A stretch of 64,000 nt of DNA from Arthonia radiata (taxonomy: Eukaryota > Ascomycota > Arthoniomycetes > Arthoniales > Arthoniaceae), in assembly GCA_002989075.1 (NCBI GenBank), contig PSQN01000013.1, positions 62,001-126,000 of the forward strand, read 5' to 3'. The notes under the pieces are model-generated. The model ran no database searches. It saw only the letters and a list, made by a program, of their open reading frames with translations, and was not told the origin of the DNA. This document shows, piece by piece, positions 1 through 64,000 of this stretch. How positions within the stretch are numbered: position 1 is the stretch's first letter; the number at the start of each line of letters is the position of its first letter. The translations under genes were made by a program, and so were the position numbers.

Positions 1-210
1 TAGCAAAGCGGCTCGCCGCACTCTTTGTTGCATAGCATGTATGGCAAAAAAACCCCAACTGATCGCTCATATGCACCGCCTATCTATGGCAGGTGCACCA
101 TAAAAATCCCATCGATGCTCACTATCCAGTCATCTCTCCTGTCTTCAGCATGCACCCAGCGATTCGACGACAAACAAGAACATAGTCTCCGAGTGCCCGC
201 AATCTCTTCC

Positions 211-737
211 TTAATGCTCGCTTTTTCTGGGCTTATATTTCCGGCGAATGCGTTGGAGGAAATTCAGCTGTGAATTTCTAGTCGTCCCTATTCGTGTGCT
301 TTGCTGCGCAGTCAAGGGTGGAAATTGCAACTCAGTATGGGAGCCGGGCGCCTGGCTGTGCTCCTCCGCGACTTGGGGAAGTCCAGTTTCACCTACCTGC
401 GGCCACGCCACGAAAACAGGAGCCGTCTGTTGACCACCATATAAGAACACGATCGAAAGTCCGCGTAACCCTTGTTGACGATCGGGACTTTACATGTAGT
501 CAGAGGCGTCCACGAATGCACACGGATACCAGCCTACCTAACAAATGCAGAAATTGCCTCCGTGAGCACTGCGAGGTCAGGAAATCTAGCTCGGGCCGCC
601 AGTACTTGTCTGCGAATAATCGCTTCCCAGTTCTCTCCGAGGAGCCGAACAACGTCATCATGGACTTGCCCAAATATCAAAAAGCGTTGTCCGGTCTCTG
701 CTGGATGAATTCGTATTGGATGGATTGGATGAGACAT
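211..737 (-). CDS. Member 1 of an unrecognised small-protein family (two exons)
   Basis: Function unknown. Exon 1 is 737-538 and exon 2 is 487-211, giving 158 residues. The 50-nt intron (488-537, donor GTAGGC, acceptor AAAG) lies in phase 2, and splicing keeps the frame open to the stop at 211. The first half holds the family core: a beta-like stretch, then GENWEAIIRR near residues 35-45 in a likely helix. Exon 2 opens with QQGLRGLSIVF, which aligns with QQGVQGVSIIF in the neighbour at 1222-1623. The C-terminus is basic (RIRRKYKPRK). The ATG at 737 was chosen because upstream in-frame starts are not ATG. The gene is the first of six same-strand paralogs. The donor is weak, so the exact splice is the least certain part. 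No signal peptide or membrane segment is visible. Confidence 0.6.
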
Positions 738-864
738 GATCACATCTGTCGTAGGATTTTGAGTGCTGGGGTCAGCGCGGAAATTGAAGCTTGATTGAGG
801 AGTTTCTGATTGTTGATCTGATAGTGTGCCACTACAGGGACGTTTAATAATCCCTGGCGTTTTT

Positions 865-1083
865 TCAATATCCACAAGGACAGCGGCATCGCTCAGACCG
901 CTGTGAATGCGTTAGCGCGAGTACGAAGTATCCATTACGCAACGGGTATTCTCGGCTGAAAAGATGAACAGACCGACCTCCATACCGTACTACTTCCCAT
1001 TCAAAGTATGTTGTCTGCGAAACCTGATCTTCAAATTTCCTTTTGCGGACGAGCTTCACAACTGTCCGTCCTTGCCTTGGCAT
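865..1083 (-). CDS. Possible small gene or exon, unknown
   Basis: An open frame from an ATG at 1083 to a stop at 865 encodes 72 residues containing VVKLVRKRKFEDQVSQTTYF and a cysteine-rich tail (ERCRCPCGY). A pyrimidine-rich stretch ending TTCCTTACAG lies just upstream (ends about 1121) and would be a good 3' splice site, so this could be the last exon of a gene. It sits between family members 1 and 2 but I cannot align it convincingly with their exons. It may be chance. Confidence 0.22.
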   Translation of the reverse strand: MPRQGRTVVKLVRKRKFEDQVSQTTYFEWEVVRYGGRSVHLFSREYPLRNGYFVLALTHSQRSERCRCPCGY

Positions 1084-1221
1084 GATCAATAATTGCCTCT
1101 CCCAGACAAATGGAATATTCTGTAAGGAAAAGTGATTAACAGACTAAGGTTAGTAACAGGTCCAATTTCCACATGCCTCAACTAAACCGACCGATATCTT
1201 AGGCAACTTTTATGGTTACCT

Positions 1222-1623
1222 TTAACAAGGTCTCCGCCGGATGCGGCGCTGGATCCGCCGCAGCCGCGCGTCCGCACTGGTACACCCACAAAGCCGACCC
1301 AAGATATTCCACCCCCGCCTTGGATGCCCCACCGGTGACTCTGGCGCCCGCCTCGCCACTTTCTCAAAAGACTGCCCACAGCGTTGAAAGTTACGATAGA
1401 AGATGATGGAAACACCTTGCACACCTTGTTGTTGCGCAAACCCCACGTCAACCGAGGTCGGCGTGGTCATGTTCTCCCGTAACTCGGCGTAAGCTTTGTG
1501 GATTTTGGCCTCGACTGTGTGCTTCCAGTTGCGCCCAATTAGAGTGATGACGTCGAGGTCAACATTGACGTTAAGGTTGAGGACGCGTTGGCCCAAGGGG
1601 AGCTCGAGTTGAAAGTCTGGCAT
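1222..1623 (-). CDS. Member 2 of the small-protein family, intronless copy
   Basis: Function unknown; 133 residues from the ATG at 1623. The N-terminus MPDFQLELPL is followed by the core LNVNVDLDVITLIGRNWKHT, with the family G-x-N-W motif around residues 30-33. At about residue 66, where the other five members have a phase-2 intron, this copy reads straight through: TSVDVGFAQQQGVQGVSIIF. The downstream part aligns with exon 2 of member 1. The C-terminus is arginine-rich, as in members 1, 3 and 6. The frame upstream of the ATG stays open but offers only non-ATG starts. The simplest reading is precise intron loss. A GC-rich terminal third makes the exact end less certain. Confidence 0.6.
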   Translation of the reverse strand: MPDFQLELPLGQRVLNLNVNVDLDVITLIGRNWKHTVEAKIHKAYAELRENMTTPTSVDVGFAQQQGVQGVSIIFYRNFQRCGQSFEKVARRAPESPVGHPRRGWNILGRLCGCTSADARLRRIQRRIRRRPC

Positions 1624-2127
1624 AGCTGCGCCGCAGTTGATCAGGCGCGTCTTGCTGCGATTAATGATATAGTGCACGCTCGGCTAGTGGCTTCACATTC
1701 ACGCGAAGCTACGGTATAAGGTACAGATAGGGCGCTGGTAGAGAGGTGTGGTGGAATAATCATATCGATACGGCGGCGAAGATGGCGATGTGATTTCTAT
1801 AGATATGCAAGATGCGGACAAGTGTTCCCCAATTAGTCGCGGCGCCAGTGAAGAAAATTTACTACCCTTTTTACCAGCTGCGCGGAAGACTTACATACAT
1901 GAGCAATGGCAAAAGAGATGGGTAGTTTCTCACTTTGGGTCGTTGTGGGCAACGGCGCTGCCATGCACGCGCTGCAGAGAATCATCTGTAATGAGCTGAT
2001 TCTTCGAAATTGTGCAAGCTTTACATTCTTTCCTCTGCCGCGCGCTCCAGCGAAGCGCACAGTCTCGTTACTTGGTGTGGTCCGGGTGCGGCGCATTGAC
2101 TCTCAAGACGATGCAATGCGGCCAGCG

Positions 2128-2579
2128 TTACGGCGAAGTTTGCGTCTGACGTCCTGCTCTTCGCCTTCTTCTGCCGCGCGAAAACACGTCTCCGAGCCAT
2201 CTGAAGATGAGTGCGCCGATATTAGGCTCGTTTGTGACCTCGGACATTTGAGTGACGAAGTTGTGAGTGCTATCGAAGAACTCAAAGTCAATGATCCTAT
2301 AACCGTCGTTGTCGATTCGATGGGCACTATCTCGATTACGTTAGTCATGTTTCCATCATCAGCTAGAGAACCATCAACAGACTACACTCGACAAGTCAAC
2401 ACGTCGACTCTTCCCAGATGATGGAAGTGTGACTCTACTTGCTCCCTAAGTGGCTCGGGCTCTCGCGGGTTGAGGCGAGACAGTCCGTCGATGACTTCCA
2501 AATCCACTATGACATGCAACCGTACATTTCTAGGGAACTCGGTGTTGTGGACGAAGGTGGTGATCCAATAGTCTGGCAT
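2128..2579 (-). CDS. Member 3 of the small-protein family (two exons)
   Basis: Function unknown. Exon 1 is 2579-2386 and exon 2 is 2326-2128, about 130 residues. The 59-nt intron (2327-2385) has donor GTAGTC, a textbook branch sequence TGACTAAC and acceptor ATAG, in phase 2 like members 1 and 4-6. Exon 1 begins MPDYWITTF, close to MPDFQLELP of member 2, and carries the core LHVIVDLEVIDGL. The G-x-N-W motif is eroded here (SRLNPRE). Exon 2 contains DGYRIIDFEFF, matching the hydrophobic strand after the splice in other members, and ends in an arginine cluster. A longer open frame on the opposite strand (1906-2421) is treated as a shadow. Confidence 0.6.
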
Positions 2580-4551
2580 GGCGGAGGCGTTCGATAATAG
2601 ACGCGCGATTTTACCCACAGAAAAGCGACGCCGGCAGAAGCAGGGCGTTGTCACCTAGTGTGAGACGTGGCGGAAAGCGAGAGACTGTGTTTGAAACGCG
2701 AACAGCAGCGACCGAATGGAGTCTGGCCTTGATCGTAGATCTGTTGACACCATTCGCAAAGTACCTGTATGCGGAAAGGGTCCCAAGAAGGCTAATATTT
2801 GAAAAAGGACACGCTGACGATTATTCAATCTAATAAACTTCGTCTTCATCCTGTCAAAACGATCACCAACGCCTCTGTCGGCGCCAAGGACGCAGATGAA
2901 CCAGATCGTCCAGCCAAAGGGAGCGTCCGATAGCGCCAGCGTGATGATAGTGTGCTGGAGTAGCTAAGTCGTTGGTCTCTGTAGTCACAGCGGCCACGGA
3001 CTGCGAAGAGCTTGTCGCTAGGTGTGATGAAGGATGTCCTTGATCCACCTCGGGAGCATAGCCTGCGCAAGGTTTGTTTCCAAACAGCATCAGCAGGCTA
3101 CGACGTTCGTTAAGTACAGCTGCTGTGAGGGTCTTCTTCCAGAAGCGAACGCCTTCCACCCAGCGCATTCAATCAGAGAAGCCAGCACAAGGAAAGCAAT
3201 AGCAACACAGACTCACCTCCTACGGCCGATCAAACACTCGCGGACGTCTTTGAATTCGAAAAGAATGGCATCGCTATCGCTACGTTCGTAGCTGGCTCGG
3301 TTAGGTAAGGGTCTTCGATGCGTGGTACGTAGGAAGTAATAAGCTTTCTTCTACCGTAGACACTCAGCATTACCCCTTCCCCCGGAGGGCTGGCACAAGT
3401 TCTGAAACGTGGGCTGAGGCAAACCTGGGAGGGGCCCGCGAGAGGGGCCCCCCCGAGGGAGGGAGTACCTGCGGGAGGACCCAGGTGTAGGCGAAGGCCG
3501 GGGGGTGGGGAAAGAGGACTTAGGGGTTTAGGCCCCTAAATTCAGTTTCTCGGGGGCACACCAATTTGGAATTGGAGTATGGGATTGGAATGCGTGAGTG
3601 CCCTGAGCCTGCCCGCTAGTTCCGAGGCGTATGAAGATCTCGTACGACTCGATCGGGGTTGTTTATGGCTTGCGACTTGGATAGTAGCCAACAAGAGTTT
3701 TGCTCCTTTCTCTTGAATTGTTACAATGAATGACGGAAAGTGCGGCGTGGTATGTTCCCCTGAGATTAATCATCCGGGTGCGGAGGTCGTCTTGGCTTCT
3801 TTCCCCATCCCCAAAGCAGGGAACTTGGTGAGTTCATGGAAGCAGTCGAAGTGGATGCTTTCACCGAAAGCGCATCTTGCATGAAATTGAGACCTTCAAT
3901 GAAACACATCACGGAACTAACGCTGTCCTTAGCGACAGTATATTTATAAGTTGCATCTTGGGTTTAAACGTACTTGTAGCTATAAGCTGCGAAGCTAATT
4001 GGACTCAAAGATTGCGCCCTCGTATTGAAGTAGTAGTTCTGGTATCATGTGGCGCGAAAATGGATTTCAATAGGCTGTTGTCGAACCATTGGAACCTCGC
4101 AGAGACATTAGGGACCGAGGTTTATTGCTCAACGCAGCCAGCTTGTCATACATTGGCCGAGATTATGCCGTCTTTCAAGTAAGGTCGCAAATTCTGGCAG
4201 TGGTATTGTACCCGGCGGCCGAAAATAGACATGAGGGCAAATCAAGTTGTTCGGTTATACCCGGTACAGACACTGAACAATTCCTCGAGAAATTTCCTGC
4301 GAGTCTGGCGCTGAGTTCTCTGTTCAGGGCTTGCGTGGATCTGATGGGCTCTTGCGTGAGTTGACTCCCGCGGATGCTGCAAGGTCAGGTTCGAGGGTTG
4401 CATGTTCGCCTGTTGGCTCGTCGGATAGTGGCGATGCTGCACGCCCGTGTCTGGACGATTCATGCCCACTTCTCCATGAATGGCTGGGAGTTGCTTCTCT
4501 GGCACAGGATGGCCAGGGACTGGCTGATGCCCAAAGGAACTTGTACCATCC
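2580..4551. other. Gene-poor interval between family members 3 and 4
   Basis: No gene is recognised in this 2-kb interval. Open frames on both strands (for example 2863-3168 minus and 3877-4182 plus) are short, overlap one another and show no domain. A GC-rich segment at 3372-3560 is listed separately. I could not find the family core motif here, so either the array has a real gap or a decayed copy is no longer legible. Confidence 0.5.
3372..3560. other. GC-rich, G-run-dense segment with small inverted repeats
   Basis: Against balanced surroundings, this stretch is packed with G and C runs. It contains local palindromes such as GGGGCCCGCGAGAGGGGCCCC and TTAGGGGTTTAGGCCCCTAA. The G runs (GGGAGGGAG, GGGGGGTGGGG) could allow quadruplex formation. 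No coding capacity is evident. Function unknown. Confidence 0.45.
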
Positions 4552-4979
4552 TCATGCGTGCTGTGTGATTGTTCGGAGGGTTCGCTTCCAGCAGTCGCAA
4601 GACGCTCGCCCCAGTGATGCAGTCCTAGAGTGCTCCAAAGTCTTACAGTGCTTGAAACCATGATCACTGTAGAAGTCGATCAAGAAGCACCAGCCTTTTT
4701 TCATGACTCGTGCCACCCTAAAGTCATGTGAGCCCGATTCAAGATGACAAGATCGAGGCAGGGCCCGAGCTCTCACTTCACAGAAGCGTAGTCAATGTCA
4801 ATCCTGCTCCATGGATTCGCCAGCTTAAGCCAAAGTGCTGTTATGTCTGCTCGAATGTATGATTCGAAATTATCGCCAAGCCCGTCCACAACCTCTTGAG
4901 TGATCCTGACGCGTATCGTGTGCAAGCACGTTCCTTCGGATTCCGATGTTGCTGCGACATATATATCAACCGTTGCCAT
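4552..4979 (-). CDS. Member 4 of the small-protein family (two exons)
   Basis: Function unknown; 122 residues. Exon 1 is 4979-4777, exon 2 is 4717-4552, separated by a 59-nt intron (4718-4776) with donor GTGAGA, a possible branch near CTCACATGAC and acceptor TTTAG, phase 2. Exon 1 encodes MATVDIYVAATSESEG and the clearest version of the core: LHTIRVRITQEVVDGLGDNF, then ESYIRADITALWLKL, ending in the strand RIDIDYASV. Exon 2 continues VARVMKKGWCFLIDFYS and is cysteine-rich near its end. Exon 2 is exactly 166 nt, the same as in member 5. Secondary structure reads as strand-helix-strand-strand. The start is an ATG with no upstream alternative needed. Confidence 0.66.
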
Positions 4980-6268
4980 TGCGGCCTATTAGAAAAGAGA
5001 TTGGATGCGAAATGGGCTTGACTTGTAGATACAAATGAGGCAGGGAAATTATCATTGGATCCGGTGTCGTCTTGGATGCGTGATAACCTTCGATGTTTTT
5101 GGAGTTCCTTCAAGGCTCACCACTCCTCTAGACCATCTTTTGGGTCCTTCATTTCTCGAAAATGCGATCTTATAAAGATATTCAAGATTGCGGCCATGTC
5201 GGATGCAAAGCCAACGAGTCTAGCTTGACAGGCAGGCATAATGTGATTGGACGTTGAAGGCCTGGTCAACGCGTGCTGAGTTATTGGCGTGGCGGTCCGG
5301 CCACGAGCAAGGCTCTACCCTTTGTTTCTACGGACTTGGTCATTATGAGGAGCCAACCTGGGTTTCAATATGGAAACATCCTTCTTGACGGTCGCCAAGC
5401 AGCTAACCGTCACACCCATTTGAGAGAAAAGTGCTGAAAGGATAACAAGCATGTGCACCGACTCGTAGATCCTCAAGATCAGTCCGGTACGACTACAGGC
5501 AGATGTAATTATATACAGTTTCAGGAAGATTTTCTAAAACGCGGTAAGAAATCCCTGGAAGGGGCCGGAATTTGCTCTTACATTTTGTGCGGGGTTTAAT
5601 TTTCCAGTCTTTAGTGCCACTGCATGGATAGTAGGTTCTAGTCTTTCTCCATTGTCCAACTCCATGACCATAGTTCTTCATTTGAGCCCACGGCACTTGA
5701 GGCATTTTGCGGCACCTCCCGTTAATGGCCCTCGAGATGTCGTCCTTGATCAGCTGCACGCAGATGGCTAGGTCCAGACAAAGTGCCATAAGATGATCAA
5801 ACAAATGGTCAATCTAAGCGCGACCGCTCAAAATGTATGGTTTCTGGAAGGGTCTTTGTCAGCTTTCTCGCGTCACCACGACGCCTCGACAGAAGACTGC
5901 GTAAGTGCATGATCCAGCCTTGAGCCTGAGAAGGTAAATACAGCTACCAGTGCGTCTCAAGAGAAGCGTGAGATTGAAGATGAGCGCAATAGGCCAGAGT
6001 ATCAATGGTTTTGCGACGACAGTGGCAGCTGTGGACGCTTTGCGTTATTTTCAACCCTGGTTGACGGAGATCTGCAAGCAAAATGACGAATCATCTGCTC
6101 CATCCGGAGTATCCTGCGCTCATATAAGCCTGAGTAGCAAGGCGTGGCTAATAAATTCAACGAGTACGCGTGGGGACAGTTTCAAAGGTCGTGACGTTTT
6201 CCGACTGCGTGCGCAGGAGCCAACCTTGTGACAGCAGAGTAGCTAATTATATGACCGCAGATTGCGAA
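4980..6268. other. Gene-poor interval between family members 4 and 5
   Basis: No gene can be supported. Two modest open frames exist: minus 5493-5789 (98 residues from an ATG, several cysteines) and plus 5950-6231. Neither has a recognisable domain or splice-site support, and neither carries the family core motif. Confidence 0.45.
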
Positions 6269-6685
6269 CTACCGGCGATAGTCGTGGTATTGATAGACCT
6301 GATTTGGATGCTGTAAGTTGAACTGCTCGGGAGGCACAAGACGTGACAATACACCGAGACGCTGACGTTTGTTGTTTGTGAAGACGTAGTCAAGCCAATA
6401 ACGTGGTCGTCCGTTGATCTCTTCCTGTCGCCTCCTTTACATGTTCAGCCGAGAAACTAGCGCAGGATCTTGCAATGGTGATACGCACGTCGCGTGAGCC
6501 CGCACGGTGCCTCGCTGAGAAGATAAGTTGGCATGCCAGTACTGTGTTGCGTCTTTTCGGACTATTGTGTTCCAGTTGTTGGTGAACATGTCTACAACGC
6601 CGGGATCTGCGTCAATGCGTATGCAATGGTGCCACTGAGTCATGCTCCTATCAAATGTCCAGATATGTACACGGGTCCGCGGCAT
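6269..6685 (-). CDS. Member 5 of the small-protein family (two exons)
   Basis: Function unknown; 120 residues. Exon 1 is 6685-6489, exon 2 is 6434-6269. The 54-nt intron (6435-6488) has donor GTGCGT, branch-like GGCTGAAC and acceptor TAAAG, phase 2. Splicing removes an in-frame stop route and opens a clean second exon. Exon 1 carries the core: HHCIRIDADPGVVDMFTNNW, then NTIVRKDATQYW. Exon 2 includes RPRYWLDYVFTNNKRQR and LVPPEQFN, which aligns with LPVPQDIWF in member 6. Exon 2 length (166 nt) equals that of member 4. No signal peptide or transmembrane segment is seen. Confidence 0.66.
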
Positions 6686-7092
6686 GTTGATCCGCCTGAT
6701 CTCTCACGCCGTGCTCGCGTTTCTCGGATCGGGTCAGGGCGCTGTGAATAGGCAGTCTATATCGGGTAGGTCTGTGTCTTCCGGATGGAGGTGTTATCGA
6801 GGTCTTGTCCTGTCGTCATTCGTGGTGTTCGATGGATGAAAGCTTGTCTTATCAGGTCATCGCCACGGGATGAGCTTCCTATAGATATACTTGAGATGGA
6901 TGAGATGACACCTTCATCATTGAATACATGTATGACCTCCTCAATAGCGATCAAACGTAGAGCATATCGCTGTGTAAACGCCAATTCGAACACCTTTCTG
7001 AAGATCTCCTGAACGTGGTAAGTATTGTAGACGACTTACGAGGAGTTGTCTTTTGCTTCGCCTTTTTGATACTAAAAGTAGTATGCATTACA

Positions 7093-7673
7093 CTACTGCT
7101 GTTCCCCTCGATACTTTCGGCGAAACCAATCACCCACTTTTGCTGCGTTCCATCTGCGGTGTGGGCGACTCTCTCTCACTTGAGGTTCCAAACTCGTTGT
7201 CGATGTGTAGGGAAGTACGGGTGCGGTGTCTGTTTTCGTTCGACGGACTTCGAAGAGCGTCGAGTCCATAGTAGTTGTATTCGGTGCTTCACACCAGGGG
7301 CGCAGGCGGAACCAGATATCTTGGGGTACGGGAAGGCGCCCAATGTCGCGAAGTTCTCCGTCCTCGTCGTAGCATTCATGCCTAAGAATTGGCTCCCTGC
7401 CGACTCGCGCTATCCTAGTCGAATCAGCTCGAAACGCTGGAACCATTTCAAAGTAGGATCAGCTTACTCAAGGGTATATATGCAAATTTCTAGCCTGCTT
7501 GCGAGTCGCCAGTGGCTGATTACGGGCTCTTGCACACTGTGGTACCAATCTGTGCCAAAGATGCTGGCAACCTCAGGGGTAACCCTAATATAGATGGTGT
7601 GCTCCTGGTGATCCCTTCTCCGGCCAAGAGGAATATGAGCTTTCGTTTCGAGCAACGTGGTCGCTTCTAGCAT
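7093..7673 (-). CDS. Member 6 of the small-protein family, longest copy (two exons)
   Basis: Function unknown; 175 residues from the ATG at 7673. Exon 1 is 7673-7468 and exon 2 is 7414-7093, separated by a 53-nt intron (7415-7467) with donor GTAAGC, branch-like GCTGATTC and acceptor CTAG, phase 2. The core in exon 1 is HTIYIRVTPEVASIFGTDWY, then a helix ending SHWRL and the strand LEICIYTLE. Exon 2 starts IARV, like VARV in member 4, and continues GELRDIGRLPVPQDIWFRLR. It adds a tail of about 60 residues ending KVGDWFRRKYRG. That basic tail resembles the ends of members 1 and 3. This is the distal member of the array. Confidence 0.64.
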
Positions 7674-9516
7674 GTTGATGGCTTCGTTTCCAGATGCAAG
7701 GTCATCAGCAGTCACTCACGCGTTCAAACTGTTAAGCGAACCAAGATCAAGCATCAATTCGGATCAGGTTGCCAGGGTCGGCCCGGGATTTCTCGGCATA
7801 GTCATATCACTAATTGCGCAATTGGTTGCACAGTATTTGGAAATTGATGGAGAAGATAGATGGGAGTGTGTTACTTCTGAGATGCCGCAGGCCGGGGACA
7901 AACGACGCACTATGCCACGCTAAATGGGACAGGTGTATCATGGATGCTTTGGCCATCGTAGTGTTTCGCCACGTGATCAATACATTCGGTTGCTTTGCGA
8001 GTCGGCAAAGATGCTGAGATACAACAAAGTGGGCTGTAGGCTTGCCAAAGCTGGGGTTCAGAGACGGACGGGTTAGTATAATTTTGAGCTCAGGTGCTGC
8101 TGGGACCCGATAACGCGTGCTGTGCTTCGGCAATTAGGCTCATGTGTCGGTGCCATGCCGGCGTCAATCCTTGCCTGCTTTTTGGTGACAAACTTCTTTG
8201 GGGTAAATAAATGTGCAGTCAAGGGCGAATCATGTTCAAGGGGACATTGGGATCGAAATAAGCAATGCCGGGCTGAGGGAACGCTATCACCAATGTAGCT
8301 TAGACCGCCTCAAAGCCTTCTCCGACTTAACCTACCACTCTCCATCTCAACGAGTACTTCGCCCGGTCGTCCCCGATCTGATGTCCAAGCCGCTATCATA
8401 TTGATTGCCTGCGCTGAGGCTTGATATTGGTCTTCTAAATTCTGACCAGGAGTTTGGCTAGTCCCTATTACCAGCCTCTCCTGCCGAAGCGTCCGGACGC
8501 ACAGCTGTGCACCGCGGTCAAGAGCTGGGAAATGCGCACTTGCGCTCTACAGACCCGCTCAACTTAGGCCGACCTGGAATATGCCTATACTTTGCCGGCC
8601 TCCTTCGAGCTGTGTGGGTTGTAGACTTCAAGGACAGGAAACATAGCTTGGGAATATAAGAGGGAGTCCTTACCGCGTCTTAGTATTGCTGCAAGCACCA
8701 GAACTCTCCGTTGGCCGCGCCGGATCTCAGTCGCTCAAACATCTTCTCAATCGTACACTGAAAGCTGGTGCCCTGACATCAAAGGTGCCCGCGGTCCTGG
8801 CATGAAAGAGATAAACGCCGGGGACGACATAGTAGAAAAAAGATCGTTTGATACAGATGCCAGTGACCGCTCACGGTGGTTCATACTCCGGGAAGGTCTG
8901 AGAAAGCTCCGAAGATGCTCTGATGAGACCAACCATGAATACTTTCAGCCCACTTCCAGGACTCCCTCGGACAGCCTACCGTGTGTTGCTTCGTCGTTCC
9001 AGACGAGTGGGTAGATAGCTTTGCGGCGATCTTGGACGTCAGGCTTAGACACTAAAGGCCGGCCCAACAATTTCCAAGCATGGACCCATCCACACCCGGA
9101 GCAATGTAGCTCAGACCATGTCACTCCCGCGCCCTCGCCAACAGCATATCGCCATCCCCTTGGCAATGAGAACGATCTCATGAAAGACACAGAGTGTGTT
9201 GGTGAGCTTTCGCAATCAGATCTGATTGAGCCTATGCGGATAATGCCGCGAAGTTCGCTGTCGAGGGAGGCACAAGGGGGTAAGTGCGATCGAGGCTCAA
9301 GTGCTGCGGGGTAAATCAGTCGTAGCAAGTGGAAAAGGGTCGTCGGGCCCCATGCCAAGACCCAAACAAATCGAACCCCATACAGCGTGGTAAGAGCAGC
9401 CCATGTCTTTGCAAGCATTAAGAGCAAAAGAGAAGAAGAAGAAGAAGAGTACTACTATATCGTAGGCTGTCATTTTCTCTTGTATCAAGAGGTCAGGTTA
9501 ATCCAACTTCTATGCC
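7674..9516. other. Gene-poor interval
   Basis: No gene is recognised. Open frames on both strands are short and mutually overlapping. The only notable low-complexity feature is a short AAG/GAA trinucleotide tract near 9432-9450. Confidence 0.45.
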
Positions 9517-9805
9517 AAAAAACAATCTCCACGGGTTCAGCCCAAGGCTCGAACCCATGCCCTCGAAATAGCAAAAGATTCTTCAGTCCGGAGCAGGCTT
9601 CGGCGCTCGACAAGTACGGGGCGAACCCCGTACTCGTCGAGCGCCGAAGTTACGCGCCTGCAACCACGCCGTCGACACGGGGGGCAAGCCCCCCTTGACG
9701 GAGTTGCAGGGCGACTCCTGCTACGGACCGGATGACAAGCCATTAAACGCTAAGAACGAAAACCGAAGTTTTTCACACTGGGTCACACCCGAAGGTGTGG
9801 CTCAG
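9517..9805 (-). ncRNA. Candidate structured Pol III-type RNA or SINE-like element with three strong hairpins
   Basis: Read on the minus strand, a hairpin with arms around a C-UUCG-G loop (9778-9805) comes first, then an A-box-like stretch (9728-9742). Two long GC-rich hairpins follow: 9655-9713, with an interrupted stem around six G-C pairs, and 9598-9649, 24-bp arms with one mismatch and a UUCG loop. A B-box-like GGTTCGAGCC (9546-9555) and a run of six T (9517-9522) come last. The segment CGGACTGAAGAATC before the B box resembles a tRNA anticodon arm, but I cannot fold a proper cloverleaf. It could be a SINE, a tRNA-derived element, or an unrelated palindromic insertion. The hairpins themselves are certain; the RNA interpretation is not. 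Confidence 0.4.
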
Positions 9806-10321
9806 TGAACTGTGTCATCTCTACAGAGTGTTCTTGGGATACAAAATATAACGTTCAATTAATTGCACTTATCACTTTTTGCACACGCGATTGTCCCGAC
9901 GCGCAGCAGCATCCACGTTTATAGCACAGTCTTCGATGCTCTCCAATGATATCTCATACAATGCAAGCAATTTGTACGGCACTTAATGCTGATGCGTTAC
10001 AACCCCCTTTCCAAGTAGAGCGGATTGGGTTTAACGTAACAGCTACGTCTTGAGCGTAAGCTCTTGTATGCACCGAACGCAAAGCATCAACGCAGGTATG
10101 TACTGCGAATCGTCCCATACAGGTAGCTACGGAGTCACTGATAATACGTCATTGCTATGCCAACTGGCAAGTACCGTGTGGAACAACGTTGATTTCGTCT
10201 GTAGGAACAAGAACAACATTCTGCAACACATCGTTTCGCTATCGCTATTATAGATTATATGCACTAAGTACACGCCTGAAAACTAGGTTGGCGAATGCAT
10301 CGTCGCATCGTCAACGACGCT
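9806..10321. other. Intergenic interval downstream of the CHRD gene
   Basis: No gene or repeat recognised. It lies 3' of the CHRD-domain gene, which is transcribed toward it, and beside the hairpin element. Confidence 0.45.
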
Positions 10322-11084
10322 CTAAGCCAATTGCCCGCGCACGGCACCAGGAACCGCCAAGCTGGAGTGCACGTCTGCGAAGAACGCAGCCGGGTTTCGC
10401 TCGATCTGTCCCACAGTGAAACCAGCGCCAGTATCCATGCCGTTCATCATCACACCGGTCACGAACGGTCCGGTCTGGCAGCCGACGCTGACGCGTCTTT
10501 TCTCGTCGCCGACAGGATTTGGGAAGGCGATGCGTGGTGGGCCAGAGGTACCGACGGCGGCCTGGTGAATGTGGGTGGCGGTGCGCGCTGGCGACGCATA
10601 GTCGCCGCGGAAGCCGGTGAGAACGATGTTGTAGCAGATCAGGTTCATGTCGGAGTTGATACCGAAGTCGTAGGTGCCGAGCGCGCCCTTGTGTCAAGTC
10701 AGCCAACGGTCCAGCTGGTACGTCAGCAGAGCATGGGGGCTGAGAACTTACAGCAAGGCCTCCAGTCCTCACGTTAGCAGTACCATTGACGACTTGATCT
10801 GGGGTTGCAGTCACGTGGTAGGTGGATGTGAAGTGGAAAGGCCCGTTGTCGCATGAACCATCGTTAGGGCTAGCTGCCGCAACTGGCGCTGCTGGATAGG
10901 CGCCAGCAGGTGCAGGGTAACCGCCGGCTGGGGCTGGATAACCGCCAGAGGGTGCTAGGTAGCCACCGGCAGGAGCTGGGTAGCCACCAGATGGTTCTGG
11001 ATATCCTCCAGCTGGAGCTGGGTAATCCGTCGGTGCCGCGATAGCAGTAGTAAGTAGCAGGGCAGAGGCAGCAGTGAACTGCAT
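10322..11084 (-). CDS. Secreted CHRD-domain protein with GGYPAP repeats
   Basis: Predicted extracellular protein of 232 residues; biochemical role unknown. Exon 1 is 11084-10752 and exon 2 is 10687-10322. The 64-nt intron (10688-10751, donor GTAAGT, acceptor CAAG) is in phase 0. Residues 1-17 form a signal peptide (MQFTAASALLLTTAIAA). About 45 residues of imperfect GGYPAPAGGYPEPSG repeats follow. The C-terminal ~150 residues match the CHRD family (PF07452) as commonly seen in Dothideomycetes: GTYDFGINSDMNLICYN, then TATHIHQAAVG and SGPPRIAFPNP, ending AVRGQLA. Without the intron the reading frame drifts into a non-homologous tail, so the spliced model is preferred. The repeats look like a flexible, surface- or wall-associated linker. 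Confidence 0.85.
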
Positions 11085-12434
11085 TGTAGACTTCGTTGTT
11101 TCGGAGGAGGTTTGGTATGAACCTGACGGACGATGGTAGACTCGAAAAGCTGGAACTGTATGTGGTCTTGTCTTTCGTTCGAAGCTGATGCAGGACCAAC
11201 TCTTGTAGGCAGCACTACTCCAGATTTATGTACTGCAGGATATGCTTGTACCAAGCGCGCTATCGCAGTTCCCCTCTTGCTGCTGCGTATTACCAAGACC
11301 CGTTGCGCTCATCTTCGTCGTCCACATGAGGATGCCTAGACCCGCAGGGCAAGACGCCAGAGGGAATTCGAGCTGTACCGTGCTACCGGTGCTATGGCCA
11401 ATCTTGTTGCGGTATAGACGTACAGCTTCAGGAACGCTATGATTGCTTTTGTCCCTATTCCGTCTTCATGCCAATGCCAGGTGTCTTGGAAACCACGCAG
11501 AAGGCCCCTAATAGGAAGATGTGCCAATGCTTGGAGGATGAAGTCTGCCCTGGCGCTTGATCCGTCGTATAGGCGCAGTCAGCTTGGCTATCACAGGCCT
11601 GTCAAAGCCCGGGCTTCCGGGTGCAGATATGAATGGTGCTATGCTTGCATTGCGGAGGCTCGCCGAGCTCCACTATCAAATACGCTACTCACAAGACCAC
11701 AGACTACGTAACGCGGGGACTCACGACACGGACCTTCTTCGAGCACACTATTTCAAATGCGAGCTCTACAGGTCCAGACCTACCGGATACACACGTGGCT
11801 TATGCGCCGCCGCAGATCTAAAGCTTGGCCTCGGTGACTTCATTCTGCGCTGGTGTTGGACGACCCTCCAGACGCGACCATTATCATTTGCACACTGTCC
11901 CCGAACGCATTGAACTGCTCGAGATGAAGTGACACGGAAACCGCGTCTATATTCTGCTACAAACTTCTTCGCGCATGCGAGGATCACCATTATGCCGCAT
12001 GCGAATGTCAGAGAAGGTTCGCTTAGAGTTCGCAAGCCTTGAGGCCAAGCTACCTTGGCTTCCTTGGCCATCAATGAACATCGCGGCTGCTACGGCAAGG
12101 CTGGCTTTGGGTCAACGAGTCGAGAAGCATACTCCACAAGATGTGACAAATGTTTGCGGGTACCCGCTAGCTCTTAGCATGGGTATGATAGACAGACAGC
12201 AAGGCCCCTTTCTGCAAGCTAATGCGTGAAGCAACTTAAGAAAAGTAGCAGGTTGTGTGGATAGAAGCAACTTCGTTATGGGTCCAGTGGGACAGATGCA
12301 CGTACGCTGCTAAGAAAGCGAGAGGCGTTGCCGGACAAGAATGGGTTACGGGTGTGATGAGCGAGGAGCAAGCATCGAGTACGGAGTAGAGGAGCAGACG
12401 AAACTTGAACAGTGTTAGGTTGCCAAGATACATA
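11085..12434. other. Intergenic interval between the CHRD gene and the transposon nest
   Basis: Contains the CHRD gene's upstream region, but I see no clear gene. Open frames at 11439-11711, 11557-11913 and others overlap each other and lack domains. It ends at the TA dinucleotide (12433-12434) that is duplicated on the far side of the transposon nest. Confidence 0.45.
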
Positions 12435-12603
12435 CCCGTACCCTCCTCACTCGGTCCTATCGGACATAAATCCCTACGCTAAGCCGCTTCGGGATTCCTC
12501 ATTTGTTGGGTACTAGCATAAGCTAGTACCCGACGCATACCCGAAATGGTCGCATACCCGAGATCGATCCTATATATTTCACCTACACGCCGCAAAGAGC
12601 TTC
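12435..12603 (+). repeat. Left terminal inverted repeat of the Fot1-like element
   Basis: Pairs with 43350-43518 at 166 of 169 positions. Inside it lies a perfect hairpin, GGGTACTAGC-ATAA-GCTAGTACCC (12508-12531), followed by two copies of CGCATACCCGA separated by a few bases, plausible transposase binding sites. Confidence 0.92.
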
Positions 12604-13364
12604 TAAATATAGCTGCAAAACTACCTGAACAGGAGCTTAAGATTCAGGAGATCCTCTAGAAGGTCCAAAAAAGGAAGCAAATCGACCTAAAGCAGCTGAC
12701 TCGCGATTACGAGATCCCGTACTCTACCCTTTATGCAAGGTACTACGGGCGAGGATCGCTCTAAACGCGTCGAAACGCGTCGACAAGGCTTACACCTGCC
12801 TAAGACGGAGCTTTGTGTAGCTATATCGATCGTCTTGGCGCAATATACCTCGCACCGACGCGTCGATTGATCGTTTCTGCGGCTAATTCGATACTAGCGC
12901 GATCTCAAGCTACAGATTTACCTAAACTTTCTCAACGCGTCTCACCTGTCTAGTGCCGAAGATAGCTAGCGCGACACCCACAGTACAAGCTAGCGCGCCA
13001 GAAACCAATAGAAATGGCCCGATATCTTGCTCAGAACAGAGACACTATCCGAAAGTGGTATCAGGAGCTCGGCGAGCTTATACAGAAATACGCAATCGAC
13101 CCGCATAATATCTAGAATATCGACTAAGTAGGCTTCCGAATTAGAATTAGAGCAAACAATTGAGTTGTAGTACGATGCAATTAAGCTAAAGCAGTAGCTT
13201 TAAGTCAGCTCAACCGAATACTTATTACCCTAGTCGAGATAATATCTGCAGCTGAATCGAAGCTTGATCCGCTTATAGTAATCTTAGGCGCTGTATATCA
13301 AGCTTATTAGGCTTGAACAAGTATTAAAGGTAAAACGATGCTTGCACTTTCTGAATTAGACTAC
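12604..13364 (+). pseudogene. Fot1-like transposase, N-terminal fragment
   Basis: Translation with RIP stops read through gives an N-terminal helix-turn-helix (LTRDYEIPYSTLYARYYGR), a CENP-B/Tc5-like second DNA-binding helix region (DRLGAIYLAPTRRLIDRF) and the first catalytic aspartate block (NID-VGFRI, near 13115-13135). It then reaches the strand preceding the second aspartate, where the Copia LTR interrupts it. Stops are TAG/TAA. It continues at 35162. Confidence 0.8.
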
Positions 13365-13547
13365 TGTTAGAAGTTAATAAGATCCTTTTTATTCAACTAC
13401 AAACGAAGCTCGAACTAGACTATATGTGCGTGCCAAGACCTGTGTCTGTATTAGGTATCGTAGCATATTAAGCCCGCTCTAGGAGTTTAAAGCTAGTATA
13501 TAAAAGTTGAGACTAAACTAGAACTTTAGCGTCTATAATTTTTAACA
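13365..13547 (-). repeat. Copia A1 LTR (3' LTR of the minus-strand element)
   Basis: Starts TGTTAGAAG and ends TTTTAACA. Its partner is 34979-35161. The adjoining internal bases read AAGGGGGTG on the element strand, a typical polypurine tract at the 3' LTR. Confidence 0.9.
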
Positions 13548-15322
13548 CACCCCCTTAGAATTAACTATGCCGACGACGGTAGCAACATCTTAACAAACGA
13601 GATGCTCCTAACGAACTATATAAGGTTGTTCTTCTAATTATCTTCCGTATAGGAAGCTAGGTCTTATCCAAATCGGACTATTATTGCCTACGTAATTACT
13701 TACCTGTCGATAATATATTAAGATACCGTCGAAAGATACCTAGAACATCGATAAAAAGTATCGATCTTAGGCATACTTTTAACTCTCTAGTTCTAGTACA
13801 GCGTACTAAGCCTATATTAAGAGTCTTAAGCCCGTGCTATGCCGAGTTATTAAACAAACCTCCGATACTTAACTAAACTAAGAGTCTTTGTTAAGCTATC
13901 TGCAATATTATCGATAGTAGAAATATATTTAACTGCAATATAACTCTAGAGCAACTGCTTCCTATAGAAATACTAGCGTACTTCGATGTACTTAGTCTCC
14001 TTATAATACTCTAGATTCTTAGCAAGAGCGATTGTACTAGTATTATCCTTCTTAATTACTATAGGCGTTATATTAATACGGTTAAACTCCTTAATTAGAC
14101 GTAAGACCTAGAGAGCCTCCTGCGTGTAGATCGTTAACGCTATTAACTTAGCCTCGGTTAAGCTTAAAGTTACAATCCTCTGTAGTTCGGACTACTACGT
14201 AACAAGGCCCTTTATCTTAGTTCCAACGGTAAAGACGTAACCTAAGTATAAGTAGCAATTCTCCTTATTGTCTTTATAAGCAGAATTGCTCTATTCTAAC
14301 ATACCGATGTCTCTTAAGGTATCTGCCTTAAAGTCGAAAGTAATACTAATGTTCAATATACCCTTTATATACCGGTATACCAACTTTAGTTCTACTATAT
14401 GTTGCTCCGTAGGATTAGCTATAAACCGACAAAGCTTGATAACCTCGCAGGCAAAGTCCGGTCGAGTAATTATAGCGGCATATATTAAGAATCTGCTTAT
14501 ACGCTAATACTATGCTAGTAGGTCCGTTAGAGCCTAATATCCGTTGAAAGGAGAATTAAGCTGCATACCCTTCGGCAGTAGCGAGGCCCTAGAGCTATAG
14601 TCGTTCATATCTAATTCTACCAGTATTCGCTTTAAGTATGCTTTCTAACTTAGCTTTACCTTGCGACGAGACCTATCTCGCTCTATTTTAATGCCTAGAA
14701 AGTATTTTAACTTACCTAGGTCCTTTATCTTATAGCTACGGGTTAGAATCTTTTTAGCCTTATTTACCTTATGTCGTAATAGTGCCACAACTAGAAAGTT
14801 ATTAACGTAGATTAAGATCTAGGTCTTCTCTTTAAAGAACAGGTAATAGTCTATCTCCAAACAAACAAACCTCTGTCGAGTAAGGGTCCTAGCGGCATCT
14901 TAATACTACTTACGTATAGACTGCTTTAAGCCGTATAGCGTACAGAAGAGAAGCTACTTTATACCTAGATACGGTGGTATTACCTTCTCAGGCGGTTCTA
15001 TCCAAATTTCGACGTCGTTAGAAAGATAGGGATTCAGAAATATAGTTACAGCATTCATCTAATTATACTTAAGGTCTAGTACTACGACTAGAGTTATAAA
15101 GATACGGAACGTATTGGTCTTCGCTATAGCTACAAACGTCTTATTAAAGCTACCTTTGTCCTAGAGAAATCCCTTCGCTACTATACGTATCTTGTACCGC
15201 ACAACCATACCGCGATCGTTAGTCTTTAGATTGAATACCTACTTGGTGGCGAGGACCCTTGCACCCTTCGACGGATGTCCCCAGTAAAATGTCTTGTTAG
15301 CTTCCTGCAATCCGATCTCCTT
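13548..15322 (-). pseudogene. Copia A1 pol, RNase H and reverse transcriptase part
   Basis: On the minus strand this encodes the start of reverse transcriptase (GLQEANKTFYWGHPSKGARV), the ALYGLKQ-like block near 14930, the catalytic loop as ILIYVNNF (normally YVDD, the Asp codon altered) near 14800, and the RNase H end with IKKDNTSTIALAKNLEYYKE near 14000-14070. Many TAG/TAA stops replace Gln and Trp. The coding sequence resumes at 23335 beyond Gypsy C. Confidence 0.8.
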
Positions 15323-15518
15323 TGTGATGTATAGACGTTCCGATAGCAAATTGAAACGGAATGTTGTCTATTTAGGAAGACTGCGATCCTAGAAGGATAT
15401 CTTCTCTCTAGTGGACGCATTCCTTTCTAGTCTCCTCAATAATTAGCTTAAACACTAGTAGGGCCTATTTAGGCTCTTTTTGCTATCTAACTGCTTCCTG
15501 CCCTATACCTAGATCACA
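15323..15518 (+). repeat. Gypsy C 5' LTR
   Basis: Begins TGTGATGTATAGACG and ends GATCACA; preceded by target duplication TCCTT. Confidence 0.9.
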
Positions 15519-15779
15519 TCCTAATTATTTTAAACCTATAAGGGGGGCGGCCGGCAGTTAGGTACCTTATCGACGTCGCTTAGGGGTTAACCCGGTATAA
15601 TTGAGTATAGCTGAGACTCTGTATATACATTAAAATAAATAATATTAAAATTAATTGATAGCCGATGCTAACAAGTACCGTATTTAAAGAGAACAAGCAA
15701 GAAACTAAGTACGCGACGGTAGTCGCTTTATATCCGCCGTACAAGTAAAATATAGAGCGTAGCAAAATATAGCTAACGC

Positions 15780-17000
15780 TGAAGAAGACTAGAACCCTTA
15801 TATAGAATCTAGCGACAATAATAAGTAAGAGGGCTTATAAGCCGGCGAACAGACGCCAAGTAGATCGTAAACTAGGAAGGACGATAGTCTAAATTAAAAC
15901 AATAACGACGACGAAGGGGCCTACCAAGGCTCTAACCGCGAAGAATCTCTCTTTAGCGCCTCTTTAAGCGTTAAGATACGAAAGCTAAGATAAGAACTGC
16001 TAATATAGCAGTAGCAGCACATTATTAAGAAGCTTAAGCTTAAAAGCGAATACTCGAAGTTAAGCTCTAGTCCGCTCGTAATTTAGAGGCTAATAGTAAG
16101 CAGCTACAGAACGATTTAAGTCTTTAAAGTTAGATTAACAAGCTTCTTAAGAAAGAGGCGTCTAAGCTTAAAAGAGCTATAAGCTCTATAGGCACTTAAT
16201 AAACTTAAACTATTAAGAAAAGATTTTAGATAGCTAACGTATCGGACCTCGACAACGTTTATATTATTACTTAGTATGTTTAGAGACTCTCTAGAAACCT
16301 AGCGGATAGATAGCAAACTTACGCTAAAGAGAATAAAAAGAAGACGTTGCTCTACGTATAGACGTACTTTAAAGAATAGGTAATAGAATATATTGTTAAT
16401 CTAGCTACGGCTACTACAGCTAACGTAGAAAAATTCTTTATGTCGACGTAGAGTTTAACGCAGAAGCTTAAGGACTTTCTAAGCTTTCTACAAAACAAAG
16501 AAACTAAGTTGCTAGGTAGTAAGATACCGAACCTAAATTAGGCCGTATTCTACTATACGCGCTTATCTTTATAGATTAAGGCAAAGCTAATTAAGTAAAG
16601 TCTCTTAGAGAACCTACTTAAAGATATAAACAAGCTTCTAAAGAAAGTTTATTAATATATAAATGTTAATTATAGTGTATCGTAGAACGCCCGCAACACT
16701 AATATAAACCGAGATCGCTTCGGTAGCGAATCGGGTACAAACTGTAGCGGTTATAACGCTAGAGCATTCCTACAGGGGTTGAACCGCGGACGAGGTAGTT
16801 TATACCGAGGATAAGGCAACTTACTAGTCTAATAAAGAGACAATAGCTCTGCCGCATAGGGGCAACTAGGGTCGATATACAGTAAGATAAATATTACCTG
16901 CTTTATATACAATTAGAAAGGGTATTATATTACTAAATATACTATACTCTAAACCAATATCAATTCGACGCTAGTTAGACGGAGAAACGATAGGCTCTAA
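15780..17000 (+). pseudogene. Gypsy C gag remnant
   Basis: Between the 5' LTR and protease lies a lysine/leucine-rich coding remnant. It ends in a glycine-rich stretch (RGRGSLYRG) followed by a single CCHC-like knuckle, NITCFIYN-KGYYITKY, near 16885-16930. This is the usual nucleocapsid end of a Gypsy gag. Frames are broken by TAG/TAA and possibly small indels, so limits are approximate. Confidence 0.6.
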
Positions 17001-17039
17001 GAGTAAGCCTCGCGTTTCTAAAGCTTAAGACTATCGATT

Positions 17040-20000
17040 AACAGTAAGGACAAATTAAAGTCTTAGTATAGCTAGGTAGATCGCTACAAGAGGTTCTCGC
17101 GCTAGTAGATTTTAGTACAGAGATTAACTTTATTAATTATTGTATTGTGCTTAAAAGAGGATAGCAAAAATTGTATAGAGTAAAGCTTCTGTATACTAAG
17201 TTCCTTAATAAAAATAAGCTATAGCTTTATAGCGCTTATAACGTAAATATAACTGTAAGAGACGTATATAGGAAGGAACGATATTGCTAACTCCGCCTAT
17301 ATTCGGCCAACTTTGTAGGATACAGCCTCGTCTTAGGATACCTATAGCTTAAGCAAGTTGAGCCCTAAATTAGCTAAACGATAAGAACAATTACTTAGAG
17401 AAACCTTTCTGCGTCTAAAGAACGGGTAGTAGGAGCTAAATCTATTAAGATCGTTAATAAAGACGTAATTTTAGTATATTTATAAAGAGGCGAACAGTAC
17501 TACTCCGCAATCTTATAGATAGAAGCGGATAAACGTTATAAGTATTAAATAGCGGTTCTATTAGACGTTAGTTCGCTGCTAGACCGGACCCTAAATAACG
17601 AGCCTAAGAAAGTAGAGAAGCGAGATAAGCTTCCTCCTCAGTATACTAAATATAAAGATATCTTTTCTAAAGAACTGTCGAGTAAGCTTGCGCCGCTTAG
17701 TAAGCATACTTATAAGATTAAGCTCAAGAATAGTATAAAACCTCTATATAAGCCAATTTACTCTGTATCGTAGAATAAGCTGAAGACGCTTCGAAAGTAC
17801 TTAAATACTATAATTAAGAAAGAGTAGATATAACTCTCTACTAGTCTAGCGAGTGCTCTAGCCCTGTTTGTACCTAAGACAGACAGATTGTTAAGACTAT
17901 ATGTTAACTACCGCGGTTTAAACAATATAACTGTAAAGAATCGCTATGCATTGCCGCTAGTCTCTAAGATTCTTAATCGTCTATAAGGCTCGAAGGTATT
18001 TATAAAGCTTAATCTTTACGATACCTATTACCGTATCTGTATTCGTAAAGGAGATAAGTAGAAAACAGCGTTTTGTACCCAATACGGGCACTATAAATAC
18101 CTAGTAATACCTTTCAGACTAGCAAACGTCTCTACTACGTTCTAGGTATATATCTATAAAGCTATAGGTAATCTTATTGATACCGTATATATCGTTTATA
18201 TAGACAATATCTTAATTTTCTCTAAAGACGAGGAAAGCTATAAAGGCTATATTAAAGAAGTCCTGTAAAGGCTTCGTAAATAGAGTTTATTTATAAAGCT
18301 GTCTAAGTATTAATTTTACACTACTAAGGTTTCTTTCCTAGGGTTTACTGTGAAAGTTAATAGTGTTAAAATAGACCTAGAAAGGATACAGACTATAGCC
18401 GAATAGCTAGTTCCTACTACCGCAAAGTAGATTCTGTCCTTCCTAAGATTTATAAACTTCTATCAGCGATTTATCTATAGATTTAGTTGCATCGTAGTAC
18501 CAATAAACGTACTAACGAAAGACGTTAAGTTTGTCTAAGGCAAAGCTTAATAAAAAGCTTTTAAAGCGCTAAAGCAAGCCTTTATAAATATATTAGTGCT
18601 AATATACTTTAATTCGGTACTATCAATCGTTTTAATAACTAATACATTAGACTTTATAATAGTAGGTATCTTACTTTAGCTAAGGAAAGATAGCCGATTG
18701 CTATTGCCGTTAAATATTAACTTAGGCTTATCTATACTAGATATAGCGGACACCGTTCGAACTAGTACTAATAATAAGGCGGACACATATCTACATCCAG
18801 TAGCATTCTTTTTAAAGAAATTTATAAACACTGAGCTAAGATATAATACCTATAATAAAGAGCTTATAGCAATATAGGCTAGCTTTAAGTACTAACGCTA
18901 TTATCTTATTGATGTACAGTACTTAGTAAAGGTTGTAATAGACTACAATGATCTGTAGTATTTTATAACAACAAAAGTATTGTCTCGCCAATAAGTACGC
19001 TAGATAAAAGACCTATTAGCATTTAACTTTAAAATACTATACCGTACGGGTAGCAAGAACCTAGCAGACGCGCCGTCGCGCCGTCTAAATTACGAGAATT
19101 TATATAAAGCAAAGAAAGACAACGCTAACGAGATATTACCGAGTCTGTAGTAAAAGCTTAGGAGAGGTACTACTTTACTTAGTACTAGGGAAGAGCCTTC
19201 TAGCCTAGAAGAAGGTATAATTACTATCTTAATTATATTGCTTAAAAATTAGTTTAAACACTATTAGCGGTTTAACTACCGACCTAAAACATTGAACGCG
19301 ACTATAGCTCAAATCGAGGGTAAATTGGAGTTAGATACAGACCTTATATAGAACGCCTAGGAGCAAGAAACACGTCTGTCTTTCTCTACTAATATAGAGC
19401 CTTTTTTAATAGCTCTCGTATTACGAGTTAAGGTAGTTGCAGCTACCGCTCTTAAAATAGCTTACAATAATACTCTTTAGGGTCTCGCGACCTTAATCCT
19501 TAAAGTTTAGCAGAGGAACGCCTTTATAAAGCAGAAAGTATCGAAGTTAAAATTATTAGCTAGGACTAAAGGTTAGTAGAGTAATAAAACGGCAATAGAT
19601 CGCCGTTAAGCTGGCACAAGAAAGCGCTGTACGAGTCGAATTAACTTAGATGCTCTAATAGGGCCTAACTCGGACTTTAAGTCTCTAAAGTACGCAGAAT
19701 AGTTAGTTAATAGCTATAGGTTATTACGCTAAGATAGTAAAATCTAGATATTAGAATGCTCTACGTTAAAGCTTAAAATTATAAGCAGAAATTATAATAA
19801 TAAGCTTGCTGGCTACTTTAAGATTAAGAAGACTCTTAAAATTCTAAGACATAAATATACTTAGAAAAAGATAGTAACGTATATTAAGAACTTTGTTGCT
19901 AAATACAATATATACTAACAAATAGCCGTAAAGAGGTATAAGCTATACAGCAAAATAGCGGCGATGCTGGTTCTAATTAGCCTCTTTAAGAATCTATTCT

Positions 20001-21090
20001 TAAACTTTATTGTTAAACTACCGATAGTTTTTTTAAAGAATAGAGACATTGTTAATTTAATTCTTGTAGTTGTAAACCGCTTTTCTAAGTTTGTAACCTA
20101 TATTCTAGTTAGTAAAACTATAAATGCTATAGAGCTGGTAGAAGTACTTTATAAACACTAGGCGAAAACGTTAAGATTCTCGAGAAGCCTCTTATTTAAT
20201 AGAGAATCTATATTTACTAGCTTGTATTAGAGCACCTTCTACCAGCATTTAGCTGTAAAACGAAGGTTAAGTACAGCATTTTACCCTCAAACTAATAGCT
20301 AAACTGAGCGTTAGAACTAGAAGCTTAAAAACTATCTACGTATTTATATCTCTTAGAATTAAAATAATTGGTATAAGTATCTAAAAGAAGCTGCTTTTGC
20401 GTATAATTTAAAAGTTTATTTATTAACAAAAATTTTACCAATTAAATATACGTTCGGTTGCGTTGCAGACGTATTAGACGGCGTGCCGCCGCTAGATTAG
20501 TACCGCACCGTAGTTAAGCCGAACGACCTTCCTGTCGGTAAGAATATCTTCTGTTAAGAAGAAAGGTAGTCTAGGCTAGAACATCCTATAGTAGTTAAGT
20601 ATATAGAAGAACGCCTTCTCCGCCAACAAAAAATAAAGCAGTAGCTAGAAAAAGCTTAGCGTTTATAGATAAAATAGTATAATACTAAGTATATACTAAA
20701 ACACTTTGTAGTAAGTAACTTAGTACTACTGTCGTTAAAGAACCTTAAGACAAAGAGGCTAATAAAGAAGCTCGACGATCGAAGCTTAGAACTATTTAGA
20801 ATTCTTAAGAAAGTAGGTAAATAAGCTTACTAGCTGGCACTACTAGACTTCTACTATATTTACTCTATCTTCTACGTATCCTTACTAGAGCTATATCGCC
20901 GTCGGCCCGGTATAAAACCGTCTGGTCCGGTTAAAGTCGATAGTAATAAAGAATAGCTTGTTAAGGCGATCCGCTTTAAGGTTAAAAATAAAGACTAGTA
21001 TTGAACTAAGTAGCAGGGGTAGTTAAAGGCAAATAACACGATAGAGCCGCGGACATATCTTAAAGACTCTAACGCCCTTAAGAAATTTAA
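17040..21090 (+). pseudogene. Gypsy C pol: protease, RT, RNase H, integrase, chromodomain
   Basis: Reverse transcriptase is clear: [20 protein letters not shown] near 17900, KLNLYDTYYRI near 18010, and the active site as VYIVYIDNILIFSKD near 18190-18230 (YIDD to YIDN, a RIP-type change). RNase H ends GSKNLADAPSRR near 19060. Integrase spans about 19700-20500 (RDIVNLILVVVNRFSKFVTY, later STAFYPQTN). A chromodomain follows at about 20830-21080 (KAIRFKVKNKDQY, then NTIEPRTYL), a module that targets chromoviruses to modified histones. All reading frames contain TAG/TAA. Confidence 0.82.
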
Positions 21091-21099
21091 GAAGCGTAA

Positions 21100-23138
21100 A
21101 GACGCTAAGCCGAAAGACAAGCGTCTAAGATAAACTAGGTAACGCGGATAAAAAAGGGGTATAAGTCTACGCAATTAGCCTACGATGTAACGCCGAAGAG
21201 AAGGTAGATTACCTAAAGTATAGTTTAGAATATAGAATTGATATAGTATTAAATCTTAAGACTATTTATATATAATTATAAAGCTTAAGCTATAAGAAAG
21301 CTAAAATAAGACTTGTATAGAGAGAAAATATAGAACTATTCCGATAGACCAAGGAAAACTACTTATACAGACTAAAACCCTAGCTAAACAAAAGGTAGAA
21401 AACTACGAGAAGACTACCCAAACTAGCATCGAAGTTAGTACGGATCGGCAGTATAATACTACTTAACATAGCCGCAACTACCGTTAACGCGGTTTTAAAT
21501 CTAATTAACTAGATCTACTATAGCTAGCTTATAAGGAGCCTTATTTATAGGTAGCTAAGGGCTGTACAACCCTATATTAAAATTAAAGCTCTAACGTAGC
21601 ACCTTAATATACTTATAATCGTTAGTATCGGCCTACTCGACCGACTTAGTACTTAGACCGCGCTACTAAGCCTATAGCTAAACGTAAAAGACGCGAAGTA
21701 GAGTAAGATAGTCGTTACAGAAAGACTCTTTGTTATTTTAGACGTCCTTATTAAAGGTCAAGAAGAAGTTAACGCGTATAAGAAGGTTATAGATACGTCT
21801 CTATCGAGCAGAGACCTAGTATATATTAATATAGAGTTAATTAGTATCTAAGATAGAGAAGTATTAGACTTACTATCTTATATTTGTTTTCCGACCTTCT
21901 AATACTAGCACAGCGAGTATACTTAGCGTACTATCTCTTAGACTACTTATAAGTCTAGTTCTTATAATACTTAAAATCGGAGTTTATAGAAGAACTACTA
22001 CGTACAGCTATATCGCTAAATAAGGCCTTTATACAACGGCAGTATACTAAGACGTAAGCCTCTGGCTAAGGCTAAATTAACGCAGATACGGCGCAAAAAG
22101 CGGAATTCGAGGAGGTAGACCGGCAAGACTTTATAGACGACTCAAGCTTATAAGTAGTACCGCGGTAATAAGGAGAACAAACGATCTCGTTATTATTAAA
22201 GTAGTCTTTACGGACGTAACGCTTTTAATAAGCTAAAATACTAATATTTAGACTAAAATAAAGCAATAAGAGATAGTAGACTTATAAAGAGTCGTAAGAG
22301 TTAGAGATACGCTATCTAGTTTAAGAGAGCGTAGATTAAAAGAAGCCGTAGATAATATAGAAATTAGTAAAGCAATCTTAGAAGCTTTCTTCTTACAAGC
22401 GTTACAAAGAAGAGCTTTAAAATTAACGGCGGCTTTAAGGTTCTCAATACTGCGAGTTAAGCGGCGAGTTAGCGCTTCAGAAGAGCTCGCTCTAGCAGCG
22501 AGTTTATTAACGAGGTTGAAACCCGATATAGTAGAGATTGTAAAGGCGAATTAGAGGCAATCTGATACCGAATTAGCTACAAACTTATTATCTAAGAAGA
22601 GAAGTAAAGGCCTACTAGAGAAGAGAAGCTTGTAGGCTAAACAGAAGAGTATAATAATATTAAAGAAAGAAAGAGAAAGTTTAAAAGAGCAAGAGCCTTG
22701 TTTTATGCCTATTGTTAGATATCGATAACAAAGCTTCCGCCTACAGATACTAATATAGGAGTAAAGAAGCCTATTTACGTAGGTTGCTACTACCTATAGG
22801 GGCAATTAATCGGTAAAAGCGTGCATAAGAGTATATAAAAGAACGTAAAATTAAGTAAAAATAATATATAACCTTACTACTAAGCTTATAACTTAAGCTC
22901 GAGAGCTTTAAATTAAAAGTAAAGCTTAGCACTACAACTCGGTACTATAGAAAATTAGCATTAAACGACGCGTAGGATGATAGTAAGCAACATTACTCTT
23001 TTCCCGACTAAACGTAGATATAAGCTAGTAGGTTTTTAACGAGGTTGTTGCCCTACGTAAGACGATAAATAGAAGGTATAATAGAGATAGTAGATTGTAC
23101 CTAGATTAAGGGCGATCCTCCTTAACGGGGAAGGTAGT
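21100..23138 (+). other. Gypsy C unassigned 3' internal region (about 2 kb)
   Basis: Chromoviruses usually reach the 3' LTR soon after the chromodomain, so this stretch is extra. With RIP stops read through, long plus-strand frames appear, for example around 22020-22700 (LRERRLKEAVDNIEISKAIL) and, in another frame, 22700-23130 (RRLLLPIGAIN). I recognise no domain. It may be an accessory gene, captured DNA, or a further decayed insertion. Confidence 0.45.
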
Positions 23139-23334
23139 TATAATATATAAACGTCTCGATAGCAAATTAGAACAGAATGTTGCCTATTTGGGAAGGCTAC
23201 GATTCTAGGAGAATATCTTTTCTCTAGTAGACGCATCCCTTTCTGGTCTCCTTAATAATTAGCTTGAATACTAGTAGGGCCTATTTAGACTCTTTTTGCT
23301 ACCTAACTGCTCTCTGCTCTATACCTAGATTATA
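23139..23334 (+). repeat. Gypsy C 3' LTR
   Basis: Partner of 15323-15518; ends GATTATA and is followed by target duplication TCCTT. Confidence 0.9.
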
Positions 23335-26093
23335 TCCTTAGCTATTACCTTTCCTTAATTGTCTAGATCTATCTTTATAGCTTTCTTATACGTCTTAAGA
23401 GCATACGGTTGATTTAAGTCTACTGTGACGGTAGCGAATACCTCAGCAAACCGCTCCTCCGCGGATACAGTAAAAGCAAAGGCCAAACCAGAAAAGGATT
23501 CTAATAGCCTACGTAATGTAGGTAAAGGGCTCGATAGCGAGTCGAAACAAATCGAATCTTAATTTAGATTTGGATACTTAATCGATATGTACGTACGATA
23601 GTAAGCTTCTAGCGAACTAGGCGAAGGCGTACGCAGAGTGCTCGCTTCGTCATCGTTGTTATCAAAGTACTTCCTATCTAGATAGTCGTCGTAGTCGATC
23701 CTCCTACTACCGATACTCCCTAGAACATCGCTCAGATTATAAACTGAGAGAGGCGGAGACAACGGTAGTATATCTAAATTAGCAATCGGCGTTGGCGGTA
23801 ACACTAGCTTTGCTCCACGAAGCATTCTAAACCGACTATATAAATTGTCTAACTTGCTTGCACGCTCCTCTGCTAATATCTTCTCTATTAACTTCGGTAC
23901 CCGTACATCCTCTAGTTCTTCTATATTAAAACGCTAACAGATACAATTATTACTATCGACGTTAGGAGCACCGCTACTATTACTAGAGTCAGCTAGACTG
24001 CTACCCCATAAGCTAAATTCACCGATATTATTATACGAACGCAGAAAGGGTTGACTAAAAGTTAAGTCTTTTAGATCGAGATAAGGGACTAAAGACTCTA
24101 CCTTATAATTCTTAGCGTCTAGATCCTCGGGGTCGTTTACTTACTTAAGGATATCCGCAACCGTTTTAAAGCGGGATTTATCGAATTGAATATAAGAGGT
24201 CTCTATTACCCCCCCACGCGTTGAAACGAGTATACAATAAGTAGTTCTATTACTATTAGTAGCGTACCCTACTATCTTACCAATATAGGCCCTCGAGTTA
24301 AACTTCCTAGAGATACGGCAAGCAACGGGGACAGTAATATATACCGTATAACTAAAAGCTCGTAGATAAGAGATATCTAGCAGTATACGCTTCTTCTACA
24401 AAGCCTCATTAACGGCTTAATATAGCGTTTTACTATTAAGCGCCACCGTAGCCGTACAGTTAAGAATATAGATAGCTACACCGTAGGCTTCGTCCCAATA
24501 CTTCTGCAGCACTTTACTACCGATAAGCATTGAACGAGCTATATTGTAAATAATTCCGTTCGTTTGCTCCGCGACTCTGTATTTACCTAACGTATAGGGA
24601 GGTAAGTAATATACCCGAATACCCTTGCTCAGGCAATATTCCTGAAGCGGACTAAACTTAGTACCGTTGTCGATCTTAATATCCTTAATCTTCTAATTTA
24701 ACTACTTATTACAAAGTATCTTAAACGTCTTGAACGTAGATAAGACAGCATTACCTGTTTTACTGTCGAGCTTTTAAAAGTACTGCGCACAGCAACAGTC
24801 GTCTATTATATTTAAGATAGTGTTGCTGTCGTCGGCAATCGCCTTCGGCGTAATGAGACTAACGAGGTTAAGGTATAGAAGACCTAAAAACTTATTGTGT
24901 CTATCTTAGGGTACCTTACCGTTATAGTGGGTAGCCTTGCCTTGTATATAAGCGCTATAGTTATGATTAGGCTTAAGAATGCTGTTATCTAAGCTAGTAA
25001 CCTGCTTAGCGGTCTTCTACAAGTAATTATAGGATATATGTCCGAAGCGTGTATACCACGTCTCAGAAGATACGCTCAAAGCCGTACTACCGTCGATAAG
25101 GTCTAAGATCCAGTAGCGACCAGTATTAATTAGTCTTACAAGCTTATTGTTGCTGTTCGTTTGTACAATCTTATTTTCTTCTGTATGCACGCTAAAGCTA
25201 TACTTAGATAACTTATAGCTTGATAGCAAATTAACGAACAAATTAGAGAGATATAGTACGTTTATAAGCTTTAAGTCGATAATATTCCCGTTAGTCTTCT
25301 ACGTCTTAATATAGACTATACCTCGCTTAGTTATATTCGCAGTGCCTTTAGCGGTATAAACTACGACCTAGCAAAGCTCTAGGTCGGTAAACGTACCTAG
25401 ATTATTGTATATATAGTCGGATGCCCTAAAGTCTGCAAGCTAATTTATATCTGACCGAGTAGCGAGTCTAGTAGTAAGGTACATAGCGAAATTCTATTCA
25501 GTAAACGTATTACGTATCTTATCTGGTTTAGTAGACAGTACTACGTCGTCGACGGCGTTAACAAACGTAGTAATCGCGCTAGCATCGCTACTGCAACGTC
25601 CTCTCTTCTTAAAGATATTGCTCTTGCTAAGATCGACATTAACAAACTTATCTACCTTTTTATACGGCTTTCAACCCTCGGAAGCGTCTTTAGGGTAAGT
25701 ATAGCGACAGGTATTCTCTTTATAACTAATTATCTGGTACACGTTACACTTCTTCCTCTTGCTATTACTACGGCTACTACCGCTACCACCGCCGCCGCCA
25801 CCAGACTTCTTCTTATCGTTCTTCTTAGCATCGGTAGCTAGGCCGGCGGTATCTACAGTACTCGCCTTCTTTGACTTAACGATCCGGGATTCTTCAATTA
25901 CCTCTTTAAACAAATTATAAATGTTAATTGTCGATAAGTCTTCTAGTAAGTTGTACTAGCTACGCTTAGTAGTAACCTACTGTTTATATCCTTTAACGTC
26001 GCTTATATTGTTTAAGAAGATAACGACTTTAGCTTCGTTATCAAGAATTTTAGGCTTGTCCCTAGCCTTCAATCTATTAATCTTGTTTATTAC
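23335..26093 (-). pseudogene. Copia A1 gag end, protease region, integrase and start of RT
   Basis: Minus strand, reading from 26093 down: gag C-terminal half, a glycine-rich linker and a degraded zinc knuckle at 25671-25913 (KCNVYQIISYKENTCRY). Next comes the GAG-pre-integrase domain at 25017-25241 (ETWYTRFGHISYNYL) and the integrase core (KDIKIDNGTKFSPL; EQTNGIIYNIARSM). A long linker (23559-23825) leads to the start of reverse transcriptase (LNQPYALKTYKKAIKIDLDN), which continues at 15322 across Gypsy C. Many TAG/TAA stops. The gag N-terminus lies at 34314-34978. Confidence 0.8.
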
Positions 26094-26565
26094 TGTAACG
26101 CCGGTCGCTGGGAGAACCGAACTAAGGCTCACTTACCTTGTGTGCTTGTTGACCTTGGTGGTGGGTGTCTTGTGTGCTAGAGACTAAAAGATAGGAGAGG
26201 CGAGATAGATTATAGAAGGTAAGAGGGGCTTAACTAAGATAGACAGAAGGTAAAGTATGTTACCTAAATAGGGTTAAGAAACTTATATTCAAATATTAAG
26301 TTAATAGACTAAAGTTTATTCTAAGGTCGGCCATTAGTTTAACTATATAGTCTAAGGTACATAGAGAGAGTTTCTTTATGTTTACTAACTTAATAATGTC
26401 TATATCGGGTTTATAGGAAATATAGGCTCTTATAGCTGTCTTGTTCGATAATGCTTACGGCGGATTTATAGGCTTAGTCAGGAATAATACTAATAGGACT
26501 AAGATAATTGGTAGTAGTTAACGCTTAGACGTGCGCTAGGCCGTCTAGAGCTGGTACTCGTAATA
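26094..26565 (-). repeat. Gypsy D 3' LTR
   Basis: Partner of 32363-32834. The first ~310 bp match the reverse complement of the Gypsy B LTRs; the last ~160 bp do not. Confidence 0.88.
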
Positions 26566-26732
26566 TAATTCCCTCTTTTTTAGTTAAATTATTCTTAATT
26601 GACCCTTAGCCTTTTAAATACGTATAAGTTACGTTTCGTCCCCCTCTTCGTAACTAATTTGTAAGTCGCTATACTTCGTATAAAGTCCGTTACTGCGGGT
26701 CCTAACAAAAAGTACAGTTAATACCTATTAAT

Positions 26733-27290
26733 TGAAGCCTACGGTATCGAAATGCCTTCTTGTTCTAAATGTATATCGACTAAGGAAAGATATTTAGTTT
26801 AGTTTAGAAAGGCGACGTGTTTGGTATATACTTAGGATAGAAAGAGTTGTAATTTACGGGTATTAGTAGCAGATAGTATACCTTGTCGCTATCTTCTTAT
26901 AGTAACTAAAACTAACTTAGTTGTAGCGCGCTCGGTTTATTCTTAATATTCCTCTTAGTCGGCTGCTCTCTAGCGCGCAAAGCGTCAATTACGTTTGTTA
27001 AAGGCTTAGATAGCAGTGTTCGTTGTAGCTGTATAGCGTAACCGATCTAAGGTTTAGAAGTTAAAAGAGGAGGTTAAAAAGATTTGTATGCGAACAGCAG
27101 CAAAGTTAGCTCGGAATAAGTTATTGAAGCAAGAGAAGCTTGCTACGTCGATAACTAGTAGTGATATATTTAAATATCCGAGCGGGTTATCTATTGACTT
27201 TCGGAGTAACTTCTACTTGGTATTGGGTAGTAGTCCTGTAACGTAGTAGGCTGGTTCGTTTAAAGATAATCTGGGTGCCGGCGAGATACA
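26733..27290 (+). pseudogene. Antisense zinc-finger/coiled-coil ORF in the 3' region of Gypsy D
   Basis: On the strand opposite to gag-pol, translation through RIP stops gives GIEMPSCSKCISTKERYLV, then FRKATCLVYT-DRKSCNL, a cysteine pattern like CX2C...CX2C...C. A lysine-rich segment (KLKEEVKKICMRTAAKLARN) and GLSIDFRSNFYLVLGS follow. The same order occurs in the equivalent position of Gypsy B (minus strand, 41590-42260). It is a conserved antisense gene of this retroelement family; role unknown. Similar Cys-rich, coiled-coil hypothetical proteins are common in fungal annotations (recalled, not searched). Confidence 0.6.
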
Positions 27291-27299
27291 CTAGGTAGT

Positions 27300-30200
27300 A
27301 AATTAGAGTGTTAATGCTGCTACGACCGACTAATATTCTAGTTCCAATACTATCGAATAGTAGCTTTGTAGTTAGTTAGATTTTATTTCGGTTTCTATTA
27401 ATTTTTATGTTCGGAATATCCTTTCTATTTTACGAAATACTGTCGTTTGCCTCAGTATTGTCTATAGGCTCGAATCGTTTCGACCTCGTATTCGGGTTCT
27501 TGATTGTTAGAAAGAATTTTGAGGTTGGGTCGTTGTGCTTCTTAGAAGTAGGCTAGTTTTAACAGCACTATATAGAATATAGAATGTATTCTTATTATCT
27601 TTAGGAGTTTTAGTTTAAATGTTATAGGTCCTAATTACTGTAAGATTTTAAACGGTCCCGTCTTAGTATAGTTAAGTTTCTTATTTAGTCTAATAGTTTT
27701 TAAGTTTCTTATAAGCAAGTAAGCTCTTCCCCTCTCTTTTATGCTTGTATTTAGGATAGTTCTTAATTTGTTATACTATCGTCTTGTTCGTTTGTTAATA
27801 AACTCGCTGTTAGACTTTAACTGCTGGTACAGGGTTTTTATGCTTATAGCTATTCGTATAGCTGTCTCGTTTTTAATAGTATTGTGTAGTTATCTTCTCT
27901 AAAGAGGGTAATAGCTATATAAGGTATAGAACGGAGTTATCTTAGTTATATCGTTTTTAGTGTCGTTGTACGCTACTTACGCTACTAGTAGCAATTATAC
28001 CTAGTCGTTCTGCTAGTAGTTAATGTACGCCTAGAGATACTGCTTTAGCGTTTAATTTGTTCGTTCTATTTGTCTGTTTGTTTGCGGGTAAAATAATATT
28101 AATATTTTTTATTTAGTCTCTAGTTATTGTATTAGAGATGTTTAAAATCGTAAGACGAATTTTTAGTCTCTGTCTAAGACAATTCTTTGTAGTTGACTAT
28201 AGTTGGCTAAGATAATCTGTAGGAAGGTATACGTTAGTTGTTCTAAGTTGCTAGCTTCCTTGTAAGGTACAAAGTATATGTATTTTATTAGTTTATCGTA
28301 TATAACGAGGATAGCGTCGTAAGCTACTTTTGTAAGTAGATCCTTAGATATTAGTAGTTTGGTTATAAAGTCTAGTAAGACCGTATACTATAGTCTCTTG
28401 GGTGTCTCTAGTAGTTGTAGTTCACCGTACGGTAAATATCTTGGGTGCTTAGTTCTTGCGTATATATCGTATTTTTGAATGTAATTCTCGATATAATGTC
28501 GGATTCTTGGGATGTAATACGTTCTTATAATCTTTTTTATAGTATTGTCGATGCCTTTGTGTTCTTTAGTTGGGTTATCGTAAAAGTTACTGATAATGTT
28601 TTAGATTAGATTCCTCGGGACGTAGATTTTGCCTTAGAATTTGTAATAGTCTCTATTGTTCTTAATTAATCTTAAGTGTCGTTTCTCGTTTTCCTGGTAG
28701 GTCTTAGGGTCGTTCAGAATGTCTGGGATTCGGCTGTCTGGTTCAATAACAAACTCGGTTGTTATAGCTAATTGATTGTATCTAATCTTATTATTCTGTT
28801 CTCGGAATATTACGTGCTCGACGTGTTCCTTGTTATTGAGGTAGTCTAGACGTCGGCTCAGTGCATCGGCTCTATCGTTCTCGGAACCTTTCTTGTAGGT
28901 AATAATAAAGTCGTATAGAGCTATAGTTTCTAATTATCTAACTTGTCTGCAATTAAGCTTCTTTGTTGTTATAAAGTAAGTTAGGTTTTTGTAGTCCGTA
29001 TATACTATAATTATATAGTTTGCTCCTTTTAGGTAAGCTCGCTATACCTCGAATGCTGCTATAATAGCTAAGAGCTCTTTATTGTAAATATTATAGTTCT
29101 ATTCTGTAGGTAATATCTTTCTTGAGTAGAAAGCTACTGGTCTAAGCTTTCTTTCCTTATTGTTTTAACTTATATATACTCCAATCGTATAGTCTAACGC
29201 GTCTATTTCTATAATAATTGGTAGATTAGGGTTAAATATCGCTAGTATAGGCCCAATCTTAAAAGCTTCCTTAAGCTTCTTAAATACTAATTGTTCTTTT
29301 TGCGTCTAGAAGAATTCTATCGATTATTTTGTCTATTAAGATAGCGGTACTATAATTCGGCTAAAGTTAGATATTCACTGTCTATAGTAATTAGCAAAAC
29401 TAAGAAACTGTTGTAGTTGTTTTATATTCTTTAGTGTAGGTTAGGTTAAAACAGATTAGATCTTTAAATCTTCTATTTAAAGACTGTACTCGGTAATTAT
29501 AAATCTAAGAAATTTAATAGATTGTTGATAAAACTAGGTTTTCTCGATATCGATTTATAAATTGGTACGCGTTAATCTTTCTAATACCTTTTTAATATGT
29601 TTCTTATGTTCTTCTAGTATACGGCTGTATACTAGGATATCGTTTAGATAAGTAGTTATAAATATATCTAGGTAATTACTAAGTATATTGTTAATTAGTT
29701 TCTAAAATAATGCTAGTACGTTTATTAGCTTAAAGAGTATAACACAATATTTAAAAAGTCCGTATCTAGTATAAAAGGCTATTTTCTATTCTTCGCCTTT
29801 CTTTATATAGATTAGGTTATAGGCTTCTTATAGGTTAAACTTAGTAAACTATTACGCGTTATACAATCGGTCTGTAATCTCGTTAATGCGTAGTAAAGGG
29901 TATCGGTTCTTAATAATTACTCTGTTTAACTGTCTATAATCTACGTAAAGTCGTAGTTTACTATTTTTCTTTGGTACGAAAAGTATTAGGTATCCGGCTA
30001 GTAATATTAATTTCTGGATAAATCTTTTCTTAAGATTTTCTTTTGAGATAGTCGCGGAGCGCTTAATTTTCTGCTTCTAATAGAAAGTATATTAGACCGA
30101 ATATTGGCGTTTTGCCTTCTTGTAAAGGTATTGTGTAATCTTACGGTTTATGTTCTAGAAGAGCTAAGTTTAGCTTAGCTTCTTTAAATAGGTATCGGAA

Positions 30201-32360
30201 TTAATTATATTTCTTAAGTATCTTAGTAATTAACTGAGTACTTGTCGTTGTATAGAATTGTTGACGTACAGTTGTCTCTTGTTTATACTTATATGTAGCT
30301 AGCTACAGACGAGATACTGCGTTAAACTTCTCTTATAGGATATCTAAATGTTAAAGTGTAGTAGTACTAACCCGTATAAGTTCTTTATCGCGCTCCTTAT
30401 CCTTACTACTAAAGATAGCTTATAGGGTATCTCTTCTGTAGAACGACTCTTGTTTAGAGTACTTATACTTAGTAAAGAGAAGTTTCTTGGTTCTCTAATC
30501 TACTTCTAGATTATATTGTTACAACTAAGATATACCTAGTACAGCGTGGTGCTAGTTAATTTCTACGATATCGTAAGTAATTTCTTTCTAATAGTCCCTA
30601 ATTGTTATATCTATTGGCGAAGTCTTGTAGTCGACTCTTTCTTCTACCCCTTGAAATCTAAATAGTGTGTAGGGTAATTTCTTCTTTTGTATTTATATCT
30701 AGTACTCCTTAACGTAGCGTATTAAGATAAAGTTGCTTATTGCGCTTAAATTAATTATAATTTTAATGTTTCTATAGTTTATCGTTGCTTAAGTATGTAA
30801 ATATGTTCTATAAGAAGCTAAACTTATATAGAGCTAAACTTCTAGAAAATCTAACCGTTAGATAGGCCGGTACTGCTGCCCTTAGAGTAGTTGGTCTAGT
30901 CTTTTCTCTATTAATTATATACGTTCTAAAGTAATCTAGGTACTAGAACCTATTGTCGGTTAATTTGCTATAAAAATTTCTGTATAAGGTGTTCTAGTAC
31001 TACTCTTATTATAACGTTTAGTTTATTGTTTACGATTTCTGCTTTAATTATATAACTATCGCTAGTTAAAATCTGTTGTGTTTATAGGTTGTATATTGTT
31101 AGTTAAAGATATTAGTACTAGCTATATAATTCTAGACCCCTAATAAGGTAGTCTACTAGTTGTTATAAGTGTAAGTAAATGTATCCTAAAATATTGTTAA
31201 TATCTTTATTAGCGCTTAACTTTCTATTATAGAAGACTAACTAATAAAGTCTCTATATTATTCCTTCCCAACGAATTAAGGTTTATTCTTTCTAGTTAGT
31301 ATTGTCCTCGAGTAAGGATTTCGTACCATTAGAATCTATATTTTTGTCTTTAAGTTGTTGTCTTGCCTATAACGCATCGTAGCTGCTATCTTACTTAGCC
31401 TCTACGGTCTGTTCTTCCTTAAATTCTCCTTAGGTTTCTAAGTAAGGCGACCTAGGTTGTCCTTAGGTAAGGCCTAGTTTTTGTGTCGAACCTTGTTTTA
31501 AAGATATCGGTTTCTTCGGCTACCATTTTAACCCTAATTTATTAAATTTGTAGGTCGTATAATTATTATCGTAGCACGCGGTCTAGAATAGTGTTTTGTA
31601 AGGTACAATAGTATCTTATATCTACTACCTCGAAATAGTGCGGTTAATGTTGTTTCAGTCCTATAGGTTTTATTGTTTCTGTTTTATTTGTCGTTCCTTT
31701 GTTTCCTTCTATAACTTAATGTCTGTATCTTAGTTCTTGTGTAAGTTAAATAAGTTCTATTTGTTATACTTTTTGTTAGAAGTAACCCGGTAGGTGTCCT
31801 CCTATGTCTAGGTAGTTATATTGAAATGTTATTGTAGAAAATAGGGTTTCTAGGGTCGATCGTTGTACCTGTTTCTACTAGTACTGTTAAACTGTTGTTT
31901 CTTAGAACGGTATTCTTTAACTTAATGCCCTAGTTTTCCGCAATACAAGCATAGCTTATTCTTTATTCTATATTCTCGTTCCTAGTTGTTTAGTTTTCTA
32001 CGGGGCTTCGTAAAGTCTAATTCTATTGGATTACCCCGGTCTTGTCGTAAGTTATGCTTACTCCGAATCTAGGTAAACTTACCTAAGTTAGTTCCTTTCT
32101 TTTCTAACTGTCGTTCGAAGTTGCTGTTATTCGGAAACTAATCCTTATAAGTCTTAAAATACACGGCCAAGCGTATTAGAAATAAAGTAAGTTTGAAACG
32201 TTTACTAGAGAAACTTTTATCCATCTTAATATTAACGTCCAATATCTTACCTATAGCGGCTATTTTACTAGCTAGCCTGTTTGCAGCGTCGCGGCTATTA
32301 GGTACCGAAGTAGTAGACATAATTAATCTGCTTTCTCTACTTTTGTAGCGAGTCTGTTAA
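27300..32360 (-). pseudogene. Gypsy D gag-pol
   Basis: From right to left: gag start at 32320 (MSTTSVPNSRDAANRLA), nucleocapsid and protease region, reverse transcriptase at about 29500-30200, RNase H about 28800-29300, integrase about 27450-28700. Each block is recognisable as the reverse complement of the corresponding part of Gypsy B. Gag lacks about 410 bp present in B: after FKTYKD the sequence jumps to the segment before the zinc knuckle. RIP stops are frequent. Confidence 0.78.
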
Positions 32361-32362
32361 AG

Positions 32363-32834
32363 TATAACGCCGGTCGCTAGGAGGACTAAACTAAGGCTTA
32401 CTTGCCTTATATGCTTGTCGACCTTAGTAGTAGGTGTCTTGTGTGCTAGAGACTAAAAGGTAGGAGAGGCAAGATAGATTATAGAAGGTAAGAGGGGCTT
32501 GACTAAGATAGATAGAAGATAAAGTACGTTATCTAAATAGGGTTAAGGAACTTGTATTCAGATATTAAGTTAATAGACTAAAGTCTATCCTAAGGTCGGC
32601 TATTAGTCTAACTATATAGTCTAAGGTATATAGGGAGAGTTCCTTTGTGTTCGCCAACCTAATAATGCCTATATCGGGTTTGTAGGGAATATAGGCTCTT
32701 ATAGCCGTCTTGTTCGATAATGCCTACAGCGGGTTTATAGGCTTAGTCGGGAATAATGCTAGTAGGACTAAGATAATTGGCAGTAGTTAACGCTTGAACG
32801 TACGCTAGGCCGTCTAGGGCTAGTGCTCGTAATA
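32363..32834 (-). repeat. Gypsy D 5' LTR
   Basis: Starts TATAACGCC (from TGTAACGCC) and ends CGTAATA. Partner of 26094-26565. Confidence 0.88.
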
Positions 32835-34313
32835 TAAGGTGTCTAAGTTGGCTAGCTAGTTAGCTAATATCTAAGTAGTTAAGCTAGTAGTAAGATACGT
32901 AGCTACTACCTTAGTATTATTACTACAGCGGTTGTTGCTCCTAGTACCTCTACTTAGGCTACTTCTTCTAGAACCGTCTTCTTTCTTGAAGATATTGCCT
33001 TTTGTAAGATTAGCACTCCTAAACTTTCTAACTTGCCTAGTAGGCTTCTAGTTCTCTAGAGCCTTCTCTGGGTAAGCGTAGAAACAGTTAGGTTTCTAAT
33101 AACAGTAATTGCTGTATACTAAGTACTTGCTCTTAGTATTGTTGTTATTAATAGCTAGGCCTACGGCGTCTATAGTGCCGTAGAACCTCTTTAACTTAAT
33201 AATCCGCTACTCTTCTATTGCTTCTTTAAACAGTCTACTTAACTTAATAGTTAAGGAATCTTATAGAGCTTAATACTTACTCTACTTTTATAACGCCTAC
33301 TAATTAAAGCCTTTAACGTTTAATATACTCTGTAGAAACATAATAACCTTTATTTAGTTACTTAAATGCTTCTATACGTCTAATACAGTAAGTTTGTTAA
33401 GATAGTTTATCTAAATCTTAAACTTAATATAGTAGTTCTCTATATCCTTACACTTGCTTGCTAATAGCGTTAGAAACTGATATGCGACGTTATACGTCTT
33501 AGTATAGCCCGTCTTCTTATATCTCTTAAGGTATTTCTACTTATTGCTTATATACTTATACTTGTCGTTGTCTAGGGTCCTCTTAATCTTAATCGTAACG
33601 TTATTAAGTATATAGAGCAACGTCTTTACTTTCTTTACATTCTAATTCTCTTATAGTTCTATTTAAGCTCTAAACTTAGTAGAGGTTATTTTTTAATAAG
33701 GGTCTAAAGGGCGTGCGGTACGAGCTCCCGAACCAATTTAGACGACAAACTTCTAGAGACTTGTTGCTTTAAGCAAGTTCTTAATGTTACTCTCCTAGTC
33801 TACGTAGTTCTCTAAGCCTGTAAGATACTTAAACTTAATATCTTGCTTAAGGTCTACTATCGTAGTAACTAGTCAACGGCTACTATTACTACTTAACCTC
33901 CTAGACTTCACTATATAACTAATTCTTGTCCGTTCGTAATAAATCCAAGCTCTTTCGATACGCTAAACCTTATAGTAGCACTATGCAAAGCTTTAGACCA
34001 ATATCGATAAGTACGGGCAGACAATACGTCGGTATCGTTGTTCGTGTTACTAAACTTAGTACAGAAATACTTTAGTTTGCTTATAACTTTAATAAGCAGT
34101 TAACTGCTCAATTCTTAGTAGAATCTTACACTAATAACTAAATAATAACTACACAATTATATTAATACTATAGATACGCGATTCGGGCTTATAACCTGTT
34201 AGAACACTGCTGGTACTAGTATTATAGAATTACGTGTATTCTTTCTAATCTAGAAGACGTCTGGTACTTAACACAAGGTCGAGCCAAGACTCCGGCTATC
34301 GAACATTCTAACA
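32835..34313 (-). mobile_element. Fragment of a second Copia element (A2): 5' LTR plus gag
   Basis: A 117-bp LTR (34197-34313, TGTTAGAACAC...TTCTAACA) is followed on the minus strand by GGTTATAAGCCCGA, the same primer-site sequence as Copia A1. A Copia gag comes next: TGLENYVD-ESNIKNLLKAT near 33800, a knuckle-like NNTKSKYLVYSNYCYQKPN near 33100, and TKGNIFKKEDG near 33000. It stops abruptly at the Gypsy D LTR; no pol or second LTR of A2 is present. The LTR differs from that of A1, so A2 is a related but distinct family inserted in A1 gag. Confidence 0.7.
34197..34313 (-). repeat. Copia A2 LTR (117 bp)
   Basis: TG...CA ends with inverted TGTTAGAA/TTCTAACA termini. Only one copy is seen in the window. 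Confidence 0.7.
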
Positions 34314-34978
34314 CTATGTAGCTTATATAGTATCAACAAGACGTGTTATAAAAGTTAAGACTGCACCCAGAAAACATGAACGCAGATTTCTGATAAGGTT
34401 ATTAAGGATATATAGAGACGCCTTTGCCTCCTTATTGTCCCACTCGTCTCTTTCCTGCCGCTTCTCTTTCTTAATAGCACCGATATCGCCGATATTGGGT
34501 CCTAGTGGGCGCTTATCGCGTAAGTTATCCTTAATGTTAATAATAAACTTTCAGAGTTCTGTAGCTTTTAAAAGATTCTTTATATTCTACTGCCACTGCT
34601 AGTAGTTTTCTGAGCTATTAAGGGCTTCGAACTTAATATTCTGCTTAAGGTCCAATATATTGTACTAACCCTAATGTTTGCGGGATTATTCTAAAGTCAA
34701 TTCTTATCTAATTTTAACAAAACTAACAACAACAGGCTCCTTTTTGATAGGCAAACAGCTTACGCTATACCGACAAAGGATTATAGTGCGTTTTAGATAA
34801 AAATTCTGATAATATCGTGTTGATGCGCTACAGCACCTAGCGTCAAAATGGTTGCTATACACAAACAACTTTGTTGTAGTAGAATGCACTTAATTCTTAT
34901 TAGAATTTAGTGGGAACTTCTGCAATCGAATCGTACAATTGCAATAAAGCTACAGATACGCAATCCGGGCTTATAACC
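34314..34978 (-). pseudogene. Copia A1 5' leader and gag N-terminal part
   Basis: After the A1 LTR the minus strand reads GGTTATAAGCCCGG (primer site), a leader, then a Copia gag N-terminus: FEALNSSENY-QW, NIKNLLKATEL-KFI, and EWDNKEAKASLYILNNLI at about 34400-34650. It is cut by the A2 LTR at 34313. The next gag segment of A1 is at 26093, with roughly 45 codons missing by comparison with typical Copia gag. Confidence 0.7.
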
Positions 34979-35161
34979 TGTTAGAAGTTAATAAGATCCT
35001 TTTTATTTAACTGCAAACGAAGCTCGAACTGGACTATATATGCGTGCCAAGACCTGTATCTATATTAGATATCGTAGCATGTCAAGCCCGCTCTAGGAGT
35101 CTAAAGCTAGTGTATAAAAGTTGAGACTGAACTAGGACTTTAGCGTCTATAATTTCTAACA
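34979..35161 (-). repeat. Copia A1 LTR (5' LTR of the minus-strand element)
   Basis: Starts TGTTAGAAG and ends TTTCTAACA; followed by target duplication GCTAT. Confidence 0.9.
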
Positions 35162-35469
35162 GCTATGTAAACGACGAGATTATACTTAAATATATTAAGT
35201 ATTCTAATAGAGCGAGCTTAAAGCGGCAACGAGGTGCGTATCGATTGCTTCTTTTGGATAGTTTTAAAGAGCAAGCAACTACCAATTTTGTTTAGTATAT
35301 AGAAGATTACAAGATTAAGCTTTTTACGTTTCTAGCGTATATAATGTATCTAATGCAACTACTCGACGTATTAGTTTTCTAAATCGAGAAGTACTACTAT
35401 AAGCAGGAGCTTAATAAGGTAGTTCGAAGCGGCGCATCAAAGTTTAAGAAGATAGACTTTCTAGATAGA
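35162..35469 (+). pseudogene. Fot1-like transposase, middle fragment
   Basis: Continues from 13364. It encodes YVNDEIILKYIKYSNRASLK, the second catalytic aspartate block RLLLLDSFKEQ and the third in TYLMQPLDVLVFQ, where LQPLDV is the pogo/Fot1 signature. It ends in KKIDFLDRY at the Gypsy B LTR. Confidence 0.82.
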
Positions 35470-35919
35470 TATTACAATCTTACTACATTAGGCTAGTACA
35501 AGACTAAGCGCAGCTAGCCTCATTAGAGCATTATACAGTATACTCGACGACTCTAACATAGCGACGTCGACAACGTCGCTATATCGCAATAGAATTCCAA
35601 CTACGCGATAAAGAAAGTATTAGGACCGTTAAATATAGAGGAATATACCTATATACCCTAGACTATATAGCTAAACTAATAGCTGATCTTAGGATAGACT
35701 TTAGTCTATTAATTTAATATTTAAATATAAGTTCCTTAACTATATTTAAATAACGTACTTTACCTTCTATCTACTTTAGTTAAGCCCCTCTTACCTTTAG
35801 TAATCTATTTCGCCTCTCCTGCCTTTTAGTCTCTAGCATACAAGATACTTACTATTAAGGTCAATAAGTATACAAGGTAAGTAAGCCTTAGTTCGGTTCT
35901 CTTAGCGACCGGCGTTATA
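35470..35919 (+). repeat. Gypsy B 5' LTR
   Basis: Partner of 42307-42756; 450 bp each. Confidence 0.9.
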
Positions 35920-35959
35920 CTTTAATAGACTCGCTACGAAAGTAGAGAAAGTAGATTAA

Positions 35960-36830
35960 TTATATCTACTACTTCGGTACCCAATAGCCGCGACGCTACG
36001 AACAGGTTAGCTAACAGAATAGCTAGTACAAGTAAGATATCAGACGTTAATACTAAGATAGGAAAAAGCTTCTTAGATAAATATTCTAAAGTTACTTTAT
36101 TCTTAATACGCCTAGTCGTATACTTTAAAACTTATAAAGACTAGTTCCTAAACGATACTACTATAGTTTTATTTGCTACCTCTTGTATAGATAGGGATGC
36201 CTATAAGTAGGTTGAGTACTACTTCGACGATTTTTTGTTTACTTCGATAAAGAGTAGGCGCGAGGATACCGACGAGTTCTTTACTAGCTTTACCTTCTTT
36301 TAGAAGAAGCTTCGTAAAATCTTTAGATAGACCGACGCTAAACGCGTCGCTACTAGAAAGCTTAGGAACCTTAAGTAGACAGGACCAGCAAGCAGGTACG
36401 CCGCTAAATTTATATAGTATACTAATTAAATAGGATAGGACAAGAAACCTCTAATCGAGACCTTTCACGAAGGACTTAAGGATTATATTAAGGAAATAAT
36501 CTATATTCGTAGAGAGAAGTTTAATAATCTCGACAACTTTATATAACGAGTAAAGGAGATCGACGACAGTAACTTCGAAAGATAAATAAAAAAGAAGGGT
36601 AATCCTACTAACAGGTTCTATAAAACAAAGAATTGAGTAAACTTATAACAAGACCGAGGCGATTTAATAAAGTTAAATTTCACTAAGCCTCGAGAGAAAC
36701 TAAACAACTAGAAACGAGAACATAGAATAAAGAACAAGCTATGCTTGTATTACGGAAAACTAGGGCATTAAGTTAAAGAATACTGTTCTAAGAAATAACA
36801 GTTCAACAGTACCGGGAAGAGCAGGCACAA
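35960..36830 (+). pseudogene. Gypsy B gag
   Basis: Starts MSTTSVPNSRDATNRLA, identical in layout to Gypsy D gag. It carries the capsid-like segment SRYAAKFI and KPLIETFHEGLKDYI and ends in a CCHC knuckle CLYYGKLGH-VKEYC near 36745-36790. The capsid middle that D has lost is present here (about 36150-36560). TAG stops replace Gln/Trp. Confidence 0.75.
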
Positions 36831-37299
36831 TAATCGACCTTAGAAACTCTACTTCCTACGACAATAGTTCAATATAACTATCTAGACACAGAAACACTAC
36901 GGTCGCGATAAGGCAATAGAATTACTAGCATCCTTCTCCGACCGCTGGCATATAAACCTAACCGGAGACCGCCCCCTTTAAGTGTTTAGACTCCTACTCA
37001 AGATCAACTAGAACTAGTATAAGTACGTTATCGAACTTACTAAGGAGCAGAAGGACACCTACTAGAGCGCCTTCTATAACTAGGACAACACTTACTAGGC
37101 TACTTTCAAGGGGAAGCATAACAAACTAAACTTATTTAATTTACACAAGAACTAGAATACAGACAGTGAGTTATAGAAAGAAACAAAGGAACGACAAATA
37201 AAACAGAAACAACAAGACTTATAGAACTAAAACAACATTAACCGCACTATTCTAAGGCATTAGGTATAGAGTACCGTTACACTATACGATATACTATCC

Positions 37300-40200
37300 T
37301 AAACCGCGTACTATAATAACGATTGTACGATCTATGAATCCGACAAACTAGAGTTAAGATAGTAGCTAAAGAAATAGATATCTCCGACACAAGGTTCGAC
37401 ACAAGAACTAGGCCTTATCCGAGAACGATCTAGGTTACCTTACCTAGAAACCTAAGGGAAATCTAAGGAAGAATAGACTATAGAAGCTAAGTAAGATAGC
37501 AGCTACGATACGTTATAGACAAGACAACGACTTAAAGACAAAAATATAGATTCTAATGGTACAGAATCCTCGCTCAAGGACAATACTAATTAGAAAGAGC
37601 AAACCCTAATTTGTTGGAAAGGAATAATATAGAGACTTTGTTAGTTGGCCTTCTACGATAGGAAGTTAAGCGCTAATAGAGACATTAACAATATTTTAAA
37701 ATATATTTACTTACGCCTATAATAACTGGTAAACTACCTTATTAGGAGTCTAAAATTATATAGTTAGTACTAATATCTTCGATTAACAATATATAATCTA
37801 TAGACACAACGAGTCCTAACCAGTAATAGTTATATAATTAAAGCAGAGATCGTAAACAATAAACCAGACGTTATAATAAAAGCAGTACTAGAATACCCTA
37901 TATAGGCATTCTTATAGCAAATTAACCAACAATAGGTTTCGATACCTAAAATACTCTAGAACGTATACAATTAACAGGAAAAAGACTAGGCCGACTGCTT
38001 TAAGGGCAGTAGTACCGGCTCGTTTAACGGTTAAACCCTCTAGAAGCTTAGCTCTATACGAGCTCGGCTACCTATAGAATATACCTATATACTCGGGCAA
38101 CAATAAACTATAGAAATATTAAAATTATAATCGATTTAGATGCAATAGGCAACTTTATCTTAATACGCTATGTTAAAGAGTACTAGATATAAACACAAAA
38201 GAAGAAATTACCCTACACACTGTCTAAATTCTAAGGGGCAGAGAGAAGAGTCGACTACAAGACTTTACTAATAGATATAATAATTAAGAACTATTAGGAA
38301 GAAATTACTTATAATATTGTAAATATTAACCAGTACTACGCTATGCTAGGTATACCTTAGTTATAACAATATAACCTAGAAGTAGATTAGAGAACTAAGA
38401 AACTTCTCTTTACTAAATATAAGTACTCTAAACAAGAGTCGTTCTACGGAACGAATACCCTACAAGCTATTTTTAGTAGTAAGAATAAGGAGTACGATAA
38501 AGAACTTATACAGATTAGTACTACTATACTTCGATATTCAGATATCTTACGAGAGAAGTTTAATATAGTATCTCGTCTATAGCTAGCTACACGCAAGTAT
38601 AAATAAGAGACAACTGTACGTTAACAATTCTATATAACGACAAGTACTTAGTTAATTACTAAGATACCTAAGGAATACAATTAATTCCGATACCTGTTTA
38701 AAGAAGCTAAGCTAAACTCAGCTCTCTTAGAATACAAACCGTAAGATTATACAATACCTTTATAAGAAGGTAAAACACCAATATTCGGTTCAATATACTC
38801 TCTATTAAAAGCAGAAAATTAAGCACTCCGCGATTATCTTAATAAAAACCTTAAGAAAGAGTTTATCCGAAAGTTAACATTACTAGCTAGATACCCGATA
38901 CTCTTTGTACTAAAGAAGAATAGCAAACTACGACTCTACGTAGATTATAGACAACTAAATAGGGTAACTATTAAAAATCGATATTCTTTACTACGCATCG
39001 ACGAAATAACAGACCGATTATATAACGTACAATAGTTTACTAAGTTTAACCTACGAGAAGCATACAACCTAATTTATATAAAGAAGGGCGAGGAATAGAA
39101 GACAGCCTTCCGCACTAGATACAGACTTTTTGAGTATTGCGTTATACCCTTCGGACTAATAAACGTACCAGCATTATTTTAGAAACTAATTAACAATATA
39201 CTTAGCGATTACCTAGACATATTTATAACTGCTTATCTAGACAATATCCTAGTGTACAGCTATATACTAGAAGAATATAAGAAACATATTAAAAAGGTAT
39301 TAGAAAGATTGGCGCGTACCGATTTAAAAATCGATATCAAGAAAACTTAGTTTTACCAACAATCTATCGAATTTCTTAGATTTATAATTACCGAGTACGG
39401 TCTTTAAATAGAAGATTCGAAGATCTAATCCGTCTTAATCTAGCCTATACTAAAGAATATAAAACAATTGCAATAGTTTCTTAGTTTTGTTAACTACTAT
39501 AGACGATAGATATTTAATTTTGGCCGAATTATAGTACCGCTGTCTCAACAGACAAAACAATCATTAGGGTTCTCTTAGACGCAAAAAGAACAATTAGTAT
39601 TTAAAGAACTTAAAGAAGCTTTTAAGATCGAGCCCGTACTAGCAATATTTAACCCTAACCTACCAATTATTATAGAAACAGACGCGTTAGACTATACAAT
39701 TAGAGCATATATAAGTTAAAACAATAAAGAAGGAAAGCCTAGACTAGTAGCTTTCTACTCAAAGAAAATGTTACTTACAGAATAGAACTACGACATTTAC
39801 AATAAAGAGCTTTTAGCTATTATAGCAGCATTCAAAATATAGCGAGCTTACTTAAAAGGAGTAAACTATACGATTATAGTATATATAGACTACAAAAATC
39901 TAACTTATTTTACAACAATAAAGAAACTCAACCGCAGACAAGTTAGATAGTTAGAAACTATAGCTCTATACGACTTTATTATTACCTATAAGAAGGGTTC
40001 CGAGAACAACAGAACCGACGCTCTAAGCCGACGACTAGATTACCTTAATAATAAGGAACACATCGAGCATACAATATTTTAAGAACACAATAACGAGATT
40101 AGATACAATTAATTAGCTATAACAACCGAGTTTGTTATTAAACCAGACAGCTGAATCCTAGACATCCTAAACGACCCTAAAACCTACCAAGAAAACGAGA

Positions 40201-41570
40201 AACGACACTTAGAATTAACTAAGAACAACAAGGAATATTACGAATTCTAAGGCAAAATCTACGTCCCGAGAAATCTAATCTGAAACATTATTAGTAACTT
40301 CTACGATAACCTAACTAAAGGACATAAAGGTATCGATAACACTATAGAAAAGATTATAAGAACCTACTACATCCCGAGAATCCGACACTACGTTAAGAAT
40401 TATATCCAAGAGTACGATATATACGCAAGAATTAAGCACCCAAGGCATTTACTATACAGTAAACTATAGCTACTAGAGATACCTAAAAGACTATAGTATA
40501 TAGTCTTACTAGACTTTATTACTAAGTTACCAACCTCTAAGGATCTACTTATAGAAGTAGCTTACAACGCTATTCTAGTTATATGCGACAAACTAATAAA
40601 GTACACGTACTTCGTACCTTACAAGGAAGCTAGCAACTTAGAACAGTTAGTATATATATTCCTTTAGATTATCTTAGCAAACTATGGCTAACCCTAGAAA
40701 ATTGTCTTAGATAGAGACCGGAAGTTTGTCTTACGGTTTTAGATATCCCTAATACAACAGCTAGAGACAAAACAAAAATATTAATATTATTCTATCTGCA
40801 AATAGACGGACAAATAGAACGAACAAACTAGACATTAGAACAGTATCTGCGGGTATATATTAACTACTAGCAAAACGACTGGGTATAGTTACTACTAGTA
40901 GCGCAAGCAGCGTACAACGATACAAAAAACGATACAACCAAGACAACTCTGTTCTACGCCTTATATAGCTATTATCCTCTTTAGGGAAGACAACTATAAA
41001 ATACTATAGAGAACAAATTAGCTATACGAATAGCTATAAACATAAAACACCTGTATTAGCAGTTAAAGTCTAACAGCGAGTTTATTATAGAACGAACGAA
41101 AAAATAGTATAATAAGTTAAGAACAACCCTAAATATAGGCATAAAAGAGAGGGGAAGAGCTTACTTGCTTATAAGAAACTTAAAAACTATCAGACTAAGC
41201 AAAAAACTTGACTATACTAAAACAAAACCGTTTAAAATCTTACAGCAATTGGGACCCGTAACATTTAAACTCAAACTTCTAAAGACAATAAGAATACATC
41301 CTATATTCTATGTAGCGCTATTGAAACTAGCTTACTTTTAAGAAGTAGAACGACCTAACCTAGAAATCCTTTCTAACAATTAAGAATCTGAGTATAAAGT
41401 CGAAACAATTTAAGCTTATAAACAATACCTAGGCAAACGACAGTATCTTATAAAGTAGAAAGGATATCTCGAACACAAAAATTAATGGGAATTAGAACGA
41501 AACCTAACTAACTATAAAGACACTATTCAACAATATTAGAACTAGAATATTAATCGGTCGTAACAGCACT
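37300..41570 (+). pseudogene. Gypsy B pol: protease region, RT, RNase H, integrase
   Basis: Reverse transcriptase blocks: [20 protein letters not shown] near 38930-38990, KFNLREAYNLI near 39045, and the active site AYLDNILVYS near 39230-39255 (YLDD to YLDN). RNase H: ETDALDYTIRAYI near 39675, with KGSENNRTDALSRR near 39990-40035. Integrase zinc-binding and core regions follow at about 40300-41130 (GHKGIDNTIEKI; LDFITKLPTSKDLL near 40510). Stops are TAG/TAA. The tail (EHKN-WELERN near 41470) resembles the Gypsy integrase C-terminus. Confidence 0.82.
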
Positions 41571-41589
41571 AACACCCTAATTTACTATC

Positions 41590-42260
41590 TAGTGTGTCTT
41601 ATCGGTATCTAGGTTATTTACAAACAAACTAGTCTACTATATTAGTAGCCTACTACCTAACTTTAGAAACAGATCGTTACAAAAATCTATACTTAGGCTA
41701 CTCGGCACATCTACGATATTACTACCGGACATAGCCGCCAGCCATTCTTCTTTAAACAATATATTATTCTAATTTATTTTGTTCTGTACCTAAATACGCA
41801 ACCTTTCGAGCTCCTTTTTTGAATCTATAACCGCCGCTTTAACAACTTTGCGCTACCTTTTTGCCGCACGAACGACTTCCTTTTCTTCCGCTAAACGCTT
41901 GCGTTGCCTCTAGAGGGCATCTAACACCCGTAAGTACTGAGAACAAATACTTTGAGCTAAAATAAGTTAAACTTATATTAAGAATAGACGTAAAATAGAA
42001 ACTAACTATCCTCTAACAACGGGCAAACGTTATACGACTTCTTGTTACGAGTATACATAAAACACAATGCCTTCCTAGACTTTAGAATACACTTCTTACC
42101 TAAATAAGCGCAACGGGAATATAGAGGCATCTCTCGACTACAGACTTTAGTAAGAACGGTATTAATCTCGAGCGCTTTATTAGCGTTAGAGACTTTCTTA
42201 ACTTTAGGTATAACAACTTATAGAACTAGATCTACTATAGGGGGACAATAAGGTTTTAAT
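41590..42260 (-). pseudogene. Antisense zinc-finger/coiled-coil ORF in the 3' region of Gypsy B
   Basis: Opposite to gag-pol, the minus strand encodes KVSNANKALEINTVLTK, then SREMPLYSRCAYLGKKCILK and RKALCFMYTRNKKSYNV, a cysteine-rich block with some Cys lost to RIP. A basic heptad-like segment (EEKEVVRAAKR-RKVVKAAV, KKELERLR) and SLSIDFCNDLFLKLGS follow. Gypsy D has the same order in the same position. Function unknown. The frame is interrupted by TAG/TAA and at least one frame change. Confidence 0.62.
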
Positions 42261-42306
42261 GTCTCTAGGGCCGTCGAGGACGACTAGCCTTAAAGAGGGG
42301 ACCTTG

Positions 42307-42756
42307 TGTTACGATCTTACTATATTAGGCTAGTATAAGGCTGAGCGCAGCTAGCCTTATTAGAGCATTATACAGTATACCCGACGACTTTAATATAGCG
42401 ACGTCGGCAACGTCGCTATATCGCAATAGAATCCCGACTACGCGACAAAGAAAGTATTAGAACCGTCGGACATAGAAGAACATACCTATGTACCCTAGAC
42501 TATATAGCTAGACTAATAGCCGACCTTAAAATAAACTTTAGTCTATTAACTTAATATCTAAATACAAGTTTCTTAACTATATTTAGGTAACGTACTTTAC
42601 CTTCTTTCTACTTTAGTTAAGCTCTTCTTACCTTTAGTAATCTATCTCGCCTCTTCTATCTTTTAGTCTCTAGCACACGAGACACTTACTACCAAGGTCG
42701 ATAAGCACACAAGGCAAGTGAGCCTTAGTTTGGTCCTCCCAGCGACCGGCGTTACA
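42307..42756 (+). repeat. Gypsy B 3' LTR
   Basis: Starts TGTTACGATC and ends GCGTTACA; preceded by a purine-rich AAAGAGGGGACC tract and followed by target duplication ATAGG. Confidence 0.9.
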
Positions 42757-43349
42757 ATAGGCTTTCTAAGATACGTAGAAACACATTTAAAGAGGCAACT
42801 ATACGCTTAGGCTTCAAAAAAACAGGAATCTAGCCATTAAACGCCGATAAAGTACTTAATCAGATACCCGATTTGGGTAAAATATCTAGGGAAGCTACTC
42901 TGCAAGGTAAAGAGCCGCCTACAACTCTCTAAACAGGAAGATCGTATGGCCGATTTGTTAATAAGATTGTACAAGAAGCTAGAGAGCTTCGAGCTTACCC
43001 AGAACTAGCCCTATTTTGAACAAGAATAAAGCAGCTTGCGTATATTAGTAAGCGTGTGATTACTGAGAGAGACCTAGTTTAAGATAATCTTAATTTAATT
43101 TAATTAGAAGCGCGTCGGCGCGAGAAGCTTAAACGCAAGAAGGGAGATGGGCGCCAAATATAGAAGGGTGGCGCTGTTTTAGCTTCCTCTTTGAGAAAGA
43201 TAGTAAAGAATCGGAATACAGCAGAGACAGAAAAGGAAGTCGTACGCACTAAGATACGCACTAAGATACGCACAAACTACGGAAAAGGGAAGTCAAAGGC
43301 AAGCTCTGAGCCTAAGCTATCAATCGGAGAGTCGATTGTTTAGTTTTAG
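42757..43349 (+). pseudogene. Fot1-like transposase, C-terminal fragment
   Basis: Continues from 35469: ETHLKRQLYA-AFKKTGIWPL, then NADKVLNQIP, the usual end of the Fot1 catalytic region. A basic tail follows (ARRREKLKRKKGDGRQ). It ends just before the right inverted repeat. Confidence 0.78.
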
Positions 43350-43518
43350 GAAGCTCTTTGCGGCGTGTAGGTGAAATATATGGGATCGATCTCGGGTATG
43401 CGACCATTTCGGGTATGCGTCGGGTACTAGCTTATGCTAGTACCCGACAAGTGAGGAATCCCGAAGCGGCTTAGCGTAGGGATTTATGTCCGATAGGACC
43501 GAGTGAGGAGGGTACGGG
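43350..43518 (-). repeat. Right terminal inverted repeat of the Fot1-like element
   Basis: Reverse complement of 12435-12603 with three differences; contains the same hairpin and paired CGCATACCCGA motifs. Followed by TA (43519-43520). Confidence 0.92.
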
Positions 43519-43520
43519 TA

Positions 43521-43939
43521 GAGGGTCGATAAATGGAGTCACGGCAGCAGCGACCTGGAGTTGCCCCAGTTTCTGTGCCATGATATAGCTCGTCACGCTG
43601 CAGCGTTAACGTACTAGCCGGCGATGCAAGCCTTTTCTGCACACTCTTTCACTCCTTAAACAAAAGCGGGCTTTGGACGTGGAGCTTTCCCACAACAAGA
43701 GCGATACGAAAAGGTTTCTTGCAAATTTACTCCTGCTGATACGAAAGCTGAGGCGTTGCAGCACGCAGGGCACGTCTCTTACCCGAGCCCGGTGTGCTGC
43801 GCGGGTAGGTCCAGCATTTACCTTGACAGGCAGAGATCAGATGGCATGCGTAACCATGGATACTCATGTTGTCGGCAAGAACCGGACCGGACCATGAATC
43901 ACGCTCTTACTTCCTGGAAAGCAGCTCCAGACCGCAATC
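43521..43939. other. Interval right of the transposon nest
   Basis: No gene recognised. Short overlapping plus-strand frames (43673-44156) have no domain. Base composition returns to balanced immediately after the TA. Confidence 0.45.
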
Positions 43940-44296
43940 TCATCCATCGAGGGACAGCTCTGCTTCCTCCTTTCCCTTTCGCGGCTCTCTCGACATGGCG
44001 CGTATCATGCTATCGAAAGGCTCCCTAGTCTTCGATTGCTTGGTTGTAGTGTCAGAGGCCCAACAAGCATCTTCATCAACCCAGACACCCTCAAATGGTG
44101 TGTCAAGCGTTTTCCCGCGGTCAAGGCAGATAATACCGCAGTTGATCAAGCGATAGGATTCTTCTATACTAGTATAGAGAGATACAGGTTTGGTTAGGTG
44201 GGCTTCCTCTTCACTACGGACGTAAGCGGTGTCGACTCGTAGTGCAGATACCATCCTGAGACAGTAGTTGATTATCGTCGATGGGGCCAGATACAT
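43940..44296 (-). CDS. Hypothetical protein, 118 residues
   Basis: Function unknown. Open from an ATG at 44296 to a stop at 43940. It contains HLTKPVSLYTSIEESYRLIN and TLDTPFEGVWVDEDACW, which look like real protein rather than random translation, and a basic, low-complexity C-terminus. No signal peptide or domain is recognised. RLINCG also occurs in the frame just upstream of family member 2 (13 bases, TGATCAACTGCGG, shared), which may be coincidence. It could be the 3' part of a gene with upstream exons. Confidence 0.4.
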   Translation of the reverse strand: MYLAPSTIINYCLRMVSALRVDTAYVRSEEEAHLTKPVSLYTSIEESYRLINCGIICLDRGKTLDTPFEGVWVDEDACWASDTTTKQSKTREPFDSMIRAMSREPRKGKEEAELSLDG

Positions 44297-45120
44297 CAGT
44301 GGGGAAGGCTCTTTGGGAAGAATCTCCTGAATTCAGTTCGAGGTATTACGCGAGTGTTGGGATCGACCGAATAGAAGAGAACTAGGCGGAACGTAAAATC
44401 TGATAAAGCGGAGGAGGTAAGTGCGTGAGTCGAAACTCTGCTGTATCGAAAGAATTGTGGTTACTTATGGGGTGTAGATCCCGGAGGGGAGACCGTAGCA
44501 ATATGGCTGCTTGCTCTCGCCAACTCTAGCTTAGTCCAGGTGGCGCACAGCGCAGCATGCCTACTCCAAAAGTGTCTCATGAAGAGTCAGTTTGTATGAG
44601 ATACCCTAATATCATACATTATGGCATGCCCAACTTACAATTTGCTTCTGGTTATCGCCGCTCTGGGTACGAGGCGAGCGCTGACAACAGACGGCGCTTC
44701 AATGATCTTTCCAAGGTGAATATATCTTGAAGCCGAAATGCTTGCGACGGCGACACCGCCGCGGTTGTCTTGAGCAAGCGCGACAGGAGTGTTCGCTTGG
44801 GCTGGCCTTTTCAGAGTATGTGACCGCTGGCTCATATGTCCTCCACTTTCCAGACGATCACATGATAGAGATCCACTTCTCGTCTGGACCTCATCTCACT
44901 TGTGTATTGCCTCACTTGACTGACAGCAGGCTGCTTACCTAATAACAACATTCATGACGCGCACTTTGACGTCGTTCACTACTGTTCTTCTAACTTTGCA
45001 AACTCCTTCTCAACGCCGCACCACAACCTCGGACAACGAGAATCGAGATCCCATCCCTCCTGCTTCCTTCCGATCTCTGTTTTTCAAAGGACGAACAAGA
45101 CAAACTGATCCTGACCCATC
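44297..45120. other. Intergenic interval
   Basis: No gene recognised. A minus-strand frame at 44635-44820 is too short and featureless to call. The right end is the likely promoter of the gene at 45121. Confidence 0.45.
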
Positions 45121-45585
45121 ATGTCCAGTCAGACCCCGACGCTCCCACGCGAGGAGATCCGCGAGCCGCCCGTGACGACCGACCCCGCGGACAAAGCCAC
45201 CGTCGAAGCTCAGACATATCTTAATGAGCTCATCGATTGCCTCTGCGCGCCGCTCGAGCTCGAACTCAAGCTCAGCAAGCAATACGCCGACACCTGCCGC
45301 GAGATGACGCGCGCCCATCGCGATGGCACCGAGCCGCTCGACAAGGAAGATCTGAAGTTCTGCACCATGGGCCAGTACGACGTTCGCCGCGTGAAGGAGC
45401 TCTTGTCGGTCAAGAATGACGAGCCCTGCGCTGGACCTAGGATCGTGGCGGATATGTGCCAGGAAGGGAAACGTGAAGTGCGTGAAGAAGACAGTGGGGA
45501 GCATATGAGCGAGAAAGAGACTCAGATGCTCGGGCGCTGGGCCGACGTGGAGGATAAGGCCAAGAACTTGATGTCGATTGACTAG
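45121..45585 (+). CDS. Hypothetical protein, 154 residues, helical
   Basis: Function unknown. A single uninterrupted frame from the ATG at 45121. It has a disordered N-terminus (TPTLPREEIREPP), then a long predicted helical stretch (ATVEAQTYLNELIDCLCAPL; LELELKLSKQYADTCREM), a short middle with a Cys (KFCTMGQYDVRRVKEL), and an acidic, helical C-terminus (EKETQMLGRWADVEDKAKNL). No signal peptide or membrane segment. Codon third positions are GC-rich as in the core genes, which supports coding. It could be a small coiled-coil adaptor; that is inference. Confidence 0.6.
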   Translation: MSSQTPTLPREEIREPPVTTDPADKATVEAQTYLNELIDCLCAPLELELKLSKQYADTCREMTRAHRDGTEPLDKEDLKFCTMGQYDVRRVKELLSVKNDEPCAGPRIVADMCQEGKREVREEDSGEHMSEKETQMLGRWADVEDKAKNLMSID

Positions 45586-45882
45586 AAGGTCGAAACTGCT
45601 GACCGTGAGTACTCGATATGTAAGTGAACCCGCCAGCGTAGAGCGTGGTGCTAACACATCGTGTAGGGGTCGCGAAGCGAAGCAGCGCTACGGCGGAGTG
45701 AAATACGCGAGCCATCCGGCATTGAGCTGTGTATGGCGAACGCTGGAGGTAGTTTAGATCTGCCTCATACCAGTATGACCTAGCAATGACATAGCACAGT
45801 CGTCATCTTCTGATGCCCGTCAATCAAATTGTTCAACGCCAAGCTTCGTAGAGACAGCGTTTTGTTGTTGAAGGCAATAATT

Positions 45883-46823
45883 ATGTCTTCTCGAAACTTG
45901 ATCAATACGTATCGCGCCTTCCCCAAGGAGCTTTTCCGCATCAACAATGGTCCACACGTTTTCCTCAGACCATGGTCCGCGCAGGAGCGACCAAAGAGAT
46001 TCGATATCTACGTCGAGCAAGGTACATTTAGGTTCTCCACACATTTTTAATATGTATACTTTACTCCAAAGCAGGGAAACAAAGTGCTGGCGTTGCTTGA
46101 AAAGTTATGGGACTCCCCCAACTCGAAGGGCCTGCGCTTTGCGCTAACAGTGTATACCTAACCTAACATCGAAACTTCCAGATTTGGTTTTCCCAAAGGC
46201 GCTCAACGCGAGCACGTACAAAGGTAGCTGGGTCTTTCGAGTTGTAAAGAGTATCTGCTGAGACGAGCCAGCGCCCAACGGAGCATCTATGCGACCGAAC
46301 TCGCCATATCAGCATCATGTGAGTTTATTGGAGCTATAGCTTGTCACGATCCGTCTACTTCTTTAGTGAGGCATGATATTAAGCTTCTATCTGCAGCTCT
46401 GTGAGTGCTGTGCTGACATCCACTCGAGCTAGTCAACACCTTCACAGGCCGAAACACCTTAATCTTCGCCGTTCGAAAAGGCGAGTGCTTCACCCTGCGT
46501 CCATGCTAGCTCAGTCGCTCGCTTCTGATAAACTCGACAGGCATAGATCTTCCTAATACGCTTCTACTCGTCCACGAACGAGCGGATCACTGGTCACTGC
46601 AACCAGCTGTCGAGATGACGCTTGATGGTACTTTGTGTCTCGTTCGCCGTGCGCCACCAAACAACCAATCTAACAGGGCTCACCAGATCTCAACGAAGAG
46701 CTCACGAGCTTCCTCACCCAGAATAGCACCGTCCTGAGCCTGCGGGAGTGGAAGAAATTGTACCCAAAGCCTACGAGCAATCTTCGCCATGTCGGTGACT
46801 TCTCGGCTGCGACGGCGCGGTAG
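45883..46823 (+). CDS. Fungal Tse2-type (ADP-ribosyltransferase toxin-like) domain protein, six exons
   Basis: Resembles the fungal branch of the Tse2 ADP-ribosyltransferase toxin family; the target and activity in fungi are unknown. Exons 45883-46021, 46182-46223, 46263-46318, 46429-46480, 46541-46627, 46687-46823; 170 residues. Splicing keeps one frame, with introns of 160, 39, 110, 60 and 59 nt. Family hallmarks in order: FPKELFRINNG near residue 15, a PNGASMRPNSPYQ segment, a FTGRNTLIFAVRKG strand, and LLLVHERADHWSLQPA, followed by a C-terminal REWKKLYPK. There is no signal peptide, so it is predicted intracellular. Intron 4 begins GC rather than GT and intron 2 is very short, so expression as a full protein is uncertain. 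The gene sits 2.4 kb from the transposon nest. Confidence 0.7.
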
Positions 46824-47840
46824 CGGTCATCAAAGGTACCTGTACCTGTCTCACCTCACCTCACCTCATTTGTTGCGCGCATGACGTATAGCTCCTTGTC
46901 CTTTGCTGGGTCTGATGCCATGCACATGTCTCTTGTCAACAGTCTTGCCGTGGTCACGGTGATAGGCGTATGCGGCCGCTTGAGAGATGCTCAAGATCCT
47001 TTCGCACAGAGTATGTTTCTCGCAGTCAGGTGCAGCAGCACGAACTTACGTCAAGCACGTCGACGGCATATATGAAACTTCGGAACAGCAGCATGATGCA
47101 GGAACAGGATAAGCTAGAACTTGCCGTCTTCACTAGAGCTTGTATTACATGCTGCTAAAGTCGAAGTCGCTTTACAGTTCTTGTCTTGCTTCACAGTTGC
47201 ATTGCGATGCCTCATCTACGTCCTTCTCCCGTGCCTTCTTACCCTGAGGCTGCCTCCTGAAGGCCGAACCTCGAGGAGAGTAGAGCTGGGAGAATGTGTA
47301 AGGTGGGAAATCAAGCAAAGAAGCGGGAACGGAGTGCGAAGTGTCACAGATTGGGATGAAGACGGCAACCCTCCGGGTATAGTGGCAAGCATACTTCCAC
47401 ACTCGCCATGATCATCGTCTCACGTTGCTGTACGCCGTGTCGCTCCAATGTTGAGAGTGCCCTCTTCGTGTCAAGTCATGGGACACAAACTCACCGACTT
47501 GGCACGCAAGCAGAAGGCTCAGGATGCTCCACTACTGAGGCCGTAGGCATGTTCTCATTCCGCGCATTGTAGCTTCTGATATCTACTAAAACAAACAGCC
47601 CGCCGCTCTGTGAAGAGAGATGTATCTGTAGTCATGAGTTGCGTACATTGAACATCGCATCATGCAAACACCAGCCAGGGCGTCGCCATTACAGTGTAAT
47701 GCCATCAACATCTTCAGACAAACCAAGCGTCGGGGTATATCCATAGTGGCCGTCCTACACATGCCTCATCATCTATCATGGTCGTCCATCGACTCTGACG
47801 CCGCTTCGAGCGACCACAGAGGCGTTCCGACGGTCGATTT
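46824..47840. other. Intergenic interval between the Tse2-like gene and HAP2
   Basis: No gene recognised. A short CTCAC tandem run occurs near 46848-46866. Open frames (46881-47411) overlap in several frames and have no domain. It includes the 3' flank of HAP2. Confidence 0.45.
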
Positions 47841-48932
47841 CTAATCGTCCTCTTCCTCGCCTTCCGCATCGTCTGCGTCGTCATCCTCGCCGCTCTCAGT
47901 CTTACCTTTCTTCATGCCACCACCAAGGTCCTCCTCAGCCTTTCGCTTCACATTCTCCTTGGGATGTTGCTGCTGGTACTCTCGAAGTGCAGTCTTCGGG
48001 TCTTCACCAGCAGCTTCTTTGCGCTCCATAGCGGCAACCTCCTCGGCGGTCAAGAAGCGTCCACCTGGTCCTCGTGGCCGCCTCATTGCGTGATTGTGTC
48101 TTGACTCGTGAAGGTATGGCTTGCGCGTCTTGCTGGTGAGCCGCAGTTGATCCTCCAGTTTCTGTCGTGCCACTCTTCGCTTCAGAATGCGATGAAACTG
48201 CTTGGCATTGACATACAGAGGTGCTTCATCCCCACCGCCACCTTGCTGCGCCCCATCCGGTGATCTTCGTGACCCACTTGGTGGCATCGCTGGAACAGCT
48301 TGCGCCTGGGCTTGCGGCGGCGCAGTAGGAGGCGGTGGTTGAGTACGCGCCACATGGTGCATCATCGGTGGCTGCATATGCGGACTGGCATGACTGGGCA
48401 TCTGCTGGTGCGGTATTGGTTGCGAAGTCGGGTGCATCGCGCTCACCATTCCGGGTTGTGACATCGCTTGCGTCCGTGGAGAGGCGGGCTGCCCAGGCTG
48501 TGGCCGCGCTTCGTTCTTAACGGGCCCTCCCCTTTGCATTGATGAACCCGGAAAGCCTTGATCCGGCGGCATGCCATAGTAGCCTTGCCCTGACGCTGCA
48601 GCTGTTGCCATCGCAGCAGCTTGTGTACTTGATATTCCATATTGTTGCTGTTGTGGCATCGGAGGTGGCATGGCGTACGCGTGTCCGGGCTGCGGTGGAT
48701 AGCCCATTTGCTGCGGATGAACAGGGTATTGCTGCTGACTTGGATGTGACTGTGTGTAGCCACCAGGGCTTTGTGACGGGACGACAGGCGACGGCTGCGC
48801 ATGGCTTTGCTGTCTTGGAGACGGCATAGCTTGGCCGGGCTGAGGTCCAGTTGGGGATGGCGCATACTGCAAGTGTGCTGATGGGTGACTGGGGTGCCGA
48901 TGTGGCTGCGGGAACTGTTGTGCGTATTCCAT
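47841..48932 (-). CDS. HAP2: CCAAT-binding factor subunit HAP2 / NF-YA
   Basis: Subunit of the heterotrimeric CCAAT-binding complex (HAP2-HAP3-HAP5), a nuclear transcription regulator of respiration, nitrogen, iron and redox genes. It has 363 residues from the ATG at 48932. The N-terminal ~230 residues are Gln/Pro/His-rich, an activation-type low-complexity region. The CBFB/NF-YA core follows at about residues 233-295: [17 protein letters not shown] (subunit association), the linker, and [17 protein letters not shown] (DNA contact), all conserved residues present. The C-terminus is acidic ([14 protein letters not shown]). The frame is open 450 nt further upstream, but that extension lacks homology-like character and MEYAQQF is the usual start. 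No intron is needed. Confidence 0.93.
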
Positions 48933-50781
48933 GTTGGCTGGCGTGTACACTAACTCTTTCGAATACCTTACACGCGCGATATGCGAGATAAGATGCGACT
49001 GAAGCGAAAGCGGAGAGCGCGTGCGTGAGACTGGGTGGTGCTTTCTGAGTAAACGAGCGCGGATGCTATGCGCAATGTAGCCAAACGGATTGTACAATGT
49101 CGAGTCTTCGTAAATGTACGGCGCAATACGAAGAGCTTGTTGTAAGCTTGCTGCAAGGGTATGGCGCGTATGCGCAGCGTTTTTGATTTGCCGGGCGTTT
49201 GGGATCAGGCCTGCATGACGAAGTATGTTAGTTACTGACGTTCTTATGCACGAAGCAATCTGAATGGCCGCGAGCGGTGAGTATGCTGTGTAACCAGCAT
49301 TGGGGGTATTTGATGCAGATGAGTTGGCAGTGGGGACGCATGCGCGCATCATACCTGCAGGAGACCGTCGGGGCTCGGGCAAATGATCGTTGTTCGAGTA
49401 CGCAAGCTGTAGTTAATGACAATGATAGAGCCGAAGAGGAGCGCAATGTTGTTGTAGATATGTCAAAGCGCGTCGCAAGTTGATCACGGAGGTGTTGTAG
49501 AATCAGGCGCTTTCGCCGCGGTGTTGTTCGGCGTAGCCGCCTTGCTGCCTAGCACAGCTGTGCGATGTCAGTACCGATTTCGCCCATGGTATTATAACGT
49601 CGTCGATTCTTAAGAGATGGTTGCTCAAGGAATAAGATCAAATTGTTTTCAAACGCGACGTGTCAGAGGAGTAGAGTTCATGACGCGTTGGTCGCTGAGC
49701 TGAAAGGTAGCTCCGGAGCTCGCGCGTGGCGTGAGTCCTGCACTCGCGTTGTCCAGCCATTGTCCACTGAAAATCGCTTTCTCCTGGGGCTGAGAGTGTG
49801 GAGCGCATGGAGTGACAATCACGAGATGGAATGATGGAGGGGTGATCTAAAGTCCATTGGATTCCAGGACGCGACATGACTGGACAGACGCGAGAGATTG
49901 AAGGCCCGGCGGTGCGGCTCTGTGGGTGAGAGGACAAAGTGACGGCCCGGGCGAACCGTCGGTCGGCAAGGGGACAAATGGGAGCAGTGGACAGACGCGA
50001 TGAGGCAAGCAAGAGCACAGGGGAGAAAAGAAGGTTGACGACTGACCTTGTCTCGCAATGGCTTGGGATGGGGATGCGATTGGACCAGTCGGGATGTCGC
50101 GCAGTGTCGAGAAGAGAGGGAAGGAATTGGGGAGCGAATGAGGTTGAATGGGGCAACCCCAGAAGGTGCCCTAACCTCGAGACGGTGCGCCAAGCTCAAC
50201 CTTCTACCGTCCCTCTGGTGCCCGCAGCTGTCTCACTTCGCTTTCTCCTCTTTCAGTCAGTCTGCGTCTGCCTTTGCTTGATTTTGATGATGAAGTGGAA
50301 TGTGGTGTGGGATTGGTGATGATAGAGATGGATGGAAGAGAATATCGCGACGAGCGCTAACACGAATGAGGCCGAGTCAAATTCGGGGTCCAAGAGGTCA
50401 CGTGTCTATGACGACGAATATGCATCACCATCAATCAGGTATGTAGGCCGCTCAGGGCTTCAGCGTACCCTCGGCCTCAGACTGCAACATACCGCACCTC
50501 ATGAGGTTCGAGGACTGTACGAGGAGTCCAATCGCGGGTGTACACGGTTCACACAGGAGCGAGGCATTTCGCTCCTGGTCATGCCGCTGGCATATCAATA
50601 CGATTACCAGGATGTTTGAGCGCATGCAAGAATGGATACTCCGTAGCAACGCCAGACAGTTGATTCGTCACCTGTTTCGAGACGCTTACAACCCCATTGA
50701 TAAGCCTGGCCTACCATCAACATACTCATCCAATACTCAGCGCCGCTAATTAAGTCGTGATCACTAACAGCCATCTCAATC
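48933..50781. other. Interval upstream of HAP2
   Basis: Likely 5' leader and promoter of HAP2 on its left side; a long in-frame extension up to 49382 probably reflects leader sequence. Around 50220-50270 a pyrimidine-rich CTTTCTCCTCTTTCAG occurs on the plus strand. Frames at 49939-50319 and 50332-50619 show no domain. No gene is called. Confidence 0.45.
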
Positions 50782-51136
50782 TCACCCGGCCTTCTCTAAC
50801 TCCTGCAGCTTCTGTACTATGTTGGGCTTGACTTCCCACAGATGGTCGTCGTACGGACCCCACCGGTTCAGAGTCATATCGAGCTTCTCGAAAAGCTCTT
50901 CGACGCTCTTTCTCTTTTCGGCGTCTTCTGCATCCATCCGGCGGCATATATTCCCAACGTGATCCAAATATGTCACGCACCATCCACACCTCTTGGCCAT
51001 ATATAGTTCCCAGCTTGTTTTCCAGATTTCTGACGCATCGAACGTCGTCGACGTCTCTAGCTTTGTAGAAGCCGATGCGGACCACGTGTCTCTTAAAATA
51101 GGAAGGCTCGGAGTTCTTGGAATGGCACGAACCCAT
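50782..51136 (-). CDS. Hypothetical protein with N-myristoylation-type start, probably spliced
   Basis: Function unknown. The ATG at 51136 opens MGSCHSKNSEPSYFKRHVVR, which fits the MGxxxS myristoylation consensus with an adjacent Cys that could be palmitoylated, so membrane attachment is plausible (inference). The frame runs into a low-quality arginine-rich translation. A second frame, ending at 50782, reads DAEKRKSVEELFEKLDMTLN and NRWGPYDDHLWEVKPNIVQK, clearly protein-like. A phase-compatible intron between about 50930 and 50985 would join them, for example donor GTGCGT, but I could not fix the acceptor. Alternatively a frameshift has broken the gene. Confidence 0.45.
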
Positions 51137-52227
51137 AGCGACTTGTCAGTCTTTACAAGGTAGCTCTAGAGACGTGTGAAGTTTATGCTGGACAGTGAAA
51201 GGGGAGCAGTAATTGCTTTCTCAGAGATGCGCAGTATCGACAAAGTATTCGGAACAAACACGTTAGGATGCCTGAATACAACACCTCAAACATCGCAGAG
51301 ATAACACAAATTAATCAAAACGCCAACTGGCGGCAACAGCGTGTCTTTTGGCTTTGATCTGGGCCCAGGGCGTGCTGGCTATTACACGAACTACATCCTC
51401 GACGTAAATTGAGTATGTGCTGACGCGTATTCGTATCTATGAATAGTCTTCATATCGTGCATTGTAACGTGTGTCTATATATTTGAGAGCGTGTAAGAGT
51501 AGATAGCAACGTTAAAGACACCTGATATCTTTCCTGCTGGGATGCGCCTACTGCGGCTCAAGCCAGACGTGCCAGAGCATTACTGAAAAACACCCTCGAG
51601 ATATTTCGTGTCTTGGCATGGCGATCCTGCACACAACAGTTTCTCCACCTCTTGGATAGATTTACTTCCATCAAATGACAATAAGCGCGCTTTCTTCTTC
51701 CAACGCGCCTCGCCAGGAGCAAGGGGACAGTGATAGTGGCACTGCGATCTTGCGGGCATTGTTGGTCGTGCTTGATGACCTTGCCTCCTTCAAGACCTCC
51801 TTTGTCTTCAATTTCGACTTTGAGGGCCCCCTTACTACCTTTGGGAACTAATCGAGCAAGCCACGAATTCTTTCGTCGTTGCGCTGGCATTGTATTGAAT
51901 CAAGGTAGCCAGGTTGCTGTATGCTGTCACTGATCCACCAGCTTCACCCTGTAACCCGCCCCATACGCATCAGTTCCTTCGCCCCTGAGATGCCAACATG
52001 GAACATTAGTGATTTAAGAAATCCACCTAGGCGCTCGGATTGATATCGCCAGCCTACAAATGGTTTGCTGTTCTTTTGGCTTCAGTACACCTACGTCTCT
52101 ATATCTGGCCACAAGTTGATGCAAAACTCGCATATGTAGAACGGACTTCTCATTTTCTATTCAAAGAGATTTGGGTAATAGTATTGTCACCCTAGGATAG
52201 CTGCTCAACCCTTCGACGACACCAGAG
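51137..52227. other. Intergenic interval
   Basis: No gene recognised. Frames at 51558-51933 overlap on opposite strands and lack domains. The right end is the likely promoter of the gene at 52228. Confidence 0.45.
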
Positions 52228-53695
52228 ATGCCTCGTAAGAAAGGGCCAACCTATGCATATACCCCAGGGGAGCAGTCCCAACCCTTGCCTCGTCCTGAAG
52301 ATACTTCACGTCGACCAGCTCCGGGCTTAACATCTAGGCTGGACAAACGGAATCCGAACGCCAAATCCACACGTCCAAGTCCTGCACCAAAAGTAACATA
52401 TGCGTATGTCCCAGAAGGTACTACACCTCAGCCTCTGACACTGCTGTTAGATAGATTCATAGGTTAATGAGTATCAAGGAGCGACCGAGCTAGAGCACTT
52501 CATGAACCGACCTCAGCAGGCGTTTGCGTCGACTCATCCCCCATTATTCGAGCAGCCACAAGAGGACTTCGACCCTGAGGTGTATGCGCAGCTATTTGAG
52601 CAGCCGCATCAGGCACAAGGATATCACTACACAAATCAAGAGCCCGACGAGTCTGCTGGCGAGCCTCCGCAAGAACACCAAGGGTCAGACTCGGGCTGCC
52701 TACCTATCCCCAAACAACGCAGGCGCGAAAAGAAACCGAAGAGAGCCAAGAGCCCTTACTATCATGGAGCTGATGATGGGAAAAAGAAAGCAAAGGCCAA
52801 AGCAAAAGCCAAAGTGCCGCACCGGCGAAAACACAGACGAAGCGACACTCATGCGCTCAGCTCTAGTGGCTCGGAAGTAGGCGAGAGGGCAGCAAGATAC
52901 TATCACTCCAGTGTATCATCGGACGATTCCTTCAAGTTGCCACGCCGGCCAAAGGAAACGCCGTCGCCAAGAAGAAAGGGCAAAGGTAGACAAACACTTG
53001 ACACGCCAGAAGATTCAGAAGGCGCACCTGCAACGTCATCTCACGAGCGCGCAGCCCATCCGCAAAGCTTGAGTAAAGACGACTTCGAGCACTACCTGAA
53101 CGCGTTGGCAGAAGAGCTCCACTCCACACATCTGCATCGTCTCCAGATGCACCCTCGGCGCGACCCAATTGTTATGGTCGCTTTCGGTGGGATCGTAGAG
53201 ATGTTGTCACCTGGCGGAGAGCACTCTTCCAAATTGTGTCTCCTGCTCGCCGACCCAGACCAAAATGATCACGCCTTCCGACGCGCCATACATGCAGCCC
53301 AGCGGCACACAGGCGTCGAAATTGATGCTTACGACCCGAGAGGTGTCGTACCCCAGGGCGAAGCGCACATGGAGCTGATCATCGAAGCAGCCAAGTCTCG
53401 CAACCACGTGATCAAGACGTATGGCTCGCCGTGCTCGCTGAAAGTGATCAGCGCGCCAGCTATATGGAGCCTTTTCTGCCTCATAGATGTGATCCAGGGC
53501 CATCTTGATCATAACGAGGGTCCGAAGGACGAGACTGTTCGGCTCGCTGCGCGCTGCATGGAGTCATATTATCATCACAAGCCTGGTACAGAAGCGCCGC
53601 CGCGACTGACCCGTGCGTCTTTGGAGAGAGGATGCCGTTTTTTCGGAAGCGGTGCACAGACGGTGCGCTGCGAATTGTGCAGGACATGTATATAG
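52228..53695 (+). CDS. Hypothetical protein, disordered basic N-terminal half (two exons)
   Basis: Function unknown; about 463 residues in the spliced model: exon 1 52228-52417, intron 52418-52493 (76 nt, donor GTACTA, branch-like GGTTAATG, acceptor CTAG, phase 1), exon 2 52494-53695. Without splicing the frame ends at 52467 and a second frame opens at 52502. The N-terminal half is low complexity, with TYAY-P motifs, two LFEQP boxes and a Lys/Arg tract (KKKAKAKAKAKVPHRRKHRR) that would act as a nuclear signal. The C-terminal half is ordered: FEHYLNALAEELHSTHLHRL, a hydrophobic PIVMVAFGGIVEML segment, and HAAQRHTGVEIDAYD. A terminal CELCRTC motif closes it. Convergent with SEC10. Confidence 0.6.
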
Positions 53696-53921
53696 AGAGA
53701 CGCATGACAGGCCATGGAATTGAAGAGTGGTGATGGAACAGTCCCATACATGGAGTCCAGCAATCGATTGTGCTTTCGCGGATGTTACAAGCAGGCATAT
53801 CAGTCGAAGGCTGACCTTGCTCACGCTCACGCCGTTGCGTCACATGCACGAATGAAAGTCTGTCAATGCTGACTCAGAAGGTTATTGAGTTCGTTTGCAC
53901 ATCGCATCTCTCCTCAAAGTC

Positions 53922-56540
53922 TCATAGCGCGTTCAGTGCACTCTGCACGCCAACGCTCTGCGAATCCTCTCTCCTCAAAATGTACGGTCGCAAGTCCGCA
54001 CGATCGATGCCTGTCAAGGCGCTACCTCCTCTCAACCGATCCTTCAGCGCCTCGGGTCCGATGACGAAGATGTTGCCCACTTCCACCAGAATCTCCAAGC
54101 TCGGTTGAAAGCTCGCAGCCAACGGGAATGATCGAAGTAGCTCAATGTACTTCGTGATGTCTTTACTCACCATCAAGCCTCCTGCGAGATTTACCTGGAA
54201 TTTCTTGAGATGATCTAGCAGCAGACTTCTGAAGCCAACGGCAAGATCTGTGAAGAAGACTTCGGCATTCTTGCCTTCAGCGCCGCGCACTGAGAGGTCC
54301 CGTACTTTCGACAAAAACGCGAAGATGGAGCTGCATGTAGGTGTCTGAAGCTGCTCAATGCCGATCGCGTCATCTTTCGGTCTGAAGTCCGCGCGATTCT
54401 GTCGAGCGAGGAGTTTAGTAACCCAAGCTAGAGCCACGTCGATCGTGCGGGTGCGGATCATCGATATCTTGTCTTCCATGCGTGAGACGGTCGTGTTAAG
54501 AGTCTTCTCCATTTCCCTCCGCACGGTGACATTGGAGGCTGCAAGAGGTATGAGAACGGACTGGGAGATTGTGATGAGAAGTTGTAGGATAGAAATGGCG
54601 ACCTGCACGTCGAAGATGAAGGACATGTCTGGTTCGTTCTTTGCGTTCTCTTGAGATACGGCAGCGTCGTTCGCGGTGTCCAAAGCAGAATCGACGTAGA
54701 TATCGATCATGTGTGAGATCAGCAGCTTGAGTAATGCAGACACATCCTTAGGTGTCTCAGCACCACCACCGAGCTCGAGGTCACGGCCAACAGACTCTGC
54801 CAGCCACTTGAGCATGCGCTTGGCGACGGGCAGGGAAAGCGTGCCGTCTTCGTCTGAGACCTGCTCTTCGGCTTCGTGCTTGTCGGTACTGCGCAAGCCG
54901 GCAATGCGAAGGAGCATGGCTTTCTGTGACGCTGGCAGCTCCGTAGACTGGAGACGTTCCATGTATGAATCGCGGGCTGATGACAGCAACTGCCGGCCAC
55001 GCTGATATGCTGCACCTAGATATGAGCTGGGCTGGTTGCGCCGCTTCGCTTGGAACAGTGTGAACTTGAACAGAAGCGAGCCGTAAAGCTCTTCAAGCGA
55101 GCGTTTTTCACGATCGATGTATTGTGAGCCACCAAAATACGGGACAAAGAGGCCTTCGAGTTGCTGGTCGAGGCATGCAGACGCTTGCGGGGAGATCGCA
55201 TCAGGATGCTCTGTCAGACCGTGCGCCTTGAGATCGTCCACCATGCCACCGATATAGACGCGCGCTGCTTGCAGGGACCGCAAGAATGCAATCGATGAGA
55301 CGTTGTTAGCTTTTTCCAATACAAGCTCAAGCTTTTGCTGTATTGACTGCTGGAAAATGCGCGAGATGAAAGTCGTGAGAACCTGCTCGTGGAATGGGAA
55401 GACTTGCTTGATGATGAATGACTCCTCCTCCAACACCAATTTGACCTCGTCTACCAAAGACTGCAAACTCGGCTCGACGCCAGGTGGATCAGTGTCCGGA
55501 TCTGCGAATCTATTCCATACTTCAGCATCGCCTGTAATCTCTTCCGTGATCATGGCGCTTCGCTCGAGGAAGAAGTCGTGCTGGTTGACATATCTCGCAA
55601 TCACGCTTGCGCCCTCACGGAAGTCATATAGTGCTGTTGCACAGTCCCTCATGCCATTCTCGTTCCGCATTCGCTTGCTACTTTCGAATTGCTCCAGTAA
55701 ATCTTTCTCAAGCCGCTCAAGAAATTTCTCGATCATCTCGTTCGCTTGTCTGATCATTGCGCTGCGCGTGCTGCGCGTGCTGCCTCCATTGGCACCCTCA
55801 TGATGACCGTTAATCGTCTTCCAACCGTTTGGCTGCCTTTCCTCGTTCGAGCCCAATGCTGCGCTGATCTTGAGTAGCTGTCTCGCAATCTGCGCGCACT
55901 TGACCTTACCCTCACCACCGCCCATGCGTCTTACGTCTTCTAGATATGTGAGATCTCCGCGCTCACTCACATCTTGCCAGCACTGTATCAGCACCTTCGC
56001 GTCTTCTGCTCTTCTCTTCTGTCTGTCCAGCTCTTCCAGCCGCTCTCCGATCTGCAACGCCACGCTTGCATCCGGCATCGACGACGCGCCATTGACCTGC
56101 ACAAATTCATTTGCAGTATCCATGCGCCCTTCCAAGCTGTTGAAGCTGTCCAGCGCTTGGTCTAGCTTCCGTTGGAGGGTGGAGCAGTGATCGCGGTGCC
56201 GTTGTTCTGCGCGTCTGACTGCCCCGGCAAGCTCGTTCTCATGGCTTTCGCGATCCTCTGATAGTGCATCGAGACGCGTCAGAGCGTGCTCGAACGTGCG
56301 AATGTAAGGTTTAGGGTCAAAGGATTGGGCATGCGGGCCAGACCGCCGTGAAGCTGTCGCGCCATCCGAGAGTGTCTCGACGAAATCTTTGACGATGAAG
56401 TCTTTGCTACTGAAGGTATCAAGGGTGAAGCCGGGTCCGCGTGGATATATGGAGCGACCGCCAAGGGAAGACGTCGTGTTGGTGGACAGAATGGACGCAG
56501 TGTCGCCAGCTGGTGGGCCGGCGTGCGCGCGAAGGCTCAT
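53922..56540 (-). CDS. SEC10: Exocyst complex component Sec10
   Basis: Subunit of the octameric exocyst, which tethers secretory vesicles to the plasma membrane at sites of polarised growth such as hyphal tips. It has 872 residues from the ATG at 56540; upstream in-frame starts are not ATG. The N-terminus is disordered, then GFTLDTFSSKDFIVKDFVET leads into an N-terminal coiled coil (about residues 90-200: RLDALSEDRESHENELAGAV). The long helical-rod Sec10 domain (PF07393 type) follows, including LEDVRRMGGGEGKVKCAQIA and ALYDFREGASVIARYVNQHD. The length fits fungal Sec10. No intron is visible. It shares a 262-bp divergent promoter with NUS1. Confidence 0.9.
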   Translation of the reverse strand: MSLRAHAGPPAGDTASILSTNTTSSLGGRSIYPRGPGFTLDTFSSKDFIVKDFVETLSDGATASRRSGPHAQSFDPKPYIRTFEHALTRLDALSEDRESHENELAGAVRRAEQRHRDHCSTLQRKLDQALDSFNSLEGRMDTANEFVQVNGASSMPDASVALQIGERLEELDRQKRRAEDAKVLIQCWQDVSERGDLTYLEDVRRMGGGEGKVKCAQIARQLLKISAALGSNEERQPNGWKTINGHHEGANGGSTRSTRSAMIRQANEMIEKFLERLEKDLLEQFESSKRMRNENGMRDCATALYDFREGASVIARYVNQHDFFLERSAMITEEITGDAEVWNRFADPDTDPPGVEPSLQSLVDEVKLVLEEESFIIKQVFPFHEQVLTTFISRIFQQSIQQKLELVLEKANNVSSIAFLRSLQAARVYIGGMVDDLKAHGLTEHPDAISPQASACLDQQLEGLFVPYFGGSQYIDREKRSLEELYGSLLFKFTLFQAKRRNQPSSYLGAAYQRGRQLLSSARDSYMERLQSTELPASQKAMLLRIAGLRSTDKHEAEEQVSDEDGTLSLPVAKRMLKWLAESVGRDLELGGGAETPKDVSALLKLLISHMIDIYVDSALDTANDAAVSQENAKNEPDMSFIFDVQVAISILQLLITISQSVLIPLAASNVTVRREMEKTLNTTVSRMEDKISMIRTRTIDVALAWVTKLLARQNRADFRPKDDAIGIEQLQTPTCSSIFAFLSKVRDLSVRGAEGKNAEVFFTDLAVGFRSLLLDHLKKFQVNLAGGLMVSKDITKYIELLRSFPLAASFQPSLEILVEVGNIFVIGPEALKDRLRGGSALTGIDRADLRPYILRREDSQSVGVQSALNAL

Positions 56541-56802
56541 GTTGATGGCGTATATTGGATTCGCATGGTCCTTTACCGCGCGTGGAGAGCTCAAGACGAC
56601 CTTGGTGCTTGCATAGCGAAGCCGTGACAACGGTTGGGATGTGGTAGGAAGCAGCTACTACTAAAAGCAGTGACGCCAAGAGCTATCAAGAAACTCCCCA
56701 GAGGAAAGCGACGCGTCCTCTACCAAATTTACAATCGCAACTATGTCGCCCTGCAATTCTCGATAGCATCCGCTGGATTCAAGGTACCTACGGATCTTCT
56801 AA
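56541..56802. promoter_or_regulatory. Divergent promoter region between SEC10 and NUS1
   Basis: Only 262 bp separate the two ATGs on opposite strands, so both promoters and leaders must lie here or overlap the genes. No specific element is assigned. Confidence 0.5.
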
Positions 56803-57978
56803 ATGGCCACAAGGACCCCTCGCTCCCACGAATCCTACGCCCTCCACACCGACCGCGACATCACCGGACGCACCCTCTCCGCCAGCGAGCGCGAGCGGAT
56901 AATAAGGCCTTATCTACCACCCACTCGAGACTCACCTTCAAAACACCCTCCAGTATCTGCATCTCTGTATGCGCGCCGGCCGCGCCTCCGCCCAGTCCTT
57001 ACACACCTCCTCCACCTGCTCGTCTATCATCTCATACAGTTGGTCTTCACCCTCTACATCCACACCCGCAGGACCTACCACGCGCTCTCCTCCGCCCTCT
57101 ACAGCATCCTCTACTATCACCATCACAGCCCCGAGTTCATCCAGCGAGATGTCAGCTCCCTCTCGCGGCTACCCAAGCACCTGTCCATCATTGTGGACCT
57201 GCAATCGGATGACGCGAATGCGCCTGCAGAAGATCTCGAGAAGCTCATGGCAGACGTCGCGGAGACTTCAGCATGGTGTGCGTGTGCTGGAATAGGCATG
57301 CTGAGCGTATACGAGCGGACAGGGGCGCTGAAGCAGAACATGAGAGCTTTGAACGAGGTGTGCCGGACCACGATACGAAGCTACTACCCGCCGGAGAATG
57401 CACCGAATGTGCATTTGAGAACGCCATCGCATCAGTTCTCGCCGGGGGGATCGAGATCGCCATCTCCGAATCCGCCGGCGCAGGTGAATGGTGCTGGATT
57501 GAAGAGTGCGGGCTTAGTGGTCCTTCTGTTGAGCGCGAGCGACGGGAGGGATACCTTAGTAGACTTGACGAAAACACTTGCCGAGATGGCGCAGAAGGGC
57601 AAGCTGGCACCGTCAGACGTTACACCTGAGCTGATCGACGCCGAGGTGGCTGAGAGTAGCTTTGCGGAGCCGGATCTGCTGGTGGTAATGGCGCCTTCGC
57701 CAATCTCGTCGCTAATGCCGAGGCGAAAAAGAAGGAGGCGCGTCAGCAAAGAGTCGAAGGGTCTGGTGAATGGCGATGTGAAGAGGAGGCAGACGAGAGA
57801 CGAGGATACCATAGGCGTCAACGGTGGAGGTGGTGAGATATGTTTGAGGGGATACCCGCCGTGGCAAGTACGCTTGACGGAGATCTTCTATGTGAAGGAT
57901 GGGAGAGGCATCGAGTATCAAACGTTCTTGAGAGCATTGCATCGGTACGCGAAAGCTGAGATGCGCTTTGGAAGATAG
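56803..57978 (+). CDS. NUS1: Dehydrodolichyl diphosphate synthase subunit Nus1 (NgBR type)
   Basis: Non-catalytic partner of the cis-prenyltransferase (Rer2/DHDDS) at the ER membrane, needed to make dolichol for N-glycosylation and GPI anchors. It has 391 residues. A hydrophobic segment at about residues 62-85 (THLLHLLVYHLIQLVFTLYI) anchors it. The undecaprenyl-synthase-like fold begins LPKHLSIIVDLQ and includes AWCACAGIGMLSVYERTG. Near the end is the family hallmark GYPPWQVRLTEIFYV. The C-terminus is RFGR, which supplies the RxG motif conserved in Nus1/NgBR. An insertion of about 60 residues (PRRKRRRRVSKESKG) is disordered. The ALG6 gene nearby works in the same glycan pathway. Confidence 0.9.
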   Translation: MATRTPRSHESYALHTDRDITGRTLSASERERIIRPYLPPTRDSPSKHPPVSASLYARRPRLRPVLTHLLHLLVYHLIQLVFTLYIHTRRTYHALSSALYSILYYHHHSPEFIQRDVSSLSRLPKHLSIIVDLQSDDANAPAEDLEKLMADVAETSAWCACAGIGMLSVYERTGALKQNMRALNEVCRTTIRSYYPPENAPNVHLRTPSHQFSPGGSRSPSPNPPAQVNGAGLKSAGLVVLLLSASDGRDTLVDLTKTLAEMAQKGKLAPSDVTPELIDAEVAESSFAEPDLLVVMAPSPISSLMPRRKRRRRVSKESKGLVNGDVKRRQTRDEDTIGVNGGGGEICLRGYPPWQVRLTEIFYVKDGRGIEYQTFLRALHRYAKAEMRFGR

Positions 57979-58212
57979 ACATGAGGTCTCATCGACATCG
58001 GCCCGCGCATTTGGTAGCAGCATAGACCAGTAATAGACATAATCAAAACTGTTTCGGACGAGAGTGTTGGATTAAATTCCTCGTACATATGAGAGGGTAT
58101 CTATGGCTGATGGTACCTACATCAGAGAAGATTGCAGCCTGTACACCAAGATTGAATTACGTCGTCACTCGTATAAGTATCATTCCGTCATCATCAGATG
58201 TCACCAAAGCCC

Positions 58213-59388
58213 CTATTGCGCTGCAACGGCTCTCACAGCACCATGAAAAAGCCTTCGTCGAAGGCCGAGCCCACTGCGACTGCCCCGACGTGGGCCGTCA
58301 CTCATAGGATCAGTCGCAGACCAGCCAGTAGCTTGCAGCTTCTCGGCTTCACGCCCCACTGAGACACCAGCCGAGAAGCTTAGAGCACTGACTAGCACCA
58401 GCATACCCGCACCAACCACCCACGTAAGCAAGGTGGGACTGATGACCTGGTCAGTCGCAACAGACCGCAAACGCTTGGACGCTCGTCTGTCTTTCGAGCT
58501 GCTTCGCGACGCCTTTCGCTTTCCCTTTTCGGATACTGTGGATCCACCACTGGGCGATGAAGAGGGCAGTCGAGGTCTCGAAGTATTTGATGTTGGTTTC
58601 GGCGGTCCTTGAATGATGTGGAGACTGCTCGGATCTAGGCGAGCTGGGTTGCCTCTTGGACGTGCCCGCGAGGCGAGCTGTGGCTGCTTGACATCCGCTG
58701 ATTCGTTGGGCTGCTCGGGCTTGGGCACGCCTCGCGCAGCAGCTGCGCAAGATAGAAGAGTATTTAGACTCGCACGCAATGCTGCGTCGTGATCAGGTTG
58801 GTGTGAAGGAGAAATGACATTATACGGTGAATGGTTCTGCCTCGCTTGGTGTGCTGGCATCGACGCCCGTCGCGATGCTGACCCTGACGCTGACGGTCGC
58901 GCTGACGGGAAGTAAGATCCAGGCACATGCTCGAGACGGCTCCCTTGCGAAGCTGGTGGATGTGAGAAGGCATTGGGCTGCGGTGTGAAGCAAGTCTCGT
59001 CCCTGGGTCGGACTCCCAAGGCCGTTGCGTTTTCGTCTTCATCCTCTTCCTCGTTCCCAGCTGTTTCTGATTGCGTGCGCGAATGGGCTTCTGAGCTGTC
59101 GCCAGCCGAGTGAGCCTCATTCGAAGAGGTCATAACTCTATCAGATTCACTCTCGCTCTCTGTGTATTCGTCTTGACTGCTGCCTGCTGCACTGGCAGGC
59201 CTGTCGCGATCCAAAGAAAGGTGGATTGCGCGGTTCGATATGGCATGTCGCCGGCGTCGCTGAGGCTCTGAGCCACCCACACGGAGCCCATGGGTGATGA
59301 CTTCATCTGCAGCGGATGACAAAGAAGCGGAAGAGTTCCTCGACGTCACATCGATCCATGACTCTGTTCTCGTACTGTCAGTCTCCAT
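58213..59388 (-). CDS. Ser-rich protein with one C-terminal transmembrane segment
   Basis: Function unknown; 391 residues from the ATG at 59388. The first ~310 residues are disordered and rich in Ser, Arg and acidic residues (DEYTESESESDR; ETAGNEEEDEDENATALG), with basic clusters (QRRRRHAISNR; KGKRKASRSSSKDRRASKRL). A short conserved-looking helix HDAALRASLNTLLSCAAAAR sits near residue 205. A single hydrophobic segment TWVVGAGMLVLVSALSFSAG lies at about residues 322-341, with ~50 residues after it. No signal peptide is seen, so a single-pass membrane protein with a large N-terminal cytosolic part is inferred. The organelle cannot be told from sequence. Confidence 0.7.
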   Translation of the reverse strand: METDSTRTESWIDVTSRNSSASLSSAADEVITHGLRVGGSEPQRRRRHAISNRAIHLSLDRDRPASAAGSSQDEYTESESESDRVMTSSNEAHSAGDSSEAHSRTQSETAGNEEEDEDENATALGVRPRDETCFTPQPNAFSHPPASQGSRLEHVPGSYFPSARPSASGSASRRASMPAHQARQNHSPYNVISPSHQPDHDAALRASLNTLLSCAAAARGVPKPEQPNESADVKQPQLASRARPRGNPARLDPSSLHIIQGPPKPTSNTSRPRLPSSSPSGGSTVSEKGKRKASRSSSKDRRASKRLRSVATDQVISPTLLTWVVGAGMLVLVSALSFSAGVSVGREAEKLQATGWSATDPMSDGPRRGSRSGLGLRRRLFHGAVRAVAAQ

Positions 59389-60438
59389 TCCAAGATATCC
59401 ACCAAGTCGGGACCGGGGTTCTCTCTAAATGCGCAAGATGACGCTCTTAGCGTAGGAATGAGCAGAACAGAGAGGTAATAAGAAAGGACTGACCGGCCGG
59501 TCTCACGCATTGAGCAGCGGATGAAGTGCCACGAAGAGGCGAGTCAGAGGACGTGTGTGTGTGGCTCGACGAAGCCTGCCGCCTGGTACGAGCCTGCGCA
59601 GACAGATCATGAGGTGTTGCCATTGCGAATGGGTGGTGGTGATATGTGCTGCGGTCAGCCGGTCCTTGGAGGCTTGTGTAGTCAGGTGACGCTGGGTTTC
59701 CGGTCTCTGCCTCGAGTATCGCGGTTGCCTTCCGAGATTATCATGAGCGATTGTGTCAAGTAGTCCTGTCAGCGTAGTTGTAATCGTTGACAGTCGTAAT
59801 GGGTGGAAGAAGTCAGGTATCCGGGGTGGAGGCTGTGAGAGATGACGGAACGTAGTCGGTCAGAACTCAGGACCCTGCAGAGTCTCGGCCAGGTACAGCG
59901 GGTGATGCGCTATCCTGCAGCGTGAAGAGGCGCTGATTGGGGATTCCTGCACACGCGAATACTTGTGCGTGATCTTGGGTTCTCGCCGGAAGTGGGGTTC
60001 CACCCGATCGAGTAGACGCCAAGCACGTCATCTGACGCTTGCGACGCTTGCCTTCAAATTAGGCACGGTAATAAAGTCACTGGTTGGCAGCGCGATGGAA
60101 TGGGTGCGGTTACGAAGATGATGAACCATTACTGTTCCTAAACACTATGAGATGTTGTAATTCAAAACTGTATGCTGGTAGGCCGTAACAGCTAGAGCGA
60201 CGTCTCAGGACATTCGATTTTCCCATCATCAGACAAACTTGAACGCCGAACGAATTTGGGACAAACTCCACAAGTGTGCACTAAAAGTGTATCGCCCGTC
60301 TCGCATCTCATGTCGAATTCGATGCAGCAACTTGCCTGTACTGAACGTCGACCTGCTCATCCAAACTAACGTCATCATCGTCTCATATCGTACAAGAGAT
60401 TCGGAATGTTTTGGTGAGGTTGTGAATTTGCGTCAGGC
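59389..60438. other. Intergenic interval between the membrane-protein gene and NSR1
   Basis: Holds the promoter side of the gene ending at 59388 and the 3' flank of NSR1. Small frames at 59521-59763 and 60239-60442 show no domain; no gene is called. Confidence 0.45.
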
Positions 60439-62077
60439 TTAGAAGGTGGTTCTCGAGCCAGAGAAGTCGCCAATGCCGCCTGTGACCCCGTATTAGCTTT
60501 TATTCGATGATGTGAAAACATTGAAACATACCGCGATTGGTGGATGCACCGCGCCCGCCACCACGGCCACCTCGTCCACCACGTCCACGGTCACCACCAC
60601 CACGACCGAAGCCTCCGCGCCCGCCGCGCCCACCGCGATCGCCACCAAAGCCACGGCCACGACCGCCACCGAAACCACCACCACGTCCACCACCACGGCC
60701 GCCGCCGCCATTCTGGTCGCGAGGTGGGGCGAAGTCGAGACGGATGGCGCGACCTTCGAGTTGATAACCGTTCAACTCCTCATGAGCCTTCTGGGCCTCT
60801 TCAATGCTTCCCATGTCGATGTAGGCAAAGCCCTTCATTTGCCCAGAGTCTCTGTCAGTTGGTACCGAGACCCTTGTGACAGTGCCGTACTCCTCGAATG
60901 TCTGTTGAATGATCTCAGCAGTGGCATCGAAGGACACATTGCCGCACCAGAGGGTCGCAGATGGCTTGTTCTTGACGTCGCCGAACTTCTGCGCACGATC
61001 GTTCATGCTGGTCTTGCGGTCGGTGGCCTCACCACGAGGCTGAGTGTAGTCGACGTTCAACTCGCGGCCGTCCAACTCACTGCCCTTCATAGCGTTGTGT
61101 GCCTCGACAGCTTCCTCAACACTATCGTACTCAACGAACCCAAAGCCCTTGGACCTACCGTCTTCGCGCTGCGTCATGACATTGGCACGCACAACATTGC
61201 CATACTTCTCGAACGACGTAGCAAGGAAGCTATCATCGACGTTCCAAGAGAGATTGCCCACAAACAGAGTCTTGGTAGCATTAGAAGGCAAGTCAGTCTT
61301 GGCCTTCTTCGCGCTTGGCTCGTCGACAGCATCGGCCTTACGCTTCTTGGTGACAGGGACCTCAGCACCAGCCGAAGCCTCGCTCTCATCGTCACTGTCA
61401 GAACCCGCCGAACCCTCAGAGCTTGAATCCTCATCAGAGGATGCGTCTTCCTTGGATGTGCCATTCACAGCAGCAGCTTTCTTTGGTGTCTTACCCGCAG
61501 CAGACGTAGGCTTGGCCTCGTCTTCAGAATCACTCCCACTATCGGACTCACTCCCACTGGACTCAGGCTGAGCCTTCGCAGCCTGTTTAGCTGGCTTGGT
61601 AGCCGCCTTCACGTCTGCCTCAGAGTCAGAGCTGTCATCGCTAGACTCGTCAGAGGCGCCCTCGGATCCCTCAGAATCGGACTCCTCTTCAGAAGATGAA
61701 GAGACTGCACCTTTGCCATTGACGGCTGGCTTACCATTAGCCTTACCAGTGACCGTCTTTGGCTTTGGTGCTTCTGCCTCAGAGTCGGAGCTGGCGCTCG
61801 AAGACTCGTCGTCGTCGACAACATCGGACTCAGACCCAGAGCTTGCGCTCTCAGGCTCTGGTGTGGGAGCCTTCTTGGATTTCTTGCTCTTCTTGTCATC
61901 TTTGATCGCGGACTTGGGGGTATCTACAGGCCTTGTGACACGGCCATCCTTGACTTTGTCTGGTTGTACTTTCTTAGTACGGAGAGCAATATAGTTGATA
62001 GAATCTTCGTGATGCTTACCTGATTTTGACTTCTTCAGCACGTCAGCTGCGGGAGCACTGGATTTTGTTTTGGACAT
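60439..62077 (-). CDS. NSR1: Nucleolin-like RNA-binding protein Nsr1/Gar2
   Basis: Nucleolar protein acting in pre-rRNA processing and small-subunit assembly. Exons 62077-62020, 61959-60532, 60479-60439; 508 residues. Intron 1 (60 nt, donor GTAAGC, acceptor CCAG) happens to be in frame; intron 2 (52 nt, donor GTATGT, acceptor ACAG) leads to the last exon GIGDFSGSRTTF, the usual Nsr1 end. The N-terminal half alternates acidic-serine blocks and basic stretches. RRM1 has TLFVGNLSW (RNP2) and SKGFGFVEY (RNP1); RRM2 has TLWCGNVSF and MKGFAYIDM. An RGG tail follows (GGGRGGGFGGGRGRGFGG), a target for arginine methylation. Divergent from ALG6. Confidence 0.92.
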
Positions 62078-62584
62078 TGCTGTGATTGTTCTGAGAATTT
62101 GATGGTCAGTACGCCGTAGTCAGCTATAGGGAGAATAGGCAAGCGAAAAGATGCTCGATCCAACGCGACGGTGGCAATGGCACACCCAACTTGGCGGAGC
62201 TAGGGAGCTTCGCACACCGAGGGCAAGCGCGCCGTAAGGGGACAGATAGTACTTACGTAGATGTCTTCCTGGGAAACTGAGATGCAGAAAGGGAGGACTC
62301 TATTGATGGAAACAAGGTCTGTTGGAGTGACAGAGAATTTTGAGAGAAGTTGCGAACTCGTGTAAAAATTCCCTCTCCGGCCACGCCAATTGCGAGTGGA
62401 GAACGCTAGATGGAAAGGGGCTAGCTTCGGAACGCTACTGCAGGGGCGGCACTCGCAACGTGAGTCTGGTAAACATCAGATGAACATTATATTCAAAACG
62501 TGAAGCCTACACGGCGAAGGCAATAGATCAGCTGCCGGACCTACGCGAAGCAAGTGAGTGCCCTGAGCGGCATGAATCGATAGT
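62078..62584. promoter_or_regulatory. Divergent promoter region between NSR1 and ALG6
   Basis: 507 bp between opposite-strand ATGs. A pyrimidine/purine-rich stretch and a possible leader intron of NSR1 could lie here, but no specific element is assigned. Confidence 0.45.
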
Positions 62585-64000
62585 ATGGCACAATCACCCT
62601 CTCCAGCGCAAAGGCCAAGAAAGAGGCTCAAGCCAAACAACGGTTCTCAAAAACCAAGGACGCCGAGTCCAGGTGTTTCAACTTCTAAGCAAAGCGAAGA
62701 TCGAAATGCTTTTCAAAGACCAGCATATCCCTTGGCATCTTTCCTGTGGCCTGCTCGAAGTACGGCCTCCAGATGGGTTGTCTTACCCTTGATCCTCATC
62801 TTCGCTGGATTATACAGATGGACCACGGGACTATGGCCTTATTCAGGCTTCAACACACCTCCATTGTACGGCGATTTTGAGGCTCAGCGCCACTGGATGG
62901 AAATTACGACGGAGCTACCCATCTCCCAATGGTACTTCCACGAGCTCGAGTGGTGGGGGCTGGATTACCCTCCCCTGACAGCATATCACAGTTGGGTCTG
63001 CGGCAAGATGTAAGTTGATGCAGTGAGTGCTGATGCTCCCATACAATTATTTGCTAATCTCAGGTAGAGGAAGTCTGTTCAGCCGACCGTGGTTTGCTCT
63101 GCGGACCTCAAGAGGATTTGAGGACCAGCTACTCAAGGTGTTCATGCGAGCGACAGTCATTACATCAGAGTACTTCACCTACATTCCAGCTCTTGTCATC
63201 TTCGTTCGCAGCTTCTCGCAGAGATCTCACACGAGCAATTGGCAATCGTCTCTCGCTCTGGCCGCCATTCTTTTCCAGCCAGGAACGATACTGGTCGACC
63301 ATGGCCATTTTCAGTACAACACTGTCATGCTCGGTTTCGTACTAGCAAGCATGGCGTGCATGATCACTGATCACCTCCTTTGGTCGTGCACCTTCTTTGT
63401 GGCAGCACTCGGCTTCAAGCAGATGGCGCTTTACTATGCGCCAGCAGTGTTTGCTTACCTTCTAGGCTCATGCATCACCCCTCGTTTTAGCGTTCTGCGA
63501 CTTCTGGCGATCAGCATGGTAACACTCATCTCATTCGCAGCTTTGTACACCCCCCTCATACTCGGCACGTTCTACGATCAGTATCGCGGGATCTCAATGA
63601 AGGAGCTCGAAGAGCCACCTCTTATGCAGCCTCTCAATCTCGACCCAAAGGCGCTTTACTACCCAGTCGTCCTCCAACTCTCGCAGTCGATTTATCGTGT
63701 CTTCCCTTTCCAACGGGGCTTGTTTGAGGACAAGGTTGCTAATTTCTGGTGCACGCTCCACACATTTCACAAACTCAACCAGTACCCCACCGAACTACTA
63801 CAACGAATGTCACTGAGCGCAACATTGGCATCAATGCTGCCGCCCATGTTCTTCATTGGTGTATCACCGGACTGGGCCCAGCTGCCTGCCGCATTTGCCA
63901 CGACAGCGTGGGGCTTTTTCTTATTTTCGTTTCAGGTCCATGAGAAGAGCGTGCTCCTGCCGCTGCTGCCAATGACGCTGCTGTTGGCAAGCCCGAATGG
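62585..64000 (+). CDS. ALG6: Dolichyl-P-Glc:Man9GlcNAc2-PP-dolichol alpha-1,3-glucosyltransferase Alg6 (partial, runs off the window)
   Basis: ER membrane glycosyltransferase adding the first glucose to the lipid-linked oligosaccharide. Exon 1 is 62585-63009; intron 63010-63067 (58 nt, donor GTAAGT, acceptor GTAG, phase 2); exon 2 is open from 63068 to the window end. The first available AG (63062-63063) would give an immediate stop, so the downstream GTAG is preferred. A disordered N-terminus is followed by a membrane segment (WVVLPLILIFAGLY). The luminal signature comes next: YGDFEAQRHWMEIT and WWGLDYPPLTAYHS. Exon 2 begins with GSLFSRPWFALRTSRGFED and shows several membrane spans and VDHGHFQYNTVMLG, a strong ALG6/ALG8 motif. 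GDFEAQRHW and the first-glucose context favour Alg6 over Alg8. Confidence 0.9.

Follow-up and report, generated by a model that had tools for sequence, protein, structure and literature searches.

On contig C3 of the Arthonia radiata genome, seven small genes of the same strand stand in a single row, head to tail (7 of 7), with intergenic gaps of 407–1972 nt. Sequence comparison confirmed that these genes are homologues beyond chance, and we consider it probable, though far from assured, that they represent an unnamed tandem family of small proteins that arose by serial tandem duplication, has since diverged and serves as an intracellular binding module. The family is apparently restricted to its lineage, and any function given below to its proteins is assigned with low confidence.

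Six gene models (g1–g6) were found on the minus strand of the window (the whole stretch of 64,000 nucleotides that was analysed), where the original prediction had placed six same-strand paralogues; the row in fact continues with a seventh member, g0, just to the left of the window (Table 1). An intron is needed in five of the six window genes and was modelled as a phase-2 GT..AG intron, so that the earlier description of a 50–59 nt phase-2 intron after 194–206 nt of coding sequence matches the models used. The modelled intron is the sole frame-keeping one within the range scanned in g1 and g4; alternatives exist in g3, g5 and g6 (for example, one of 57 nt in g5 and two later acceptors in g6), and several introns are possible in g0, among them a phase-2 one at 206 nt.

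Table 1 Gene models of the array. Positions refer to the window, except for g0 (contig C3); scores are from leave-one-out HMM tests, each of those listed being reached by 0 of 1000 shuffles.
Gene	Span	Strand	Exon 1	Intron	Exon 2	Intron length (nt)	Coding nt before intron	Product (aa)	HMM score (bits)
g0	C3:61648-61122	minus							
g1	737-211	minus	737-538	537-488	487-211	50	200	158	23.0
g2	1623-1222	minus	one uninterrupted frame					133	18.9
g3	2579-2128	minus	2579-2386	2385-2327	2326-2128	59	194	130	10.8
g4	4979-4552	minus	4979-4777	4776-4718	4717-4552	59	203	122	26.1
g5	6685-6269	minus	6685-6489	6488-6435	6434-6269	54	197	120	22.0
g6	7673-7093	minus	7673-7468	7467-7415	7414-7093	53	206	175	23.3

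The homology of the members is carried by leave-one-out HMM tests. Scores across the seven members ranged from 10.8 to 26.7 bits, and none of 1000 shuffles and none of 1547 background ORFs reached the score of any of them. Even g3, the weakest and most diverged member (E 0.06), scored above its best shuffle (9.3 bits). The exon-1 DNAs show no significant similarity between members, in support of the earlier view that the duplication is old or the evolution fast, and the protein-level similarity is clear in the true frame only; the two observations together indicate that selection kept the protein. The closest relatives are neighbours (g0-g1-g2 and g4-g5-g6), as expected under serial tandem duplication.

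Close inspection of the proteins reveals that conservation is concentrated in exon 1, while exon 2 alone gives weak or no signal (27 to 787 of 1000 shuffles reach the leave-one-out score). Of the common core that had been proposed, with a motif, a helix and two strands, the exon-1 homology stood, the motif turned out looser than claimed, and little conservation is left downstream of the intron. As read from the gene models, G-x-N-W is exact in two of the six window genes (g1 and g2), with F in place of W in g4 and D in place of N in g6; g5 lacks the G, g3 has no such motif and g0 carries G-D-G-W. Exon 1 has no polar residue common to all members, and for this reason we infer a binding module as more likely than an enzyme. 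The C-terminal ends are basic, with a variable and often arginine-rich tail. Codon usage has a weak bias and lends no support.

The array occupies 61–70 kb on C3 (1.83 Mb), a contig that starts with CCCTAA repeats and thus places the genes near a telomere, and it adjoins an AT-rich island with RIP-type bias. The RIP composite is negative in all seven array genes (-1.08 to -0.16), and RIP was rejected as the source of their divergence, there being no trace of it in the present genes. A consensus search over the whole genome (33,499,693 bases, 16 contigs) returned the seven array loci and no other at E ≤ 10; at the sensitivity of this search, the family has a single locus in the genome. Apart from the query itself, a DNA search with window positions 1–9000 listed 19 matches, all to two dispersed repeats and none to the array genes; the 90-nt repeat proved, at the two other places where it was read, to be no gene of the family. 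To the left of g0 there may be a relic of the family (C3:60580-60482), with a score of 6.7 bits that is exceeded at one unrelated place and equalled at one more. In the 300-nt sense-strand sequences preceding each of the seven genes, no 7-mer or 8-mer occurs in at least four genes; six 6-mers do so, against 2.74 expected, and none occurs in five. By eye, the frames flanking the array look like ordinary enzymes and transporters. The host, an Arthoniomycete, is probably lichen-forming.

Tandem, subtelomeric, highly diverged, without a database match and beside an AT-rich, RIP-biased island, the array has a setting of a kind often reported for effector genes, and its products could be small secreted or host-directed proteins, aimed at the algal partner or at rival microbes and diversified by tandem duplication. 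We regard this as unlikely in view of the first 30 residues, where the best 12-residue mean hydropathy (-0.2 to 1.56) falls in strand-like stretches and leaves all seven proteins without a clear hydrophobic core, and of the low cysteine content (0 to 5 residues in each protein). By hydropathy alone neither a secretion signal nor a membrane span is evident, which is why the proteins are probably intracellular.

Judged by the main text of Kasuga et al. 2009 (PMC2684829), the array appears to match closely the ancient tandem subtelomeric orphan paralogues of Neurospora: both it and the N. crassa genes are adjacent, head to tail, subtelomeric and free of any RIP trace, and both are without homologues in the searches made (for the array, one word-based protein collection). 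According to the same text, the N. crassa paralogues have a mean protein identity of 36.1%, which the best pair of array members (32%) does not reach, and they stand mostly in pairs, with clusters of five or more also marked, whereas the array has seven genes in one row. It further differs in belonging to the Arthoniomycetes and in its common intron position, the word "intron" being absent from that main text.

This layout would also suit genes of self/non-self recognition or reproduction, on the model of the lineage-specific genes of Neurospora, which form telomere-near clusters together with HET-domain genes. As described in PMC10684091, those genes are, like the array, clustered, duplicated (often, in Neurospora) and nearly domain-less, and 3 of the 367 knockouts examined blocked sexual development. 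Such a role is nonetheless improbable for the array, which departs from the HET-linked clusters in its surroundings: of at least 24 HET-domain matches in the genome, none falls in the first 256 kb of its contig (C3:1-256000; nearest match on C3 among those listed, at 828 kb).

The claim that the family is unrecognised and nameless was borne out, with nothing significant in any of the following collections. In Pfam, none of the six window members reaches a curated cut-off (best, PQQ_2 for g5, E 0.0034, 17.5 vs 27.6 bits), and three consensus sequences and g0 gave nothing convincing (DUF6974 for one consensus, E 0.05, 14.2 vs 26 bits). For the same six members the best matches in NCBIfam (E 0.2) and PHROGs (E 0.076) are not significant, and PADLOC returned none. 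Among PDB sequences there was no match for the alignment, and one consensus resembled an amine oxidase at E about 0.9. Word-based searches, of limited sensitivity, of a 5.8-billion-protein set scored 7986 candidates for the six-row alignment, none at E ≤ 10, and 25 for g2 alone, none matching. This set includes proteins of relatives, the Sec10 of the window being 88–89% identical to its three best matches, one of them from Coniocarpon cinnabarinum. No name for the family was found in the literature surveyed, although one may already exist in print.

Structure prediction, likewise suggested earlier as a check, gave two AlphaFold2 models that concur on a beta-beta-alpha-beta order for the exon-1 half: that of g2 (m21541217f12d; best of five, mean pLDDT 67, pTM 0.55) and that of g4 exon 1 (mean pLDDT 76.5, pTM 0.54). 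Because MAFFT had misplaced exon pieces, the alignment that was folded (A8) had the exon-2 pieces of g3–g6 omitted and the exon-1 pieces shortened, and beyond its first half the g2 model therefore draws on g2 and 22 aa of g1. Fold searches against the PDB and viral models gave, among the matches listed, none at E ≤ 0.001. The g2 model weakly, and not significantly, resembles chains of the ribosome hibernation factor HPF (protein Y), in alignments that mostly begin at model residue 16–18 and skip the N-terminal strand. It is distinctly unlikely that the genes belong to a known alpha/beta family, for instance one with the S30AE/HPF fold or a different fold associated with ribosomes, and have diverged too far for sequence tools to show it; the S30AE/HPF profile is absent from the matches that Pfam and NCBIfam list at E ≤ 10 for the six members and from the Pfam matches of the three consensuses and g0.

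That the genes are decaying, non-functional duplicates, with open frames and proteins no longer selected, is very unlikely: the weak codon bias, the poor exon-2 signal and the possible relic beside the array would agree with it, but exon 1 has kept an open frame in all seven genes and is conserved in its true frame despite the lost DNA similarity, and drift would be expected to erase the protein signal too.

In the preferred reading, that of a tandem family of intracellular binding modules, one ancestral gene, interrupted by an intron some 66 codons in, would have been duplicated head to tail, in several rounds of presumed order, close to the end of a chromosome in an arthonialean fungus. The copies would then have diverged until their shared part was recognisable only in exon 1, and g2, which shows no intron, would have lost it. 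The products, of 120–175 aa, may each combine one alpha/beta domain, predicted as beta-beta-alpha-beta plus further strands, with the variable basic tail behind it, the copies specialising through surface and tail. A first and rather doubtful guess at the binding partner would be nucleic acid or the ribosome. It is a bolder and quite improbable step to see here an undescribed family and fold born in the Arthoniales, whose members would be interchangeable modules of recognition or regulation with a core that is kept while basic tails and surfaces diversify; if true, this would give these lichen fungi a private nucleic-acid- or partner-binding protein set.

The array illustrates well a known pattern among fungal genes that diverge fast and does not amount to a new type of system. 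It contributes a new orphan family, nameless in every library searched, and its seven paralogues, with frame-specific conservation and no significant DNA similarity, make it of value as a test case of how far tandem copies diverge under selection next to RIP-biased DNA. It also suggests that a lichen-forming class shares the pattern described in Neurospora.

All six minus-strand gene models of the original prediction (g1 to g6, numbered from left to right) were found as described, with a phase-2 intron placed within a narrow range (after 194-206 nt) in five genes and no intron in g2. An HMM built from exon 1 of these six members and run against the 6037 stop-to-stop frames of at least 25 aa in the first 256 kb of contig PSQN01000013.1 (C3), a stretch with N at 4530 positions, recovered the six and one extra frame, C3:61717-61397 (E 6.8e-6), the next match having an E of 0.39. 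The extra frame belongs to a seventh member, g0 (C3:61648-61122), which lies just left of the window and starts at 61648; its frame is kept by several possible introns, including a phase-2 intron at 206 nt whose donor, GTCTGT, is unusual. The array is thus real and had been correctly seen, but it was counted one gene short. A candidate further member, to the left of the window, is only suggestive as a relic because its score is not significant by itself, one unrelated place scoring higher and another level with it.

The seven proteins resemble each other beyond chance. When each was left out in turn and scored with an HMM built from the other six, the values (g0, 26.7 bits; g1, 23.0; g2, 18.9; g3, 10.8; g4, 26.1; g5, 22.0; g6, 23.3) were reached by none of 1000 shuffles of the same protein and none of 1547 background ORFs of 60-300 aa. 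With exon 1 alone, none of 500 shuffles reached the true-frame score in any of the seven, against 2 to 465 of 500 in two other frames and one antisense frame (lowest counts: g4, 2 and 5; g5 and g6, 18 and 22), and the best match between exons at the DNA level had an E of 0.37. It is therefore the protein, and not the DNA, that has been kept; this frame-specific conservation without DNA similarity offers the strongest evidence for selected coding genes. Taken alone, exon 2 (first 50 aa) carries a signal that is nominal at most, its score being reached by 27 (g1) and 43 (g2) of 1000 shuffles and by 132 to 787 in the other five. Codon usage, scored after training on 39 long ORFs, gives the seven genes no support as coding because they are not separated from chance: 12 to 28 of 74 control ORFs nested in other genes score equally high. 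Codon bias this low would be in keeping with genes of recent origin or weak expression.

Searched against the whole genome, single members matched only themselves, save g1, which also found g2 (E 0.0027). The six-member consensus returned six loci and missed g0, that of the left group (g0-g3) its own four, that of the right group (g4-g6) its own three and g1, and the seven-member consensus exactly seven. The right-group consensus caught just one of the four genes on the left, so the genome may contain an eighth, distantly related member in another place.

The proteins are 120-175 aa long, and hydropathy revealed neither a long hydrophobic stretch nor a clear signal peptide in any of the seven; in all of them the last 35 residues carry a net charge of +4 to +10. 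A single valine is invariant over six rows of exon 1, which therefore offers no obvious candidate for a catalytic residue. The best of five AlphaFold2 models of g2, made from a shallow alignment with almost no support in the second half, has a mean pLDDT of 67 (range of the five, 52.6-67.0) and about 71-89 by ten-residue blocks over residues 1-90, with predicted strands at 3-10, 13-21, 57-65, 68-77 and 80-88 and helices at 23-29, 33-49 and 115-129. The model of g4 exon 1, also from a shallow alignment, has a mean pLDDT of 76.5, strands at 4-14, 17-26 and 63-66 and a helix at 28-53. The two predictions agree on the shared half, and are not independent because both alignments contain pieces of the same exons. 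Neither model has a significant fold match in the PDB. Among the non-significant matches, the ribosome hibernation factor HPF/protein Y (g2) and 40S-subunit chains (exon 1) recur, a resemblance that is no more than a weak hint; ToxR chains reach higher scores in a second PDB comparison, and the top match of the exon-1 model is a designed protein.

The genome comprises 33.5 Mb in 16 contigs (published draft: 33.5 Mb, 17 scaffolds; PMC5887037). C3, 1.83 Mb long, starts with CCCTAA telomere repeats, which therefore places the six genes 62-70 kb from a chromosome end. The Sec10 protein of the window has its best matches in Arthoniomycetes, with 88-89% identity to the top three, one of them from Coniocarpon cinnabarinum. 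Frames at C3 8-58 kb resemble what we take, by eye rather than by profile, to be a transporter, a glutathione transferase, proteases and a subtilase. Window ~13000-43000 is an AT-rich island whose dinucleotides show a strong RIP-type bias (composite index +1.2 to +1.6), and similar bias is seen at the start of C3 and at ~C3:160-195 kb; outside such islands the first 256 kb looks ordinary, and the dinucleotide test detected no RIP-type bias in the array itself. No family gene was found at the C3 and C16 copies of the shorter repeat in the array. The 72-aa frame may be a chance ORF, and the GGYPAP-repeat and CHRD-domain frames probably form one spliced gene.

Features in and around the array (window positions unless marked C3)
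Feature	Position	Strand	Remarks
Candidate further member (relic)	C3:60580-60482		V..LLGxN pattern (LLGKN), then stop codon; 6.7 bits
72-aa open frame between g1 and g2	865-1083	minus	No Pfam match at E 0.1
Short relic of second dispersed repeat	1103-1197		74% identical to one C3 and one C16 place
Dispersed repeat between g3 and g4	3332-3616		17 matches listed elsewhere in genome, 70-89% identity
Secreted-looking frame, GGYPAP-type repeats	10311-11084	minus	Overlaps CHRD domain in other frame
CHRD-domain frame (PF07452)	10325-10648		Pfam E 8.1e-9
397-aa frame	52502-53695	plus	No Pfam match at E 0.1

Clusters of orphan genes have been described in Neurospora crassa. Kasuga et al. (PMC2684829) report 82 adjacent pairs among 250 orphan best-hit pairs, 73 of them head to tail; the adjacent pairs show enrichment near telomeres, have diverged strongly (mean identity 36.1%) and carry no RIP traces, and clusters of five or more orphans are marked. 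Later Neurospora work links such genes to HET-domain genes (PMC10684091); unlike these, the array lies in a region, the first 256 kb of C3, without a HET-domain match. Any mechanism for the array or its family would be a guess. The array may be restricted to its lineage, and it shares with the N. crassa orphan clusters adjacent members in head-to-tail order, a position near a telomere and deep divergence without RIP traces. The genomic pattern is thus one already known, whereas this particular family had no recognised counterpart in the libraries searched.
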